Positions 1 through 64,000 of a stretch of 64,000 bases of DNA are shown here, one piece after another; positions within the stretch are counted from its first letter, which is position 1; every line of letters starts with the position of its first letter. The notes under the pieces were generated by a model, which did not search any database, was not told the DNA's origin, and worked only from the letters and a program-made list of their open reading frames with translations. The stretch lies in contig NZ_CP030265.1 in NCBI RefSeq assembly GCF_008843145.1, positions 4,767,001 to 4,831,000 of the forward strand, written 5' to 3'. Position numbers and translations under genes: made by a program. This stretch comes from Skermanella pratensis (GTDB lineage Bacteria; Pseudomonadota; Alphaproteobacteria; Azospirillales; Azospirillaceae).

Positions 1-1
1 G

Positions 2-1294
2 CTGCGCCGGCTGACGCCCCGGCTGGAGCCGCTGGGGCTGGCCGCCCTGGCCGGGATGATGCTGGCCTGGCTGCTCGGCCGGGCCGGCGACGTGCTGGCG
101 GTGGAGGAGACGGCGCTGGTCGGCATGCTGGTCGCGCTGTTCGTCTTCGTGTTCGGCCGGGCGGTGGCCCGGCGGGTCGCCTTCCCGCTGGCCTTCCTGT
201 TCTTCATGGTGCCCGTGGGCGACGCGCTGATCCCGCCGCTGCAGGATTTCACCGCCGTCTTCGCGGTGGGGCTGCTGCGCCTGATCGGCATCCCGGTGTT
301 CCACGACGGGATCATGATCGAGATCCCCAACGGGCTGTTCCGGGTCGCCGAAGCCTGCGCCGGCATCCGCTTCCTGATCGCCAACGTGGTGATCGCGGCC
401 CTGTTCGCCCACCTCGCCTATGCCAGGCTCTGGAAGTTCTGGCTTTTCCTGGGCATCGGCTTCGTCCTGCCGATCGTCGCCAACGGCTTCCGGGCGTTCG
501 GGATCATCCTGATCGCCCACCTGACCGACGGCAGGCTGGCGGCCGGCGTCGACCACCTGGTCTATGGCTGGATCTTCTTCTCCTTCGTGATGATCCTGCT
601 GCTCGCGATCGGCAACAGCTTCGCCGACCGCCGGCTGGGCGACTTCTCGCGCGAGGCGGCGGTGCCGCCCTCCGGGGCTCGCCGGGGCTGGTCCTGGCGC
701 CTGCCCCGGGCGCTGCCGGCCGTCCTGGTGGTGCTGGCGGGTCCGGCCTATGCCTGGACGGTGATGAGCCCGCCCGACATCCGGCCCGGCCCGGCGGCGC
801 TGCCGGCCCCGGACGTGGCCGGCTGGACCGCCGCCCCGCCGACCGACTGGCGGCCCGCGTTCCCCGGTGCCGACCGCACGCTGCTCGCCGGGTTCCGGGG
901 GCCGGAAGGCCGGCCCGCCGAGCTGTTCGTCGCCCACTACGCCTACCAGCGGCAGGGCTCGGAAGTGGTCTATTACGCCAACCGGCTGGAGGGGGACGGC
1001 TGGACGCGCGTCGAGAGCCGCACGGTCGAAGGCGTCGGCGGCATGCCGCCCGCCCGGCTCGACCGGATGGTGCGCGGGCAGCGCCAGCGGCTGGTGCTTT
1101 CGTGGTACTGGGTCGGCGGACGCTTCACGGCGAGCCAGTATGAGGCCAAGTTGTACCAGAGCCTCGCCACCCTGCTCGGCATCCATCCCGCAGCCGCCGC
1201 GGTCGCCCTGTCGGTCGAGCGGCCGGAGGACGCCGCGCGGTTCTTCGAGGCTTTCGCACCGGAGCCGTACCTGGAGCAGGCCGCCGCGCGATGA
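2..1294 (+). CDS. xrtA: Exosortase A fused to an EpsI domain (5' partial)
   Basis: Polytopic inner-membrane transpeptidase-like enzyme expected to cleave PEP-CTERM sorting signals. The frame is open to the window edge, so the N-terminal helices are missing. Counting from the ATG at 56, the exosortase signature is complete: Cys101 in AEACAGIRF, Arg146 in NGFRAFGI and His167 in DHLVYGW, each within hydrophobic helices. After a last helix (about residues 215-235) comes a periplasmic domain of about 170 residues (WRPAFPGADR, VYYANRL, YWVGGR) that matches EpsI, which is fused to exosortase in many XrtA systems. Genes for a small membrane protein, a protease, a glycosyltransferase and a PEP-CTERM substrate follow on the same strand, which supports the call. 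A shorter internal frame in the same region is a shadow. Confidence 0.93.
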   Translation: MRRLTPRLEPLGLAALAGMMLAWLLGRAGDVLAVEETALVGMLVALFVFVFGRAVARRVAFPLAFLFFMVPVGDALIPPLQDFTAVFAVGLLRLIGIPVFHDGIMIEIPNGLFRVAEACAGIRFLIANVVIAALFAHLAYARLWKFWLFLGIGFVLPIVANGFRAFGIILIAHLTDGRLAAGVDHLVYGWIFFSFVMILLLAIGNSFADRRLGDFSREAAVPPSGARRGWSWRLPRALPAVLVVLAGPAYAWTVMSPPDIRPGPAALPAPDVAGWTAAPPTDWRPAFPGADRTLLAGFRGPEGRPAELFVAHYAYQRQGSEVVYYANRLEGDGWTRVESRTVEGVGGMPPARLDRMVRGQRQRLVLSWYWVGGRFTASQYEAKLYQSLATLLGIHPAAAAVALSVERPEDAARFFEAFAPEPYLEQAAAR

Positions 1295-1344
1295 CGTTCT
1301 CCTGATGAGGTTCCCCCCGATGAGGTCCCCCCCGTTGAGGTTCC
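1290..1344 (+). repeat. Imperfect 15-nt tandem repeat carrying ribosome-binding-site-like GAGG
   Basis: Directly downstream of, and overlapping, the end of the exosortase gene are about four tandem units of 14-15 nt: GATGACGTTCTCCT, GATGAGGTTCCCCCC, GATGAGGTCCCCCCC and GTTGAGGTTCC. Three units contain GAGG. The last one lies four bases before the ATG of the next small gene and would serve as its ribosome binding site. The C-runs between units could vary in length by slippage. Confidence 0.7.
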
Positions 1345-1527
1345 ATGGATAGCCTGCTGTTCCTGTTCTCGCTGATCGGCGTCGTGGTCATCGTCGGCTG
1401 GGCCGTGATGAACGACAGGGTCCCGGACGGCGGCAAGACCACGGGGCTGCTCGCCATGCATCACCCGGACGAGAACCAGCCGGACCGGAACAGGCACACC
1501 GCCCGCAAGCGCCGGCGCCCGCGGTGA
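1345..1527 (+). CDS. Small single-pass membrane protein in the exosortase locus
   Basis: A 60-residue protein. An N-terminal hydrophobic helix (about residues 3-21, LLFLFSLIGVVVIVGWAV) is followed by a polar tail ending in a very basic stretch (HTARKRRRPR). It starts four bases after GAGG, lies 50 nt after the exosortase stop, and its stop overlaps the GTG start of the next gene, so translational coupling is likely. I recognise no family. The tight packing between exosortase and protease genes argues that it is real and works with the exosortase membrane machinery; that role is an inference. Confidence 0.55.
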   Translation: MDSLLFLFSLIGVVVIVGWAVMNDRVPDGGKTTGLLAMHHPDENQPDRNRHTARKRRRPR

Positions 1528-2465
1528 GGGGACGCATCACGGGAGCGGCGCTGCTGGCGGTTCTCGCGCCCGCGCTCGGCGGCTGCGCGGGGCTCGCGGC
1601 ACCGGAGCCCGCCGCTCCCGCGAGCCCCGCCGGGGCGGAGGCGTTGCCGCCGGTCGTGACCTGCCATGAGCCGGGCCGGGACCTCGTCCTTCGGGTGGCC
1701 CCGGCGGAGTGCCGGGGCAGGATCATCGACGAGGCGGAGGCGGCCGCCCTGGCGACCGCCCGGGCCCGGCGGCAGCGGGCGCAGATCGTCGGTGACCGCC
1801 GCTCCCGTCCGGACGACAAGGTGGAGATCCGCAGCGCCGGCTCCGGATTCTTCATCAACGGCCAGGGGCAGGTGCTGACCGGCTTCCACGTGGTGGCGCG
1901 CTGCGCCGCGCTGACCGTCTCGACGGTCGAGGGCGGGCGGAAGCCGGCCAGCGTGGTCGTCTCCGACTACGGCATGGACCTGGCGGTGCTCCAGGCCAAA
2001 GCGAAGCCGAAGCGGTTCGCCCGCTTCAATCCGGCGCCCGAGCGCAACCGGGGCATGGACGCCTCGGTGGTCGGGTACCCGGCGCTGGGCGCCGCCACCG
2101 TCGTGCCGAGCCGCACCGCGGTTGAGGCTTGGCCGGCCCAGGTCACCTCCGACATGCTCGGCGGCGGGACGGAGTTCTCGGTCGAGGGACGCATCCGCGC
2201 CGGCCACAGCGGCAGCCCGGTCCTGGACGAGACCGGCAGGGTGATCGGCCTGATCCGCAGCAAGGTGGACGAGGTGACGACCTACCGCGAGACCGGCCGG
2301 TTCGTCGACGACGTGGCCCAGGCCGTCACCAACGAGACGATCTTCCGGTTCCTGGCGCCCCAGAACATCGCCTACACCACCCAGGCGCGCGGCCCCGCGC
2401 TGTCCGACGAGGACCTGCTGGACCGCGCCAGCGCCTTCGCCGCCCGCGTCGAATGCTGGAACTGA
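1524..2465 (+). CDS. Lipoprotein trypsin-like serine protease
   Basis: A 313-residue protein with a lipoprotein signal peptide; the lipobox LGGC places the modified Cys at residue 21. The mature part is a chymotrypsin/HtrA-fold protease domain. The apparent triad is His122 (GFHVVARC, where the His-containing motif replaces the usual TAAHC), Asp152 (GMDLAVLQ) and Ser229 (GHSGSPV). No PDZ domain follows, so this is not a full DegP. The GTG start overlaps the previous stop (GTGA), which implies coupling. A substrate cannot be read from sequence. Its place next to exosortase suggests envelope or surface protein processing. Confidence 0.8.
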   Translation: MRGRITGAALLAVLAPALGGCAGLAAPEPAAPASPAGAEALPPVVTCHEPGRDLVLRVAPAECRGRIIDEAEAAALATARARRQRAQIVGDRRSRPDDKVEIRSAGSGFFINGQGQVLTGFHVVARCAALTVSTVEGGRKPASVVVSDYGMDLAVLQAKAKPKRFARFNPAPERNRGMDASVVGYPALGAATVVPSRTAVEAWPAQVTSDMLGGGTEFSVEGRIRAGHSGSPVLDETGRVIGLIRSKVDEVTTYRETGRFVDDVAQAVTNETIFRFLAPQNIAYTTQARGPALSDEDLLDRASAFAARVECWN

Positions 2466-2469
2466 CACC

Positions 2470-3768
2470 GTGCGCCGGGACCTGACAGGCGGAAATGCCC
2501 GCTTCCTGATCGCCGTGGCGGTGCTGTTCCTGGGCACCCGGATCGGCTGGATGACGGCGGTCGACGCCGCCCCGATGAGCGACCAGCTCTGGTACTTCGA
2601 GCGGGCCGTGGGCCTGCTGAACGGCGAGGGCTATTCGGTCGGAGGGCAGCCGACGGCGTTCTGGCCGGTCGGGTACCCGGCGTTCCTGGCCGGGCTGTTC
2701 GCCCTGTCCGGTCCCGGCGTCGAGGTCGCCAAGGCCGCCAACCTCGTGCTGTCGGCGGCGGCGCTGTTCTTCCTGTTCCGCATCGCCCGGAGAGCTGCCG
2801 GGTCGGAGACGGCGGCCCGGGTGGCGCTGGTGCTGGCGGTTCTGTCGCCGACGCTGATCTTCTACACCGAACTGCTCTATGCCGAACTGCTGTTCATGGC
2901 TCTGCTGCTGGCCGGCCTGGACGCGCTGCTGGAGGCACTGGACCGGCCCGGCTGGCAAAGGGCGGCGCTCGCCGGCATCTGCTTCGGCCTCGCCGCACTG
3001 GTCAAGACCCAGGCGCTGCTGCTGCCGGCATGCGTGCTGGCGGCGGCCTTCGTGCTGCGCCGGGCGGGCTTGCGCCGGGCCGCGGCGCTGGGGCTGGTGC
3101 TGCACGCCGCCTGCTTCGCCGTGATAGCGCCCTGGACCTTGCGCAACGCCCTGGTCCTGGGCGAGCCGGTGCTGGTCTCGACCAATGGCGGCTTCAACCT
3201 GTTCATGGGCAACAATCCCTGGAACCGCTGGGGCAACTACATGTGGCCGGCCCCGCCCGGGTTCGCCGCGGCGACGGAAGGGCTGGACATCCTGAAGCCG
3301 ATCCCCGACGAGATCGCCCTGAACCGCCGGCTGAACCAGGCGGCCCTGTCCTATATCCGCGAGAACCCGGCGCAGGCCCTGCTCCGGGTGCCCTACAAGC
3401 TGGACCAGTTCTTCCGGTTCGACCCGCTGCCCCTGAACCAGGCGGAGATCGGCGCCCGGCGCAACGGCCAGGATGTCGGCGCCCTGGTCGCGGCGGTCAC
3501 GCCGCTGGCGCGGCTGTGGCACTGGGGCATGGTGGTGCCGGCCTTCCTGTTTCCGTTCCTGTTCCCTTGGGCGCTCCGCCCGCGCGACGCGGCGCTGGCG
3601 GCCTTCGTCCCGATCGGCTATTTCGCCGCCATCACCGGCGTCTTCTTCGGGGAGCCCCGGTTCAACCTGCCGCTGCTGCCGCTGTATGCGCTGCTCGCGG
3701 TGATGCTGGCGGCCGGCCTGCTTCGGACGGTGCCCCGGCCGGGAACGAGGTTCGGGAAGAGAGCATGA
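2470..3768 (+). CDS. Membrane glycosyltransferase, GT39/ArnT-like
   Basis: A 432-residue polytopic protein. The N-terminal helix is followed by a first periplasmic loop with acidic residues (SDQLWYFERAVGLL) and then GYSVGGQPTAFWPVGYPAFLAGLF, the layout of PMT_2/GT39 lipid-linked-sugar transferases. About ten helices follow, with the marker PWTLRNALVLGEPVLVSTN near residue 220, which is common in this family. It starts with GTG four bases after the protease stop and overlaps the next gene by ATGA. In an exosortase locus it most likely adds sugars to exopolysaccharide or surface glycoprotein; donor and acceptor are unknown. Confidence 0.82.
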   Translation: MRRDLTGGNARFLIAVAVLFLGTRIGWMTAVDAAPMSDQLWYFERAVGLLNGEGYSVGGQPTAFWPVGYPAFLAGLFALSGPGVEVAKAANLVLSAAALFFLFRIARRAAGSETAARVALVLAVLSPTLIFYTELLYAELLFMALLLAGLDALLEALDRPGWQRAALAGICFGLAALVKTQALLLPACVLAAAFVLRRAGLRRAAALGLVLHAACFAVIAPWTLRNALVLGEPVLVSTNGGFNLFMGNNPWNRWGNYMWPAPPGFAAATEGLDILKPIPDEIALNRRLNQAALSYIRENPAQALLRVPYKLDQFFRFDPLPLNQAEIGARRNGQDVGALVAAVTPLARLWHWGMVVPAFLFPFLFPWALRPRDAALAAFVPIGYFAAITGVFFGEPRFNLPLLPLYALLAVMLAAGLLRTVPRPGTRFGKRA

Positions 3769-5033
3769 GCGCTGCCGGTTCCACGGAAGCCGCCGGCCGG
3801 GTCGCCGGCCGGGTCGCAATCATCGGCGGCGGCCCGGCCGGCCTGATGGCGGCGACCGTCCTGGCGGAGGCGGGCGCCCGCGTCGAGCTGTTCGACGCCA
3901 TGCCGTCGGTCGGGCGCAAGTTCCTGCTGGCCGGGCGCGGCGGACTGAACCTGACCCATTCGGAACCCCTGGCGGACTTCCTGCAGCACTACGGCGACCG
4001 GGCGCCGGTCGTGCGGCGGTGGCTGGAGCATTTCTCCCCGGGCGACCTGCGGCTATGGGCCGCCGGTCTCGGCATCGAGACCTTCGTGGGCAGCAGCGGG
4101 CGGGTGTTCCCGGTGCAGTTCAAGGCGTCGCCGCTGCTCCGCGCCTGGCTGCGGCGTCTGGACGGCCTCGGCGTCTCCTTCCATGCGCGCCACCGCTGGA
4201 TCGGTTTCGACGACGCCGGGAAAGCCCTGGTCCGGGGTCCGGACTGTGTTTCCCGCCCCGTCGCGGCGGATGCGGTCATCCTGGCGCTGGGCGGGGCGAG
4301 CTGGCCCCGGCTGGGTTCCGACGGCGGATGGACCGGAATCCTGGAAGCCCGCGGCATCGCGGTTCGGCCGCTGCGGCCGGCCAATTGCGGGTTCGACGTC
4401 GCCTGGGAGCCGGGCTTCATCGCCCGGCACGAAGGGGAGCCGTTGAAGAACCTGGCGTTAAGCTTCGACGGCCGCACGGTCCGCGGCGAACTGGTCCTGA
4501 CCCGCACGGGGATCGAGGGCGGAGGCGTGTACGCCCTCAGCGCCCCGCTGCGCGACGCGATCGAGCGCGACGGGTCGGCCTGCCTGACGATCGACCTGCG
4601 TCCGCAGCTCTCCGCCGAGCAGGTGCGCGACCGGCTCAAGCGGCCGAGGGGGTCGGAATCCTGGTCCACCTGGCTGCGCAAGTCAGTGAATTTGACAGGT
4701 CCCCTGCCCGGACTGCTGCGCGGTGTCGCCGGAACCGACGCCGGCCCCGCCCGGATCGCCCAGCTCGTGAAGGCGTTGCCGCTCCATTTGAGCGGCATCA
4801 AGCCGATCGAGCGCGCGATTTCCTCGGCCGGAGGCATCGATCTGGACGAATTGGACGATGATCTGATGCTGCGGCGCCTTCCCGGCGTGTTCGCGGCCGG
4901 GGAAATGCTGGACTGGGAAGCGCCGACCGGCGGCTACCTGCTTCAGGCCTGCTTCGGCAGCGGCGTGGCCGCCGCCCGGGGCGTCCTGGCGAAGCTGCGT
5001 CAGGAAACTTTACACCAGCCGCCGGGCGCCTGA
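3765..5033 (+). CDS. NAD(P)/FAD-dependent oxidoreductase, HI0933/BaiN family (TIGR03862-type)
   Basis: A 422-residue flavoprotein. The dinucleotide-binding motif VAIIGGGPAGLMAATVL is near residue 17, and the family marker GRKFLLAGRGGLNLTHSE near residue 50. The C-terminal FAD contact is FAAGEMLDWEAPTGGYLLQ near residue 390. The family is widespread and generally of unknown physiological substrate. The ATG overlaps the stop of the glycosyltransferase (ATGA), so it belongs to the same operon. The frame is open upstream to 3030, but that part is the shadow of the glycosyltransferase gene, hence this start. Confidence 0.88.
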   Translation: MSAAGSTEAAGRVAGRVAIIGGGPAGLMAATVLAEAGARVELFDAMPSVGRKFLLAGRGGLNLTHSEPLADFLQHYGDRAPVVRRWLEHFSPGDLRLWAAGLGIETFVGSSGRVFPVQFKASPLLRAWLRRLDGLGVSFHARHRWIGFDDAGKALVRGPDCVSRPVAADAVILALGGASWPRLGSDGGWTGILEARGIAVRPLRPANCGFDVAWEPGFIARHEGEPLKNLALSFDGRTVRGELVLTRTGIEGGGVYALSAPLRDAIERDGSACLTIDLRPQLSAEQVRDRLKRPRGSESWSTWLRKSVNLTGPLPGLLRGVAGTDAGPARIAQLVKALPLHLSGIKPIERAISSAGGIDLDELDDDLMLRRLPGVFAAGEMLDWEAPTGGYLLQACFGSGVAAARGVLAKLRQETLHQPPGA

Positions 5034-5054
5034 AGTCAGGAACGGCAAACCCTT

Positions 5055-5085
5055 GATATGACACATACTCCCAGATATGGCACAT
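5055..5085 (+). repeat. 12-nt direct repeat over the PEP-CTERM promoter
   Basis: GATATGACACAT at 5055-5066 and GATATGGCACAT at 5074-5085 differ at one position and start 19 nt apart. The second copy includes the -24 element of the sigma-54 promoter. The first copy has GA instead of GG, so it may be an upstream half-promoter or part of a regulator site. Confidence 0.6.
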
Positions 5086-5092
5086 GCCTTGC
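5078..5092 (+). promoter_or_regulatory. Sigma-54 (RpoN) promoter of the PEP-CTERM gene
   Basis: TGGCACATGCCTTGC matches the -24/-12 consensus TGGCAC-N5-TTGC exactly, with the invariant GG and GC doublets 10 nt apart. Transcription would begin near 5104, 34 nt before the ATG at 5138, leaving room for the TTGGAGGA ribosome binding site (5123-5130). RpoN control of PEP-CTERM genes through the PrsK/PrsR two-component pair is established in other bacteria; no prsK or prsR lies in this window. Confidence 0.85.
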
Positions 5093-5137
5093 TTGCTTCT
5101 CCGGGCAATCGCGGTTTGCGACTTGGAGGAAAATCTA

Positions 5138-5919
5138 ATGAAGTGCATTGTCAAGAAGGCCATGACTGCAGCCGCCGTCGGCGCGGTCGTGGCGCTGGGC
5201 GCGGGATCGGCCATGGCGGCGCCGACGCCGGTCGCCGGCGTCATCGTCGGGGGCCCGGCGAGACCACGTTCAAGTTCTCGAACCTGACCGAGACCTTCGT
5301 CGACAGCGTCGGCGACGAACTGTTCGGCTTCGGCCGCGTCACCCAGATCAACGACCTGAACGAAGGCGAGTTCTGCGTCGCCGGCCCCTGCGAACTGACC
5401 TACACCTTCACGGACTACACCGTCACCAGCTTCGATCCGACGGGAGTGGGCGACAACACCGCGGTGTTCGACGGCGGCATCATCAACTTCTTCCTCGACG
5501 ACTCGCCGGATTCGAGCCTGGAAAACATCACCGGCTTCGACGACGGCACCCCGTGGCTGTCGCTGGTCGGGCTCACAAGCACCGAGACGACCGGTCCCAA
5601 CGCGGGTGCCACCGGTACGCTGTTCAGCTTCGGCACCTCTTTCGCCGAATCCGAACTGATCCGCGGCTTCGGTGCCGGCAACCTGTCGATCACGGGCGGC
5701 GAAGCCGCCGAATACTTCGGCTTCGGCACCCCGGTGACGCTCAGCAGCAGCTTCCAGCCGTCGCCCGCCGGCTGGGCGCTGCCGCTGTCCGGCACGGCCG
5801 AGCTGCAGGTGATCGCCCAGGTCCCGACCGAGGTTCCGGAGCCCGCCACCCTTGCCCTGCTGGGCATGGGCCTGGTGGGGCTCGGGGCAGCCGCCCGGCG
5901 GTCGCGCAAGGCCGCCTGA
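5138..5919 (+). CDS. PEP-CTERM sorting-domain protein (apparent frameshift near 5249-5256)
   Basis: Secreted exosortase substrate. From ATG 5138 a signal peptide is read (MKCIVKKAMTAAAVGAVV, cleavage after SAMA). The frame is then lost in the run GGGGGCCC at 5249-5256 and the rest is read one frame over, beginning GETTFKFSNL. One extra G would give one continuous protein of about 260 residues. The C-terminus is a classic sorting signal: VPEPATLALLGMGLVGLG followed by AAARRSRKAA, meaning the Pro-Glu-Pro motif, a hydrophobic helix and a basic tail. The middle is acidic, Gly/Thr-rich and low in Lys. A sigma-54 promoter lies just upstream and a terminator downstream, so it is its own transcription unit. 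The break is probably a sequencing undercall. Confidence 0.85.
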
Positions 5920-5952
5920 CCGCTCCGACCTCCACGGAGCGTAGACGTGACG

Positions 5953-5980
5953 AAGGCCCGGGAGCGATCCCGGGCCTTTT
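5953..5980. terminator. Rho-independent terminator between convergent genes
   Basis: Stem GGCCCGGGA (5955-5963), loop GCGA and stem TCCCGGGCC (5968-5976), flanked by AA and TTTT, so it can stop transcription from both sides. It separates the PEP-CTERM gene from the convergent ThiF-nitroreductase gene. Confidence 0.92.
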
Positions 5981-5995
5981 GTCCTTGGACGTCGT

Positions 5996-8062
5996 TCAGG
6001 CGCTGCGGGCGACGGCCGGGTCCTGCTTCAGCTCCTCCCCGTCCGTCCGGCGGGCGTCGCCGACGATCAGGTCTTCCAGCGGCCTGCGGTGCGAGCGGCT
6101 GGCCGGGCGGGTCGTCTTGGGACGGCCGATGCGGCCCATGAAGATCAAGGCATCGACCTCGTGGCCGGACACCCGACCCAGTTCGACCGCCAGCTTTTCC
6201 GCCTTGGCGATCAGCTTCGGCGCCTCCGTGAACCGCGTTCCGGCGACGGCGTAGCTGGCGAAGGCGAGCGGCGCCAAGCTGGGCTGCAACGCCAAGCCCA
6301 GCTTGGCGGCGGTCAGCCAGAAGCGTTGCAGCCGCTGCCCGGCGGCCAGTAGTTCCTCCGCCGTCGGCCGGGTGGCGCGGGGGGTGCTCCAGCCGATCGT
6401 GAAATGCCCGGCGCAGGCCATTCCCGGCAGGATGTCCAGCTGAAGCCTGGCGGCCCCCGTCCCCAGCAGGTTCATCCGCTCGACCCGCGACCAGTCCTCC
6501 ATGGCCCAGCGCATAAGCTTGCGGGTCGTGCCGTCGAGGCCGATGGCGGTGGACGGCAGGCCGTGCGGGCTGAACGGGTTCTCCCAGTCGATCATCCGGC
6601 GGTGGACGTCGAAGGCCTCCCGGCAGCGCAGGCGGATGTCGGTGGCCAGCCCGTTGAGGCGGGAGAACTTCCAGCGCTCTCCCCGGCTCTCGAACCAGGA
6701 GAGGGTCAGGTCGGGACCCAGCGCCTCGGCCAGCGCATCCTTCTGCGCCTGCGTCAGGCTGTCGCGCTTGTAGGCGGTCCGGTCGACCGACCGCAGCTTG
6801 ACGAAACCTTCCAGCGGGTCGGGACGGATGCCCGGCTGCTTCGGCAGCCTGACCTTGATCCGGCTCTCCGGCCGGCCCGTTTCGGCGGAGGTCGCGCGTT
6901 GGTGCGTCCACTCCATCCGCCGCCCGAACCGGGATGCCGCGATGGCCATGGTCTCCAGCAGATGGCCGACCGACAGCAGCGTCGGCTGGCCGTCGGCATA
7001 TTCGTAGACGTTGGCGCCCGCCTCGTTCCGGACCAGCACGGTCACCGAGTCGTCTCCGTCGATATGGAAGCGCCAGGGCTGGCTGTTGTCGCCGCTGGGC
7101 GCCCAACGGGCGAGGTCGAGGATCCGCTCGATCTCCGAGGCGCGCGGCTCCGGCTTCGCCTGGGGGGCGTTGCGGGCGATCGCCTGCATCATGCGCATGC
7201 CCAGCTTCTGCTTGAACCGCTGGCCGACATGCCGGCTGCCGCCCGGCAGCTTCTTGCTGACGAAACGGCCGCGGTAGGCGTCGAACTGGTGGAACCAGGG
7301 AGCGGCCTTTACGCCGCCGCGGTTCAGCAGGATGCGGAGCGCCTCGATCCCGGTGACTCCGGCGCAGATCTGGCAGGCCATGCCGGTGGACGGTCCGCGC
7401 TGGTTGACCAGGTCCAGCCGGGACGGATCGACCAGATAGGAGCGGTGCAGTCCGCGCGGCGTCAGCCCGACCAGGAAATTGACGTATTGCTGCTCGATCG
7501 GCTGGCCTTCCAGGCCGAAATACTGCTCGAACGTCATGCCGCCGGGCATGAAGACCAGATAGGCGGTGCCCATGCCGATCGGTCCGGCGGTGATCGCCGG
7601 GATGCCCAGCTCGGCGCAGCGGGCGAACACCTTGGCACGCATGTCCAGGACGAAGAAGTCGAAGCCGTCGATGAACAGGTCGGCGCCGTCCAGGAACTCG
7701 TCGATGTTGTCGTCGCCGATACCATTTGGAAAACGCCGGATCTCGGCGGTCGGGTTGATGTCGCGCGCCATGCCGGCCATCACGTCGACCTTCGGCCGCC
7801 CGAGCGTGGCGGTGCTGGCGCCGATCTGCCGGTTGAAGTTGACCGTCTCGAAGACGTCCATGTCCGAGATGTTGAACGCGCCGATGCCCAGCCGCGCCAG
7901 CGTCAGCAGATGGACTCCGCCGACGCCGCCCATGCCGGCGATGGCGACCCGCTTGGTGCGCAGGATCTGCTGCTCCCACTCGGTGACCCACCCGATGTTG
8001 CGGCTGAATGCCTCGTCATAGTCGAAGTCGGAACCGCGCACAGGCATGGTCATGGTCGGCAT
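5996..8062 (-). CDS. ThiF/E1-like adenylyltransferase fused to a nitroreductase domain (Rv1355c-like)
   Basis: About 688 residues. Residues 10-290 form a ThiF/MoeB/E1-type nucleotide-binding domain: GMGGVGGVHLLTLARLG binds ATP and DVFETVNFNRQ carries the conserved Arg. Such domains adenylate a carboxyl group. From about residue 305 a nitroreductase-like FMN fold begins, with the signature RWAPSGDNSQPWRF. This fusion matches actinobacterial Rv1355c proteins, often labelled MoeY; a role in molybdopterin synthesis is not supported here. ATG 8062 is chosen because GAGGA precedes it; TTG 8071 and ATG 8053 are alternatives. It lies 54 nt downstream of the acyltransferase gene on the same strand, so the two are probably co-transcribed. 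A pathway using an acylated amino compound that is then adenylated and oxidised is my inference. Confidence 0.82.
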   Translation of the reverse strand: MPTMTMPVRGSDFDYDEAFSRNIGWVTEWEQQILRTKRVAIAGMGGVGGVHLLTLARLGIGAFNISDMDVFETVNFNRQIGASTATLGRPKVDVMAGMARDINPTAEIRRFPNGIGDDNIDEFLDGADLFIDGFDFFVLDMRAKVFARCAELGIPAITAGPIGMGTAYLVFMPGGMTFEQYFGLEGQPIEQQYVNFLVGLTPRGLHRSYLVDPSRLDLVNQRGPSTGMACQICAGVTGIEALRILLNRGGVKAAPWFHQFDAYRGRFVSKKLPGGSRHVGQRFKQKLGMRMMQAIARNAPQAKPEPRASEIERILDLARWAPSGDNSQPWRFHIDGDDSVTVLVRNEAGANVYEYADGQPTLLSVGHLLETMAIAASRFGRRMEWTHQRATSAETGRPESRIKVRLPKQPGIRPDPLEGFVKLRSVDRTAYKRDSLTQAQKDALAEALGPDLTLSWFESRGERWKFSRLNGLATDIRLRCREAFDVHRRMIDWENPFSPHGLPSTAIGLDGTTRKLMRWAMEDWSRVERMNLLGTGAARLQLDILPGMACAGHFTIGWSTPRATRPTAEELLAAGQRLQRFWLTAAKLGLALQPSLAPLAFASYAVAGTRFTEAPKLIAKAEKLAVELGRVSGHEVDALIFMGRIGRPKTTRPASRSHRRPLEDLIVGDARRTDGEELKQDPAVARSA

Positions 8063-8116
8063 GTTCCTCAAAATCGCGTCCCGGGCGGCCGGTTCGTCCC
8101 TGTCAGCGCTCCCCGG

Positions 8117-9001
8117 TCAGTTGGCGACCGCCAGGCAGGCCGACCGGGAAGGAGCGGTGACCGCGACCGCTTCGGCCGGGCTCGTTTCATCCAGCGGCCA
8201 CAGGCGGCCGCCATCGGTAATGATTTCCCACACGTCGGGACGCTCGGCATGGACGCGCCGCAGCAGGGCGCCGAGGTCGGCCCAGCAGGGCTGCCGCCGT
8301 CCATGGTAATCGACCAGCGATCCCAGCGGGTTGAAATGGATGCCGAGGCGGGTCAGCAGCCGAAGCAAAGCCGGCTCCATCACCGCGGCCCAGTGGGTGA
8401 TTCCCTCGCGCACGCTCATCTCGACACAGGATTTAATGAGCCCGAGCGGCAGATGAAAGAGCATCTTGCGCCATTCTTCGGGAGACAGGGTCGCTTCGAC
8501 CCCGGTTTCCGGCACGTGCTGGCGGAAACTCTTGACGATCGAGAAGCGCGAGATCTCGGCCGTGCGGTAGACCGGGAACGGGGCCACGGAGTCGGCGGCG
8601 ATCGCGCCGGCGATCCGCTGCATCGGCAGCACGCGGCGCTCCCCGCCGTCCTGCGGCAGCACGAGGCGGACCGTGCCGATGGCGTTGCCGGTGGCGCGAT
8701 GGGTCAGCAGGGAATGGACGGAATGACCGTCGAAGGAGTCACGCTCGAACCCGTCAGGGTTGTTCGCGGGGTCCTCGAACTCGTTATCGATGCAGTAAAC
8801 CTGAAAACGAATACGGAAACAGTTGTTCTTAAGTTCTGATGTCGTCGCGACGGAAGAGCCAAAAACCGAATTGTAATATTCAAGGCCGGTGAAACCAGTA
8901 GACTTTCGAGAGGCCGTGATATCGTTCGTGAGTGAAGTGGCGTTGCCGATGGCGTGCCCTTCGGATACGAGCCGCTCAACTCCAGATCTCGAATGGTACA
9001 T
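8117..9001 (-). CDS. PEP-CTERM/exosortase system-associated acyltransferase (autoinducer-synthase-like)
   Basis: A 294-residue GNAT-fold protein of the TIGR03694 type. Visible markers are YYNSVFGSS, FRIRFQVYCIDNEFED (the RYxVYC element shared with LuxI-like synthases), GTVRLVLP and AEISRFSIVKSFR. Relatives transfer acyl chains from acyl carrier protein or CoA to an amine. The product in PEP-CTERM systems is not established. ATG 9001 is preferred: GGAAGA lies six bases upstream and homology begins about 45 residues in. The frame runs open to 9253, but that part looks non-coding. The 5' third of the gene is clearly richer in A+T than its neighbours. It probably forms an operon with the ThiF-nitroreductase gene. 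Confidence 0.85.
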   Translation of the reverse strand: MYHSRSGVERLVSEGHAIGNATSLTNDITASRKSTGFTGLEYYNSVFGSSVATTSELKNNCFRIRFQVYCIDNEFEDPANNPDGFERDSFDGHSVHSLLTHRATGNAIGTVRLVLPQDGGERRVLPMQRIAGAIAADSVAPFPVYRTAEISRFSIVKSFRQHVPETGVEATLSPEEWRKMLFHLPLGLIKSCVEMSVREGITHWAAVMEPALLRLLTRLGIHFNPLGSLVDYHGRRQPCWADLGALLRRVHAERPDVWEIITDGGRLWPLDETSPAEAVAVTAPSRSACLAVAN

Positions 9002-9684
9002 GGTGTCTTCCAATTTGTTTTTGGTTGCACAAACCACCGTGGCCCGGTGATGGCGGCTCCTGCTCATGGTCTCCCGGCGACGGTATGGCCCCGGTCGCAC
9101 GTGTCTCGGCGCAGCCGCGCTGGCCCGGCATTGCCTCACGGTGTGACACGGAGCGGGGGCAAGTCCCGGGAGATCCCCGGATGGCTCCCCGCGCCCGATG
9201 CCGTTCAGCGCAGCCGAATGCAGCGAGCGAACTGCAAATTCGCACTTCAACAAGTCGCTACAAGGGAAACGGGCCTTGTAAGGCCAGGCCGCTTACAGCA
9301 GATCAAGCATAAAGTCGGATATACGGTTCTTCGCCATGTATCAAAGCACTCAAAAGTTAAATCTCACTTAATTGAGCGCAGTTCAACTTTATGCCACGGT
9401 CGCGAATGTATTCGAAATAGAGAAAAATTTGACGTGGCAAAGATGTGACCTCGATGAGAATTGCTGTGACTTTCAGGAGCTAATCCTGTGAATTTTCCGG
9501 CATAATCATCGTCAATTTCGAAGGATGATCAGCTTATTCAATTAACCGATTTGCAAAGATTCATTGTCCTCGACGCGGTTACGCCGGCCCGCGGAGTCCG
9601 GCTGAACCCGGTTGTCCCGGGGCTGCGAAACCGTCATTCTGAAGCCGGCTTTCGGCAGGCGAGACCGGCGAGGACGGTGAAAGA
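9002..9684. other. Non-coding region upstream of the acyltransferase, AT-rich from about 9240
   Basis: This 683-nt stretch between divergent genes has no convincing reading frame. About 9240-9560 is strikingly AT-rich for this chromosome (for example around 9350-9440 and 9520-9570). It must hold the promoters for the acyltransferase (leftward) and pxpA (rightward). I see no clear LuxR-type dyad and no strong sigma-54 site. A long untranslated leader or small RNA is possible but unsupported. Confidence 0.6.
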
Positions 9685-10467
9685 ATGGCAGGGGTTTCCC
9701 GGGTTGACCTGAACTGTGACATGGGCGAGAGCTTCGGCGTCTACACGCTGGGCAACGACGCCGACATGCTGAAGATCGTCACCAGCGCGAACGTCGCCTG
9801 CGGGTTCCACGCCGGCGATCCCCTGGTGATCGACCGCACCGTGCGACTCGCCCTCGACGCGGGCGTGGCGGTCGGCGCCCATCCCAGCTTCCTGGACCAG
9901 TGGGGTTTCGGCCGCCGCCCGATCCTGGGGGAGGACCCGGCCGACATCGAGAAGATGCTGGTCTACCAGATCGGCGCGGTGCAGGCGCTCGCCGCCGCCG
10001 CAGGCCACCGGGTCACGCATGTCAAGGCGCACGGCTCGCTGGGCAACATGGCGGCGGTTGATCCCGACCTGGCCCTGGCCTGCGCCCGGGCGGTGCGGGC
10101 CGTCGACCGCGACCTGATCTGCGTCGTCATGCCCGGGATGGAGACCGAGCGCGCCGCCGAACGGATGGGCCTGAGGATCGCGCGGGAGATCTATGCCGAC
10201 CGCACCTATGACGACAACGGCAACCTGACATCGCGCAAGAAGCCCGGCGCCGTGCTGCACGACGCCGGGGCGGCGGCGGGCCGGGTCGTCCGCATGCTGG
10301 AGGAGGAGGCGATCACGACGGTGAGCGGCGCCCGGATCCCGTCACGGATCGATACCATCTGCGTCCACGGCGACAATCCGCAGGCGGTCGGGATGGCGCG
10401 GACGATCCGCGGGCGCCTGGAAGCCCTCGGTATCGCGATCGAACCGTTCAGCCGGACCCTGGCGTGA
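9685..10467 (+). CDS. pxpA: 5-oxoprolinase subunit PxpA (LamB/YcsF family)
   Basis: A 260-residue protein of typical length for the family. N-terminal VDLNCDMGESFG, SANVACGFHAGDP and GAHPSFLDQWGFGRR are PxpA hallmarks, with metal/substrate-binding Asp, Glu and His residues. With PxpB and PxpC it forms the ATP-dependent 5-oxoprolinase that opens pyroglutamate to glutamate. The partner genes pxpB and pxpC are not adjacent, which is unusual, so they must lie elsewhere or be absent. A GGTGAAAG-type ribosome binding site precedes ATG 9685. Confidence 0.9.
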   Translation: MAGVSRVDLNCDMGESFGVYTLGNDADMLKIVTSANVACGFHAGDPLVIDRTVRLALDAGVAVGAHPSFLDQWGFGRRPILGEDPADIEKMLVYQIGAVQALAAAAGHRVTHVKAHGSLGNMAAVDPDLALACARAVRAVDRDLICVVMPGMETERAAERMGLRIAREIYADRTYDDNGNLTSRKKPGAVLHDAGAAAGRVVRMLEEEAITTVSGARIPSRIDTICVHGDNPQAVGMARTIRGRLEALGIAIEPFSRTLA

Positions 10468-10591
10468 CGGATCGGCATGACGATTCAGGGATGCGCCCCT
10501 TCGGCCTGCCTGGGCACGGTCCGCCGCTGGCCGGCACCGTACTTGCCATTCAACCGTGAGAAATGTTCTCGGCGGTAAGTTCTTGCCAAGA

Positions 10592-10970
10592 TCGTCATGA
10601 CCGGGCTTGACCCGGTCATCGCTTGCGGACTCCATCAGCGCCGCCGTGCGGTGAGATACCCGGATCAAGTCCACGGCTGTCCGGCACGTTTTTTGCTGAT
10701 CAACTATTGAGAACATTCCTGGCGACTGTTTTCTCCTTCGGTTCGTCATCCGCAGGCTTGACCCGCAGATCTCAAGGCACGGAGGCTTCGATGCTTCCCG
10801 CGAAAGATGGCCGGATCAAGTCCGGCCATGACGAAAACGGAGTACTCCTGCCCGCGATTAACCCTTTCCGGTAATAAGCAATCACCGTGCCGGACAGCCG
10901 CGGGTCAAGCCCGCGCATGATGAAGATTAGGGGTGCCCCACAGACGCGGATTTTGATCCGTGCATGACGA
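10592..10970. repeat. Cluster of about six palindromic intergenic repeats
   Basis: Repeated imperfect palindromes share a core GGNTTGACCC or its complement and a flanking CATGACG. Copies are at about 10592-10620 (CCGGGCTTGACCCGG), 10658-10690 (CCGGATCAAGTCC), 10743-10770 (CGCAGGCTTGACCCGCAG), 10807-10833 (GGCCGGATCAAGTCCGGCC), 10885-10920 (CGCGGGTCAAGCCCGCG) and 10941-10970 (GCGGATTTTGATCCG). They alternate in orientation and fill the 516-nt space between pxpA and the next gene; I see no gene there. Short dispersed palindromes of this type are common in alphaproteobacterial genomes. Confidence 0.75.
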
Positions 10971-10983
10971 ACACCGGCACGGA

Positions 10984-11643
10984 TCACGGCCGGTCGAAGA
11001 TCGGCGGATTCGCCTGCGTCCGGATCGTGGTGGCCGAGCTTCCCGGAGGGGCGTTCTCGCGCCGGGTCTGGCCGAGCGTGTCGGCCGCTTCGCCCGACAC
11101 GGTGTCGGAATGGGACGCCGACCCGTCGGGAGTCGCCCAGCCGACGCTGGTGGCGCCGCCCGCGGAGGCCGGGCCGCGGAGCGGTTCGCCGTCGGGACCC
11201 AGCAGGACCGAAGCGCTGTCCCGCGCCGATTTGCCGGTGCCCGGCATGCCGACCAGCCGGTCCGGATCGGGCGAGCGGACCGCCGCCCGGTCCGACATGC
11301 CTCCCGAGACGTGGGTATGGTGACGGTCCGGATCGGTGTAGAGCCGCGATCCCCGGCCGGCGTCCTTCCGGCTGTCGCGCTGGTAGCGATAGCCGAGCCA
11401 GGCGGCCAGCAGGATGGCGGCGCTCGCGGCGAACATCACGACGGGCACGGGATGGTCGCGGATCACCGCGCTGATGCCGCCCGACTGGCCGCTCCAGCGG
11501 CGGTCGCGGCCGTCGTCGACATCGCCGCCGATGCGGGCGCGGCCATAGGCACTGGGAGTGTCGTAGGGGATGTACGGATGTTCGGGCGTGTTGCTGAGGT
11601 AACGCCGGTTTTCGGTATCGGAAGCGGGTATGGCGTCCACCAT
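10984..11643 (-). CDS. Hypothetical single-pass membrane protein
   Basis: A 219-residue protein. A hydrophilic N-terminal segment of about 70 residues rich in Tyr, Asp and Arg is followed by one helix (VVMFAASAAILLAAWLGYRY, residues about 68-87) and a low-complexity tail rich in Gly, Ser, Asp and Pro. I recognise no family. The hydrophobic helix and coding-like composition support a real gene. It is divergent from the gapR gene; its ATG at 11643 has only a weak GGGG upstream. Confidence 0.55.
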   Translation of the reverse strand: MVDAIPASDTENRRYLSNTPEHPYIPYDTPSAYGRARIGGDVDDGRDRRWSGQSGGISAVIRDHPVPVVMFAASAAILLAAWLGYRYQRDSRKDAGRGSRLYTDPDRHHTHVSGGMSDRAAVRSPDPDRLVGMPGTGKSARDSASVLLGPDGEPLRGPASAGGATSVGWATPDGSASHSDTVSGEAADTLGQTRRENAPPGSSATTIRTQANPPIFDRP

Positions 11644-11823
11644 TTTTTTGCCCCATTCGTTGGTTGTTGCTTGGGGGCCGCCGCGGCGCGACGGCTATGC
11701 GATACCAACCGCGGGGAACGGCGGAACGTTCCGCAGCCGCCCCGCCGCGGCCTTGTTGCCAGAACCGGCGCTTGCCGGTATGACGCCAATCCCGAACCCC
11801 AGCCCCACTCACGGAGCCTGATC

Positions 11824-12111
11824 TTGATCGACGCTGGCGCTACGACGGCCGAACAGTTGAAGCAGTTCGCCGACCGCATGGAAAACTTGCTGAACGAAAT
11901 CGACGGACTGAAGAACGACCTGAAGGACCTCAAGGGCGAGGCGAAATCGGCCGGTTTCAACATCAAGGCGCTCGACCGGCTGGTCGCGATCCGCCGCAAG
12001 GACTCGGCCGATGCCGAGACCGAGCTGCTCAACGACCTGCTGCTTTACGCCCACCACACCGGCACCCACCTCGATCTCGCGGTTCCGGAGATGGCCGAAG
12101 AAGCGGCCTGA
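11824..12111 (+). CDS. gapR: GapR-family (DUF2312/UPF0335) DNA-binding protein
   Basis: A 95-residue helical protein: EQLKQFADRMENLLNEIDGL, then DLKGEAKSAGFNIKALDRLV, then RRKDSADAETELLNDLLLY. This is the alphaproteobacterial DUF2312 pattern. The family includes Caulobacter GapR, which binds overtwisted AT-rich DNA ahead of the replication fork and stimulates topoisomerases. The frame stays open far upstream, but homology starts at the TTG at 11824, which has ACGGAG upstream. A C-terminal extension (THLDLAVPEMAEEAA) is acidic. Confidence 0.85.
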   Translation: MIDAGATTAEQLKQFADRMENLLNEIDGLKNDLKDLKGEAKSAGFNIKALDRLVAIRRKDSADAETELLNDLLLYAHHTGTHLDLAVPEMAEEAA

Positions 12112-12248
12112 CCGGCCGCGCCGGGCGGGGCTCGACATCGGGCTCCGCCCGGTGCATCATCGCGCTCCGCCGGATTGCCGGCCGGACGGGCCGTCCGTAT
12201 CGCTCCGCTTCCGGACGACCCCTCGATTGATTGGAACCACTAAGCTTG

Positions 12249-13370
12249 ATGGGCACCGCCATTCCTGGCCAGCAGATCTCCGAGATCCAGCGGCTCGAAG
12301 CACTTCGCCGATACGGCATACTCGATACCCCCCGCGAGGAGGAGTTCGACGACGTCACGCGCCTTGCGGCCTATGTCTGCCGCACGCCGGTCGCCCTGGT
12401 GAGCTTCGTCGACGCCAACCGCCAGTGGTTCAAGTCGGAGGTCGGGCTGGGCGCCAGCGAAACCGCCCTTAACGCTTCGGTCTGCCGCCTCGTCATCCGG
12501 CAGTCCGGGCTCTTCATCGTGCCCGACCTGGCCGCCGACGGCCGGTTCTCCGACAATCCTCTGGTATCCGGCCCCCTGGCGTCCGGCTCCCCGGGCATGC
12601 GGTTCTATGCCGGCGCGCTGCTGCAGACCGCCGACGGGCATGCGCTCGGAACGCTGTGCGTCCTCGACCACGAGCCGCGCCCCGGCCTGGACGAGGAGCA
12701 GAAGGCGGCCCTGTCCACCCTCGCCCGCCAAGTGATGTCCCTGCTGGAGCTGCGCCGCTCGATCCAGCAGAAGGAACTGATGCTCAAGGAAGTCAACCAC
12801 CGGGTCAAGAACAGCCTCCAGCTCGTCTCCAGCCTGCTGCGCCTTGAAAGCCGCCAGATCTCCGACCCGGTGACGCGCCGCCATTTCGACGAGGCCTGCG
12901 CCCGCGTGGCCACCATCGCCCGGGTCCACGAGCGCCTGTATATGACCGACAAGGTCGGCGTCGTGGAATTCGGCCTGTTCCTGCGCGACCTGTGCGCCGA
13001 CCTGGCCCACTCCGCGATGGTCGAGCAGGGACACAGCATCGAGGTGGAGGCCGATACCCACGAGCTGGCGACCGACAAGGTCATCCCGCTGGCGCTGATC
13101 GTCAACGAGCTGCTGACCAACGCCGTCAAATACGCCTACCCCCAGGGCCGCCGCGGCGTCATACGGGTCCGGTTCAAGACCCTGCCGGACGGCGGGTTCG
13201 AGGTCGGCGTCGCGGACGAGGGCGTGGGATTGCCCGCCGGGTTCGATCCCGCGACGACTTCGAGCTTGGGAATGCGCATGGTCTGCGCCATGCTGGGACA
13301 GGTCGGCGGCGAAATGACCTGCCAGTCCGGTCCGACCGGCACCATGTTCCGGATCCACGCCGCCGGGTGA
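12249..13370 (+). CDS. GAF-domain sensor histidine kinase (HisKA_2 type)
   Basis: About 373 residues and no membrane helix, so cytoplasmic. Residues 15-165 form a GAF domain (LEALRRYGILDTPREEEFDD, LGTLCVLDHEPR). The phosphoacceptor box EVNHRVKNSLQLVSSLLRL with His near residue 185 is the HisKA_2 class. The ATPase domain has NELLTNAVKYAYP, VADEGVGLP and SLGMRMVCAM. A single-domain response regulator follows 130 nt downstream, the obvious partner. The start is uncertain: ATG 12249 is used, with TTG 12231 or 12246 possible. The signal sensed cannot be read from the sequence. Confidence 0.88.
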   Translation: MGTAIPGQQISEIQRLEALRRYGILDTPREEEFDDVTRLAAYVCRTPVALVSFVDANRQWFKSEVGLGASETALNASVCRLVIRQSGLFIVPDLAADGRFSDNPLVSGPLASGSPGMRFYAGALLQTADGHALGTLCVLDHEPRPGLDEEQKAALSTLARQVMSLLELRRSIQQKELMLKEVNHRVKNSLQLVSSLLRLESRQISDPVTRRHFDEACARVATIARVHERLYMTDKVGVVEFGLFLRDLCADLAHSAMVEQGHSIEVEADTHELATDKVIPLALIVNELLTNAVKYAYPQGRRGVIRVRFKTLPDGGFEVGVADEGVGLPAGFDPATTSSLGMRMVCAMLGQVGGEMTCQSGPTGTMFRIHAAG

Positions 13371-13499
13371 CCGCGCCGGAAGGGCCGGCAGCCCGTCGGG
13401 CGGCCCATTGGAACAACCGCTTTTTAGGCACTTGGACGATTCGAGCCGCAAGGTGTTGATCCCTTGCCACTTCCGAGTCCCGAACTGTAGCTTGGTCCG

Positions 13500-13967
13500 A
13501 TGCACGCAATCTCTAAAATTAGACTCGTTCACTCCAGGCCCGCCGCCCCCCTGCCCTCGGACCGGCAGGAACCCGTGCAGTCGCGCAGCATCCGCATCCT
13601 GATCGTCGAGGATGAGGCGATCCCGGCCATGCTGCTGGAGGAAATGGTCGAGGACCTGGGTTTCACCGTCTGCGGCAAGGCGGTTTCCGGTCCCGGCGCC
13701 GTGATGGCGGCGGAGGACTACCGGCCGGACCTCATCCTGATGGACATCCGGCTGGCGCAGGGGACGGACGGCATCGACGCCGCCGTCGAGATCCGCCAGC
13801 GCCTCGGCATTCCGTCCCTCTTCATGAGCGCCTTCAGCGACCAGGCCACCATGAAGCGGGCCCAGGCGGCCCAGCCGGTCGGTTTCGTCGGCAAGCCCTA
13901 TGACGACGCGCGGCTGGGCGCGGCCCTGACCGCGGCGCTCCAGGGCATGGGGCTGGCCGAGGACTGA
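13500..13967 (+). CDS. Single-domain response regulator
   Basis: A 155-residue protein consisting of a receiver domain only: ILIVEDEAIPAMLLEEMV holds the acidic pocket, DLILMDIRL the phosphoacceptor Asp (about residue 81), SAFSD the switch Ser and GKPYDD the conserved Lys. It has no output domain, so it probably relays phosphate or works by protein contact. About 30 non-conserved residues precede the domain; GTG 13575, with AGGAA just upstream, is a credible alternative start. It likely pairs with the histidine kinase before it. Confidence 0.87.
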   Translation: MHAISKIRLVHSRPAAPLPSDRQEPVQSRSIRILIVEDEAIPAMLLEEMVEDLGFTVCGKAVSGPGAVMAAEDYRPDLILMDIRLAQGTDGIDAAVEIRQRLGIPSLFMSAFSDQATMKRAQAAQPVGFVGKPYDDARLGAALTAALQGMGLAED

Positions 13968-14138
13968 GATAATCCGTCCTTGATGCCGATATCCCGACTC
14001 CTGCCCTCGAATGATCCGGACACTTCATGCCGGCGCTGTCAGGTATATGTTGAAGTAAGCAGGAGAATACCGCTACACACCCGCATATCCCGTCGTTGAA
14101 AGCACGGGCCGGATCTTTGCCGAGGGGCAGCCGAAACG

Positions 14139-15308
14139 TTGCGGAAATTTAGCGATAAACTCGAATATCAGCCGGCAAAATCCTGTATCGTCTTCCGTCC
14201 GCGTCTGGAAGACTATATCGCCCGGTTCGATCGATTGCGCCTCGTGCTTCTGTCGGGGCCTTCCGGCATCGGCAAGACGACCCTGCTGGCACGCTGGCAT
14301 GCGATCGCGCGCAACCGCGGCAGTGCCACGGGATGGCTCTCCCTGCATCGCAACGGCCATGATCCGAAGCGTTTCCTGGCGGATCTCGCGGAGGTGCTCG
14401 AACCGGTCCTGCCCGCCTTCGGGCGGCGGGTCTCAAATCTTCATGCCGGCGGGTCCCAGCCGATCCTGGAGGAGGTCCTGTGCGATCTGGCGGGGGAGCT
14501 GGACCGCCTGGGACGCCAGATGGTCCTGTTCCTGGACGATTACCAGGCGGTGACCGACCCGGCGGTCCATCGCGACGTCAACCGGATGCTGAGCGGCCTG
14601 CCCGCCTGTTTCACCCTGGTGATCGCGACGCGCGCCGATCCGCCGCTGCCGCTCGCGCGCCTTCGCGGCTGCGGGACGCTGCTGGAACTGCGCGCCGCCG
14701 ACCTGCGATTCACCCTGGACGAGGCGCGTTACTACCTGACGCGGGTCCAGGCCCTGGACCTTGCCGAGGATCAGGTCCGGGAAGTGACGGAGAAGACGGA
14801 AGGCCGGATCTCGGCCCTTCAGCTGGCCGTGCTGACCCGGCGCCTGATGGCGAAGGAACGGGACGCCTTGCCGGAGATCCGCCACCGCGCCGACCAGTGG
14901 CTCGGGAGGGCCGACCCCGATCGGCCCGATGGCCCCCCCCAGCCCGACGACCTGCTGCTCCGAGGCTTCGCCGCCGTCATGGTGGGTTATGCGGCGGGCG
15001 CCGCAAGCGACCTGGAATCCGCGATGGCCCAGTGCCGTGACGCGATCGAGATATCCGGCCGCGTGCTGGAGACCCTCCAGCCCGAAGCGGCGCGGCCGGC
15101 GCCCGCGTCGTCGGACCGCCTGCACCACCGCGAAATCCAGATCCTGCGGCTCGTTTCGGAAGGGTTGCGCAACCGCCAGATCGGCGAGCGACTGCGCATC
15201 TCGGAAGACACGGTCAAATGGTACATGAAAAGGTTGTTCGCCAAACTGTACGTCACCACCCGGACAAGCGCGGTCGCGCGGGGCAGGGAAATGGGCTATC
15301 TGCCGTAG
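14139..15308 (+). CDS. Short MalT/LAL-like LuxR-family transcription regulator
   Basis: A 389-residue protein. The N-terminal STAND-type ATPase has Walker A GPSGIGKTTLLARW, Walker B VLFLDDYQ and the sensor VIATRADPPLPLARL typical of MalT-like regulators. The C-terminal LuxR helix-turn-helix is LHHREIQILRLVSEGLRNRQIGERL-type. Classic MalT/LAL proteins are about 900 residues with a long TPR-like sensor region. Here only about 80 residues, including a Pro/Asp-rich linker (RADPDRPDGPPQPDD), connect ATPase and DNA-binding domain. The TTG start at 14139 is the only one before Walker A that I can support. Confidence 0.8.
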   Translation: MRKFSDKLEYQPAKSCIVFRPRLEDYIARFDRLRLVLLSGPSGIGKTTLLARWHAIARNRGSATGWLSLHRNGHDPKRFLADLAEVLEPVLPAFGRRVSNLHAGGSQPILEEVLCDLAGELDRLGRQMVLFLDDYQAVTDPAVHRDVNRMLSGLPACFTLVIATRADPPLPLARLRGCGTLLELRAADLRFTLDEARYYLTRVQALDLAEDQVREVTEKTEGRISALQLAVLTRRLMAKERDALPEIRHRADQWLGRADPDRPDGPPQPDDLLLRGFAAVMVGYAAGAASDLESAMAQCRDAIEISGRVLETLQPEAARPAPASSDRLHHREIQILRLVSEGLRNRQIGERLRISEDTVKWYMKRLFAKLYVTTRTSAVARGREMGYLP

Positions 15309-15331
15309 GTCTTTGGAGTTTCAGCAGAATG

Positions 15332-15347
15332 CCACCCTTTCGGGTGG
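15332..15347 (+). terminator. Possible weak terminator hairpin
   Basis: CCACCC, loop TTTC, GGGTGG, 24 nt after the LuxR-family gene. There is no U-tract, so function as an intrinsic terminator is doubtful. Confidence 0.35.
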
Positions 15348-15454
15348 TGCGTCCCGTCCCCCCCTGTCCCTAACTTCACGCAAAATCCAGGACATCCGAC
15401 GGCATGCCCCGGCGACGGGAGATCCGGCGGATCGTCCGATAAGGGGAGGTGCGC

Positions 15455-16213
15455 ATGGACGGGGATCACATACTTGAAACCCGGAATCTGACGAAGGAAT
15501 TCAAGGGCTTCATCGCGGTCAAGGACGTCAACCTCCAGGTCCGCCGCGGCAGCATCCATGCCCTGATCGGCCCCAACGGCGCGGGCAAGACCACGGTCTT
15601 CAACCTGCTGACCAAGTTCCTGATCCCGAGCGGCGGCCAGATCCTGTTCAACGGCGCCGACATCACGCGGGTCAAGCCGGCCGACATCGCCCGGCGCGGC
15701 CTCGTACGCTCGTTCCAGATCAGCGCCGTCTTCCCGCACCTGACCTGCCTGGAGAACGTACGGGTGGCGCTGCAGAAGCGCCTGCGCGGCGACAACTTCG
15801 ACTTCTGGCGCTCGGAGAAGGTGCTGGAGGCGCTGGACGGCCAGGCCGGGGAACTGCTCGAGTCGGTCAACCTGGCGGCCTACCGCGACATTCCCGCGGT
15901 CGAGCTGCCCTACGGCCGCAAGCGCGCGCTGGAGATCGCCACCACGCTGGCGCTGGAGCCGGAGCTGATGCTGCTGGACGAGCCGATGGCCGGCATGGGC
16001 CACGAGGACATCGACCACACCGCGGCGCTGATCCGCAAGGTCTCGGCCAACCGCACCATCCTGATGGTCGAGCACAACCTCTCCGTCGTGTCCGACCTGT
16101 CGGACACGATCACGGTGCTGCGCCGGGGCGAGATCCTGGCCGAGGGACCTTACGCGACGGTGTCCAAGGACCCGCAGGTGATGGAAGCGTACATGGGGAC
16201 GGGACATGCCTGA
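15455..16213 (+). CDS. livG: Branched-chain amino-acid-type ABC transporter ATPase LivG
   Basis: A 252-residue ATPase. Walker A is GPNGAGKTT, the Q-loop is in VRSFQIS and Walker B is LMLLDEPMAGM. The signature is LPYGRKRALEIA instead of LSGGQ, as is usual for LivG. AAGGGGAG at 15441-15448 sits six bases before ATG 15455, which decides this start over GTG 15449. It overlaps livF by 8 nt and heads a five-gene operon with all importer parts. The substrate could be branched-chain amino acids, or another amide or amino acid. Confidence 0.92.
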   Translation: MDGDHILETRNLTKEFKGFIAVKDVNLQVRRGSIHALIGPNGAGKTTVFNLLTKFLIPSGGQILFNGADITRVKPADIARRGLVRSFQISAVFPHLTCLENVRVALQKRLRGDNFDFWRSEKVLEALDGQAGELLESVNLAAYRDIPAVELPYGRKRALEIATTLALEPELMLLDEPMAGMGHEDIDHTAALIRKVSANRTILMVEHNLSVVSDLSDTITVLRRGEILAEGPYATVSKDPQVMEAYMGTGHA

Positions 16214-16928
16214 CGGGGCCGCGACGACGACAGGGATGCTGGAGATCCGGGATCTTCACGCCTTCTACGGCGAGAGCCACATCCTGCACGGCGTCAGCCT
16301 GGACGTCCGGCGGGGCGAGGTGGTGACCCTGCTGGGACGCAACGGCGCCGGCAAGACCACGACGATGCGCTCGATCATGGGCATCGTGGGCCGGCGCACC
16401 GGCTCGATCCGGCTGAACGGGACGGAGCTGACGGGGCTGGCGTCGAACCGGATCGCCCGGCTGGGGATCGGCTACGTGCCGGAGGAGCGGGGTATCTTCT
16501 CCAGCCTGAACGTGGAGGAGAACCTGATGCTGCCGCCCACGATCAAGCCGGGCGGCATGGACGTGGAGGCGATCTACCGCCTGTTCCCGAACCTGAAGGA
16601 GCGGCGGAAGAGCCAGGGGACGCGGCTGTCGGGGGGCGAGCAGCAGATGCTGGCGATCGGGCGGATCCTGCGCACCGGGGCCGACCTGATCCTGCTGGAC
16701 GAACCGACCGAGGGGCTGGCGCCGGTGATCATCCAGCAGATCGGCCGGGTGGTGCGGGAGCTGAAGCAGAGCGGCTTCACCATCCTGCTGGTCGAGCAGA
16801 ACTTCCGCTTCGCCGCCACCATCGCGGACCGCCACTACGTCATGGAGGAGGGGCACATCGTCGACATGATCCCGAACGACCAGCTCGAAGCCAACATGCA
16901 CAAGCTGCACGAATATCTCGGCGTCTGA
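16206..16928 (+). CDS. livF: Branched-chain amino-acid-type ABC transporter ATPase LivF
   Basis: A 240-residue ATPase. Walker A is GRNGAGKTTTMRS, the signature LSGGEQQMLAIGRIL, Walker B LILLDEPTEGLAP and the H-loop region LLVEQNFRFA. The segment GYVPEERGIFSSLNVEENL is typical of LivF. Its start overlaps the end of livG. It acts as the second ATPase of the heterodimer on the cytoplasmic face. Confidence 0.93.
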   Translation: MPDGAATTTGMLEIRDLHAFYGESHILHGVSLDVRRGEVVTLLGRNGAGKTTTMRSIMGIVGRRTGSIRLNGTELTGLASNRIARLGIGYVPEERGIFSSLNVEENLMLPPTIKPGGMDVEAIYRLFPNLKERRKSQGTRLSGGEQQMLAIGRILRTGADLILLDEPTEGLAPVIIQQIGRVVRELKQSGFTILLVEQNFRFAATIADRHYVMEEGHIVDMIPNDQLEANMHKLHEYLGV

Positions 16929-16967
16929 TCAAGCGGAACAGCGCAGAACAAGGTAACAGGGGAAACG

Positions 16968-18206
16968 GTGAAGAGGATGAGCAAGATGCTGAAGCAGATC
17001 ATGACCGGTACGGCTCTCGCGGCACTGTCGGTCGGCATGGCCGCCGCCGCGAACGCTCAGGGAGCGGTTTCGGACGGCAGGATCAAGATCGGCGTCCTGA
17101 ACGACCGCTCCGGCATCTATGCCGACGTGGCGGGCGAGGGCTCGGCCGTGGCCGCGCGCATGGCGGCGGAGGAGTTCGGCAACGCGATCGACGGCGCGCC
17201 CATCGAGATCGTGGTCGCCGACCACCAGAACAAGGCCGACATCGCGGCCAACGTCACCCGCCAGTGGATCGACCGCGAACAGGTCGACGTGATCGCCGAC
17301 GTGCCCAACTCGGCCGCGGCGCTGGCGGTGCAGGAGATCACCCGCGACAAGAACCGCATCTTCCTGATGTCCGGCCCCGGCAGTTCGCGCCTGACCGGCG
17401 ACGCCTGCTCGCCGACCGGCATCCACTGGACCTACGACAACCACGCGCTGGCCGCCGGCACCGCGCGCGCGCTGACCGAGGAAGGCAAGAACACCTGGTA
17501 CTTCATCACCGCCGACTACGCCTTCGGCCATTCGCTGGAGGAGGAGACCACGGCGGTGGTCAAGGAACTGGACGGCCAGGTGCTGGGCTCGGTGCGCCAC
17601 CCCCTGGGCAACTCGGACTTCTCGTCCTTCCTGCTCCAGGCCCAGGGCTCGGGCTCCCAGGTGATCGGTCTGGCCAACGCAGGCAACGACACGACGAACG
17701 CGATCAAGCAGGCCAACGAGTTCGGCATCACCCAGGCGGGCCAGACGCTGGCCGGCATGCTGCTGTTCATCTCGGACGTCCACGCGCTGGGTCTGGACGC
17801 GGCGCAGGGACTGGTCGCGACCACCGGGTTCTACTGGGACATGGACGACGAGACCCGCGCCTGGTCGGCCAAGTACGAGGAGAAGATGGGCGCCAAGCCG
17901 ACCATGGTGCAGGCCGGCGTCTATTCCTCGGTCAAGCACTACCTCAAGGCGGTCGAGGCGGCCAAGACGGACGAGGCCAAGGCCGTCGTCTCCAAGATGC
18001 ACGAGCTGCCGATTGAGGACATGTTCGCCAAGAACGGCAAGATCCTGGCCAACGGCCGCATGGTCCACGACATGTACCTGGCCCGCGTCAAGGCGCCGTC
18101 CGAGAGCAAGGGGCCGTGGGACTATTACGAGATCGTGCGCACGATTTCCGGTGACCAGGCCTATCTCGACGCCGCCGCCAGCGGCTGCAAGATCGCCCAG
18201 AAGTAA
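16968..18206 (+). CDS. Periplasmic substrate-binding protein of the Liv-type importer (Peripla_BP_6)
   Basis: A 412-residue protein. The signal peptide ends after ALSVGMAAAANAQ (cleavage near residue 31). The mature start KIGVLNDRSGIYADVAGEGS and the element YNDPSYARG-like ITADYAFGHSLEEET are typical of family-1 HAAT binding proteins. The Ser-rich hinge segment MSGPGSSRLTG probably contacts the ligand amino-acid group. It starts with GTG 16968 behind AGGGGAAA; ATG 16977 is also possible. The gene sits between the ATPase and permease genes. The ligand cannot be fixed from sequence. Confidence 0.88.
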   Translation: MKRMSKMLKQIMTGTALAALSVGMAAAANAQGAVSDGRIKIGVLNDRSGIYADVAGEGSAVAARMAAEEFGNAIDGAPIEIVVADHQNKADIAANVTRQWIDREQVDVIADVPNSAAALAVQEITRDKNRIFLMSGPGSSRLTGDACSPTGIHWTYDNHALAAGTARALTEEGKNTWYFITADYAFGHSLEEETTAVVKELDGQVLGSVRHPLGNSDFSSFLLQAQGSGSQVIGLANAGNDTTNAIKQANEFGITQAGQTLAGMLLFISDVHALGLDAAQGLVATTGFYWDMDDETRAWSAKYEEKMGAKPTMVQAGVYSSVKHYLKAVEAAKTDEAKAVVSKMHELPIEDMFAKNGKILANGRMVHDMYLARVKAPSESKGPWDYYEIVRTISGDQAYLDAAASGCKIAQK

Positions 18207-18220
18207 GGGACGGACCCGCA

Positions 18221-19108
18221 ATGATGGAGCTGCTGGGGGTTCCGCCCCAGGTCCTGTTCGGTCAGCTCCTGCTGGGGCTGATCAACGGGTCCTTCTATGC
18301 CCTGCTGAGCCTCGGGCTGGCCGTCATCTTCGGCATGCTCAACGTCATCAACTTCGCGCACGGCGCCCAGTACATGCTGGGCGCCTTCGCGGCGTGGATG
18401 CTGCTGAAGTTCGCCGGGATCAACTACTGGGCCGCCCTGGTGCTGGCCCCGGTGCTGGTCGGCCTGATCGGCGTCGTGCTCGAGAAGCTGATGCTCAGCC
18501 GGCTGTACAAGCTCGACCACCTCTACGGCCTGCTGCTCACCTTCGGCCTGGCGCTGATCATCGAGGGGATGTTCCGCCACTGGTACGGCGTGTCCGGCCA
18601 GCCCTACCCGATCCCCCAGGCGCTCGCCGGCGGCTACAACCTGGGCTTCATGTTCCTGCCCACGTACCGCGGCTGGGTCGTCGCCGTCTCCGTGGTGGTC
18701 TGCTTCGGCACCTGGTTCATGATCGAGCGCACCAGGCTGGGAGCCTACCTGCGCGCCGCCACCGAGAACCCGGTGCTGGTCCAGGCCTTCGGCATCAACG
18801 TCCCGGTCATGATCACCGCGACCTACGGCTTCGGCGTGGCGCTCGCCGGCCTGGCCGGCGTGCTCGCGGCGCCGATCTACCAGGTCAACCCGCTGATGGG
18901 CTCGCACCTGATCATCGTCGTCTTCGCGGTCGTCGTGATCGGCGGCATGGGCTCGATCCTGGGCGCCGTGCTGACCGGCTTCATGCTGGGCATCCTGGAG
19001 GGCTTCACCAAGGTGTTCTACCCCGAGGCTTCCAACATCGTGATCTTCGTCGTGATGGCCGTGGTGCTGCTGATCAAGCCGGCCGGTCTGTTCGGACGGG
19101 AGAAGTAA
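18221..19108 (+). CDS. livH: Liv-type ABC transporter permease LivH
   Basis: A 295-residue polytopic permease. The N-terminal pattern GLINGSFYALLSLGLAVIFG and NVINFAHGAQYMLGAF is the LivH/BPD_transp_2 signature. The cytoplasmic coupling region is RTRLGAYLRAATENPVLVQAFGIN. It lies 14 nt after the binding-protein gene and three bases before livM, in one operon. Confidence 0.93.
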   Translation: MMELLGVPPQVLFGQLLLGLINGSFYALLSLGLAVIFGMLNVINFAHGAQYMLGAFAAWMLLKFAGINYWAALVLAPVLVGLIGVVLEKLMLSRLYKLDHLYGLLLTFGLALIIEGMFRHWYGVSGQPYPIPQALAGGYNLGFMFLPTYRGWVVAVSVVVCFGTWFMIERTRLGAYLRAATENPVLVQAFGINVPVMITATYGFGVALAGLAGVLAAPIYQVNPLMGSHLIIVVFAVVVIGGMGSILGAVLTGFMLGILEGFTKVFYPEASNIVIFVVMAVVLLIKPAGLFGREK

Positions 19109-19111
19109 GCC

Positions 19112-20098
19112 ATGGCAACCCAATCCCATACCGACGCTCTCCGGGCCGGCGCCGCGGCGCCCGCCCGGCGGAGCCCGCCCGCGCTGAAATGGGCGGCGCT
19201 GGCGGCGCTGCTGGTGGTGGCGCTGGTCGCCCCGTTCCAGTTCTACCCGGTGTTCCTGGCCAAGGCGCTGTGCTTCGCGCTGTTCGCCTGCGCCTTCAAC
19301 CTGCTGATCGGCTATGTCGGGCTGCTGTCGTTCGGCCACGCCGCGTTCTTCGGCTCGGCCGCCTACGTGACCGCCCACGCGGTCAAGGTGTGGGGCCTGA
19401 CGCCGGAGCTGGGCATCCTGCTCGGCGTGCTGGTGGCGGCGCTGTTCGGCCTGGCGTTCGGCTTCCTGGCGATCCGGCGGCAGGGCATCTACTTCGCGAT
19501 GGTGACGCTGGCACTGTCGCAGATGGTGTTCTTCCTGGCGCTCCAGCTGCCGTTCACCGGCGGCGAGGACGGCATCCAGGCGGTGCCGCGGGGCTACCTG
19601 TTCGGGCTGATCGACCTGGGCGACAACCTGGCCATGTACTACTTCGTGCTGGCGGTGTTCCTGGCCGGCTTCCTGCTGATCCACCGGACGATCCACTCGC
19701 CGTTCGGCCAGGTGCTGAAGGCGATCCGGGAGAACGAGCCGCGGGCGGTGTCGCTGGGCTACAAGGTGGACCACTACAAGCTGGCGGCGTTCGTGATGTC
19801 GGCGGCCCTGGCCGGTCTGGCCGGCGGGACCAAGGCGATCGTGTTCCAGCTGGCGTCGCTGACCGACATCACGTGGCAGATGTCGGGCGAGGTGGTGCTG
19901 ATGACGCTGCTGGGCGGCCTGGGCACCATCTTCGGCCCGGTGGTCGGCGCCTTCCTGGTGGTCACCCTGCAGAACTACCTGGCCGGCACGCAGTTGCCGG
20001 TGACCGTGGTGACCGGCGTCATCTTCGTCGTCTGCGTCCTGCTGTTCCGCCGCGGCATCGTCGGCGAGATCGGAGCATTGCTCAAGTCCAGGGGCTGA
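19112..20098 (+). CDS. livM: Liv-type ABC transporter permease LivM
   Basis: A 328-residue permease. The markers are NLLIGYVGLLSFGHAAFFG, GIYFAMVTLALSQM and the coupling loop LKAIRENEPRAVSLGYKVDHYKL-type of the LivM family. The cytoplasmic N-terminus (about 25 residues) is Ala/Arg-rich. Last gene of the importer operon; a long palindrome follows 20 nt after its stop. Confidence 0.93.
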   Translation: MATQSHTDALRAGAAAPARRSPPALKWAALAALLVVALVAPFQFYPVFLAKALCFALFACAFNLLIGYVGLLSFGHAAFFGSAAYVTAHAVKVWGLTPELGILLGVLVAALFGLAFGFLAIRRQGIYFAMVTLALSQMVFFLALQLPFTGGEDGIQAVPRGYLFGLIDLGDNLAMYYFVLAVFLAGFLLIHRTIHSPFGQVLKAIRENEPRAVSLGYKVDHYKLAAFVMSAALAGLAGGTKAIVFQLASLTDITWQMSGEVVLMTLLGGLGTIFGPVVGAFLVVTLQNYLAGTQLPVTVVTGVIFVVCVLLFRRGIVGEIGALLKSRG

Positions 20099-20118
20099 GG
20101 CTTCGGGGAGGAACTTGC

Positions 20119-20170
20119 GTCCACGGTCATCCATGACTAGATATATGACTAGTCACGGATGACCGTGGAC
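20119..20170. promoter_or_regulatory. 52-nt near-perfect palindrome, operator or terminator
   Basis: The left arm (20119-20140) begins GTCCACGGTCATCC and ends in GACTAG. The right arm (20149-20170) is its reverse complement with a single mismatch over 22 positions. The loop is ATATATGA. ATGACTAG also occurs twice as a direct repeat (20133-20140 and 20145-20152). It lies between livM and the antitoxin gene, 27 nt before the latter's ATG, the right place for autoregulatory binding by a Phd-type antitoxin. As RNA it would form a very stable hairpin that could also end the liv transcript, although no U-tract follows. Confidence 0.8.
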
Positions 20171-20196
20171 CCTCAGGCTCCGGTATGGGAGTTTCC

Positions 20197-20454
20197 ATGA
20201 GAAGCTGGCCTTTACATGACGCAAAAGCCCGATTCAGCGAGTTGCTGGAAACCTGCCTGAAAGAAGGACCGCAGTTGGTGACGAAGCGAGGGGCCGACGC
20301 GGCCGTGCTGGTCTCCCTGCACGAATGGCAGAGGCTTCGGGAGAATGCCCGCCCTTCCCTGAAGGAACTGCTCCTGGCGGAGACTCCCCGAGGCGACATT
20401 CCCGTACCCGGACGCGGTCGTCTGCATCGCCGCAATCCGGTCGGCTTCGACTGA
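20197..20454 (+). CDS. Phd/YefM-type antitoxin
   Basis: An 85-residue protein. The N-terminal fold WPLHDAKARFSELLETC, QLVTKRGADAAVLVSLHEWQRL is the Phd/YefM DNA-binding and dimerisation domain. The Arg/Pro-rich C-terminus should bind and neutralise the toxin. ATG 20197 has GGGAG six bases upstream; ATG 20185 is an alternative. The PIN toxin gene starts 16 nt after its stop. The large palindrome upstream is the probable operator. Confidence 0.88.
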   Translation: MRSWPLHDAKARFSELLETCLKEGPQLVTKRGADAAVLVSLHEWQRLRENARPSLKELLLAETPRGDIPVPGRGRLHRRNPVGFD

Positions 20455-20470
20455 AGCACATACTGTATTC

Positions 20471-20884
20471 ATGTATCTGCTCGACACCAACGTCGTATCC
20501 GAACTCCGACGCCAGCGTCCCCATGGAGCCGTCCTGGCGTGGCTGGAAAGTGTCGACGAGCGTGATCTCCATCTTTCGGTCGCCACCATCGGCGAACTGC
20601 AAGCGGGCGTGGAAGTAACGCGCGAACGGGATCCCGTCAGGGCTTCCGAAATCGAGTCATGGCTTGAAAAAGTAGCTGCATCTTTCGAGATAGTTCCCAT
20701 GGATGCTCGCGTCTTCCGTCGATGGGCTCGGCTGATGCATGGGCGGACCAATGATTTGATGGAGGATGCGATGATCGCCGCAACGGCCGAGGCGCACGGC
20801 CTCATTGTCGTCACGCGCAATGTCAGGGATTTCGAAACACTTGGCGTCAGAACGCTTGACCCCTTCGTGTTTGTCGCCCGATAG
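20471..20884 (+). CDS. PIN-domain ribonuclease toxin (VapC/FitB-like)
   Basis: A 137-residue PIN-fold nuclease. The acidic metal-binding residues are visible in MYLLDTNVVSE (Asp5), ATIGELQAG (Glu), and DLMEDAMIAATA (Asp), with the final TRNVRDFETLGV near the C-terminus. VapC toxins cleave tRNA or rRNA in the cytoplasm. It is paired with the Phd-type antitoxin just before it, a common pairing for FitB-like PIN proteins. The gene is intact. Confidence 0.9.
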   Translation: MYLLDTNVVSELRRQRPHGAVLAWLESVDERDLHLSVATIGELQAGVEVTRERDPVRASEIESWLEKVAASFEIVPMDARVFRRWARLMHGRTNDLMEDAMIAATAEAHGLIVVTRNVRDFETLGVRTLDPFVFVAR

Positions 20885-20927
20885 GGCACTGCCCGACCAG
20901 GTTGACCCGGCCAGGGTAGCCGCGCCC

Positions 20928-20953
20928 ATGCGTTGGGCCGTGGCCCAACGCAT
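20928..20953. terminator. 26-nt palindrome after the toxin gene
   Basis: ATGCGTTGGGCC, two bases GT, then GGCCCAACGCAT: 12-bp perfect arms, 44 nt after the toxin stop. It is a likely hairpin terminator without a U-tract, or possibly an edge of the transposon remnant next to it. Confidence 0.5.
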
Positions 20954-21005
20954 TGCGACGCGTGAACGGCAGGCTGAATGGACCGGAGCGGTTCAACCCG
21001 GTCGG

Positions 21006-21125
21006 AAGCCGCCTTATGGCGTGTCGCCAGCTGAGCCAGATGAGGCCGGAAGCGAGATGGGTGCCGGCCGGGAAGGTGCTGGCGAGCTTGTCGTAGCGTG
21101 TGGCGATGGCCCGGAATCCCCTAGG
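21006..21125 (-). pseudogene. IS5-type transposase remnant (C-terminal scar)
   Basis: On the minus strand the translation FRAIATRYDKLASTF followed by HLASGLIWLSWR matches the conserved C-terminus of IS5-family DDE transposases, where RIATRYDK precedes a hydrophobic end. Nothing resembling the DDE catalytic core is found beside it. About 40 codons survive between the toxin gene and the hydratase gene. The rest of 20885-21173 shows no gene. Confidence 0.7.
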
Positions 21126-21173
21126 AAAGCCTTCCAAGCAAGCCGTTCCGCGCAAGTTCGGATCGAAGCCGCG

Positions 21174-21980
21174 TCACCCGAAGCTGAACTCCACCGTCCC
21201 CAGCCTCCCCAGGTCCATCATCACCCGGTCGCCGGCGGCCACCCAGTTGGTCTGGACCACGCTGCCGGTCAGCACCAGGTCGCCCGCCTTCAGCCCGGCG
21301 CCCTGCCCTTCCCGGTGTTGCCCGGCCAATTGGTTGGCAAGCCAGGCCAGCGCCTCGAACGGGTGCCCCAGCACGTCGGAGCCCCTGCCCGTCCCCACCA
21401 CGGCGCCGTTGATCAGCATGGTCCCCGCGACCTCGTTCAGGGCACCCCAGTCATGGACCGGGGCGCCCAGCACGCAGCCGGCGCCGAAGAAGTTGTCGGC
21501 GATCAGCAGCGGAGTGCCGATGGTCCGCCAGTCCGTGTAGCGGTCGTCCACGATCTCTGCCGCCGGCATGCAGGACTCCACGAACCGGGCGATCGAGGCC
21601 CTGTCGTAGGGCGCGCCGGAAGCCGGCACGTCGCCCGCCAGCCGCACGGCGATCTCGCACTCCACCCCCGGCCGGCGGAAGGTGGCGTGGTTCAGCGCCA
21701 CCCCGCCCGCCGCCACGGTGCTCGACAGGATGCCGCCGCGGCACGGGCTCGGGATGCCCAGATAGGCCTGCATCACCGCCGTGGTGCAGCCGATCTTGTA
21801 GCCCGCCAGCTCTCCGAAGCCGGCTCCGGATAGCTTCCTGTTCAACGTTTCCTGGACCTGGTAGGCCTCCGTCTCGTCGGACGGCTGCAACGGGTCGGGC
21901 AGCCGGTCGAGCGCCCGCAGGCTGAGATGGGCGGCGAACAGCTCGCAGGCGGCGAAAAGGGCGCTCTCCGGGGTCATCAT
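21174..21980 (-). CDS. 2-keto-4-pentenoate hydratase / fumarylacetoacetate-hydrolase-fold protein
   Basis: A 268-residue protein. The family core is visible in AGYKIGCTTAVMQAYLG, FRRPGVECEIAVRLAGD, AAEIVDDRYTDWR and the C-terminal GDLVLTGSVVQTNWVAAGD. The Glu residues in VECEI bind the divalent metal. Relatives hydrate 2-oxopent-4-enoate or related dienoates in catabolism. It begins five bases after the mmsA stop (ATG 21980, or 21977 directly after), so it is co-transcribed with mmsA. The real substrate is unknown; a role in the same catabolic route as MmsA is an inference. Confidence 0.83.
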   Translation of the reverse strand: MMTPESALFAACELFAAHLSLRALDRLPDPLQPSDETEAYQVQETLNRKLSGAGFGELAGYKIGCTTAVMQAYLGIPSPCRGGILSSTVAAGGVALNHATFRRPGVECEIAVRLAGDVPASGAPYDRASIARFVESCMPAAEIVDDRYTDWRTIGTPLLIADNFFGAGCVLGAPVHDWGALNEVAGTMLINGAVVGTGRGSDVLGHPFEALAWLANQLAGQHREGQGAGLKAGDLVLTGSVVQTNWVAAGDRVMMDLGRLGTVEFSFG

Positions 21981-21985
21981 GGCTG

Positions 21986-23479
<1,494 letters not shown>

Positions 23480-23626
23480 ATGCGCCCTCCCCCTCTTTGC
23501 TTGGTTGGTTGCGAAGGACACTAGCAAGCAATCGGCCTCCCCGACAATCTCCGGGGCGGATCCCTGGACCGGCATCGTGAAAAGACTATCTCCTGGATCA
23601 TGTTCCGCCTCCGACGGGGTCCTGCC

Positions 23627-24205
23627 ATGCGCCGTTCCGCCTGCGCCGCCGTACTGATGATGCTGTCGCTGGTCCTCACCCTTCCGCCGGCCACGGGGAG
23701 CGCCGCGATGCCCACGTCCGATCCCGGGAACGCCCATGAATTCGACTTCGTCTCGATCGACGGCCGGCCATTGCCCTTGAAGGAGTTCGCCGGCAAGGCG
23801 GTGCTGGTGGTGAACACGGCGTCGATGTGCGGCTACACCCCGCAATACGCCGACCTGCAGGCCCTCTGGGAACGATACCGCGGGCGCGGCCTGGTGGTGC
23901 TGGGCGTGCCGAGCAACGATTTCGGCGGCCAGGAGCCGGGCAGCGCCGAGCAGATCAAGGACTTTTGCGAGGTCAATTTCGCGGTGGATTTCCCGATGAC
24001 CGGCAAGCAGGCGGTCACCGGCGCCGGTGCGCATCCCTTCTATCGCTGGGCCGGGCAGGAACTGGGACCTGCCGCGGCGCCGCGCTGGAACTTCCACAAG
24101 TACCTGATCGCGCCCGACGGCCGGCTGGCCGGCTGGTTCCCGACCTCGACCTCCCCCAGGTCGGACAAGGTCGTCCGGGCGGTCGAGGCCGTGCTGCCGG
24201 AATGA
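23627..24205 (+). CDS. Exported glutathione peroxidase-family protein
   Basis: About 192 residues. A Sec signal peptide ([17 protein letters not shown], cleavage near ATGSAA) points to the periplasm. The peroxidase core holds the reactive Cys in [12 protein letters not shown], Gln in DFGGQEPGS and Trp in RWNFHKYLI. It has a Cys rather than selenocysteine. Such bacterial enzymes usually reduce peroxides with thioredoxin. ATG 23627 follows GGGG; ATG 23600 would add nine residues before the signal peptide. Confidence 0.87.
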
Positions 24206-24315
24206 TCCTGCCGTTCGCTGTTGCGCCGGGACCCGCTGCTTTGCGATAAAGCACCCTCGCGAAGGGGGTACGTACGTGCCCCCGGCGTGCTTGTCGACAC
24301 CACGGGAACCGCAGC

Positions 24316-25041
24316 ATGACGCTCGGTCTGCATGACTACGAACGGCGTCGGCGGCGTCGCTTCTGGATACGTACGGTCAAGTTCCTGGCATTCGTCGGCG
24401 TATTCCTCGGCGTCGGCCTGTTCGCGTACCAGATGGGCGTCGAGCGGATGAAGGCCCGCGAGGCCGGCCTGCAGGCCGAGAACGCCCAGTTCGCCCAGAC
24501 CAATGCCGACCTCGCCCGGTCCGTCTCCGAGCTGCGCACGGCCGCCCAGACGGCGGAGACCAGGGCCGCCGAGCTGGAGGCGCGGCTGACCCGCGAGCTG
24601 CCGACCGGCGATCTGGCGCGCTTGACCGAACTGGCGCGCGAGCGGCTGGCGGCCGGCGTCGATCCCAAGCGGCTGGTCTTCGTGCTGAACCAGATCCGGA
24701 CCCCGCGCCAATGCGAGAAGCCGGAGAACAAGCGGTTCATCCTGCCGACGCCGATCTACAAGGGTCCCAACTCCGCGGTGGGCTTCGCCAACGGCGCCGT
24801 CACGGTCAGCGGCGAGGGCACGCCGGCCCGCAGCGCCGCCGGCAACGCGGAGGGCTGGTTCGATCCCGCGGCCCCCGTGACGATCCGGTTCACCGAGGCG
24901 GGCGGGCGGCAGACCGAGGCCACCGGCATCCTGCCGCTCACCCATGTGGTGGTCGCCGCCGGCATCGAGCATCAGTTCACGGTCGTGGCGGGGTCCCGGT
25001 CGTTCGTCGAGGTCACCGGCGAGCGCTGCCCGTTCCCGTGA
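24316..25041 (+). CDS. Single-pass membrane protein with coiled coil, unknown function
   Basis: A 241-residue protein. A very basic cytoplasmic start ([12 protein letters not shown]) is followed by one helix (residues about 21-42, [20 protein letters not shown]), then a coiled coil rich in Ala/Glu/Gln (residues about 45-95), then a compact periplasmic domain of about 130 residues with two Cys (RQCEKPENK and ERCPFP) that could form a disulphide. I do not recognise a named family. It stands alone on the plus strand between the peroxidase and the FliL-like gene. Confidence 0.7.
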
Positions 25042-25147
25042 TCCGCCAACCCCTCGCAAGTGTGAGTTAATCGGGTATTAAGGGCTCCCGGTCCACATAT
25101 CGCCCCTGCCGCCCCTGTGGCGGAATAGCGTGGCGACGAGGGCCGTG

Positions 25148-25606
25148 ATGAAGATCCTGATCCTGCTGCTGGTGGCGCTCCTGTTCGGCGGCGGCGGTTT
25201 CGGCGCGGGCTGGTTCTTGTTCGCCAACAAGGAAGCGCACGAGGAGAAGGTCGAGGCGGCGCCGGAGCCGCCTCCGCCCACCGGACCGCCGGTCTTCGTC
25301 AATATCGGACCCTTGACGGTCCCGGTGCTGGGCGCCGAGCGGATCGACCAGTTCGTCACCCTGATGGTGGCGCTGGAAGTGGCCGACGCGCCCATGGCCG
25401 ACAGGGTCCGCGAGCAGGCGCCCCGCCTGACCGATGCCTTCCTGACCGGAGTCTACGGCGCCATCGCCTCCGGCAAGGCGATGCAGGCCGGAATGCTCGA
25501 CGTTCCCCAGGTCAAGGCGAAGCTCAACGAGGCCACCACCAAGGTGATGGGCAAGGGCGTCGTCCGCGACGTGCTGATCCAGGTCGTCAACCAGCGCCCG
25601 ATGTGA
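25148..25606 (+). CDS. FliL-like membrane protein
   Basis: A 152-residue protein. An N-terminal helix (ILILLLVALLFGGGGFGAGWFLF) is followed by a Pro/Glu-rich linker (EAAPEPPPPTGPPV) and a periplasmic domain with FVNIGPLTVPVLG and a C-terminal VRDVLIQVVNQRPM, resembling FliL, which sits at the flagellar motor and strengthens stator function. No flagellar gene is nearby. ATG 25148 has GAGGG five bases upstream; GTG 25130 is possible. Confidence 0.72.
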   Translation: MKILILLLVALLFGGGGFGAGWFLFANKEAHEEKVEAAPEPPPPTGPPVFVNIGPLTVPVLGAERIDQFVTLMVALEVADAPMADRVREQAPRLTDAFLTGVYGAIASGKAMQAGMLDVPQVKAKLNEATTKVMGKGVVRDVLIQVVNQRPM

Positions 25607-25856
25607 CGCCGCGGGCGGATCTTCGGAGTCGCAGCCCGAGTCGCGATCCTTAGTTTCCTATTCGCCGCCCCGATTCAAGGCCGGATGGCGGATTTCCGCC
25701 CCGCGGCGTGGCATCGTCGGGGCGAAACAGCCCCGCAGTTGCTTTGTCCGCGGCCCTCCTGCATGCTTCGCCGACAAGAAGTTGCCCGCTACAGCCTTGA
25801 ATCAACGGGATGATTGCGCGCGATAAAAGTTATTCGACGGAAATCTGGGGGGATCG

Positions 25857-27947
25857 ATGTCAGTTGCGTTCGTCTTCGTCGTCCTATGCGGCCTCGCGGC
25901 CCTCGGCTACGGCATTTATGCCGGCCGGGAGGTCCTGGCCGCGAATGCCGGGTCCGCCCGGATGCAGGAGATATCCGGCGCCATCCAGGAAGGCGCCCAA
26001 GCCTATCTGAACCGGCAATACACCACCATCGCGGTCGTCGGCGTCGTGATCGGCGTGATCCTGGGCTTCATCCTCGGGCTCCCCGTGGCGGGCGGCTTCT
26101 TCATCGGCGCCATCCTGTCCGGCGTGGCGGGATATGTCGGCATGAACGTGTCCGTCCGCGCCAACGTCCGCACGGCGGAGGCGGCGCGGCACGGCATGAC
26201 CCCGGCGCTCGACATCGCCTTCAAGTCCGGCGCCATCACCGGCATGCTGGTGGTCGGGCTGGGCCTGCTGGGCGTGGCGGGCTATTACGGCGCGCTGCTG
26301 GCCGCCGGGCTGGAAATCCGCGCGATCCTTGAGGCGCTGGTGGCCCTCAGCTTCGGGGCGTCGCTGATCTCGATCTTCGCGCGGCTGGGCGGCGGCATCT
26401 TCACCAAGGGGGCCGACGTCGGCGCCGACCTGGTGGGCAAGGTCGAGGCCGGCATTCCGGAGGACGATCCCCGCAATCCCGCGGTCATCGCGGACAATGT
26501 GGGCGACAATGTCGGCGACTGTGCCGGCATGGCCGCCGACCTCTTCGAAACCTACGCAGTCACCATCGTCGCCACCATGCTCCTGGCGGCGATTTTTTTC
26601 GTGGGCGAGACCCAGGCCCGGCTGATGATCTATCCGCTGGTGATCGGCGCGGTCTGCATCATCGGCTCGATCGCCGGGACCTTCTTCGTCAAGCTCGGCC
26701 CCTCCAACAACATCATGGGGGCGCTGTACAAGGGCCTGGCGGTCACGGCGGCGATCTCGGCCGTGCTGATCTTCCTGGCGACCGCGATCCTGCTGGGCCT
26801 CCGCACGCCGCTGGAGCGGATCGGCGGAGAGGCGGTCACGGGCATCCGCCTGTTCGTCTGCGCCCTGGTCGGCCTGGGCGTCACCGGACTGCTGGTCTGG
26901 ATCACCGAATACTACACCTCGACCGCGTTCCGCCCGGTGCGCAGCATCGCCAAGTCGTCCGAGACCGGGCACGGCACCAACGTGATCCAGGGACTCGCCG
27001 TGTCCATGGAGGCGACCGCCCTGCCGGCCCTGGTGATCTGCGCCGGCATCATCATCGCCCACGCCATGGCGGGCCTGTTCGGCATCGCCATCGCGGCCAC
27101 CACCATGCTGGCGCTGGCCGGAATGGTCGTGGCCCTGGACGCCTACGGCCCGGTCACCGACAATGCCGGCGGCATCGCCGAGATGGCCGACCTGCCGAAG
27201 GAGACCCGGGTCATCACAGACGCGCTCGACGCGGTCGGCAACACCACCAAGGCGGTCACCAAAGGCTACGCAATCGGCTCGGCCGGCTTGGCGGCCCTGG
27301 TCCTGTTCGCAGCCTATATCGAGGACCTGAAGCACTACTTCCCCGACGTGGTGGTCAGCTTCAATCTCCAGGATCCCTACGTGGTCGTCGGGCTTCTGAT
27401 CGGCGGCCTGCTGCCCTACCTGTTCGGGGCCATGGGCATGACCGCGGTCGGCCGGGCGGCCGGCTCGGTCGTGGTCGAGGTGCGGCGCCAGTTCCGCGAG
27501 ATCAAGGGCATCATGGAGGGCACGGCTAAGCCCGACTACGGCCGCGCCGTGGACATGCTGACCCGCGCCGCGATCCGCGAGATGATCCTGCCCTCGCTGC
27601 TCCCGGTGGCGGCGCCGATCGTGCTGTACCTGGTGATCAGCCTGATCGCCGGCCAGGCGGAGGCCTTCACGGCCCTGGGCGCCATGCTGCTGGGCACCAT
27701 CGTGACCGGCATCTTCGTAGCGATCTCCATGACGTCGGGCGGCGGCGCCTGGGACAATGCCAAGAAGTACATCGAGGAAGGGAACTACGGCGGCAAGGGA
27801 TCGGATGCCCACAAGGCGGCCGTGACCGGCGACACCGTCGGGGACCCCTACAAGGACACCGCCGGCCCGGCGGTCAACCCGATGATCAAGATCACCAACA
27901 TCGTCGCGATCCTGCTGCTGGCGATCCTCGCCAAGCTGGGAGGCTGA
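25857..27947 (+). CDS. hppA: Membrane-bound proton-pumping pyrophosphatase
   Basis: A 696-residue polytopic enzyme that hydrolyses PPi and exports protons. The PPi/Mg2+ site is seen in [18 protein letters not shown] and [18 protein letters not shown], and near the C-terminus in [18 protein letters not shown]. The segment [14 protein letters not shown] has Lys where K+-dependent enzymes have Ala (GNTTAA), which predicts a K+-independent H+ pump. The ATG at 25857 follows GGGGGATCG. A strong hairpin after the stop separates it from bamE. Confidence 0.96.
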
Positions 27948-27963
27948 AGAACCCTAAGGATAC

Positions 27964-27993
27964 GGACCCGGGCGGCGCGTGCCGCCCGGGTCC
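27964..27993. terminator. Strong hairpin between convergent hppA and bamE
   Basis: A 13-bp perfect stem: GGACCCGGGCGGC (27964-27976), loop GCGT, GCCGCCCGGGTCC (27981-27993). It starts 16 nt after the hppA stop and ends five bases before the bamE stop. There is no clear U-tract, but the place and stability fit a bidirectional terminator. Confidence 0.8.
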
Positions 27994-27998
27994 GGGCC

Positions 27999-28475
27999 TC
28001 AGCGCCGCGGCAGGCCCGGCTGGCGGATTCCGCCCTGGCCGCCGGAGAAGCGGCCGATATTGCCGAGCATCTGTTCGATGAAGTTCATGTCGCGGCCGGC
28101 GGTCGGAGTCGTGCGCTCGACCAGTTCGACCTGTTGGCCGGCGGTGTGGTCCATCTCCTTGATGTCGGCGACCGTGCCGTTCTCGGCGAACCTGACGACC
28201 ACGACCTTGCGTTCCACCACTTCCGGCCGGAAGAACGCGGTCTTCTCCGTGCGCGCGCCGATATAGTACCAGGTGTTCTCGTCGAAGGTGCCGACCGTCG
28301 ACGGTGTCCCCAGCGTGACCGCGACGTCGTCGCGCGTGCTGACGCCGGGCTGGATCTGGTCGAGCCGCGTCTTCTCCGCGAGATTGCCTCGCGTATCGAC
28401 CGTCGGGGAGCAGGCGGCCACCGTCAGGCCGAGCAGGCAGGCGGCGGAGACGTGACGAAGTGTTGGTCTGACCAT
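27999..28475 (-). CDS. bamE: Outer-membrane assembly lipoprotein BamE (SmpA/OmlA)
   Basis: A 158-residue lipoprotein with lipobox TVAAC (Cys near residue 22). The BamE fold follows: QIQPGVSTRDDVAVTLGTPS, TWYYIGARTEK and VVVVRFAENGTVADI. It is an accessory subunit of the Bam complex inserting outer-membrane proteins. A Gly/Arg-rich tail (SGGQGGIRQPG) is seen in alphaproteobacterial versions. ATG 28475 is chosen because the signal peptide begins there. Divergent from the cytochrome bc1 chaperone gene, a conserved arrangement in Rhodospirillales. Confidence 0.92.
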   Translation of the reverse strand: MVRPTLRHVSAACLLGLTVAACSPTVDTRGNLAEKTRLDQIQPGVSTRDDVAVTLGTPSTVGTFDENTWYYIGARTEKTAFFRPEVVERKVVVVRFAENGTVADIKEMDHTAGQQVELVERTTPTAGRDMNFIEQMLGNIGRFSGGQGGIRQPGLPRR

Positions 28476-28615
28476 GATTGCCCGATAATGTCCATCAAAC
28501 GCCCTCCCCGGCATCCGAGGCGGATTGACGGGGACTGGGGCGGCACCCATTTCGGGTGGGACAATTGCATCCCCCGCGCCGTCGTGTCAACTTTTCGGAT
28601 CAGGGAGATCCACCT

Positions 28616-29161
28616 TTGCTGAACCGCCTGTTCCGGCGCAAGCGCCCGGAGGCCGAGGCCCTGGACCTCTACGAAGCCATCGTCGCCCAGGCCCGGCGGC
28701 CGGAATTCTATGCCGGATCCGGCGTGCCCGACACGATCGACGGGCGGTTCGAGATGATCGCGCTGCATGCCTTCCTGGTGATGCGCCGCCTCAAGGGCCA
28801 GGGGCAGGCCGCCTCCGCGGTGTCCCAGGAGCTGTTCGACACCCTGATCGCGGACATGGACCGCAGCCTTCGGGAGATCGGGATCGGCGACCTGAGCGTG
28901 CCCAAGCACATCAAGAACATGGCCAAGGGGCTGTACGGCCGCATCGTCTCCTACGAGAAGGGTCTGGCCGAGCCCGGCGACGCGGCTCTCCACGCGGCCC
29001 TCGACCGCAACCTGTACGGCACCGTCCTTGAGGTGCCCGAAGACCACCTGGCCGCCATGGCCGCCTACATGAGGCGGGAGACCGCCGCCCTCGCCGGCCA
29101 GCCGGTGGAAAGCCTGGCCGCCGGCCGTGTGCAATTCGGACCGCCGCCTGTTATAGGGTGA
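28616..29161 (+). CDS. Ubiquinol-cytochrome c chaperone (CBP3/UQCC1 family)
   Basis: A 181-residue helical protein. The core ALDLYEAIVAQARRPEFYAG, RFEMIALHAFLVMRRLKG and KHIKNMAKGLYGRIVSYEKGL-type segments match the Ubiq_cyt_C_chap domain. It assists cytochrome b assembly into complex III. TTG 28616 is preferred, with GGGAGA seven bases upstream and homology starting at once; the longer frame from 28556 adds an unlikely leader. The bacterial role is inferred from the mitochondrial family. Confidence 0.88.
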   Translation: MLNRLFRRKRPEAEALDLYEAIVAQARRPEFYAGSGVPDTIDGRFEMIALHAFLVMRRLKGQGQAASAVSQELFDTLIADMDRSLREIGIGDLSVPKHIKNMAKGLYGRIVSYEKGLAEPGDAALHAALDRNLYGTVLEVPEDHLAAMAAYMRRETAALAGQPVESLAAGRVQFGPPPVIG

Positions 29162-29216
29162 CATTCTTTCCCCGGTGCCGCCCGCCCCGGCACCGGAGGA
29201 CGTCGAAGGAGGCCCC

Positions 29217-29795
29217 ATGACCGACCAGCCGACCGCCGCCCCGTCGATCGGACCCGAGTTCTCACGGACCGTGCTCGCCGACAAGGTGAGCGGCGAGGAG
29301 ATGATCCAGACCATCAAGGCCAACCCGCAGGAGTGCCGGCGCCTCGCCGGGCGGCTGGACCTGCGGGACCTGAGATCCCTGACCGCCACCGTCCGGCTGA
29401 AGCGGGTGAGCGGCGGCCAGATGATCCGGGTCCGCGGCACGCTGGAGGCCGAGGTGGTCCAGACCTGCGTCGTGACGCTGGAACCGGTGGAGAACCATGT
29501 CGCGGACGAGTTCGAGACGATGTTCGCCCCCCGCCACCTGATCCCCGAGATCCCCGCCGAGGTGGAGATCGATCCGGACGCGGAAGAGCCGCCGGAGCCT
29601 CTGGTCGGCAACCGGATCGACATCGGCGAGCTGACCGCCCAGCATCTGTCGCTGGCCCTCGACCCCTATCCGCGATGCCCGGGCATCGCGTTCGATGACC
29701 ATATAGAGGACGCCCCCGTGGCGGGCGCGGAGGAGGTTCCGGCCGACCGGCCGAATCCGTTCCTGACCCTTGCCAAGCTGAAGCGGCCCCACTAA
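29217..29795 (+). CDS. YceD/DUF177 family protein
   Basis: A 192-residue protein. The DUF177 pattern is VVQTCVVTLEPVENHVADEF with the conserved Cys, an acidic segment (EVEIDPDAEEPPEPL) and the motif DIGELTAQHLSLALDPYPRCPG. The family is co-conserved with rpmF and is thought to act in large-subunit rRNA metabolism (shown for plant and E. coli homologues). GGAGG precedes ATG 29217. It lies directly upstream of rpmF, as in most proteobacteria. Confidence 0.9.
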   Translation: MTDQPTAAPSIGPEFSRTVLADKVSGEEMIQTIKANPQECRRLAGRLDLRDLRSLTATVRLKRVSGGQMIRVRGTLEAEVVQTCVVTLEPVENHVADEFETMFAPRHLIPEIPAEVEIDPDAEEPPEPLVGNRIDIGELTAQHLSLALDPYPRCPGIAFDDHIEDAPVAGAEEVPADRPNPFLTLAKLKRPH

Positions 29796-29896
29796 ATTCG
29801 CGGTTCGCGCTTGCCCCCCGAGGGCGTTTTCTGTAATGAAGCGGTTCGCATAAGGCGGCTCCTTCGGGCCGCCTTTTATAATAGAGAGTTCCGACG

Positions 29897-30082
29897 ATGG
29901 CTGTTCCGAAGAAAAAGACCTCCAAGTCCCGGCGCGACATGCGCCGCTCCCACCACGCCCTGACCGCCGCCTCCTATGCCGAGTGCCCGAACTGCGGCGA
30001 GCTGAAGCGCCCGCACCATGTCTGCGGTTCGTGCGGCCAGTACGACGGCCGTGAAGTGGTGGCCGAAGCCGCGACCGCTTGA
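29897..30082 (+). CDS. rpmF: 50S ribosomal protein L32
   Basis: A 61-residue protein with the invariant start [20 protein letters not shown] and the zinc-ribbon [18 protein letters not shown] with four Cys, so it is the Zn-binding form. Located between yceD and plsX in the canonical order. Confidence 0.98.
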
Positions 30083-30132
30083 CCGGTCCGGCGGACGGAT
30101 CGGAAGCGGACGGTGTACGGAGATCGGATGCG

Positions 30133-31239
30133 GTGAGCGCGCGTTTGACGATCGCCCTGGACGCCATGGGCGGAGATCATGCGCCGGAAGTGGTTGTCGC
30201 GGGTGCCGATATGGCTCGGCTGCGTTGCCCGGAGATCGATTACCTGTTCTTCGGCGACGAACAGCGGATAAAGCCGCTGCTCGCGAACCTTCCCGATCTT
30301 GAGCGCATTTCCACCATCCATCACACGCCGGATGCCGTCAGCAACGACGCCAAGCCGGCCGTGGCGCTGCGTGCGGGCCGGAACTCGAGCATGCGGCTCG
30401 CCATCGACGCGGTGGCGCAGGGCAAGGCGGCTTGCGTCGTGTCCGCCGGCAATACCGGCGCGCTGATGGCCATGGCCAAGTTCGTTCTGAAGACGCTGCC
30501 GGGCATCGACCGGCCGGCGATAGCCTCGTTTTTCCCGACGCTCCGGGGCGAGAGCGTGATGCTGGACCTGGGCGCCAACATCGAGTGCGACAGCAGGAAC
30601 CTGGTCGAGTTCGCGGTCATGGGCTCGGTCTTCGCCCGCACCGTGCTGGGATTGATGCAGCCGACCGTCGGCCTGCTCAACATCGGGGCCGAGGAGGTCA
30701 AGGGGCACGAGTCGATCAAGGCCGCCGCCGCCCAGCTCCGGGTGACTCCCCTACCCGGCAAGTTCCACGGCTTCATCGAGGGCAACGACATCCCGTCCGG
30801 CACGGTCGACGTGATCGTCACCGACGGCTTCACCGGCAATGTCGCGCTGAAGACAGCCGAGGGCACCGCCAAGCTCTATTCAGAATTGCTGCGCCGGACG
30901 TTCGAATCCTCGATCGTGGCGCGCCTGGGCTATCTGCTGGCCCGCAACGCCTTCACCAAGCTCAAGAAACGGATGGACCCGCGACGGTACAACGGCGCGA
31001 TGTTCCTTGGCTTGCAGGGCGTGTGCGTAAAGAGCCACGGAGGCACGGACCCGACCGGTTTCGCCAACGCGATCTGCGTGGGCGTCGACCTGGTGACCCG
31101 GGGGTTCAACGAGACGATCAAGGCCGAGATGGCGCGTATCGGCGACCTTGCCGCCGCCGCCACCCCGGACGGCACTCCCCAGCAGAACCTCACAGTTCCG
31201 AATTCATCCCACCCGGACTCAAAGGCAGCGGCCATATAG
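30133..31239 (+). CDS. plsX: Phosphate acyltransferase PlsX
   Basis: A 368-residue protein that converts acyl-ACP to acyl-phosphate for phospholipid synthesis at the cytoplasmic membrane surface. The markers are LTIALDAMGGDHAPEVVV, AVVSAGNTGALMA-type VVSAGNTGALMAMAKFV and VTDGFTGNVALKTAEG. GTG 30133 is preferred because homology begins there; a longer frame from TTG 30079 overlaps the rpmF stop. fabH starts on the base after its stop. Confidence 0.96.
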   Translation: MSARLTIALDAMGGDHAPEVVVAGADMARLRCPEIDYLFFGDEQRIKPLLANLPDLERISTIHHTPDAVSNDAKPAVALRAGRNSSMRLAIDAVAQGKAACVVSAGNTGALMAMAKFVLKTLPGIDRPAIASFFPTLRGESVMLDLGANIECDSRNLVEFAVMGSVFARTVLGLMQPTVGLLNIGAEEVKGHESIKAAAAQLRVTPLPGKFHGFIEGNDIPSGTVDVIVTDGFTGNVALKTAEGTAKLYSELLRRTFESSIVARLGYLLARNAFTKLKKRMDPRRYNGAMFLGLQGVCVKSHGGTDPTGFANAICVGVDLVTRGFNETIKAEMARIGDLAAAATPDGTPQQNLTVPNSSHPDSKAAAI

Positions 31240-32214
31240 ATGGTTCGACGTTCAAGGATCATAGGCTGCGGCTCGTACCTGCCGCAGAACGTTGTGACCA
31301 ATCATGACCTCGCCAAGCGGGTCGACACTTCCGATGATTGGATCACCCAGCGCACCGGCATCCGGTCGCGCCACCTCGCCGCACCGGACGAGAAGACGTC
31401 CGACCTGGCATTGGCGGCGGCGCGACGGGCGCTGGACCATGCCGGCATCGCGGCGGCCGACGTCGACCTGATCATTCTGGCGACCACCACGCCGGACCAC
31501 ACCTTCCCGGCGACCGCCACGAAGGTGCAGGCCGAGCTGGGGATCACCAAGGGGTTCGCCTTCGATCTCCAGGCGGTCTGCTCCGGCTTCGTGTTCGCCC
31601 TCTCGGTCGCCGACAACTTCATCCGGCTGGGCCAGGCCACGACGGCGCTGGTGATCGGCGCCGAGACCTTCTCCCGCATCCTGGATTGGGAAGACCGCAC
31701 GACCTGCGTGCTGTTCGGCGACGGCGCCGGGGCGGTGGTGCTCCAGGCGGCCGAGGACGAGGGCGCCACAAGCGACCGAGGCATCCTGTCCACCCACCTG
31801 CATTCCGATGGGCGGCAGTACGAGTTGCTGTGGGTCGACGGCGGTCCCTCGGCGACCCAGAGCACCGGCCATGTCCGGATGGTCGGCCAGGACGTCTTCC
31901 GCCACGCCGTGACCCGGCTGAGCGAGGTCGTGAACGAGGCGCTGGAAGCCAACAAGCTTACCGCCGACGACATCGACTGGCTGGTGCCGCACCAGGCCAA
32001 CAAGCGGATCATCGAAGGCACGGCCCGCAAGCTGAAGCTGTCGGTCGACAAGGTGGTGATGACCGTGGACCACCATGGCAACACCTCGGCCGCCTCGATC
32101 CCGCTGGCGCTGGCGGAGGCGGTCCATGACGGCAGGATCAAGCAGGGCGACCTGGTGCTGATGGAAGCCATGGGCGGCGGCTTCACCTGGGGTTCCGCCC
32201 TGGTCCGGATGTGA
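31240..32214 (+). CDS. fabH: Beta-ketoacyl-ACP synthase III
   Basis: A 324-residue protein starting fatty-acid synthesis by condensing acyl-CoA with malonyl-ACP. The triad is Cys in DLQAVCSGF (about residue 113), His in [11 protein letters not shown] (about 251) and Asn in [11 protein letters not shown] (about 281). ATG follows the plsX stop without a gap, so the two are translationally linked. Confidence 0.97.
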
Positions 32215-32362
32215 CGCGGTGCCGGACCGGTAAAGCTGTGATGCCGCCCCGCCCCTCAACGATGTCCGCCAACTCTTTGTAATTGACGCATTTCTTCCGT
32301 GGGATTACGGTTCCGGCGGCAGGTCCGGCGGCTAGCGGGCCACTGGCGAGAGGGAAGACGTC

Positions 32363-32695
32363 ATGACTCAGGAGACCGTCACCCGCGCTCAACTGAGCGA
32401 GGCCGTGTACCAGGAAGTCGGCTTGTCGCGCAACGAATCCGCCGATCTGGTGGAGACAGTCCTGAACGAAATCTCCGACGCGCTTGCGCGTGGGGAGATG
32501 GTGAAGATCTCGTCTTTCGGCAGTTTCTCGGTCCGGCAGAAGGGGCAGCGCATCGGGCGCAACCCCAAGACCGGCGAGGAGGTGCCCATCATGCCGCGGC
32601 GTGTGCTGGTCTTCCGGGCGAGCCATGTGCTCAAGTCACGGATCAACCAGACTCTCGCCGAACTCGACCCGCCGCATATTGAAGTAGCCTCGTGA
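32363..32695 (+). CDS. ihfA: Integration host factor subunit alpha
   Basis: A 110-residue HU-fold protein. The DNA-binding arm is visible in [29 protein letters not shown], with the intercalating Pro in RNPKTG. Order plsX-fabH-ihfA is conserved in alphaproteobacteria. The GAGAGGGAAG ribosome binding site precedes ATG 32363. The stop overlaps the GTG start of the MerR gene. Confidence 0.96.
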
Positions 32696-33207
32696 CGATG
32701 ACCGCACCCAACCCAGACCCGCGGCCCCGCAGCATGGCGAAATCGGCCACAGCCTTCCGCACGATCAGCGAGGTTTCGGCCGAACTCGACGTGCCGCAGC
32801 ATGTGCTGCGCTTCTGGGAAACCAAGTTCCCCCAGATCCGCCCCCTGAAGCGCGGCGGCGGCCGGCGCTATTACCGGCCCGAGGACGTCGAACTGCTCCG
32901 GCGGATCCAGAGCCTGCTTTACAAGGAAGGCTACACGATCAAAGGCGTGCAGCGCCTGCTGCGCGAGTCCCGCGGCGGCACGCCCCAGGGCGCCGGCGAC
33001 CAGCAGCCCCGGACCGGGGAGGAGCCCGGCGGCGCCTCGGCTGCGGAAACGGATCACGAGCCTTTCGACCATGACGATGACGAAGACGATCATGGCCATG
33101 GGTACGAGGGTTCCGGCGGGATGTCCCGCGCCCAGCGCGACGACATCGAGGCCGTGCTGACCGAACTCATAGCACTCCGCGACATGCTGCGGGACGGCAG
33201 GAAATAG
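32692..33207 (+). CDS. MerR-family transcriptional regulator
   Basis: A 171-residue protein. The winged helix [22 protein letters not shown], then [20 protein letters not shown], is the MerR pattern associated with ihfA in alphaproteobacteria. The middle holds an acidic/His-rich stretch ([15 protein letters not shown]) that might bind metal, and the end is a short helix. GTG 32692 overlaps the ihfA stop; ATG 32698 is an alternative. Target unknown. Confidence 0.92.
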
Positions 33208-33316
33208 GCAAATAAATTCATCGGAGTGATTGCGTGACCCCGGGGGCGCGGCTATAGTCCGCGCCACACCGGACGAACCGGCGCCGACAAGGCCGGTACG
33301 GGTCGTCAGTGTTTAA

Positions 33317-33390
33317 CGGGCAGTAGCGCAGCCTGGTAGCGCATCAGTCTGGGGGACTGGGGGTCGTGGGTTCGAATCCCGCCTGCCCGA
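33317..33390 (+). tRNA. tRNA-Pro (anticodon GGG)
   Basis: A 74-nt cloverleaf. The acceptor stem is CGGGCAG with CTGCCCG, followed by discriminator A at 33390. The D-stem is GCGC/GCGC, the anticodon stem TCAGT/ACTGG, and the loop CTGGGGG has GGG at positions 34-36. The T-arm contains GGTTCGAATCC. CCA is not encoded. It stands alone after the MerR gene. Confidence 0.97.
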
Positions 33391-33416
33391 TATCTTCAGG
33401 AAACTGAAATTGGTTG

Positions 33417-33450
33417 AGAGCCGGCAACGTGACGAACGTTGCCGGCTCTT
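33417..33450 (+). terminator. Rho-independent terminator after tRNA-Pro
   Basis: A 14-bp perfect stem: AGAGCCGGCAACGT (33417-33430), loop GACGA, ACGTTGCCGGCTCT (33436-33449), then TT. It lies 26 nt after the tRNA end. Confidence 0.9.
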
Positions 33451-33566
33451 TCCGTTCCGAAGAGGCGATCGTCATCAACGAGGGAAACCGGTTTTCCGGC
33501 TCCGGCCGAAGGATGCGGCACCTTCCAAACCCTCGCGTCCTAAAGCGATCAGGCACGCGGAAACAC

Positions 33567-33592
33567 GAACGGCCCCCGATCGGGGGCCGTTC
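33567..33592. terminator. Second hairpin, 26-nt perfect palindrome
   Basis: GAACGGCCCCCGA and its reverse complement with no loop; a terminator-like hairpin for either strand, with no U-tract. It faces the end of the small minus-strand gene at 33725. Confidence 0.6.
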
Positions 33593-33724
33593 GCGTCTAT
33601 CTGAATCTTCCTGCCGAAATCTTCTTTGCGACTCGTTGGCCGCTTCACCCTTCTCGGGCGTTCCCCCCTAAACTCGGGCCGGTCTGATCCGTTGCATATG
33701 TATGCGTTGAAAGACGGTATTATG

Positions 33725-34057
33725 TCAAGGCTGCGACGTATCGCCACTGGTAAAATTTTTCTGCCCGCCGCCCGATCCGCCTCCCGCGTGCGCCCCCAGC
33801 AGCGATCGCCCCGCCCCGGTCAGGCGACAGACGACCCAGTCCGGCTTGAGGGGATTGTGGAACCAACGCTCGGCCCAGCCGGCGTCGATGCAGGACCGGA
33901 CGAGCGCGCGATCCACGCGCTGCCCCTCCTCGTCGAACAGCGGCAGCTTTCCGCCGGGCTGGGCGAGCCCGCGGCGCAGCCACTGGAGTTGCAGGGCCTC
34001 CGGCCGGGCACCCGCTTCTGGGTCGGTTTCCGGGCCGGTTTCTGGAAGGGCGGTCAT
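33725..34057 (-). CDS. Small conserved-looking hypothetical protein
   Basis: A 110-residue soluble protein. The core LQLQWLRRGLAQPGGKLPLF, VRSCIDAGWAERWFHNP and LKPDWVVCRLTGAGRSLL has protein-like composition with four Trp, suggesting a small winged-helix-like fold. The N-terminus is Pro/Glu-rich and the C-terminus Gly-rich. No named family is recognised. ATG 34057 is used; ATG 34093 is an alternative. It is divergent from cutA. Confidence 0.6.
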   Translation of the reverse strand: MTALPETGPETDPEAGARPEALQLQWLRRGLAQPGGKLPLFDEEGQRVDRALVRSCIDAGWAERWFHNPLKPDWVVCRLTGAGRSLLGAHAGGGSGGGQKNFTSGDTSQP

Positions 34058-34146
34058 GGGTCGGTCCGGCTGGTGGGATGACGGGTGGCGCATCTTACGT
34101 TAGCCTGCCTGCTCAGCCAACATCATGCACACGCGGCAGGCGATCG

Positions 34147-34473
34147 ATGGACATGATCTTCGTTTACATGACTGCGCCGACCCCCGGCGAGGCGCACCGG
34201 ATCGGGCGCACCCTGGTGGAGGAGAGGCTGGCCGCCTGCGCCAACCTGCTGCCCGGCATGACCTCCGTCTATCGCTGGCAGGGCAAGGTCGAGCAGGCCG
34301 ACGAGGTGGTCGTCATCGCCAAGACGACGGCCGACCTGTTCGACCGGCTGGCGGCGCGGGTGAAAGAGATCCACAGCTATGACTGTCCCTGCATCGTAGC
34401 CCTGCCCCTGGAACGGGGGCACGCCCCCTATCTGGACTGGATCGCCGCCGAAACCGGACGGAACCGCGCATAG
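34147..34473 (+). CDS. cutA: Divalent-cation tolerance protein CutA
   Basis: A 108-residue protein of typical length. The markers are TLVEERLAACANLLPGMTSVYRWQGK, the core EVVVIAKTTADLF and the C-terminal HSYDCPCIVALPLERGHAPYLDWI-type strand. CutA forms a very stable trimer linked to copper tolerance, with no firmly known activity. The start is ATG 34147 (or 34153); the ribosome binding site is weak. Confidence 0.93.
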   Translation: MDMIFVYMTAPTPGEAHRIGRTLVEERLAACANLLPGMTSVYRWQGKVEQADEVVVIAKTTADLFDRLAARVKEIHSYDCPCIVALPLERGHAPYLDWIAAETGRNRA

Positions 34474-34572
34474 GAGCCATGCGCCGGGTGCAACTTGCCC
34501 GTTTTCGCCGCAACATGCGACGGTTTTACCGAACGTTCTCCGACAGCGCCCCTTCTTTCTCCGAGGTCCGAC

Positions 34573-35817
34573 ATGTCTCCCCTTTCCGCCCGTCTCTCGC
34601 TGGGGTTCGCCTGTATCGGCCATGCCTTCATGCATGTGCTGACCGCGCTGTACCTCACCGTCGTGCTCGGGCTGGAGCGGGACTGGGCCATGAGCTACGA
34701 CGAGCTGATCCGGCTGTGGACCGTCGGCTCCCTGATGATCGGGCTCGGCGCCCCGATCGCCGGCTGGCTGGGCGACCGCTGGAGCGACGCCAAGATGATG
34801 GTGGTGTTCTTCCTGCTGACGGGCGCCGGGTCGATCGCGGCCGGCCTCGCCGACGGCGCCACGGCGCTGGCGGTGGGCTTGGCGGTCCTGGGGCTGGGCG
34901 GCTCGATCTTTCATCCGGTCGGCATGTCCTGGGTGATCAAGAACGCGACCAACCGGGGCCGCGCGCTCGGCGTCATGGGGATCTTCGGCAGCGTCGGCAT
35001 CGCCGGGGCCGCGGTCGTCGCCGGTGGCCTGACCGAACTGGTCAACTGGCGCGCCGCCTTCATCGTTCCGGGAGCGGTCTGCATGGCCGCGGGCTTCGCG
35101 CTGCTGGCCTGCATCGCGGCCGGCCTGGTGACGGACAGGGAACGGGACGCCAAGGTCCAGCCGGGGACCAACCGGGCCGACGCCGTCCGCGCCTTCCTGG
35201 TGCTGTCGGTCACCATGGTCTGCGCGGGCCTGATCTTCCAGTCCACCATGACCGCCATGCCCAAATGGTTCGGGGAGCGCATGACCGGCCTTGTCGGCGA
35301 GGGCACCCTGGGCGTCGGCGGACTGGTCACCCTGGTCTACCTGTTCGCCAGCGGGTCGCAGTTCGTCGGCGGCATGCTGTCCGACCGCTACCCGCTGAAG
35401 CAGGTCTATGTCGGGTGCCTGGCGCTTCAGATTCCGCTGCTGCTGGTCGCCTCCAACTTCGCCGGCATCCCCCTTCTGATGGCCGCGGCGCTGGTGGTGT
35501 TCACCCAAAGCCTCCAGATCCCGGCGGAGACCATGCTGCTGGCCCGCTACACGCCGGCCCGGCACCGCGGGCTGGCGTTCGGCGCCAAGTTCGTCCTGTC
35601 CTTCGGCGTGGCGCCGCTGGGCGTCCAGCTCGTGGCGCTGGCCTATGGGTGGAGCACCGACTTCTGGTGGCTCTTCGTCATGCTGGGCGGCTTCGCGACC
35701 ACCGCCATGCTGGCGGCGACCCTGCTGCCGCGCGAAGCGCCGGCGGCGGCCCCCGCCGCCGTGCCGGCCGCTTCCGTGGCGCCGCCGCTGGCCGCCCCGG
35801 CCGTCAGCGCCGAGTAG
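34573..35817 (+). CDS. Major facilitator superfamily transporter
   Basis: A 414-residue protein with about 12 helices. The cytoplasmic loop 2-3 motif is APIAGWLGDRWSDAKMM, the MFS motif-A position. Additional markers are HAFMHVLTALYLTVVLG and FHPVGMSWVIKNA in helix 4, similar to fosmidomycin-resistance-type transporters. The C-terminus is Ala/Pro-rich. ATG 34573 is preferred over TTG 34495. The 3' end overlaps the convergent metY gene by 14 nt. Substrate unknown. Confidence 0.85.
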   Translation: MSPLSARLSLGFACIGHAFMHVLTALYLTVVLGLERDWAMSYDELIRLWTVGSLMIGLGAPIAGWLGDRWSDAKMMVVFFLLTGAGSIAAGLADGATALAVGLAVLGLGGSIFHPVGMSWVIKNATNRGRALGVMGIFGSVGIAGAAVVAGGLTELVNWRAAFIVPGAVCMAAGFALLACIAAGLVTDRERDAKVQPGTNRADAVRAFLVLSVTMVCAGLIFQSTMTAMPKWFGERMTGLVGEGTLGVGGLVTLVYLFASGSQFVGGMLSDRYPLKQVYVGCLALQIPLLLVASNFAGIPLLMAAALVVFTQSLQIPAETMLLARYTPARHRGLAFGAKFVLSFGVAPLGVQLVALAYGWSTDFWWLFVMLGGFATTAMLAATLLPREAPAAAPAAVPAASVAPPLAAPAVSAE

Positions 35818-37123
35818 CCGAGCCCGCCTTCGCCAGCGCCTGGTCCAGGTCGGCGATCAGGTCCTCGGCGCTCTCGATGCCGATTGACAGGCGGATGACG
35901 TCGGGCGTGGCACCCGCCGCCTTCAGTCCTTCCTCGGAGAGCTGGCGGTGGGTGGTCGAAGCCGGATGGATGATCAGCGACCGGGTATCCCCGATATTGG
36001 CGAGATGGCTGAACAGCTCGACACCCTCCACCACCGCCACGCCGGCATCGAAACCGCCCTTCAGGCCGAAGGTGAAGACCGCCCCCGCCCCCTTGGGCAG
36101 GTACTTGCGGGCCAGCTCGTGGTACGGGCTGGACGGCAGGCCGGCATAGTTGACCCAGGCCACCTGGGGATGACCCTGGAGGAATTCGGCGACCTTCAGC
36201 GCGTTGGCGCAGTGCCGCTCCATGCGGAGAGCCAGCGTCTCGATCCCGGTGATGGTCAGGAAGGCGTTCATCGGCTGCTGGTTCGGTCCCAGGTCGCGCA
36301 GGCCGATGGCGTGGCCGTGGATCGTGAAGGCCAGGTCGCCGAAGGTCTCGTGGAAGCGCAGGCCGTGGTAGCCCGGCTCCGGCTCGGTCAGCGCCGGGTA
36401 CTTGCCCGCCGCGGTCCAGTCGAACCGGCCGCTGTCTACGACGGCGCCGCCGACCGAATTGCCGTGGCCCGACAGGAACTTGGTGGTGGAATGGACGACG
36501 AGCGTCGCGCCGTGCTCGATCGGGCGGCACAGGTACGGCGTCGCCATGGTGTTGTCCACGATCAGCGGGATATTGGCCTCCCGCGCCACCCCGGCGATGG
36601 CCGCGATGTCGGAGACCACGCCGCCCGGGTTGGCCAGGCCCTCGATGAAGATCGCCTTGGTCTTCGGCGTAAGCGCCCGGCGATAGCTGTCTGCATCCTC
36701 GCCATCGACGAACACCGCCTTCCAGCCGAACGCTCGGGGAAAGCTGTTGGCGAACTGGTTGAGCGACCCGCCATAGAGCCGGCGCGACGACACGAACTCC
36801 TCCCCCGGCGCCATCAGCGCGAAGAAGGTCAGCATCTGCGCCGCATGGCCCGACGCGGTGGCGGTGGCGCCCCGGCCGCCCTCCAGGCTGGCGATACGTT
36901 CTTCCAGCACCGAAACGGTCGGGTTGGTCAGCCGCGAATAGATGAAGCCCATCTTCTGGAGATTGAAGAGGGAGGCCGCGTCCTCGACGTCGTCGAACAC
37001 GTAGCTGGTGGTCTGGTAGATCGGCGTCGCCCGCGCGCCGGTCGCCGGGTCGGGCGCCGCCCCGGCATGCACGGCCCGCGTCTCGAACCCGAATGTCCTC
37101 TGTCCCGTCCCGTCCCCGGCCAT
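35804..37123 (-). CDS. metY: O-acetylhomoserine aminocarboxypropyltransferase
   Basis: A 439-residue PLP enzyme. The markers are ETRAVHAGAAPDPATGARATPIYQT-type start, YSRLTNPTVSVLEERIASLEGG, and the PLP Lys in VVHSTTKFLSGHGNSVGG. The C-terminal NIGDTRSLIIHPASTTHRQL is typical. It makes homocysteine from O-acetylhomoserine and sulfide; it could also be a related sulfhydrylase. The CoA-binding protein gene lies 19 nt upstream, a frequent neighbour. Confidence 0.9.
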   Translation of the reverse strand: MAGDGTGQRTFGFETRAVHAGAAPDPATGARATPIYQTTSYVFDDVEDAASLFNLQKMGFIYSRLTNPTVSVLEERIASLEGGRGATATASGHAAQMLTFFALMAPGEEFVSSRRLYGGSLNQFANSFPRAFGWKAVFVDGEDADSYRRALTPKTKAIFIEGLANPGGVVSDIAAIAGVAREANIPLIVDNTMATPYLCRPIEHGATLVVHSTTKFLSGHGNSVGGAVVDSGRFDWTAAGKYPALTEPEPGYHGLRFHETFGDLAFTIHGHAIGLRDLGPNQQPMNAFLTITGIETLALRMERHCANALKVAEFLQGHPQVAWVNYAGLPSSPYHELARKYLPKGAGAVFTFGLKGGFDAGVAVVEGVELFSHLANIGDTRSLIIHPASTTHRQLSEEGLKAAGATPDVIRLSIGIESAEDLIADLDQALAKAGSATRR

Positions 37124-37142
37124 GGCGCTTCCCTCCCCTTCC

Positions 37143-37643
37143 CTACATCAGTTTCCGGGCGGCCTTGACCGGCCGCTTGCGGTTGGTGATGACGTTCGAA
37201 TTGATGCCGTTCCAGCCCAGCTCGCCGTGGAGCCGCATGAACTCGATCTTCGGGCAGCGGTCCATCACGACCTTCAGCCCTGCCTGCTCCGCCCGCTCGG
37301 CGGCTTGGTCGTTCCGCACCTGGATCTGCATCCACACGACCTTGGCGCCGATCGCGATCGCGCTGTCCGTCACAGGCCCCGCCGCTTCGGAATTGCGGAA
37401 GACGTCGACCATGTCGACCGGCTCGGGAATATCCTCCAACCGGGCGTACACCGTCTCTCCCAGCAACTCCTGCCCGGCGACGCCGGGGTTGACCGGGATC
37501 ACGCGGTAGCCTTTGGACTGCAGGTACTTCATCACGAAGTAGCTGGGCCGGTTCCAGTTGGTGCTTGCCCCCACCAGGGCGATCACCTTGACCGATGCCA
37601 GGATGTCCGAGAGGTACTGATCCGTGTACGTGTCGTGCTGCAT
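37143..37643 (-). CDS. CoA-binding domain protein (YccU-like)
   Basis: A 166-residue Rossmann-fold protein of the CoA_binding_2 family: VKVIALVGASTNWNRPSYFVMKYL, GYRVIPVNPG, GETVYARLEDIP and a conserved CPKIEF. The length is typical. Located just before metY on the same strand, likely one operon. Its function is not known; nucleotide or CoA binding is inferred from the fold. Confidence 0.9.
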   Translation of the reverse strand: MQHDTYTDQYLSDILASVKVIALVGASTNWNRPSYFVMKYLQSKGYRVIPVNPGVAGQELLGETVYARLEDIPEPVDMVDVFRNSEAAGPVTDSAIAIGAKVVWMQIQVRNDQAAERAEQAGLKVVMDRCPKIEFMRLHGELGWNGINSNVITNRKRPVKAARKLM

Positions 37644-37657
37644 GGAATCCGCCTGTG

Positions 37658-38926
37658 TTAGCGCACTTCGCTGAACGGCATGTACGATACCATGCCGCCG
37701 CGCTCCAGCCGGGTCACGTCCTCGGGCAGGACCACGAGGCCGTCGGATTCCACCATGGAGGACAGGACGCCGGCGCCGTCGCGGGCGAACTTGGTCGCGA
37801 CCAGCTCCCCGTCGTCTCCGGGCGCCAGGCAGACCCGGACGAACTCCCGGCGGCCCTCCTTCTTCTTGTAGTCGAAGTCGGCGCGGACCCGGAACAATGT
37901 CGGCTCCGTGACGGTCTCGCCGGCAAGGTGCTGGATCAAGGGGCGCGCGAGGCAGAAGAAGGTGACCATGGCGGCCACGGGGTTGCCGGGCAGCCCGACG
38001 AACGGCTTGCCCTTGATCTGGCCCAGCGCCACCGGCCGGCCGGGCTTGATGGCGAGCCGCCAGAAATGCAATCCGCCCAGCGACTCGACCGCACCCTTCA
38101 CATGGTCCTCCTCGCCGGTCGAAACGCCGCCGGTGGTGACGATCAGGTCGTGCCCCTCGGCGGCCCGAGCCAGCGCAGCCCGAAGCTCGGTTGGATCGTC
38201 GCGGAGGATGCCGAAATCGGTCACCAGCCCGCCCATCCCGCGGACCAGCGCCGATAGGGTGAAGCGGTTGGCGTCATAGATCGCGCCGGGCGGAAGCGGC
38301 CGGCCGGGCTCCTCCAGCTCGTTGCCGGTCGACACGACGGCGACCCGCAGCGGCCTGCGCACCGCGGCACCGGTCAACCCGACCGCCGCCATCAGCCCGA
38401 TATCCTGCGGCCGCAGCCGCCGCCCGGCGCGGAGGATGACCGAACCCTCCCGGACATCCTCCCCGGCGCTGCGCCGGTTGGCCCCGCGCTTGATGCCGGG
38501 CCGGATGACCACGCTCGGGGTCCCATCGGAAGCGTCCCGTTCGCCGCAATCCTCCTGCATCATCACGGTATCGTAACCAGCCGGCATCGGCGCCCCGGTG
38601 AAGATCCGGACCGCCGTCCCCGCCGGGTCCCGCTCCACCGGCCGGTCGCCGGCCGCCACGCGGGCGACGATGGGGAGCACGGTTTCCCGCTCCGCGGACA
38701 GGTCCTCGAACCGCACCGCGTAGCCGTCCACCGCGGAATTGTCATGGGGCGGCACGCTGACCCCCGCCACCACGTCCTCCGCCAGCACCCGGTCCAGCGC
38801 GTCGTCCAGGGCCACCCGCTCGACCTCCGTGACGGCCATCAGCCGGGCCGCCAGCATCCCGCGCGCGGCGTCCAGGGACATCAGGGGACCGCCGAAGGCG
38901 AAGCAATCGTCACTGAGCTGGGCCAT
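37658..38926 (-). CDS. moeA: Molybdopterin molybdenumtransferase MoeA
   Basis: A 422-residue protein. The markers are VPPHDNSAVDGYAV near residue 60, RIFTGAPMPAGYDTVMMQED, VVSTGNELEEPG and TTGGVSTGEEDHVK, and KGKPFVGLPGNPVAAMV. It inserts molybdate into adenylated molybdopterin. Its last codons lie 14 nt from the CoA-binding protein gene. ATG 38926 is used; ATG 38881 is an alternative. Confidence 0.95.
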   Translation of the reverse strand: MAQLSDDCFAFGGPLMSLDAARGMLAARLMAVTEVERVALDDALDRVLAEDVVAGVSVPPHDNSAVDGYAVRFEDLSAERETVLPIVARVAAGDRPVERDPAGTAVRIFTGAPMPAGYDTVMMQEDCGERDASDGTPSVVIRPGIKRGANRRSAGEDVREGSVILRAGRRLRPQDIGLMAAVGLTGAAVRRPLRVAVVSTGNELEEPGRPLPPGAIYDANRFTLSALVRGMGGLVTDFGILRDDPTELRAALARAAEGHDLIVTTGGVSTGEEDHVKGAVESLGGLHFWRLAIKPGRPVALGQIKGKPFVGLPGNPVAAMVTFFCLARPLIQHLAGETVTEPTLFRVRADFDYKKKEGRREFVRVCLAPGDDGELVATKFARDGAGVLSSMVESDGLVVLPEDVTRLERGGMVSYMPFSEVR

Positions 38927-39936
38927 GGGGAGTGTTCTCTCTATCTCTCGTAAGCGGCAGGGTCGGAACGCGGCATCCTAATGGGCCGGGCCGAAGCCGT
39001 CACCCCACCGGATACTAGCCCACCGGATATCAGGATGAAGACCCTTCGCGTATCCGCAGGATTTTCACGCCGGCCTCGGGAACCGCCGACGCATCGAAAA
39101 ACGGATCACTCACGCCCGGCGTATCACCAGCAGACCGTTCGCGGCTCTGGTGACATGTTGATGCACGACATGGATCCCCAAGCTGCCATCGGGCATGAGA
39201 ATGCCACATCTCGGCTTGATGTCAGAACGGAGCTTCTGCCATCGCTCAGCCTCAAGGTGGTCCCTGCCGTGACCCGAGGGCTGACTGTTTTCTCTGAAGA
39301 GGGAGCATGGAGAACGCTGTGTCCTCGGAAACATCCCACCCGAAAACATCCTGGATTATTCAATTTGATCCAAAAAATTCTGATTGCCCCTCTGCAAGAA
39401 AGTAGTATGCGAAGCCGCCGACATCTGAGCTTTGGGTTTCTTGGCTCTGGAGATTAGGATGAAGAGCTTGGTGCAACTTGAAGATGAAACTGTCCTCGGG
39501 CATTTCTGGACTCAGCCATACAATTGACACGACAAAAAGTGGGGTTCGCTACCACCCAAAAGGAGTTCGGCACGAACGACGGTGTGGCTGGTGGCCAGGA
39601 GGATGACAACAACGTGGATGCAAGGTTCGCCAACGCCAAGGGGTAAGACGAAGCGCTTTATGACCCTCCAGTTTTTCGCCGAGTCTTTCCAAAGCGGCCT
39701 TCTCACCAGGATCGTCCAGTTCGCAAAAAAACTTGGCTCACCCAGCTGACAGAGCAAGGATTTACGTTTCCGAGAAAACCTATGCGGAGGCTTTTGCGGA
39801 AGCCGACTTCAATGCGAGTTTGCCAACCACTTCCTGTACTCTTCGGCCGGCATGGGAGGCAGCGGCTGGATTGTCACGACGGATCCCAGCTGAAATGTCC
39901 GCGCGTCGCGGCAGACACCCCGCAGATAACGGACCT
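38927..39936. other. Lower-GC stretch without a recognised gene
   Basis: About 1 kb between moeA and a small antitoxin-like gene. Base composition drops visibly compared with both sides. Several short open frames exist. One on the minus strand (39110-39349) ends in a protein-like segment (CGILMPDGSLGIHVVHQH), but none has a convincing start, family or length. It looks like decayed accessory DNA. Confidence 0.55.
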
Positions 39937-40128
39937 TCACCGCTGGCCCGGCCGGTGGTCGAACGACGCGAAGGTTTCGGCCATCTCTTCATCGGTCGCG
40001 AAACCGCCGTCATCGGCTTCGGCCAGGGCCTGCCGGATATCTTCACGATCAGTCGCTTCGGCCAGCCGGTCGAGTTGCCTCACCGTCTGCTCATCCACCC
40101 TGAAGGATAAAGAAACGTTGGCCGGCAT
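39937..40128 (-). CDS. Ribbon-helix-helix antitoxin-like protein, internally shortened
   Basis: A 63-residue protein. The N-terminus MPANVSLSFRVDEQTVRQLDRL and the C-terminus EDIRQALAEADDGGFATDEEM are the two ends of a RelB/CopG-type antitoxin. In relatives about 30 residues lie between ATDR and EDIRQ, including the second helix of the fold; here they join directly. This suggests an in-frame deletion that should abolish DNA binding. No toxin gene follows, so it is probably a remnant. Confidence 0.55.
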   Translation of the reverse strand: MPANVSLSFRVDEQTVRQLDRLAEATDREDIRQALAEADDGGFATDEEMAETFASFDHRPGQR

Positions 40129-40230
40129 GGTGCGCTCTATCGATCATGACCCTGGAGCGGCGTTCTATCAGATTACATCACCGTAGGACGGCAGAAACCT
40201 GTCTCCGCTTGACGATCAGTCGCGGGAAAA

Positions 40231-40551
40231 TCATGCTGGTTTTCCCGGGCTCGTATCCGCTCCGTGATTGACGTCGTGCCGAACCGGGCGCGGCAACAAT
40301 GATATCTGCACCGGCCGATCAAGGGCGTAAGCCAGATCAGCGAGAGTTTCCAAAGTCATGTTGGTCTCGCCGCTGAGCTTCCGTGAGATATGCGACCGGT
40401 CCACCTCCAGGATGCGTGCCATCTCGGCCATGGTCAGCCCACGCCGTTCCTGCTCTTCGGCCAGGGCTTGGGCGAGGACATGCTTGATCTCGCTCACCAG
40501 GCGCAGGTAGGAGCGGCGGCGTTCGTCGATACGGAAGCTACGCGTTCTCAT
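40231..40551 (-). CDS. XRE-family helix-turn-helix protein, probable antitoxin
   Basis: A 106-residue protein. The helix-turn-helix is RRGLTMAEMARILEVDRSHISRKL with TNMTLETLADLAYAL following, a HigA/XRE layout. Its ATG at 40551 lies within the end of the upstream gene (14-nt overlap), the organisation of higBA-type modules in which the toxin gene comes first. DNA binding at its own promoter is likely but not visible as a clear dyad. Confidence 0.8.
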   Translation of the reverse strand: MRTRSFRIDERRRSYLRLVSEIKHVLAQALAEEQERRGLTMAEMARILEVDRSHISRKLSGETNMTLETLADLAYALDRPVQISLLPRPVRHDVNHGADTSPGKPA

Positions 40552-41017
40552 CGGGCCTTGTCCCCGCGATGCTCTTGGGTTCGTCCAGTGGCAATGCGTC
40601 ACGAAAGTCCGCGACGTGGTCGATATGCTCTCTGTAGTCCATGGGCTGCTTTAGGTTCCGCTTCATGGCACCCCTCACCGCAAGGAAAGTTCCAAGAGCA
40701 GGAAACCATCCGAAGATCCGTACATCCGGTGTTCTCAATGACCAGATGCCCCGCGTTTCCGGTCGCAGAAGCTTCTTATGGACCCCATAGACCATGGGCC
40801 ATCCTTTGACGAAATCAACGAATATAGCCTCCACCTGCTCATAGGGACTCATGTCCCTGCCGCGGGCATCGCTCCATTCGTCATACAGGACGGCCTCGAT
40901 CCATTCATCGAACTGCGCCGCAAAATAGACCGACCGGTGCGGCAGTTCATGCGGTGCAAGGTTCGCTTCAAACTTGACGAGGGTACCCTTTGCCCAAAGA
41001 TGCTCTAGTGTTGCCAT
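40538..41017 (-). CDS. RelE/HigB-like candidate toxin
   Basis: A 159-residue protein. The segment VYGVHKKLLRPETRGIWSLR, then DVRIFGWFPALGTFLAVRGAMKRN resembles the RelE/HigB beta-sheet core (an element giving LR.PDVRIF and a final hydrophobic strand with basic residues). Toxin-then-XRE order with a 14-nt overlap supports a toxin-antitoxin pair. ATG 41017 is used; GTG or TTG codons a few residues upstream are possible. The assignment is by pattern and context only. Confidence 0.6.
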   Translation of the reverse strand: MATLEHLWAKGTLVKFEANLAPHELPHRSVYFAAQFDEWIEAVLYDEWSDARGRDMSPYEQVEAIFVDFVKGWPMVYGVHKKLLRPETRGIWSLRTPDVRIFGWFPALGTFLAVRGAMKRNLKQPMDYREHIDHVADFRDALPLDEPKSIAGTRPDENA

Positions 41018-41022
41018 AAAAG

Positions 41023-42186
41023 TCAACACTTCATTGGCGCGGACCCGCGTCCAACGTCGCGCTGGGCGCGGTGCTCTTGGAGTTTTGCGCGCATTCCCGT
41101 CACCAGGCGGTTGAACGATCGGTTCCCATGACGCCTGCATATATCGAAAGAGGTATATTTGCAATTCCCTCGTATGCGCGAGGGCGTGAGGCGATCACTC
41201 CCCCTGAAATGGCACGCCGCGAAGTGTCCCGGCGCCACCGGGTCGAAGCCGGGCGCCACCTCCGCGCAGACCACCTCGGCGCGCGGGCAGCGGGTGCGGA
41301 AGTAGCAGCCGCTGGGCGGGTTCAAAGGCGATGGCAGGTCGCCGATCAGGACGATGCGCCGCTTGGCCCGCTCGCGGTCCGGGTCGGGAATCGGGACCGC
41401 CGAGATCAGCGCCTTGGTGTAGGGGTGGCGCGGGTCGCGGTAGAGGGTGTCGCGGTCGGCCAGTTCCGCCTGCTTGCCCAGATAGAGCACCATGATCCGG
41501 TGGCTGATGTGGCGCACCACGCTCAGGTCGTGGCTGATGAAGATCAGCGACAGGTGGAACTCGCGCTGAAGCCGCATCAGCAGGTTCACGATCTGCGCCT
41601 GGATCGACACGTCCAGGGCGGAGACCGGCTCGTCGCAGACGATCAGCCTGGGGTTCAGGATCATCGCCCGGGCGATGCCGATCCGCTGGGCCTGCCCGCC
41701 GCTGAACTCGTGCGGGTATCGGTTGATCATCTCCGGCAGCAGGCCGACCCGCGCCATCATGTCCTCGATCCGGGCGCGGCGGGCGGCGCGCTTCAGGTCC
41801 GGATGGAAGGTGTCCAGCGGTTCCCCGATGATGTCGCCGACGGTCATGCGCGGGTCCAGTGAGGCCAGCGGGTCCTGGAAGATCACCTGCATGTCCCGGC
41901 GGTGCCGGCGCATGCGAGACTCCGGCAGGGCGGAGATGTCCTCGCCCCGCCACGCGACCGTGCCGCCGGTCGGCTCGATCAGCTTCAGCACGGCACGGCC
42001 CAGGGTGGACTTGCCGCAGCCGGATTCACCCACGATGCCCAGCGTCTCGCCGGGATAGAGATCGAAGCTGACGCCATCGACGGCGCGCAGGGTATCGGTG
42101 CCGCGGAACATGCCGCGCGGGATCGGGAACGAGACCCGCAAGTCGCGGACCGACAGGAGGGGAGCGGGTGCGGCGGTCATCGGCAT
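41023..42186 (-). CDS. oppF: Peptide ABC transporter ATPase OppF (apparent 3' frameshift)
   Basis: As read, 387 residues. Walker A is GESGCGKSTLGRAV, the signature SGGQAQRIGIARAM, Walker B LIVCDEPVSALDVS and the H-loop FISHDLSVV. The oligopeptide C-terminal Cys cluster is present (CYFRTRCPRAEVVC, AACHF). After HFRG the frame enters about 55 residues of unrelated sequence. At the C-run 41200-41204 one more C (G on the coding strand) would give HFRGE and a stop at 41195, the normal length of about 331 residues. It overlaps oppD by 10 nt. Confidence 0.9.
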   Translation of the reverse strand: MPMTAAPAPLLSVRDLRVSFPIPRGMFRGTDTLRAVDGVSFDLYPGETLGIVGESGCGKSTLGRAVLKLIEPTGGTVAWRGEDISALPESRMRRHRRDMQVIFQDPLASLDPRMTVGDIIGEPLDTFHPDLKRAARRARIEDMMARVGLLPEMINRYPHEFSGGQAQRIGIARAMILNPRLIVCDEPVSALDVSIQAQIVNLLMRLQREFHLSLIFISHDLSVVRHISHRIMVLYLGKQAELADRDTLYRDPRHPYTKALISAVPIPDPDRERAKRRIVLIGDLPSPLNPPSGCYFRTRCPRAEVVCAEVAPGFDPVAPGHFAACHFRGSDRLTPSRIRGNCKYTSFDICRRHGNRSFNRLVTGMRAKLQEHRAQRDVGRGSAPMKC

Positions 42187-43238
42187 TCCACGGCAGGATT
42201 ATCCACGGCGGGGTTTTCCACGGCGAGACGTTCCAGGTGGCAGGCCTTGGCGCGGGCCAGTCCCCGCGCGGGATCGACCGTCAGCAAGGCCGGGTCCTCC
42301 GCGACGCAGCGTTCGAAACGGTACGGGCAGCGGGTCTGGAAATTGCAGCCCGGCGGCAGGTGCTGGAGGTTGGGCGGCTGGCCGGGGATCGTCGGCAGCT
42401 CGGACAGGGTGTCGGCGTCGATGCGCGGCATGCTCCGAAGCAGCGCCTCGGTATAGGGATGGCCGGGCGCGTAGAAGATGTCGCGGACGGTGCCGGTCTC
42501 GATCACCCGGCCGCCATACATCACCATCACGCGGTCGGCCAAGCCGGCGATCACGCCCAGGTCGTGGGTGATCAGGACGATGGCGGTGTTGAACTCCCGC
42601 TTCAGGTCGGCCATCAGGTCCAGGATCGCCGCCTGGACCGTGACGTCCAGGGCGGTGGTCGGCTCGTCCGCGATCAGCAGGTCGGGCCGGCACAGCAGCG
42701 CCATCGCGATCATCACCCGCTGGCGCATCCCGCCGGAGAACTCGTGCGGGTACATGTCCAGCCGGCGCCGGGCCTCGGGGATGCGGACGAGGTCCAGCAT
42801 CTCGACCGCGCGGGCGCGGGCCGCCGCCTTGTCCATGCCCTTGTGGAGCCGCAGCACCTCGACCATCTGGGTGCTGACCTTCAGGTAGGGGTTCAGCGAG
42901 GTCATCGGGTCCTGGAAGATCATGGAGATCTTCTCGCCCCGGATGCGGTTGAGCGCGGGGGCGGGCAGCCCCAGGATCTCCTTGCCGCGGAACCGCACGC
43001 TGCCCGAGGCTTGGCCGTTGCCGGCCAGCAGGCCCATCACGGTCATGAAGAGCTGGCTCTTGCCGGAACCGGACTCGCCGACCACGCCGATGGTCTCCCC
43101 AGGCATCACGTCGAAACTCACGTCGTCGACCGCCCGCACCTCCCCTTCAGGAGTGGCGAAGCGGGTGGCCAGGCCGCGCACCGAGAGCAGGGCGTCCTCA
43201 GCGGTCTTTCGGGTCGAGAGCGTCACGGATGCCGTCAC
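42177..43238 (-). CDS. oppD: Peptide ABC transporter ATPase OppD
   Basis: A 353-residue ATPase. Walker A is GESGSGKSQLFMTV, the signature FSGGMRQRVMIAMAL, Walker B LLIADEPTTALDVT and the H-loop LITHDLGV. The C-terminal Cys cluster is present (CNFQTRCPYRFERC). The GTG start at 43238 overlaps the end of oppC by 41 nt; GTG 43226 is possible. Note Gln after the Walker A Ser (KSQ), as is common in OppD/DppD. Confidence 0.93.
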   Translation of the reverse strand: MTASVTLSTRKTAEDALLSVRGLATRFATPEGEVRAVDDVSFDVMPGETIGVVGESGSGKSQLFMTVMGLLAGNGQASGSVRFRGKEILGLPAPALNRIRGEKISMIFQDPMTSLNPYLKVSTQMVEVLRLHKGMDKAAARARAVEMLDLVRIPEARRRLDMYPHEFSGGMRQRVMIAMALLCRPDLLIADEPTTALDVTVQAAILDLMADLKREFNTAIVLITHDLGVIAGLADRVMVMYGGRVIETGTVRDIFYAPGHPYTEALLRSMPRIDADTLSELPTIPGQPPNLQHLPPGCNFQTRCPYRFERCVAEDPALLTVDPARGLARAKACHLERLAVENPAVDNPAVECR

Positions 43239-44085
43239 CGATGAAGTTGAGCGAGAAGAGGGTTACCGCCAGGAAGACCGCCGGGAACACCAGCATCCAC
43301 CACGCGCTTTCCATGTTGGCGGCACCCTCGCTGATCAGCACGCCCCAGCTGGTCATGGGTTCCTGGACGCCCAGGCCCAGGAAGCTGAGGAAGCTTTCCA
43401 GCAGGATCACCTTGGGCACCGTCAGCGTCATGTAGACGACCACGGGTCCCAGCGTGTTGGGGATGATGTGCCGCCGGATGATCGAGAGCGGGCGGACGCC
43501 GCCGGCCCGCGCCGCCTCGATGAACTCCTTGCGCTTGATGCTGAGCGTCTGGCCGCGCACGATCCGCGCCATGTCCAGCCACTCCACCGCCCCGATCGCC
43601 ACGAAGATCAGCACGATGTTCCGGCCGAAGAACACCATCAGCAGGATCACGAAGAACATGAAGGGCAGCGAGTAGAGCACGTCCACCAGCCGCATCATCA
43701 CGCTGTCCGTCCGGCCGCCCAGATAGCCCGCCGTCGCCCCGTACAGGACGCCGATGGTCAGGCTGACCGCCGTGGCGACCAGGCCCACCATCAGCGAGAT
43801 CCGCCCGCCGTGGAGCGTCCGGACCGCCAGGTCGCGGCCGTTGGCGTCGGTTCCGAAGTAGTGCCCGGATGCCGCATCGGGCGGCGCCATGATGGCGTCC
43901 CAGGAGATCTCGTCCAGGTCGAACGGGATCAGCGGCGGGCCGGCGAAGCAGGCCACCACCACCAACGCCAGGACCACCGCGGCCGAGACGGCGGCCTTGT
44001 TGCGCATCAGCCGGCGGCGCGCGTCGCCCCACAGGCTGCGCCCCCTGATCGGCGCCGCCACCACGGCGGGATCGTGCAGGACCAT
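43198..44085 (-). CDS. oppC: Peptide ABC transporter permease OppC
   Basis: A 295-residue protein. An N-terminal OppC helix is followed by HYFGTDANGRDLAVRTLHGGR-type DAxGRD, the OppC/DppC hallmark. The EAA coupling loop is FIEAARAGGVRPLSIIRRHIIPN. ATG 44085 is preferred because GAGG lies nine bases upstream; TTG 44100, which overlaps the oppB stop, is an alternative. Confidence 0.93.
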   Translation of the reverse strand: MVLHDPAVVAAPIRGRSLWGDARRRLMRNKAAVSAAVVLALVVVACFAGPPLIPFDLDEISWDAIMAPPDAASGHYFGTDANGRDLAVRTLHGGRISLMVGLVATAVSLTIGVLYGATAGYLGGRTDSVMMRLVDVLYSLPFMFFVILLMVFFGRNIVLIFVAIGAVEWLDMARIVRGQTLSIKRKEFIEAARAGGVRPLSIIRRHIIPNTLGPVVVYMTLTVPKVILLESFLSFLGLGVQEPMTSWGVLISEGAANMESAWWMLVFPAVFLAVTLFSLNFIGDGIRDALDPKDR

Positions 44086-44096
44086 GTCAGGAAGCC

Positions 44097-45013
44097 TCAA
44101 TCATACCGGACCCGCGGGTCCAGCAGCCCGTAGGCGAGATCGACGATCAGGTTGAACAGGATGATCAGCACGCCGTAGAAGATCACCACCCCCATCACCA
44201 GCGTGTAGTCGCGGTTCAGGGCGCCCTGGACGAAGTAGCGGCCGATGCCGGGGATGCCGAAGATCTGCTCGATCACGACGGACCCGGTGATCACCCCCGC
44301 GGTTGCCGGCCCCAGGTAGGAGACGACCGGAAGCAGCGCCCCCTTCAGCGCGTGGCGGAAGATCGTCACCCGCTCCGGCAGGCCCTTGGCCCGGGCGGTG
44401 CGGATGAAGTTGGAGCGCAGCAGCTCGATCATGCTGGCCCGGGTCATGCGGGCGATGTAGGCGATCTGCGGCAGGGCCAGCGCCACGACCGGAAGCAGCA
44501 TCTGCCGCCAGGTCCCCAGCCGCCCGTCGGCAGCAGCCCCAGGTGGACGCCCAGCACCAGGGTCAGCAGCGGCGCTATGACGAAGTTGGGCACGGCGATG
44601 CCGACCATGGCCGCCCCCATCACCGCATGGTCCAGCCCGCTGTTCTGGCGGAGCGCCGCGAAGGCGCCCAGCGCCGTGCCGACCGACACCGCCAGAAGCA
44701 TGGCCGTGCCGCCGAGCTGGAGCGAGACCGGGAAGCCGCTCCAGATCAGCTGGGTGACCGAGAAGTCCTTGTACTTGAAGGACGGCCCGAAATCGCCCTG
44801 CACCACCTGACCCAGATAGCGCAGGTACTGCATCGGCAGCGGCTCGTCCAGGTGGTAGACCGCCGCCAGGTTCCGCTCGATCTCCGCCGGAAGCGAGCGT
44901 TCGCCGTCGAACGGACCGCCCGGCGCCAGCCGGACCAGGAAGAAGGTGATCGTCAGGATGACGAGCAGCGTCGGGATCGCGCCCAGCAGGCGGCGGACGG
45001 CATAGCTCAGCAC
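44097..45013 (-). CDS. oppB: Peptide ABC transporter permease OppB (apparent frameshift at 44514-44517)
   Basis: Two frames together make a normal OppB of about 305 residues. The first (from GTG 45013) has FFLVRLAPGGPFDGER and runs to LLPTGGWG. The second carries LLPVVALALPQIAYIARMTR, the EAA loop FIRTARAKGLPERVTIFRHALK and ends DPRVRYD. They meet at a C-run at 44514-44517: one additional C (G on the coding strand) restores GGWGTWRQMLLPVV, typical for this permease. A sequencing undercall is the simplest cause; if real, the importer would be dead. Confidence 0.88.
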
Positions 45014-45043
45014 GGTGTTTTCTTTCAGGCGGGTTCTTCCGGT

Positions 45044-46636
45044 CTATTCGAGGCGCAGGTACTGGGTCGGGTGCCAGTCCATCAGGTTGTCCTGCCAGCC
45101 CTTCAGCTTCTCCGACACCATGTGCTGCTGGCTGTAGAAATAGATCGGGATGATCGGCATGTCGGCCAGCACCATCCGCTCGGCCTCCGCCAGCAGGCCG
45201 AAGCGCGCGGCCGGATCGGTCTCCATGGTCGCCTTGTCCGCCGTCCCGTCATACTTGGGATTGGCATAGCCGGCCGGGTTCTGCTCGCCGATGTCGCCAC
45301 GCAGCAGTTCCAGGAAGCTGTAGGGATCGACATAGTCGCCGATCCAGGCGGCGCGCATCACCTCGAACTGCTTCTTGTTGCGGCTTTCCAGATAGACTTT
45401 CCATTCCTCGTTCCGCAGCGTCGTCTCGACGCCCAGGAACTGCTTCCACATGCCGGCGACCGCGATGGCGATCTTCTTATGATTGTCGTTGGTGTTGTAG
45501 AGCAACTCGACCTTCAAGGGGTTGCCCTTGTCGAACCCGGCTTCGGCCAGGATCTTCTTCGCCTCCGCGACACGGGCCTTCTGGTCGGTCCCGGCCCACT
45601 CGACCTGCTGCTGCTCGTACCCCGGCACGCCGGGCGGCACCCAGCCATAGGCCGGGATCTCGCCGCCCTTGGTGATCTGCTTTACCAGCATGTCGCGGTC
45701 CAGCGCCATCGCCAGCGCGTGGCGGAGCTTGACGTTGCTCTTGAAGGGCTCGCGGGTGACGTTGATGCCGTAATAATAGGTGCCGAAATAGGGCGAGTTG
45801 CGGAACTGGCCGGCCATGTCCTTTTCGAGCATCGGGATCTGCTCCTGCGGGACATCGTAGGTCGTGTGCAGCTCGCCGGCGCGGAACTGCTTCAGCTCGG
45901 TGCCGTACTCCTCCACCGGATAATAGAAGACGGTGTCGATCTGTATCCCGGCGGCATCGCGGAACCTGGGGTTCTTGACCGCCTTGATATGTCCCTGGGG
46001 CACCCATTCCTGGATCGTGTAGGCCCCGTTGGAGACGATGTTGCCCGGCCTGGTCCACTCCCGGCCGAACTTCTCGACCGCCTGGGCCGGCACCGGATAG
46101 GCGGAGTGGTGCATCAGCATCTGGAGGAAATAGGGGGTCGGCGACCTCAGGGTCACCTTCAGCGTGCGGTCGTCCACGGCCTGGGCGCCGATCCGGTCCT
46201 TCGGCACTTCGCCCTTGGTGATCCGCTCCGCGTTGGTGATCGGCCACAGGATGAAGGCGTAGTTGGACGCCGTCGCCGGATCGACCATCCGCGACCAGGA
46301 ATAAACGAAGTCCCTGGCCGTCAGCGGCGTTCCGTCCGACCAGACCGCGTCGGGCCGAAGCTTGAAGGTGTAGGTCAGCCCGTCGTCGCTGATCTCCCAG
46401 CTCTCGGCCACGCCGGGGCGCAGGTTGCCGTCGGGGCCGGGATGCACCAGCCCCTCGAAGATGTCCATCTGGATGAAGGATTCCGGCACGCCGGTCGAAA
46501 TGGCCGGATCGAGGGACTCGGGTTCCGCACCGTTGCCACGCTTCAGAACCACCTCGGCATGCAATGAAGCCGAGGTCGTCGAGGCGAGCACCAAGGCTAG
46601 CCCGGCGCACCTCAAGAATTTTCTAAAACTACGCAT
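45044..46636 (-). CDS. oppA: Peptide ABC transporter substrate-binding protein OppA
   Basis: A 530-residue protein with signal peptide MRSFRKFLRCAGLALVLAS, cleavage near SLHA. The mature SBP_bac_5 domain has KRGNGAEPESLDPAISTG, IFEGLVHPGPDGNLRPGVAESW and the signature HALAMALDRDML. It binds oligopeptides in the periplasm. ATG 46636 follows AGGGAG; the frame stays open upstream to 46738 but that part precedes the signal peptide. First gene of the opp operon, 30 nt before oppB. Confidence 0.92.
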   Translation of the reverse strand: MRSFRKFLRCAGLALVLASTTSASLHAEVVLKRGNGAEPESLDPAISTGVPESFIQMDIFEGLVHPGPDGNLRPGVAESWEISDDGLTYTFKLRPDAVWSDGTPLTARDFVYSWSRMVDPATASNYAFILWPITNAERITKGEVPKDRIGAQAVDDRTLKVTLRSPTPYFLQMLMHHSAYPVPAQAVEKFGREWTRPGNIVSNGAYTIQEWVPQGHIKAVKNPRFRDAAGIQIDTVFYYPVEEYGTELKQFRAGELHTTYDVPQEQIPMLEKDMAGQFRNSPYFGTYYYGINVTREPFKSNVKLRHALAMALDRDMLVKQITKGGEIPAYGWVPPGVPGYEQQQVEWAGTDQKARVAEAKKILAEAGFDKGNPLKVELLYNTNDNHKKIAIAVAGMWKQFLGVETTLRNEEWKVYLESRNKKQFEVMRAAWIGDYVDPYSFLELLRGDIGEQNPAGYANPKYDGTADKATMETDPAARFGLLAEAERMVLADMPIIPIYFYSQQHMVSEKLKGWQDNLMDWHPTQYLRLE

Positions 46637-46699
46637 GTATTGAAGCTCCCTGTTCCTTAGAAGCTGATTTCGTCGGGAGCTGGTCATTGCGGCCCCCTT

Positions 46700-46711
46700 G
46701 TTTACGTAAAC
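46700..46711. promoter_or_regulatory. 12-nt palindrome upstream of oppA, possible operator
   Basis: GTTTACGTAAAC is a perfect palindrome 64 nt before the oppA start, partly repeated as ACGTAAACGTAAA. It is the kind of site used by LacI- or FNR-sized dimers, but no regulator is adjacent. Confidence 0.4.
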
Positions 46712-46876
46712 GTAAAGCACGCCATTCCGGGATCGCAATGCATTTTCTCAGCACCCCGGCTTTCGGCAAGGAGTTCGCAACTTTATTGTGCATTAACCCG
46801 CCGGCGCGGTGATTCCGGCCGGATTGGGGTGATCCCGGCTTGTCAAACGTTAATACAGCGATACGTCCCGTCCCGG

Positions 46877-49135
46877 ATGCCAAGCCGAAGCCCGATCTCC
46901 ATGCCGCAGCCCGAGCCCCGCCGAAACTGCCCCGTTCCCGACCAGCTCGACACGTCGCCGCCGCTGCTGAGGCCGGGCACCACCTGCTGGCGCCTGGAGC
47001 ATGCCGACCGGGTCGCCTTCATCATCGACGCGGCCGACTATTACAGCGCGGTCAAGGCGGCGATGCTGAAGGCGCAGCACTCCATCATCCTGCTCGGCTG
47101 GGACTTCGACACGCGGGTCGGCCTGGAAAGCGACCCGCCCGACCCCAAGGTGCCCAACCGGTTCGGCGAGTTCCTGGAGCGGCTGGTCGAAAGCCGGCCG
47201 AAACTCCGTATCCACGTGCTGAAGTGGGACTTCTCCATGATCTTCGCGCTTGAGCGGGAGATCTTCCCGACCGCCCTGCTGGACCTGATGACCCACACGC
47301 GGGTCTCGTTCAGGCTGGACGGAGAGCATCCCGCCGCCGCCTGCCACCATCAGAAGCTGGTGGTGATCGACGACGCGGTGGCCTTCTGCGGCGGCATCGA
47401 CATCACCGCGAACCGCTGGGACACCAGCGAGCACCTGGACCGCGACATCAGGCGCCGGCGGCCCAACGGCGAGTTGTACGATCCGTTCCACGACATGATG
47501 ATGGCGGTGGACGGGGACGCGGCGGCGGCGCTCGGCGAACTGGCCCGCTACCGCTGGCGCCGCGGCACCGGCGAGCCGGCGATGCCGCCGGCCCCCGTGC
47601 CGTCCGACCCCTGGCCGGACCGGCTCCGCGCCGACCTGCGCGACGTCGAGGTCGGCATCGCCCGCACCCTTCCCCGCCACGGCGACCAGGTCGAGGCGCG
47701 GGAGGTGGAGGCGCTCTATGTCGCCTCCATCGCGGCCGCCAAGCGCCTGATCTACATCGAGAGCCAGTATTTCACCGCGGAATGCGTCGGACAGGCGCTG
47801 CTGTCCCGGCTGGGCGACCCCAACGGGCCGGAGATCGTCGTGGTCACCCCGCTGAACTGCCCGGGCTGGCTGGAGGAGGAGCTGATGGGCCGGGCGCGGC
47901 GCCATCTGGTCAACCGGCTGCGCCAGGCCGACACCCACGGCAAGTTCGGCATCTTCGGCGCGGTCACCCCCGCGGGGGTGCCGGTCACGATCCATTCCAA
48001 GACCATGGTGGTGGACGACACGCTGATGCGGATCGGCTCGTCCAACCTGAACAACCGGTCCATGGGGTTCGACACCGAATGCGACCTGGCGATCGAGGCG
48101 GTTCCCGGCAAGGCGGGGTGCGAGGCCCGGCGCAAGGCGATCCGCCGCTATCGCGACCGGCTGCTGGCCGAGCACCTGGGAGCCTCCCGCGACGCCGTCG
48201 CGGCGAAGATCGCGGAAACCGGATCCCTGATGGAGACGATCCGGCATTTCCACAACCCCGGGGGTCATCGCCTGGAACCCGTGACGGTGGATGATGTTGC
48301 CGGTGTCGACAGCTTCATCGCCGAGATCCACCTGTTCGACCCGGAAAAGCCGATAACCGCAGAGGAACTGACCCGCCAGATCATGCCCGACCTTGAAAAG
48401 CCGACACCGCGCCTGAAGTTCGGAATAGCCGTAGGGGTGCTGGCCCTGCTGCTGGCGGGGCTCGCCGCCCTGTGGCGCTTCACCGGCCTGAGCGAGCTGG
48501 CGACCGTCGACGGCGTGCTGGACTGGGCGCAGAGCCTGGCCGACATGCCGTTCGGGCCGCTGATCGGCGTGGCCGTCTATGTGGTCGGCGGGTTCGTGAT
48601 GTTCCCGGTGATGGTGCTGATCGCCGCGACGGCCATCGTGCTGGGCCCGGCCTGGGGATTCGCTACCGCCATTTGCGGTTGCCTCGCCAGCGCCACCGTC
48701 CTGTTCGGGGTCGGCCGGTACGGCGGCCGGCGCTGGGTGCGGCGTTTTGGTGGCCGTCTCGTCAACAGGATCAGCCGGAGGCTCGCCGACCAGGGGATTC
48801 TGGCGGTCGCGGTGATCCGGGTCATACCGGTCGCACCGTTCAGCGTGGTCAATGTGGTGGCGGGAGCATCCCATCTGCGGTTCACTGACTATGTTATTGG
48901 AACGGCCCTGGGCATGGCGCCGGGAACGCTGGCGTTCAGCCTGCTCGGCAGCCAGCTCGAGCGGACGCTGCGGGACCCTACTCCCGCCAGCATCGGGATC
49001 GCCGTGGGCATCGCGCTGGTGGCGGCCAGCCTGGGGTGGATCGCCAACAAGCTGTTGGGCGGGCGGGTGAAACCGGGTCCGGCGCGCAAGGGCGAAACGG
49101 CAACGACAGCAAGGACGGGGGCAAGTAAAGCGTGA
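46877..49135 (+). CDS. Phospholipase D-like protein fused to a VTT (DedA/TVP38-type) membrane domain
   Basis: About 752 residues. Two PLD catalytic motifs are intact: HHQKLVVIDD (about residue 155) and HSKTMVVDDTLMRIGSSNLNNRS (about residue 380). From about residue 510 six hydrophobic segments form a VTT domain with the marker GPAWGFATAICGCLASATV, GRYGGRRWVRRF and RVIPVAPFSVVNVVAGAS. Such fusions may act on phospholipids such as cardiolipin at the inner membrane, but the activity is not established. The start is uncertain; ATG 46877 or 46901 are favoured over GTG 46829. It overlaps the following EEP gene by 4 nt. Confidence 0.87.
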   Translation: MPSRSPISMPQPEPRRNCPVPDQLDTSPPLLRPGTTCWRLEHADRVAFIIDAADYYSAVKAAMLKAQHSIILLGWDFDTRVGLESDPPDPKVPNRFGEFLERLVESRPKLRIHVLKWDFSMIFALEREIFPTALLDLMTHTRVSFRLDGEHPAAACHHQKLVVIDDAVAFCGGIDITANRWDTSEHLDRDIRRRRPNGELYDPFHDMMMAVDGDAAAALGELARYRWRRGTGEPAMPPAPVPSDPWPDRLRADLRDVEVGIARTLPRHGDQVEAREVEALYVASIAAAKRLIYIESQYFTAECVGQALLSRLGDPNGPEIVVVTPLNCPGWLEEELMGRARRHLVNRLRQADTHGKFGIFGAVTPAGVPVTIHSKTMVVDDTLMRIGSSNLNNRSMGFDTECDLAIEAVPGKAGCEARRKAIRRYRDRLLAEHLGASRDAVAAKIAETGSLMETIRHFHNPGGHRLEPVTVDDVAGVDSFIAEIHLFDPEKPITAEELTRQIMPDLEKPTPRLKFGIAVGVLALLLAGLAALWRFTGLSELATVDGVLDWAQSLADMPFGPLIGVAVYVVGGFVMFPVMVLIAATAIVLGPAWGFATAICGCLASATVLFGVGRYGGRRWVRRFGGRLVNRISRRLADQGILAVAVIRVIPVAPFSVVNVVAGASHLRFTDYVIGTALGMAPGTLAFSLLGSQLERTLRDPTPASIGIAVGIALVAASLGWIANKLLGGRVKPGPARKGETATTARTGASKA

Positions 49136-49917
49136 CTGATCTGCTCGAAAACACCGATACCGATATCGAGAGCGTCGACGAGCGCGACGAGCGGCCGGGC
49201 GCTGCGCCGCCCGGCCTGCGCTCGTTCCGAGTCGCGACCTACAACGTGCACAGCTGTGTCGGTGTGGATGCCAAGTTCGCGCCCGACCGGATCGCCGGGG
49301 TGGTCAAGGGGCTGGAGGCCGACGTGGTCGGGCTCCAGGAGGTCGGCTGGCACCATCGGGGCGAGATCGGGCTGGACCAGTTCGAGTTCCTCGGCCGGGA
49401 GACCGGATTGAAGGCCTATTCCGGCCCGACCAAGCACAACGAGCGCGCCCACTACGGCAATGCGCTGCTGAGCCGGCTGCCGGTGCTGGAGATCCGGCCG
49501 ATGGACCTGTCCCTGCCCCACCGCGAGCCGCGGGGCGCCATCGATGCCGACATCCAGGTGGGCGACAAGGTGGTCCGGGTGATCGTCGCCCATCTCGGCC
49601 TGGACCCGTGGGAGCGGAACGCCCAGATCACCCGCGTCCTGAACACGGTCGAGCGCGGCGCGGACCGGCCGACGGTGTTCATGGGCGACCTGAACGAGTG
49701 GCGGCCCCGGTCGCCCCGGATCAAGCGGTTGATGCACTGCTTCGCCGACTGCGCGGCGCCGCGCAGCTTCCATGTCCGGATGCCGACGCTCCGGCTCGAT
49801 CGCATCTTCGTGTCGGACGGGCTGGTGCTGTCCAACTACGACGTGGTCCGCACCCCTGTGACCCGGCGGGCGTCGGACCATTTGCCGGTGCGCGCCACCG
49901 TCGCCTTGAAGAACTGA
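49132..49917 (+). CDS. Endonuclease/exonuclease/phosphatase (EEP) family protein
   Basis: A 261-residue protein with the EEP fold: RVATYNVHSCVGVD, DVVGLQEVGWH with catalytic Glu, VIVAHLGLDPWERNAQI, VFMGDLNEWRPRS and the final RRASDHLPVRATV with catalytic Asp-His. About 30 acidic residues precede the domain and there is no signal peptide. The GTG start overlaps the PLD-VTT stop. EEP members act on nucleic acids or on phosphoester lipids; next to a phospholipase D the lipid option is attractive, but this is an inference. Confidence 0.88.
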   Translation: MTDLLENTDTDIESVDERDERPGAAPPGLRSFRVATYNVHSCVGVDAKFAPDRIAGVVKGLEADVVGLQEVGWHHRGEIGLDQFEFLGRETGLKAYSGPTKHNERAHYGNALLSRLPVLEIRPMDLSLPHREPRGAIDADIQVGDKVVRVIVAHLGLDPWERNAQITRVLNTVERGADRPTVFMGDLNEWRPRSPRIKRLMHCFADCAAPRSFHVRMPTLRLDRIFVSDGLVLSNYDVVRTPVTRRASDHLPVRATVALKN

Positions 49918-49921
49918 CATC

Positions 49922-50896
49922 TTGAACGACCGCCTCCGCCGGATCGCGCTGGCCGCCCTGCGCTTCGCCCTGTCGGGCCTGCTGCTCTGGCTGCTGCTGC
50001 GGCAGACCGACCTGACGGCCCTGGCCGGGCGTCTGGCCGGCGTCGATCCCCTGTGGCTCGCGGCAGCGTTCGCCCTGATGGTGGTCCAGGTCGTGCTGAT
50101 CTCGTGGCGCTGGGCCTTCATCATGGCCGGGCTCGGTGCCGCCATCGGCACAACGCGGGCGCTGCGGATCAACCTCGCGGGCTTCTTCCTCGGCCAGGCG
50201 CTGCCGACCTCGATCGCCGGAGACGTCTGGCGGGTCTGGCGGCTCCGGGCGCTGGGGCATGGTGTCGGCACCGCCGTCCGAGGCGTGCTGGTAGACCGGA
50301 CGACGGCGCTGCTCGGACTGGTCGCGGTGGTGGTGGGAACAGGGCCGGCCCTGCTGGCACGCATGCCCGATCCGGCGATGCGCTGGGCCGTGCTGGCCGG
50401 CCTCGGCATCGGAACAGCCCTGCTGGCCCTGGCGCTGGCGGCGGACCGGCTACCTGGAAAATGGCACTCCGGAAGGCTGCACGGCGTCGCCGAGTTCGGC
50501 CGGACGGTCCGCGGCCTTCTGGCCCGCCCCCTGACCGCCGTGCCGATCGTCGGCGTCTCGGCGCTGGTCCATCTGCTGGCCGGGGTGACCATGTGGCTGA
50601 TCGCGGCGAGCCTGGAACTGCCGGTCGGCTTGGTCGACTGCCTGGTGCTGATGCCCCCGATCGTCCTGGTGGCGGGGATGCCCCTGTCGATCGCCGGGTG
50701 GGGTCTCCGCGAAGGGGCCATGGTCGCGGTGTTCGGACTGGTCGGCGTGCCGGTCGGGGGCGCGCTGCTGATGTCGATCCTGTTCGGGCTGATGCTTCTG
50801 CTGGTCAGCCTTCCCGGCGGGCTGTTCCTGGCGCTGGGCGAGAATCCCGCGACCGGAGCGGCGCTCAGCCCCCGCCGCGCCGAATCCGATAGGTGA
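49922..50896 (+). CDS. Lysylphosphatidylglycerol synthase-like / UPF0104 membrane protein
   Basis: A 324-residue polytopic protein with about eight helices. The markers RINLAGFFLGQALPTSIAGDVWRVWRL and GVLVDRTTALLGLVAV match the LPG_synthase_TM (flippase-type) domain; the soluble aminoacyl-transferase domain of MprF is absent. The TTG start lies four bases after the EEP stop, so it is the third gene of a probable lipid-related operon. The 3' end overlaps the convergent TusA-like gene by 32 nt. Confidence 0.85.
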   Translation: MNDRLRRIALAALRFALSGLLLWLLLRQTDLTALAGRLAGVDPLWLAAAFALMVVQVVLISWRWAFIMAGLGAAIGTTRALRINLAGFFLGQALPTSIAGDVWRVWRLRALGHGVGTAVRGVLVDRTTALLGLVAVVVGTGPALLARMPDPAMRWAVLAGLGIGTALLALALAADRLPGKWHSGRLHGVAEFGRTVRGLLARPLTAVPIVGVSALVHLLAGVTMWLIAASLELPVGLVDCLVLMPPIVLVAGMPLSIAGWGLREGAMVAVFGLVGVPVGGALLMSILFGLMLLLVSLPGGLFLALGENPATGAALSPRRAESDR

Positions 50897-51092
50897 AGAC
50901 GCCACCTTCGGCGGAATGCTCGACCAGCTCGTGCGCCGTGGTGTTGCAGAAGTGGCGGAAGTCGATGACCGAAGCCGGATCGGTGACCAGCACGATCAGT
51001 TCCTCCCCCGCCGCCATGTGGTCGAGTTGACGGCGCGTTCGCAGAATCGGGAGCGGACAATGAAGCCCCCGGACATCCAGTTCCCGTGCCAT
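50865..51092 (-). CDS. TusA-family sulfurtransferase-like protein
   Basis: A 75-residue protein. The catalytic motif is LDVRGLHCPLPILRTRRQL with Cys in the CPxP element (about residue 12). The rest of the fold is EELIVLVTDPASVIDFRHFC, NTTAHELVE. AGGAGGAGAG precedes ATG 51092. Such proteins relay sulfur for tRNA thiolation or other sulfur pathways. It sits alone in reverse of its left neighbours and 40 nt downstream of the adaptor gene. Confidence 0.88.
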   Translation of the reverse strand: MARELDVRGLHCPLPILRTRRQLDHMAAGEELIVLVTDPASVIDFRHFCNTTAHELVEHSAEGGVFTYRIRRGGG

Positions 51093-51132
51093 TCGCTCTC
51101 CTCCTGTTGTCGGGACCGGAGGCAAGTGTAGC

Positions 51133-51906
51133 TCAGTTGGGCATGGCGAACACGGCCCGGCCGCTCATGCCTGCCAGAAGGTCCTGCTGCCGGCCGCCGG
51201 CCTTCTCGACCACCTTGCCGAAGACCTTGATCGACTGGCTGACCGGATCGATCCGGGCGGACAGCCGGGTCACCTCGGCCGCGTAGGCGTGGCCGGTCTC
51301 CTCGATCAGGACCTTGAACCCGGTCCCCGGCACCAGCCAGGAGAGCCAGCGCGACGGGACGATCATCTCGATCTCCAGCTCCCGGTCGTCGAGGATCTCC
51401 ATCAGTTCCTTCCCCTCGGTGACGAACTCGTAGCGCCGCACCTTCAGCTCGGCGATCCTCCCGGGGAACGGGGCGAGGACGACGCACCGCTCGACCATGG
51501 TCCGCATCATGGCGGTCTCGGCCTCGGCCGCGCTGAACTGGGCCGCGGCGGCCTCCAGCTCCAGCGTGCTGACCGAACCCAGCTTGTCGAGGCGGGAATT
51601 GACCTCGTAGAGCTTGCGCGCGGCCTGCTGCTGGGCGACCGCCTTGTTGAGCCGGGCGCGGTGGACCGCGCAGTCGAACCCGACGAGCTTCTGCCCCTCC
51701 TTGAACCGCTCGCCCTCGCGCAGGCCCAGATCATCGATCTTGGCCGCAAGTTCGGACGAGAGCATGGTGCTCCGCCGCGGCGAGATCTGCGCCCGGATCT
51801 CCGGCACGCCGCCCAAGCCGGTGCCCGGCTCGGCCGGCTGGGCGGCAGCCGGAGCGGCGGCGATCAGGAGGACGGCGGCAAGCAGGCTGGAGAACCACCC
51901 GGTCAT
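51133..51906 (-). CDS. Periplasmic adaptor (membrane-fusion) protein
   Basis: A 257-residue protein with a cleavable signal peptide (FSSLLAAVLLIAAAPAAAQ). Barrel-sandwich halves are visible in KIDDLGLREGERFKEGQKLVGFD and VLAPFPGRIAELKVRRYEFV, separated by a short helical hairpin (AVAQQQAARKLYEVNSRLDKL). A beta-barrel (LEIEMIVPSRWL) and a last strand (GMSGRAVFAM) follow. It is shorter than HlyD and closer to RND/MacA-type adaptors. It follows the TolC-type gene by 10 nt, so the two should work together. Confidence 0.85.
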   Translation of the reverse strand: MTGWFSSLLAAVLLIAAAPAAAQPAEPGTGLGGVPEIRAQISPRRSTMLSSELAAKIDDLGLREGERFKEGQKLVGFDCAVHRARLNKAVAQQQAARKLYEVNSRLDKLGSVSTLELEAAAAQFSAAEAETAMMRTMVERCVVLAPFPGRIAELKVRRYEFVTEGKELMEILDDRELEIEMIVPSRWLSWLVPGTGFKVLIEETGHAYAAEVTRLSARIDPVSQSIKVFGKVVEKAGGRQQDLLAGMSGRAVFAMPN

Positions 51907-51916
51907 GCCCGCCTCC

Positions 51917-53803
51917 TCAGATCGGATCGGCGATGAGCGGCTTCCGGCTCGGGCCGGTCCCCCGCACGGGACGCGGCTTCGTGAGATCGACCGGCGGCGC
52001 CACGGCCTGGACCGCCACGGCGGGCATCACGGAAGGGACCGCCGTCGTCGGCTCGGCGGCGGTGGCTTCCTTGACCGGCTCGGGGACCGGCTCGGGGACC
52101 GGCTCGGGAACCGGACTGGCCGCCACCGGTTCAGGCGCCGGCACGTCGGCGAGCGGCACTGTCTCGACCGGAGCCACCGCCGGAGCGGGCTGCTCGACCG
52201 GCGGCTGCGGCGCGGGGAGAGCCACCGGCGCGGGCGCGGGTTGCGGTGCGGGTTGCGGTGCGGGCGGAACCAGCCGGCCGGCCTGCCAGTCGGCGTTGAT
52301 CGCGGCCAGCGCCTGGGTCAGGGCCTTGATGTCGTGGCTGGGCACGGTGGCGGGCAGCGGGTCGAGACCGAGCGAGACGATCAGGTTGGACGCCGACGCC
52401 TGCAGGTCGGCATAGGCCCGGTCGCGCGCCAGTTCGGACAGGATCGCCGATGCCGCGGCCCGCACCCGCTCCAGCACGTTCTGGGCCTGGCCCGCCTGGG
52501 CCTGCCGGATGTTCTCGTAGAGGCGCTGCTCGATCGAGTCGAGCTGGTCGGCCTGCTCGAAGTTCCGGCGCGCCCGCTGGTACTGCTGGTAGCCGACATG
52601 GACCTGCGTCAGCGCCGCCATGCTCAGCGCCAGGCGCCGCGTCTCGGCCAGCTCCTGCTGGGCCTCGGCGACGCCGATCGACGCCGGGGCGGTCAGCAGG
52701 TTCAACAGGTTGAAGCTGACCCGCAGGCCCGCTTCGGCCCAGGTGTTGTTCACCAGATAGGAATTGGTGTCCAGGTTGGCGGAGCCGGTGAAGGTGAGCC
52801 CCGGCAACAGGCGCAGGATCGACTTGCGCACCTCGGCGGCACTGATCCGGCGCTGGTAATGCTCCTCCCGCAGTTCCGGCCGGCCGTTCAGCGCCAGGGT
52901 CTCCATCTCCTCGATCGCGAGGCCGACCTGGGGAATGTCGCGGCGGAAGCCGGCCGGCAGCGCCAGCGTGAAGGCCTGGCCCGGCGGCAGGTTCATCAGC
53001 GCGCGGAGCTGGGCCTTGGCGATGGCGAGATCCTGCTCGACCGTCTCCAGCTGGCGCATGATTTCGATCAGCGCCTTCTGGTAGCGCAGCACCTCCACCG
53101 GCGGGCGTAGCCGCTGTTCCTCGACCGTTCGCGCGTCGCTCAGCGCCTGCCGGGTTTCCGCCAGGATCGGGATGATCGCGGCCTCGATCCGCTCGGCCGA
53201 CACCGCCTGCCAATAAGCTGCGCGGACCTGCTGGATCACGGAATGCACGACGCGCCGGCGCCGCTCGTCCGCGATCAGCGAGCGGTCCGCCTGCTGGCGC
53301 GCCTGGTAATAGCTGACGCCGAAATCCAGCACGTTCCACGAAAGGGTCAGGTCCGTGGTGAAGCGCTCCTGGTCCTGGCTGAGGGACGGATCGGTCGACT
53401 TCACGCCGGTCCGGGTGTTCTCGCTGACCGACAGGTTCTCGTTCGACCGCGCCGTGCCCCCGGCCGCGGCGACCAGCTTGGGCAGCATGTCGTAGCGCGT
53501 CAGGTCGAGCTGCCGGTTCTGCAGCGCCTGGTCCATCGCGGTCAACCGATAATCAAGGTTGTACTTGATGGCCCGGGCCATCGCCTCTTCCAGGGAAATC
53601 GGGCCGGTCACCGGCTCCTGGTCCCGGAACAGGTTCTGCCGGTCCGCGGAGATCAGGGCCGAGCGCTCCCCCGAAGTGACGGGTTCGGGCGTAACAGCGC
53701 ACCCCGATGCCGACAGCAGCGCGAAACCAAGTGCCGCGAACTGAAAATTCCGCCTGCTCCGCGGCCGACGTCGTCCCCGTCCATCCGAAATGATGCCAGT
53801 CAT
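51917..53803 (-). CDS. TolC-family outer-membrane lipoprotein with Pro-rich tail
   Basis: A 628-residue protein. A lipobox (LLSASGC, Cys near residue 35) follows an Arg-rich start. The TolC repeats are visible in ISLEEAMARAIKYNLDYRLTAMDQ and ALTQVHVGYQQYQRARRNF, with an unusually long C-terminal region of about 150 residues dominated by Pro, Ala, Glu and Val, including PEPVPEPVPEPVKE. Ordinary TolC proteins lack this tail, which could reach peptidoglycan. The gene starts 131 nt after the adhesin stop; AT-rich DNA there probably carries its own promoter. Confidence 0.87.
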   Translation of the reverse strand: MTGIISDGRGRRRPRSRRNFQFAALGFALLSASGCAVTPEPVTSGERSALISADRQNLFRDQEPVTGPISLEEAMARAIKYNLDYRLTAMDQALQNRQLDLTRYDMLPKLVAAAGGTARSNENLSVSENTRTGVKSTDPSLSQDQERFTTDLTLSWNVLDFGVSYYQARQQADRSLIADERRRRVVHSVIQQVRAAYWQAVSAERIEAAIIPILAETRQALSDARTVEEQRLRPPVEVLRYQKALIEIMRQLETVEQDLAIAKAQLRALMNLPPGQAFTLALPAGFRRDIPQVGLAIEEMETLALNGRPELREEHYQRRISAAEVRKSILRLLPGLTFTGSANLDTNSYLVNNTWAEAGLRVSFNLLNLLTAPASIGVAEAQQELAETRRLALSMAALTQVHVGYQQYQRARRNFEQADQLDSIEQRLYENIRQAQAGQAQNVLERVRAAASAILSELARDRAYADLQASASNLIVSLGLDPLPATVPSHDIKALTQALAAINADWQAGRLVPPAPQPAPQPAPAPVALPAPQPPVEQPAPAVAPVETVPLADVPAPEPVAASPVPEPVPEPVPEPVKEATAAEPTTAVPSVMPAVAVQAVAPPVDLTKPRPVRGTGPSRKPLIADPI

Positions 53804-53925
53804 ATCCGCCCCATCAAAACGCCCAGCATGATAATCAACTGCAGGGATTACCCCATTTGATTTATTCCATTAGGTGTAATTGTTACGGATGCTGCGGTCA
53901 ATTGATTTTGTTGAAAAATTGACAC

Positions 53926-53945
53926 GCGCGGCGGTCATGCCGCGC
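53926..53945 (-). terminator. Hairpin at the true end of the adhesin gene
   Basis: GCGCGGC (53926-53932), loop GGTCAT, GCCGCGC (53939-53945). The loop holds the likely native stop codon (complement at 53935-53937). On the minus strand a T-rich stretch follows ten bases later. This supports transcript termination here and the frameshift interpretation of the adhesin gene. Confidence 0.6.
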
Positions 53946-56900
53946 GGTCAAGGGAATCCAGGCCCGCCGCCTTCAGCAGGCTTTCCAGCAGCGCCATGCC
54001 CTCGGTGAGAAGGTCGTCCTGCCCGGCCGCCTTTAGCTGGGCGGTAAGCGACGGCTTGCCGGCCAGCGGAGCCCGTGTCTCCTGCTGATCGCGCCGCGAC
54101 GGGACGTCGGTGTTCCTCTGTCCGTTGGCCGGGGCGGCTTCGGGGTCTGATCGGTCGTCGGCGCTTCGCCCGATTCGCCCACCTTCAGCTTGAAGTCCAC
54201 CACGACTTCGGTGCCGGCGGTGTCGCGGGCTTTCACCCGGATCTCCAGCTGGCCTTCCGTGTCGACCGGCGGTGTCCCGCTGAACGTGCCGGACGTTGCG
54301 TCGAACTTCAGCCAGGACGGGAGCGGCGAGCCATCCGCCAGGGTGGCCTCGATGGTGATGACCGCCTTGGGGTCGGAGTGGCCGAACACGCCCGACGGCA
54401 GCCTGAAGCTGTTCGCGCCATCGGTCCCGAACTGCCGGTCCGGTACGCCGTTGAGCACCCGCAGACCGTCCGCCGCCCCTGTCCCGATGCTGACCAGCTG
54501 GGACTGGCCGGCCGGCCGGGTGAAGCTGCCGGAGAAGGCGGCATCGTTCCCGCCCAGGGACGAGGATGAGGACAGTATCGTGGACGAACCCGTCGACAGG
54601 GTGGAGGTCGACTGGACCAGGGGCAGGATGATCATGGCTGGCGCCGCGCCGGTCTGGACCGTCGCCGAGGTTGCCGCCGGGGCCGTCTCGGCCGGTTTGG
54701 CGACCGGCGCGACCACCTTCGGCGCCGCTTCGGTGGTCAGGGTGAAGCTGGTGGAGACGGTCGCTCCGGCCGGATCGGTCGCGGTCACCCGCACCGAGAC
54801 CTGCCCGATGTCGGTGCTGCCCGGCGTGCCGCTGAACGTGCCGGTGCCGGCATCGAACTTCAGCCAGGCCGGCAGGGCCGCGCCGGATGCCAGGGCGGCC
54901 GACAGCGTCAGCCTGTCCGAGGTGTCGGCGTCGGTGAACAGCCCGGCCGGCAGCTTCAGGCTGAAGGCTTCGGCTTCGCGGGCGCCCTGGGCATTGACGG
55001 TGCCGGTCAGCGCGGGCGCGTCGTTGACCCCGACGATCGTGACCGTGGCGGTCCCGGTGGCGCTGCCGCCCTGCCCGTCCGAAACGGTGTAGCCGAATTG
55101 CTCGGTCATGGTCTGGCCGGCCGCCAAGCCGTTATACCTGCCGGCGGTGTCCACCGTGTAGGAACCGTCCGCCGCCACGGTGACCCGCGCGCCGGACGCC
55201 AGCGTGACGGCGGTCCCGACCGCGCTGGGATTCCCCTGGACCGCGGACACCGTCAGCACGGTCCCGGCGTCCACATCGGTGTCGTTGGCCAGCAGGCCCC
55301 TGGCCGGAACGGCCAGGACGGCGTCCTCGGCCATCGTGACGGCGTCCGCGACCGCGGCAGGCGTGTCGTTGGCCCCGGTGATCGTGATGGTGGCCGTCGC
55401 CGTCGCGGTCCCGCCGATCCCGTCGCTCACCGTATAAGCGAAGCTGTCGGTGGCGGTCGCTCCGGCCGGGAGACTTTCGAACCTGCCGTTGGGATCGTAG
55501 ACGTAGGAACCGTCGGCCTGGACGGTCAGCCGGGCGCCTGAAGCAAGCAGGATGGTGCCGCCAACTGCGGCGGATGAGCCGTTGACCGCGGACACCGTCA
55601 GCACGGTTCCGGCGTCCACATCGGTGTCGTTGGCCAGCAGGCCCCTGGCCGGAACGGCCAGGACGGCGTCCTCGGTCACCGTGACGGCGTCCGCCACCGC
55701 GGCAGGCGTGTCGTTCTCTCCGGTGATCGTGATGGTGGCCGTCGCCGTCGCGGTCCCGCCGACCCCGTCGCTCACCGTATAAGCGAAGCTGTCGGTGCCG
55801 CTCTGCCCGGCCGCCAAGCTCTCGAACGCGCCGTTGGGATCGTAGACGTAGGAACCGTCGGCCCGGACGGTCAGTCTGCCCCCTGAAGCGAGCAGGATGG
55901 TGCCGCCCACGGCGGCGGACGAGCCGTTGACCGCGGAGACGGTCAGCACGGCGCCCTGGTCGGCGTCGGTGTCGTTCGCCAGCAGGCCGGCCGAGGCAGC
56001 CCTGGTCAGGACGCCGTTCTCGGCCACGCCGCCGGTATCGGCGACCGCCACGGGAGTCGCGTTGGCGCCTGATATGGTCAGGGTCAGCGTCGCCGTGGCG
56101 CTGCCGCCCTTCCCGTCCGAGACCGTGTAGCTGACGCTGTCGGTCCTGGTCTGGCCGGCCGCGAGATCCGTGAAGGCCCCGTTGGTGTCGTAGACGTAAC
56201 TGCCGTCGGCATTCAGCGTGATCCGCGCGCCCGACGCCAGGGCGATCGCCTGCCCCACGCCGCTGGTCTGCCCGCCGACCGCGCTGACCGCCAGTACCGC
56301 GCCGGTGTCAGGGTCGCTGTCGTTGGAGAGCACCCCGGCCGACGCCGTAACGGCCGTCCTGTCGTTCTCGCCCAGGCTGAGCGCGTCGGCCCTCGCCACC
56401 GGGGCGTCGTTGGCGCCCGTTATGATCAGGGTCACCGTCGCCGTGGCGGTCGCCCCGCCGCCGTCGCGCACGGTCGCGGTGAAGCTGTCGGTCGCGGTCG
56501 CCCCGGCCGCCAGGCTTTCGAACCTGCCGTTGGGGTCGTAGCGGTACGAGCCGTCCGCGTTGACGGTCAGAAGCGCGCCGGAGTCCAGCGTGATCGCCCG
56601 GCCGATTGCCGACCCGATGCCGTTGACGGCGGTCACGGTCGCCGTGTCGCCGTGGTCCGCGTCGGTCAGGTTGGACAGCACGCCCCTGGCGGCGGGTACG
56701 TCGACGGCCGAATCCTCGGACACGGTGCCGGGATCGGGCTGGGGCACCGGTGCGTCGTTGATGCCGGTGATCGTGACGACCACCGTGGCGGTGCTGGTCG
56801 CCCCGCTGGGGTCGGCCACCGTATAGGTGAAGCTGTCGGTCGCCGACTGCCCCTGGTTCAGGGCGGTGAACCGGCCGTTCGGGTCGTAGACATAGGACCC

Positions 56901-59900
56901 GTCGGCGTTCAGCGTGAGCCTCGCGCCGGTGTCCAGGGTGACCGTCCGGCCGACGGAGTCGGCGATCCCGTTGACCGCGGTCACCGTCAGCCGGTCGCCC
57001 TGGTTGATGTCGGTGTCGTTCGCCAGAACGCCCAGGGTCGGCACCGACAGGATGGCCTTCTCGGTCACCGTCGCGCTGTCGGCGACCGCCGTCGGGCGGC
57101 CGTTGACCCCGGTGATCGTGATGGTCGCCCGGCCCACAGCGGTCCCGCCGAAGCCGTCCGCGACCGTGTAGGTGAAGCTGTCCGTCGTGGTCTGGCCGGA
57201 GCCGAGCGTGTTGAACGCGCCGTTGGGATCGTAGACGTAGGAGCCGTCCACCGCGACCGTCAGCCGCGCGCCCGAGGCGAGGATGACGGCGTTGGCGACG
57301 TCGGCGGCCGACCCGTTGACCGCGGTCACCCGCCGGGCGCCGTCGCCGCTGTCGGCATCCGTGTCGTTGGCCAGCAGGCCGGCCGCGCCGGTCGCGGTGA
57401 CGACCTGCGACGCGGTCGTCGCCGCGCTGTCCGCGACCGCCGTCGGCGCGTTGTTGACGCCGGTGATGGTGAGCGTGACCGTCGCGGTCGAGGTGGCGCC
57501 GGCGGTGTCCCGGACCGTGTAGGTGAAGCTGTCGGTCCGGCTCTGCCCCTGGGCGAGGTCGCGGAACGCGCCGTTGGTGTCGTAGCGGTACGATCCCTCG
57601 GCGTTCATCAGCAGCCTGGCGCCCGAGGCAAGCGTGATGGTCTGGCCGACATTGGCGGTCTGGCCGTTGACCGCCGACACGGTCAGGGTGTCGCCCGTGT
57701 CGATGTCGGTGTCGTTGACCAGCACGCCGATGCCGGCGACGTTGAACACGCTGTTCTCGGTCAGGACGGCCGTGTCGGCGACCGCGGCCGGAGCGTCGTT
57801 GACGCCGCGGACGGTGACGGTGGCGGTCGCCGAGGCCGTGGCTCCGGCCGCGTCGCGGACCGTGTAGCTGAAGCTGTCCGTCGCGGTCGAACCGGCGGGC
57901 AGCCTGTCGTACCGCCCGTTGGGATCGTAGCTGTAGGAGCCATCGGCGTTCAGCCGCAGCAGCGCGCCCGACGGCAGGGTGATCTGGCGTCCGACCGCGT
58001 CGGTCGCCCCGTTGACCGCCGCGACCCGGAGAGTGTCGCCCATGTCGGGATCACGGTCGTTCGCCAGCAGGCCGGGCGCATCGCCGGTCAGCCGGGTGTT
58101 GGCCGCGACGCCCAGGACGTCGGCGGTCGCCACGGGGGTGTCGTTTACGCCGGTGACGGTGAGCGTCACCGTCGCGGTGGCGGTCCCGCCGGCGCTGTCG
58201 CGGACCGTGTAGGTGAAGCTGTCGGTCCCGGTCGCTCCCGCCGCCAGCGCCGCGAAGGCACCGTTGGCGTCGTAGCTGTAGGAACCGTCGGCGTTCACCG
58301 TCAGCAGGGCGCCGGACGGCAGGGTGAAGGCCCGGCCCACCCGGGCGGCCGATCCCTCGACCTCCGAGACGCTCAGGCTGTCGCCCGAGTCCACGTCGCG
58401 GTCGTTGGCCAGCAGGCCGGCGGAGGCCGCGACCGACAGGGTCCCGCTCTGCCCCACCGCGCCGGTGTCCGCCGATCCGGTCGGCAGGTCGTTGACCGGC
58501 GTGATCGCGATGGTGGCGGTCGAGGCGGCCAAGTTCGGCGTGCCCCGGACCGTGTCGACCATGACGTAGCGGAGCGTGGCGGCGGTGTCGCGGTCGGACT
58601 CGGGGGTGAAACGCAGGTCGGCGACGCCGGCGGTCAGCGGGATCACCGTGCCCGAGGCGCCCAGGACGATGACCGTGCCGTCGGCCAGGGTCAGGGTGCC
58701 GCCGGAAGCCGACAGGATGCGGATCGCGTTGGGCGAATGGCCGTCGCCGTTGGGCACGACCGACGGCACCAGCCTGATGTTGGCGGCACCCGGGGCGGCG
58801 CTGTCCTCGGGCAGGAACAGCGTCGTGTTGTCGGTGGCGATCGCCGTGATGTCGCCGCCGGCCACCGGCGGCTGCGCGGTGGACACGGTGAGGGCGATGG
58901 TGGCCGACGTGTCGGCGGTGCGGCTGTCGCCGTCGGAGACGAAGACCTGGAGCGACGGCGCGGTCGCTCCGGCGGTCATGGTGAACCTGATGGTCTCCAG
59001 AGTCGCGGTGACATCGGCCGGGCTGCCGGTGACCGTGATCCGGCCGTCGGTCCCGATGGCGACGGTCGCCGAACCGGACGCCGTCGCCTCGACCGTGCCG
59101 CCGGCCGGAACGAGCGTCGCGGTGACCGCGGCGCTGTCCGCGTCGGATATCGAGAAGCCGTGCAGTTCCATCGGGACGCCCGCGATCGCCGTGCCGCCGG
59201 CCGGCAGCGTGACCTGGGACGGCGACACGATGGTGACCGGCAGCGTGGCGGTGACGTCGGGCGAGACCGGGTCGGAGTCGCCGGCGGTCAGGGTCACGCT
59301 GCCGGCCGCGGCGCCGGCCGCGGGCGTGAAGGTCAGGCCCGACAGCGTCGCGTTGACGTCCTCCTTGGTGCCGGACACGGTCAGGCGCCCGTCGGCGCCC
59401 GCCGTCACCACGGCGCTGCCGGCCGCGACCAGAGCTACGGTGCCGCCGCTGGGCGCCACGGTGACCGTCAGGTTCGCATCGTCGAAGTCGGCGACGGAAA
59501 TGCCGGGTATCGCACCGGTCTGGCCGGCGGTGACGTGGATGTCCGCCGCGGCCGGAAGGGTGAGCACCGGCGGATTGACCAGGGCGATCGACAGGGTCTC
59601 GTCGATCGCGGCCAGCGACGGGTCGGTGAAGTCGATCTGGATCCGCAGCGAGGCCCCGGTCGCCCCCTGGGTGCCGTTGAAGGTCATCCCCGCCAGCGCG
59701 CTGTTGATGTCGCTGGACTTGCCGATCAGGGTGAAAAGCCCGCCGCCCAGGTCCGCGACCGCGGCGCCGCCCTGGGCGGCCAGCACCGGCAAGCCGTTGG
59801 TGGCGGTCAGGCGGACCGTGATCAGCTCGGTGCCGGCGTCGCTGAGCGCGATGCCGGCCAGGGGCGCCGCGGTGCCGGCGGCCAGCACGACGCCGTCCGA

Positions 59901-62900
59901 CGGAAGCTGCAGTTCGACCGTGCCGGTGATCGTGATCGACAGGGTCGCCTGCGCGTCGGCGGTACGGCTGTCGCCGTCGCTGACGCTCAGCACGATGCCG
60001 GCGCCGGATCCCGCGCGGCCCGCGGTGAAGGTCAGCCCGGCCAGGGTGGAGTTCACCGTGGCGACCGCGCCGGTGATGGCGACGGTGCCGTCGGACGCGG
60101 TCGAGACGGTGGCGCCGGCCGCCGCGGCGGCCGCCAGGGTGCCGCCGGTCGGAGCCAGCGTGACGGTGACCTCGCCCAGGTCGGCGTCGGCGACCGTGAT
60201 GCCGGTCAGCGACACCGTGGTCCCCGCCACGACCGAGGGCTGGCCCGGCAGGTCCAGGGTCGGCGCGTTCAGGATCGTGAAATCCACCGTCGTCGTGGGA
60301 TCGGGCGTCAGCGCGTCGCGGTCGGTGGTCAGCACCTGGACGCTGCCGGCGGTCGAGCCGATAGTGCCGGTGAAGGTCAGCGAGGCGAGCGAGGCGTTGA
60401 GGTCGGCGATGGTGCCGGTCAGGCGAAGGGTCGTGTCGTTCGGCCGGGTCAGCACGGCCGAACCGACCGCGTCGATGCCGATCTGGCCGTTGGTCGGGAC
60501 CAGGGTGACCTGGAGCTCCGCCGTGTCGAAATCGCCGACCGTGAGGCCGGGAACCGCCTGGGGCACGCCCGCCAACACGGTCTGGGCCGTGGGGACGGTG
60601 CTTTCCGGGCTGGAAACGACGTCGATGCTCAGCAGATCGCTGTCGTCGGCGGTCAGGTCGTCGGCATCGGCGGTGGTGATCAGCAGGCTGGCGCCGAGCA
60701 CGTTGCGCTGGGCCGTGAACTCCAGCGAGGCCAGCACCTGGTTGACGTCGGCCACCGTGCCGGCGACCTGGACCCGGTCGCCGGACAGGCTGGTGACGGT
60801 CGTGGAGCCGAACTGGGTCACCGAGACGGTGCCCTGGCTCGGCGTCAGCGTGACGGTCACCCTGCCGCTGTCGGTGTCGGCGACGCTGATGCCGAAGATC
60901 TCGCTCGACACGCCGGCGACCACGGTCGGGCGCGCCGGCAGGGTGTTCTCCGGCGCCGACAGGATCGAGAGCGCCAGACGGCCCGCGGCATCGGCGGTGG
61001 CCGCGTCGCCGTCGGAGACCGCTACGTCGATCGCGCCCGTTGCGCTGCCGAAGGCTCCGGTGAAGCGCAGGCTGGCGAGCGTGGCGTTGACGTCGGCGAC
61101 GCTGCCGGTGACCGACAGGACGTTGCCCGATGCGGTGATCGAGGCCGGGCCGGTCAGGGCGACCGAGCCGTTGACCGGGGTCAGCGAGACGGTGACCGTG
61201 GCGCTGTTGCCGTCGGCGACGGCGATCCCGGTGATGGCGGCGGCTGTGCCGGCCAGGACGCTGGCGGTGCCCGGCAGGGTGATCTGGGGAGCGGCGGGAT
61301 CGTCGTTCAGGATCACGCCGAACGCGGCGTCGACGACCAGCGCCGCCGAGGCGGTCGGGTTGGACAGCACGACGCCGAAGGTCTCGTCCGCCTCGATGGC
61401 CTGGTCGCCGGCGACCGACACGGTGATGGTCTTCACGGTCTCGCCGTCGGCGAAGCTCACCGTACCGCCCGGCAGGGCGCCGCCGAAATCGTCTGCGTCC
61501 AGGCTGTCGGTTCCGGTGACCTGCCAGTCGACGCTCAGCGCGCCGGACAGGTTGCCCGACCGGGTCACGGTGAAGCTGTAGGCGGTGGTGCCGGCATCGC
61601 CCTCCGACTTGGCGGCGTCGGCCGCAGCGATGGCGAGGCGCGACGGCACCACGATGCCCACGGTGGCCTGGTCGACCTGGATGCCGAGATTGGTGCCGGT
61701 GAAGCTGTCCACCGCGCTGGTCAGCCCGCTGCCCGCGGTGCCTTCCTGCAGGGCGGTCGCGGCTCTGCCCTGGGCCACCACCTGGGCCTGGGTGATGCGG
61801 GTCAGGTTCTCCAGCGTGTCGCCCGAGCTTCCGCTCGTCGCGGTGTCCACGGCGCCGTTGCTGGCGCCGATCACCCGGGCGGCGTCGGCCGCGACCGCGG
61901 CGACCCGGGCGGCGTCGATGCCGGGCAGCCGGGCGGCGGCGTTACGCAGCACGGCCTCGATGACCGGAGGCGAGGACAGGTGGATCTTGGTGCCGGACGG
62001 CAGGGCCGACACGGTCTCGGCCAGCGCCGCCAGCACCGCGCGGCCGGCGTCGCCCGAGTTGACCGGCGTGCTGGCGGCCCCCGCGAGCACCGAGCTGCCC
62101 TGGACCAGCAGGTTGGCGATCTTTGCCTGGGCGGCGACGGCGACCGCGATCTCCGCGGCGGAGCGCCCCGCCGTGGTCGCCTCGACGATCGGGTCGTAGG
62201 TCAGCAGGTCGATCCCGCCGTCGATCCCGAGCGCCGACCTGACGACTGTCTGGGCCGCCGCGATCCGGGAGTCGGTGGCATCCAGGCCGGCGATGCCGAC
62301 CAGCAGCGTGGTCAGCGGATTGATCACCTTGGCCCGCGGCGGCGCCTCGAAGATGCCCTTGAACTCCAGCCCGGTGGAGATGTCGCGGCCGCCGATCAGG
62401 ATGTAGGGGCCGCTGCCGCCCAGGATCTCGAAGTTGCCCGAGCCGTCGGTGATCGAGAAGGACTCGCCCTCGTCCAGGACGCTGTTGCGGTTGGCGTCGG
62501 CGAACACGGTGCCGCCGGTGATGTAGCCGTCGACCACCACGCCCTTGAAGGTGTTGACGATGACGTTGCCGGTTCGCAGCGCGCCCAGGTTCCGGGCCGC
62601 GTTGTTGCCCGCCGCGTCCTGGATCCTGCCGCCGTTCAGGTTGATGTTCTGGCTGACCGAGATGCCGTCCTTGTCGGCGTCCGCCGGGGTGACGGTATAG
62701 GCGAAGGTCAGCGTGTCGGCGGACTGGCCGGCCACCTCGACCAGCTCGGCGAAGCGGGTGGTCCTGCCGATGGTCAGCGCCAGGCGCGGCGTGCCGAGGT
62801 TGGTCCGGTCGATCGCCTCGCTGAACCGGACGGTGAAGGTCAGGGTGTCGCCGTCCACGTAGTTGCCCGCCTCGGGGACCGTGACCGACACGATGGCGGG

Positions 62901-64000
62901 CGGCGTCACGTCGCGGTCGTCGTCCAGGATCGTGCCCCGGGCTGTTTCTCGCTGGAAGACGATCTTGCCGCCGGAGAGGCTGGTGGCGACGCCGGTGACC
63001 GAGAAGGTGAAGGTCTCGTCCGGCTCCACCACGCTGTCGGCGGCGACCGTGACGGTGACGTCCACGAAGCTGGCGCCCGACGCCAGCGTCGCCTTGCCGA
63101 ACGGCAGCCCGCCGACGAAATCGTCGCGGTTGGCCTGGCCGTTGTTGCGGGTCGGTTCGTCGATCTGCCAGTCGACTTCCGTCCGGGCGCTGGTGTCGCC
63201 GGTCCGGGTGATGCGGAAGGTCAGCACGGTGTTGCCGGCGGTGCCCTCGCTGGCGACGGCGGCGACCGGCACCACGTCGAGCCGCTGGACCGCGGTCACG
63301 GCGATGGCGACGGCCTGCGCGGCCACGGAACCGCCGTCGGACACGCTGTAGACCAGCGTGCCGGCATCGCCGCTGAAGCCGGCCGGCGGCGTGTAGGTCA
63401 GGTTGGCGAGCTGGGTCGCGGTCAGCAGCGCGCCTACCGGCACGACCGCCCCGTCGGCGGTCCTGACGGTGCCGGCGGACGGCAGCGCCGTGACCGTGAT
63501 GGTCAGCGGGGCGCCTTCCGCATCGACCGGCCGCGTGATGCTCAGGCCGATGGCCGAGCTGTCCTGGTCGATCGTCACGATCTTGTCCGGCTGCAGGACG
63601 GGGCCGTTGTTGCGGCCTTCCACCGTGATGAACAGGGTTGCGGTCGAGGTCAGGCCCCCGGCGTCGACGATGGTGTAGCGCACCTGCTCGACCACGCTCT
63701 GCCCGGCGTTGAGCCCGACATAGGCGCCGTTGGGGTCGAACGCGACGCTGCCGTTCTGGCGGATCGTGACCTGGCCGCCGCCGGCCAGCGTGATCGCCCG
63801 GCCGACGCTGGAGGCGAGGCCGTTCACCGCGCTGACGACGCGGGTGTCGCCGATGTCCGGATCGGTGTCGTTGGACAGCAGCCCCCGGGCGGCGGTGAGG
63901 GAGAAGGCGCTGCTCTCGCCGGTGGAGACCCGGTCGTCCGCCGCGGCCGGCGCGTCGTTCACGTTCTCCACGGTCAGGATGAAGATGTCGGACGCGCTGG
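53935..64000 (-). CDS. Giant multi-repeat surface adhesin (5' partial; apparent 3' frameshift)
   Basis: More than 3300 residues; the frame is open past the window edge. Order from N to C in the window: a VCBS-like domain; a cadherin-like domain; a Calx-beta domain (about 63280-62920); an Ig/SwmB-like domain (SVTVPEAGNYVDGDTLTFTV); a helical region with FADANRNSVLDEGES; a second Calx-beta (about 61640-61300); seven divergent repeats; a bridging domain; ten VCBS-type repeats of 115 residues (LLANDTDVDAGTVLTVSAV, GSYVYDPNGRF); and two putative-Ig domains with WLKFDAGTGTFSGTP. As read it stops at 54033. One more C in the coding-strand run CCCC (complement at 54142-54145) restores PEAAPANGQR and an ordered helical end (DDLLTEGMALLESLLKAAG) to a stop at 53935. 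Many Asp residues suggest Ca2+ binding and secretion by a TolC-dependent route. Confidence 0.9.
55031..58490 (-). repeat. Tandem array of ten 345-nt VCBS-type repeats inside the adhesin gene
   Basis: Ten units of about 345 nt (115 codons), each beginning near NDxPxAVADxxxVTE and containing the GSYxYDPNG element. The units nearest the 3' end (about 55100-55990) are nearly identical in DNA. For example, GACCGCGGACACCGTCAGCACG starts at 55239 and 55584, and a variant starts at 55929, each 345 nt apart. Confidence 0.9.
58880..61295 (-). repeat. Tandem array of seven divergent repeats inside the adhesin gene
   Basis: Seven units of about 115 codons with the pattern LPxxxxVxAGxxxxxxGIxVxDxD, then VTxxLxPxxG, then LxxTGSxADVNxxLAxLxFT. 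They diverge strongly in sequence, unlike the near-identical VCBS units at the other end, so this array is older. Confidence 0.8.

Follow-up and report, generated by a model that had tools for sequence, protein, structure and literature searches.

A putative oxazolone biosynthesis gene pair in Skermanella pratensis and the association of its ThiF family with exosortases

Introduction

In Skermanella pratensis, a gene for an acyltransferase is followed by one for a protein in which a ThiF-type domain is fused to a nitroreductase-type flavin domain, and an exosortase gene lies in the neighborhood. What does this gene pair make, and is its product connected with the exosortase system? Two parts of the answer are already known. 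The chemistry of oxazolones was described in 2021 for OxzA/OxzB, an oxazolone synthetase from the bacterium Pseudoalteromonas rubra (de Rond, Asay and Moore, 2021, as cited in PMC12856293 and PMC10404671), and N-acyl amino acid synthases have been tied to exosortases since 2011 (Craig, Cherry and Brady, as cited in PMC7293339 and PMC4897644). The part worth reporting here is the breadth of the tie of the oxazolone pair to the exosortase.

The Locus

The window, i.e., the whole stretch of 64,000 nucleotides that was analyzed, contains the features listed in Table 1. The first-pass annotation had claimed a minus-strand pair of an acyltransferase and a ThiF-nitroreductase fusion, and this was borne out: both reading frames are open, and the encoded domains score above the Pfam cut-offs. 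The acyltransferase frame runs from an ATG at 9001 to a stop codon ending at 8117. The fusion gene, which lies 63 nt further on the same strand, starts at approximately 8053, with in-frame ATGs at 8062, 8053, and 8047 all being possible, and ends at 5996.

Table 1. Features of the oxazolone-type locus, with positions in the window.
Feature	Position	Strand	Remarks
Exosortase A with fused EpsI domain	56..1294	+	N-terminus precedes the window
Sigma-54-like promoter sequence	5078..5093	+	Ahead of the PEP-CTERM gene
PEP-CTERM surface protein gene, PepA/flocculation-like	5138..5919	+	61.1 bits, below the family cut-off of 80
G+C-rich inverted repeat, terminator-like stem	5953..5978		Separates the oxzB-like gene from the PEP-CTERM gene converging on it; read from the sequence
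Gene for oxzB-like fusion of putative ThiF cyclase and nitroreductase-family flavin oxidase	5996..8053	-	685 aa
Nitroreductase-fold domain of the fusion, Acg/flavin-dependent oxidase type	6059..7156	-	Approximately residues 300-665; motif RWAPSGDNSQPW
ThiF/E1-type domain of the fusion, putative adenylation and cyclization	7199..8026	-	Approximately residues 10-285; GxGGxG, D66, N74-R75-Q76, K88, D132
Gene for oxzA-like putative N-acyl amino acid synthase	8117..9001	-	294 aa; TIGR03694, LuxI/FeeM fold

The pair had also been placed directly beside both a PEP-CTERM gene and exosortase A. This is correct for the PEP-CTERM gene, but exosortase A (XrtA) is located 4.7 kb away with four genes in between, i.e., the PEP-CTERM gene and genes for a trypsin-like protease, a PMT_2-type glycosyltransferase, and an HI0933-like flavoprotein. 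The 20 kb ahead of the window contain further genes known as neighbors of XrtA, which encode a polysaccharide export protein, a chain-length determinant, a polysaccharide deacetylase, a FemAB protein, and a tyrosine autokinase, the latter scoring below its cut-off (207.1 vs. 230.65 bits); four of the 10 frames searched in this segment matched no family.

The signal peptide and the mature part of the PEP-CTERM protein are encoded in different frames, and the reading frame appears to be shifted in this genome. When four other genomes of the genus were inspected by eye, a PEP-CTERM gene was found at the same place only in S. aerolata (L029) and not in L008, L009, and L028. A terminator scan, which requires a longer T-run, did not report the stem between the converging genes, and it found terminator-like sites in numbers not exceeding those in shuffled sequences. 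Sigma-54-like sites in the window (seven) were as numerous as in five mononucleotide shuffles (5-10), so only its position speaks for the site ahead of the PEP-CTERM gene. In S. aerolata, a similar site (12775, minus strand) is rightly placed for the PEP-CTERM gene of that species. As no such site was found in the 700 bp ahead of the acyltransferase gene (threshold 0.85) and the evidence is positional, a shared sigma-54 control of the pair and the PEP-CTERM gene was rejected. A scan for sigma-70 promoters over positions 4900-9700 gave no hits.

The Acyltransferase

The acyltransferase belongs to TIGR03694, the NCBIfam family named "PEP-CTERM/exosortase system-associated acyltransferase," with a score of 241.6 bits against a curated cut-off of 111.95, and XrtA is present in the same genome. 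It also scores above the cut-off of Pfam Acetyltransf_5 (49.5 bits). Its earlier description as autoinducer-synthase-like is apt for the fold, since its AlphaFold model (mean pLDDT 83.3) matched AHL synthases and FeeM, but not for the family: with 19.4 bits, it stays below the cut-off of 24 of Pfam Autoind_synth and does not qualify as a LuxI autoinducer synthase. Residues R65, E86, D91, R112, E149, and R152 were retained in every row of an alignment of 36 sequences of our own selection. LuxI enzymes have their catalytic residues in a similar order, i.e., Arg, Asp, Arg, Glu, Arg.

The ThiF-Nitroreductase Fusion

Both halves of the fusion protein exceed their Pfam cut-offs (ThiF, 142.4 bits; Nitroreductase, 37.8 bits), and so does the match of the protein to the NCBIfam family PRK08223 (433.1 vs. 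266). PRK14851, PRK14852, and the Rv1355c family, which includes the tryptophan-using TrzS of Mycobacterium (PMC12856293), matched below their cut-offs. Because its score for the last of these (NF005901) is 120.8 bits, against a cut-off of 476, the fusion is not a TrzS equivalog.

In a fold search with the AlphaFold model of the fusion (mean pLDDT 89.8), ThiF of E. coli ranked first, and AclA, MoeB, and MccB were also matched. By sequence, structures of TcdA are the closest entries in the PDB to the ThiF domain. TcdA adenylates a carboxylate, after which a ring is closed, and a reaction of this kind is what we propose for the ThiF domain. The nitroreductase Acg (2YMV) ranked 42nd in the fold search (TM 0.71, normalized by target) and was found in a profile search too, which identifies the C-terminal half as an Acg/FDO-type oxidase. 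The same structure is the closest to the flavin domain of TrzS according to the authors who described that enzyme (PMC12856293).

Conservation was assessed in an alignment of 42 rows, i.e., the window protein and 41 relatives that we chose from 68 unsplit proteins, 12 loci with separate ThiF and oxidase genes being set aside. The ATP-site residues G40, G42, G43, G45, D66, N74, R75, Q76, K88, and D132 were invariant (42/42), and they are also kept when the ThiF domain is aligned to TcdA and ThiF. At the ATP site, the loss of catalytic residues, which the first-pass annotation had named as an outcome that would speak against its proposal, was not seen. In the flavin domain, R474 was present in all 42 rows and Q590 in 41; judged by spacing only, these two are candidate counterparts of R540 and Q651 of TrzS. 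In a quick tree, the window protein was placed in a clade composed mainly of alphaproteobacterial members, whereas most of the gammaproteobacterial proteins branched elsewhere, which is a point against the OxzAB-type assignment proposed below. The nearest relative of the window protein outside the genus was that of Caenimonas, a betaproteobacterium.

A Putative Oxazolone Pathway

Reasoning from the reactions of published relatives, we consider the pair to be, with a probability of roughly 0.85, an operon for the biosynthesis of an oxazolone (azlactone) of the OxzAB kind. In the OxzAB system, OxzA acylates tyrosine or phenylalanine, and OxzB, a fusion of ThiF and flavin oxidase domains, cyclizes and desaturates the product (PMC12856293, PMC10404671). 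As described in these papers, the arrangement is that of the window, with an acyltransferase gene adjoining a fusion gene. The likeness is drawn from this architecture and the published description, as the sequence of P. rubra OxzB is not among the 80 named loci considered below.

In the proposed pathway, the acyltransferase would use acyl-CoA or acyl-ACP as the donor and attach its fatty acyl moiety to the amino group of an L-amino acid, for which tyrosine or phenylalanine is the likeliest choice. These two would be more likely than tryptophan, the substrate of TrzS, because the fusion scores far below the cut-off of the family of that enzyme. The ThiF domain would then adenylate the free carboxylate with ATP, whereupon the amide oxygen would displace AMP to form a five-membered oxazolone ring. 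Finally, the flavin domain would desaturate the α-β bond with O2. The end product would be an N-acyl oxazolone or, once water has opened the ring, an N-acyl dehydro-amino acid.

Results reported for TrzS (PMC12856293) illustrate such steps. Without ATP, the enzyme yielded only the N-acyl amino acid, and at low O2, the cyclized, saturated compound accumulated. A D217A variant made neither the cyclized nor the desaturated product and bound less FMN, whilst an R540A variant, which also bound less FMN, was impaired and accumulated the cyclized intermediate. For TyzACB, the order of cyclization and desaturation is reported not to be obligate (PMC12856293). The window pair comprises every component that such a route would need. 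The family and fold matches and the invariance of the ATP-site residues and of R474 in the alignment, together with the fact that published relatives perform these steps, count in favor of an OxzAB-type pathway.

The mycobacterial systems TyzACB and TrzAS comprise the same three activities as the window pair (PMC10404671, PMC12856293). TrzS is a ThiF-flavin oxidase fusion like the window protein (PMC12856293), whereas TyzB and TyzC are separate proteins (PMC10404671, PMC12856293). The first-pass annotation had supposed that the pair makes an acylated, carboxylate-activated, and oxidized amino compound. This would match the chemistry of OxzAB, TyzACB, and TrzAS (PMC12856293, PMC10404671) and was close to what is published, but it missed the intramolecular ring closure. 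Its suggestion that the product is undescribed is not tenable, as both N-acyl oxazolones and N-acyl dehydrotyrosines have been reported (PMC12856293, PMC10404671, PMC12479983).

Which of these two types of compound is the end product deserves discussion. The gene clusters for stieleriacines, kyonggic acids, and thalassotalic acids contain, like the window, genes for an N-acyl amino acid synthase (NAS), a ThiF protein, and a nitroreductase (PMC12479983, PMC7293339); the latter two are separate genes there instead of being fused, and the Stieleria cluster additionally contains a methyltransferase gene. A PEP-CTERM gene is present in the stieleriacine cluster of Stieleria maiorica (PMC7293339). 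Yet, as stated in PMC12479983, no oxazolone was observed in these producers of N-acyl dehydrotyrosines, so that the end product of the window pair may be an open dehydro-amino acid as well. The oxazolone would in that case be a short-lived intermediate, formed for the sake of the desaturation and then opened by water or another nucleophile. Consistently, TrzS closes the ring before desaturating it, and acid or alcohols open the ring easily (PMC12856293). However, for OxzAB and TyzACB, the oxazolones as such have been described (PMC12856293, PMC10404671), and the pair in the window includes no hydrolase gene. We regard a dehydro-amino acid of the stieleriacine or thalassotalic acid type as a possible but rather doubtful end product.

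Association With Exosortases

Whether the putative oxazolone genes go together with exosortase was analyzed in 398 genomes of the phylum, 79 of which contain an exosortase and 31 a TIGR03694 acyltransferase. The ThiF family, defined as matches to NF011424 at E 1e-50, was found in 16; all of these score below the curated cut-off of the profile, which also picks up ThiF proteins encoded beside, and not fused with, an oxidase. An exosortase was present in 15 of the 16 genomes as compared with 79 of the 398 overall (Fisher p 1.2e-10, the genomes being related to each other). When counted by genus, the sole adjustment for kinship, the figures were 11/12 vs. 62/213 (p 5.9e-6). TIGR03694 accompanied the ThiF family in 14 of the 16 genomes, the exceptions being G564 and G616, the latter of which also lacks the exosortase. 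Of 24 genomes in which exosortase and TIGR03694 coexist, 14 contain the ThiF family, as compared with one of 55 that have exosortase alone and none of seven that have the acyltransferase alone. It is also physically clustered with the exosortase: after leaving out three pairs located on different contigs, 10 of 12 ThiF-exosortase pairs, from five families, were at most 50 kb apart, where 0.95 would be expected, and the remaining two were separated by 371 kb and 2.6 Mb.

A second sample consisted of the 40 genomes behind half of the 80 named loci, chosen by us and comprising mostly isolates and some metagenome bins. An exosortase was found in 37, one of them (Thiomargarita) with a partial match containing an internal stop, and not in Caenimonas koreensis, Fluoribacter gormanii, and Kitasatospora sp. 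One Planctomycetota genome (G673) is among those with an exosortase. Thus, the co-occurrence with exosortase that the first-pass annotation had proposed as a check proved strong in both samples.

Within the family, the ThiF-nitroreductase fusion is present in five of 82 genomes, all of one genus. TIGR03694 scores above the cut-off in the same five. XrtA was found in 10 of the 82, including these five, where its distance to the fusion gene is always approximately 4-8 kb. Such a close adjacency is not the rule elsewhere. Only five of the 80 named loci have an exosortase within the examined stretch (≤10 kb on each side), as judged with a profile that was built from the exosortase of the window and may miss divergent ones, several contigs being short.

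An acyltransferase gene recurs widely in these loci. One of the TIGR03694 type is encoded less than 1 kb away in 42 of the 80 named loci and anywhere in the examined stretch in 51, and 11 of the remaining 29 loci have a FeeM-type acyltransferase; neither type was recognized in the examined stretch of 18 loci, some of which are on short contigs, and these 18 count against an OxzAB-type pathway. On a Nitratidesulfovibrio plasmid, a FeeM-type acyltransferase, ThiF, and nitroreductase are even united in one protein of 974 aa, and less than 6 kb away are an XrtA/PEP-CTERM glycosyltransferase gene and three PEP-CTERM genes. The FeeM-type part of this protein and the window acyltransferase showed no mutual match (phmmer, own profile). 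They thus represent different types of one fold, and the plasmid-encoded fusion lends its support by analogy, not orthology. Together, the co-occurrence counts and this fusion argue that the whole oxazolone route, beyond the acyltransferase alone, tends to accompany the exosortase. For comparison, the link reported in 2011 concerned the synthase (PMC7293339, PMC4897644); those loci resemble the window in that an N-acyl amino acid synthase is encoded among PEP-CTERM/exosortase genes, and here the link extends to the cyclase/oxidase.

The association could also reflect merely a shared habitat or mobile islands without any functional tie. Indeed, the pair is sporadic: besides its restriction to one genus of the family, it occurs in two of 210 genomes of the class, including that of S. 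pratensis, and the other one matches the ThiF part alone. This sparse distribution and the relative in Caenimonas, which lacks an exosortase in spite of being the nearest outside the genus, suggest transfer between lineages. Furthermore, the adjacency to the PEP-CTERM gene is not conserved in the genus, and the sigma-54-like site ahead of that gene has no equivalent before the acyltransferase gene. However, the proportions of 15/16 and 37/40, the proximity of 10 of the 12 pairs across five families, and the cases in Planctomycetota and on the Nitratidesulfovibrio plasmid argue against this, and we regard a linkage devoid of function as a serious but rather doubtful alternative.

Other Possible Products

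An autoinducer signal resembling an acyl-homoserine lactone is an unlikely product. The LuxI-type fold of the acyltransferase model would suit such a role, and the gene at 14139-15308 ends, as judged by eye, in a sequence that resembles one for a LuxR-type DNA-binding domain. However, this putative regulator gene lies at a distance of 5 kb, several other genes intervening, the acyltransferase falls short of Autoind_synth, and the adjoining cyclase/oxidase would be superfluous. That the ThiF domain activates a ubiquitin-like, sulfur-carrier, or peptide substrate, like MoeB, ThiF, or RiPP enzymes, is highly improbable, since, in spite of the structural matches to ThiF, MoeB, AclA, and MccB, the scores stay far below the equivalog cut-offs (ThiF, 75.3 vs. 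275.25; MoeB, 56.2 vs. 376.55), no carrier gene was found among the neighboring ORFs searched, i.e., those of at least 90 aa, and the acyltransferase partner recurs widely.

Implications

The product of the putative oxazolone pathway would be an accessory of bacteria with exosortase and exopolysaccharide, probably with a role in the biofilm or matrix. To our knowledge, the chemistry by which exosortases anchor proteins is an open question. The role of bacterial oxazolones is likewise discussed as an open question in PMC12856293. In the open-licence literature, no paper was found that links exosortase and oxazolone, the sole one mentioning both being concerned, as far as its available text goes, with a methanobactin-type oxazolone and NasY. 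As this is another, unrelated paper, exosortase is mentioned in neither PMC10404671 nor PMC12856293. Nor did any open-licence paper combine at least three of the terms nitroreductase, ThiF, autoinducer synthase, and exosortase.

It is tempting, if decidedly speculative, to envisage oxazolone synthesis as a functional arm of the exosortase system. A released, electrophilic N-acyl oxazolone might acylate amines of the matrix exopolysaccharide or of PEP-CTERM proteins, or might supply the lipid anchor of the latter. This would explain why the ThiF family is found in 14 of the 24 genomes with both exosortase and TIGR03694 and nearly never with either alone (1/55 and 0/7). If true, the oxazolone ring would act as a surface-modifying reagent instead of a signal. 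The bias of the ThiF family toward genomes with exosortase and its physical clustering with the exosortase bear on both the oxazolone and the exosortase fields, and proteins in such loci that are annotated at NCBI as "hypothetical protein" or "ThiF family adenylyltransferase" become candidate oxazolone synthetases.

Related acyltransferases and a three-part fusion

On a Nitratidesulfovibrio plasmid, a FeeM acyltransferase, a ThiF part and a nitroreductase part are joined in one protein, of which the existing annotation names only a "ThiF family adenylyltransferase". PEP-CTERM/XrtA genes lie close to this fusion gene. The TIGR03694 acyltransferase, described as exosortase-associated, is also found without an exosortase, i.e., in seven genomes of the phylum sample (G326, G330, G577, G583, G620, G647, and G659), all of which belong to a single family, f182. 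The ThiF partner was found in none of these seven. Within the genus, two genomes contain further TIGR03694 copies located away from the pair, all scoring above the family cut-off: two on contig C245 of G285 and one on contig C50 of G288.

Genes around the exosortase locus

In the PEP-CTERM gene of the window, the signal peptide and the mature protein appear to be encoded in different frames, whereas the S. aerolata counterpart is a single uninterrupted frame. The apparent frameshift could be a true loss or an assembly slip close to a G-rich run. The large frame in L006 matches RTX-type calcium-binding and tandem-95 repeats, with every score below the respective cut-off. The protease and glycosyltransferase genes may be parts of the same surface system as exosortase A.

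Features of the three-part fusion and exosortase loci
Feature	Locus	Coordinates	Strand	Remark
FeeM acyltransferase–ThiF–nitroreductase	L128 (Nitratidesulfovibrio plasmid)	5068-7992		one protein
Trypsin-like protease gene	window	1524-2465	+	immediately after exosortase A
PMT_2-type glycosyltransferase gene	window	2470-3768	+	downstream of exosortase A, after protease gene
PEP-CTERM gene	window	5138-5919	+	apparent frameshift
Large protein frame	L006	2144-6925	-	1593 aa; upstream of exosortase locus
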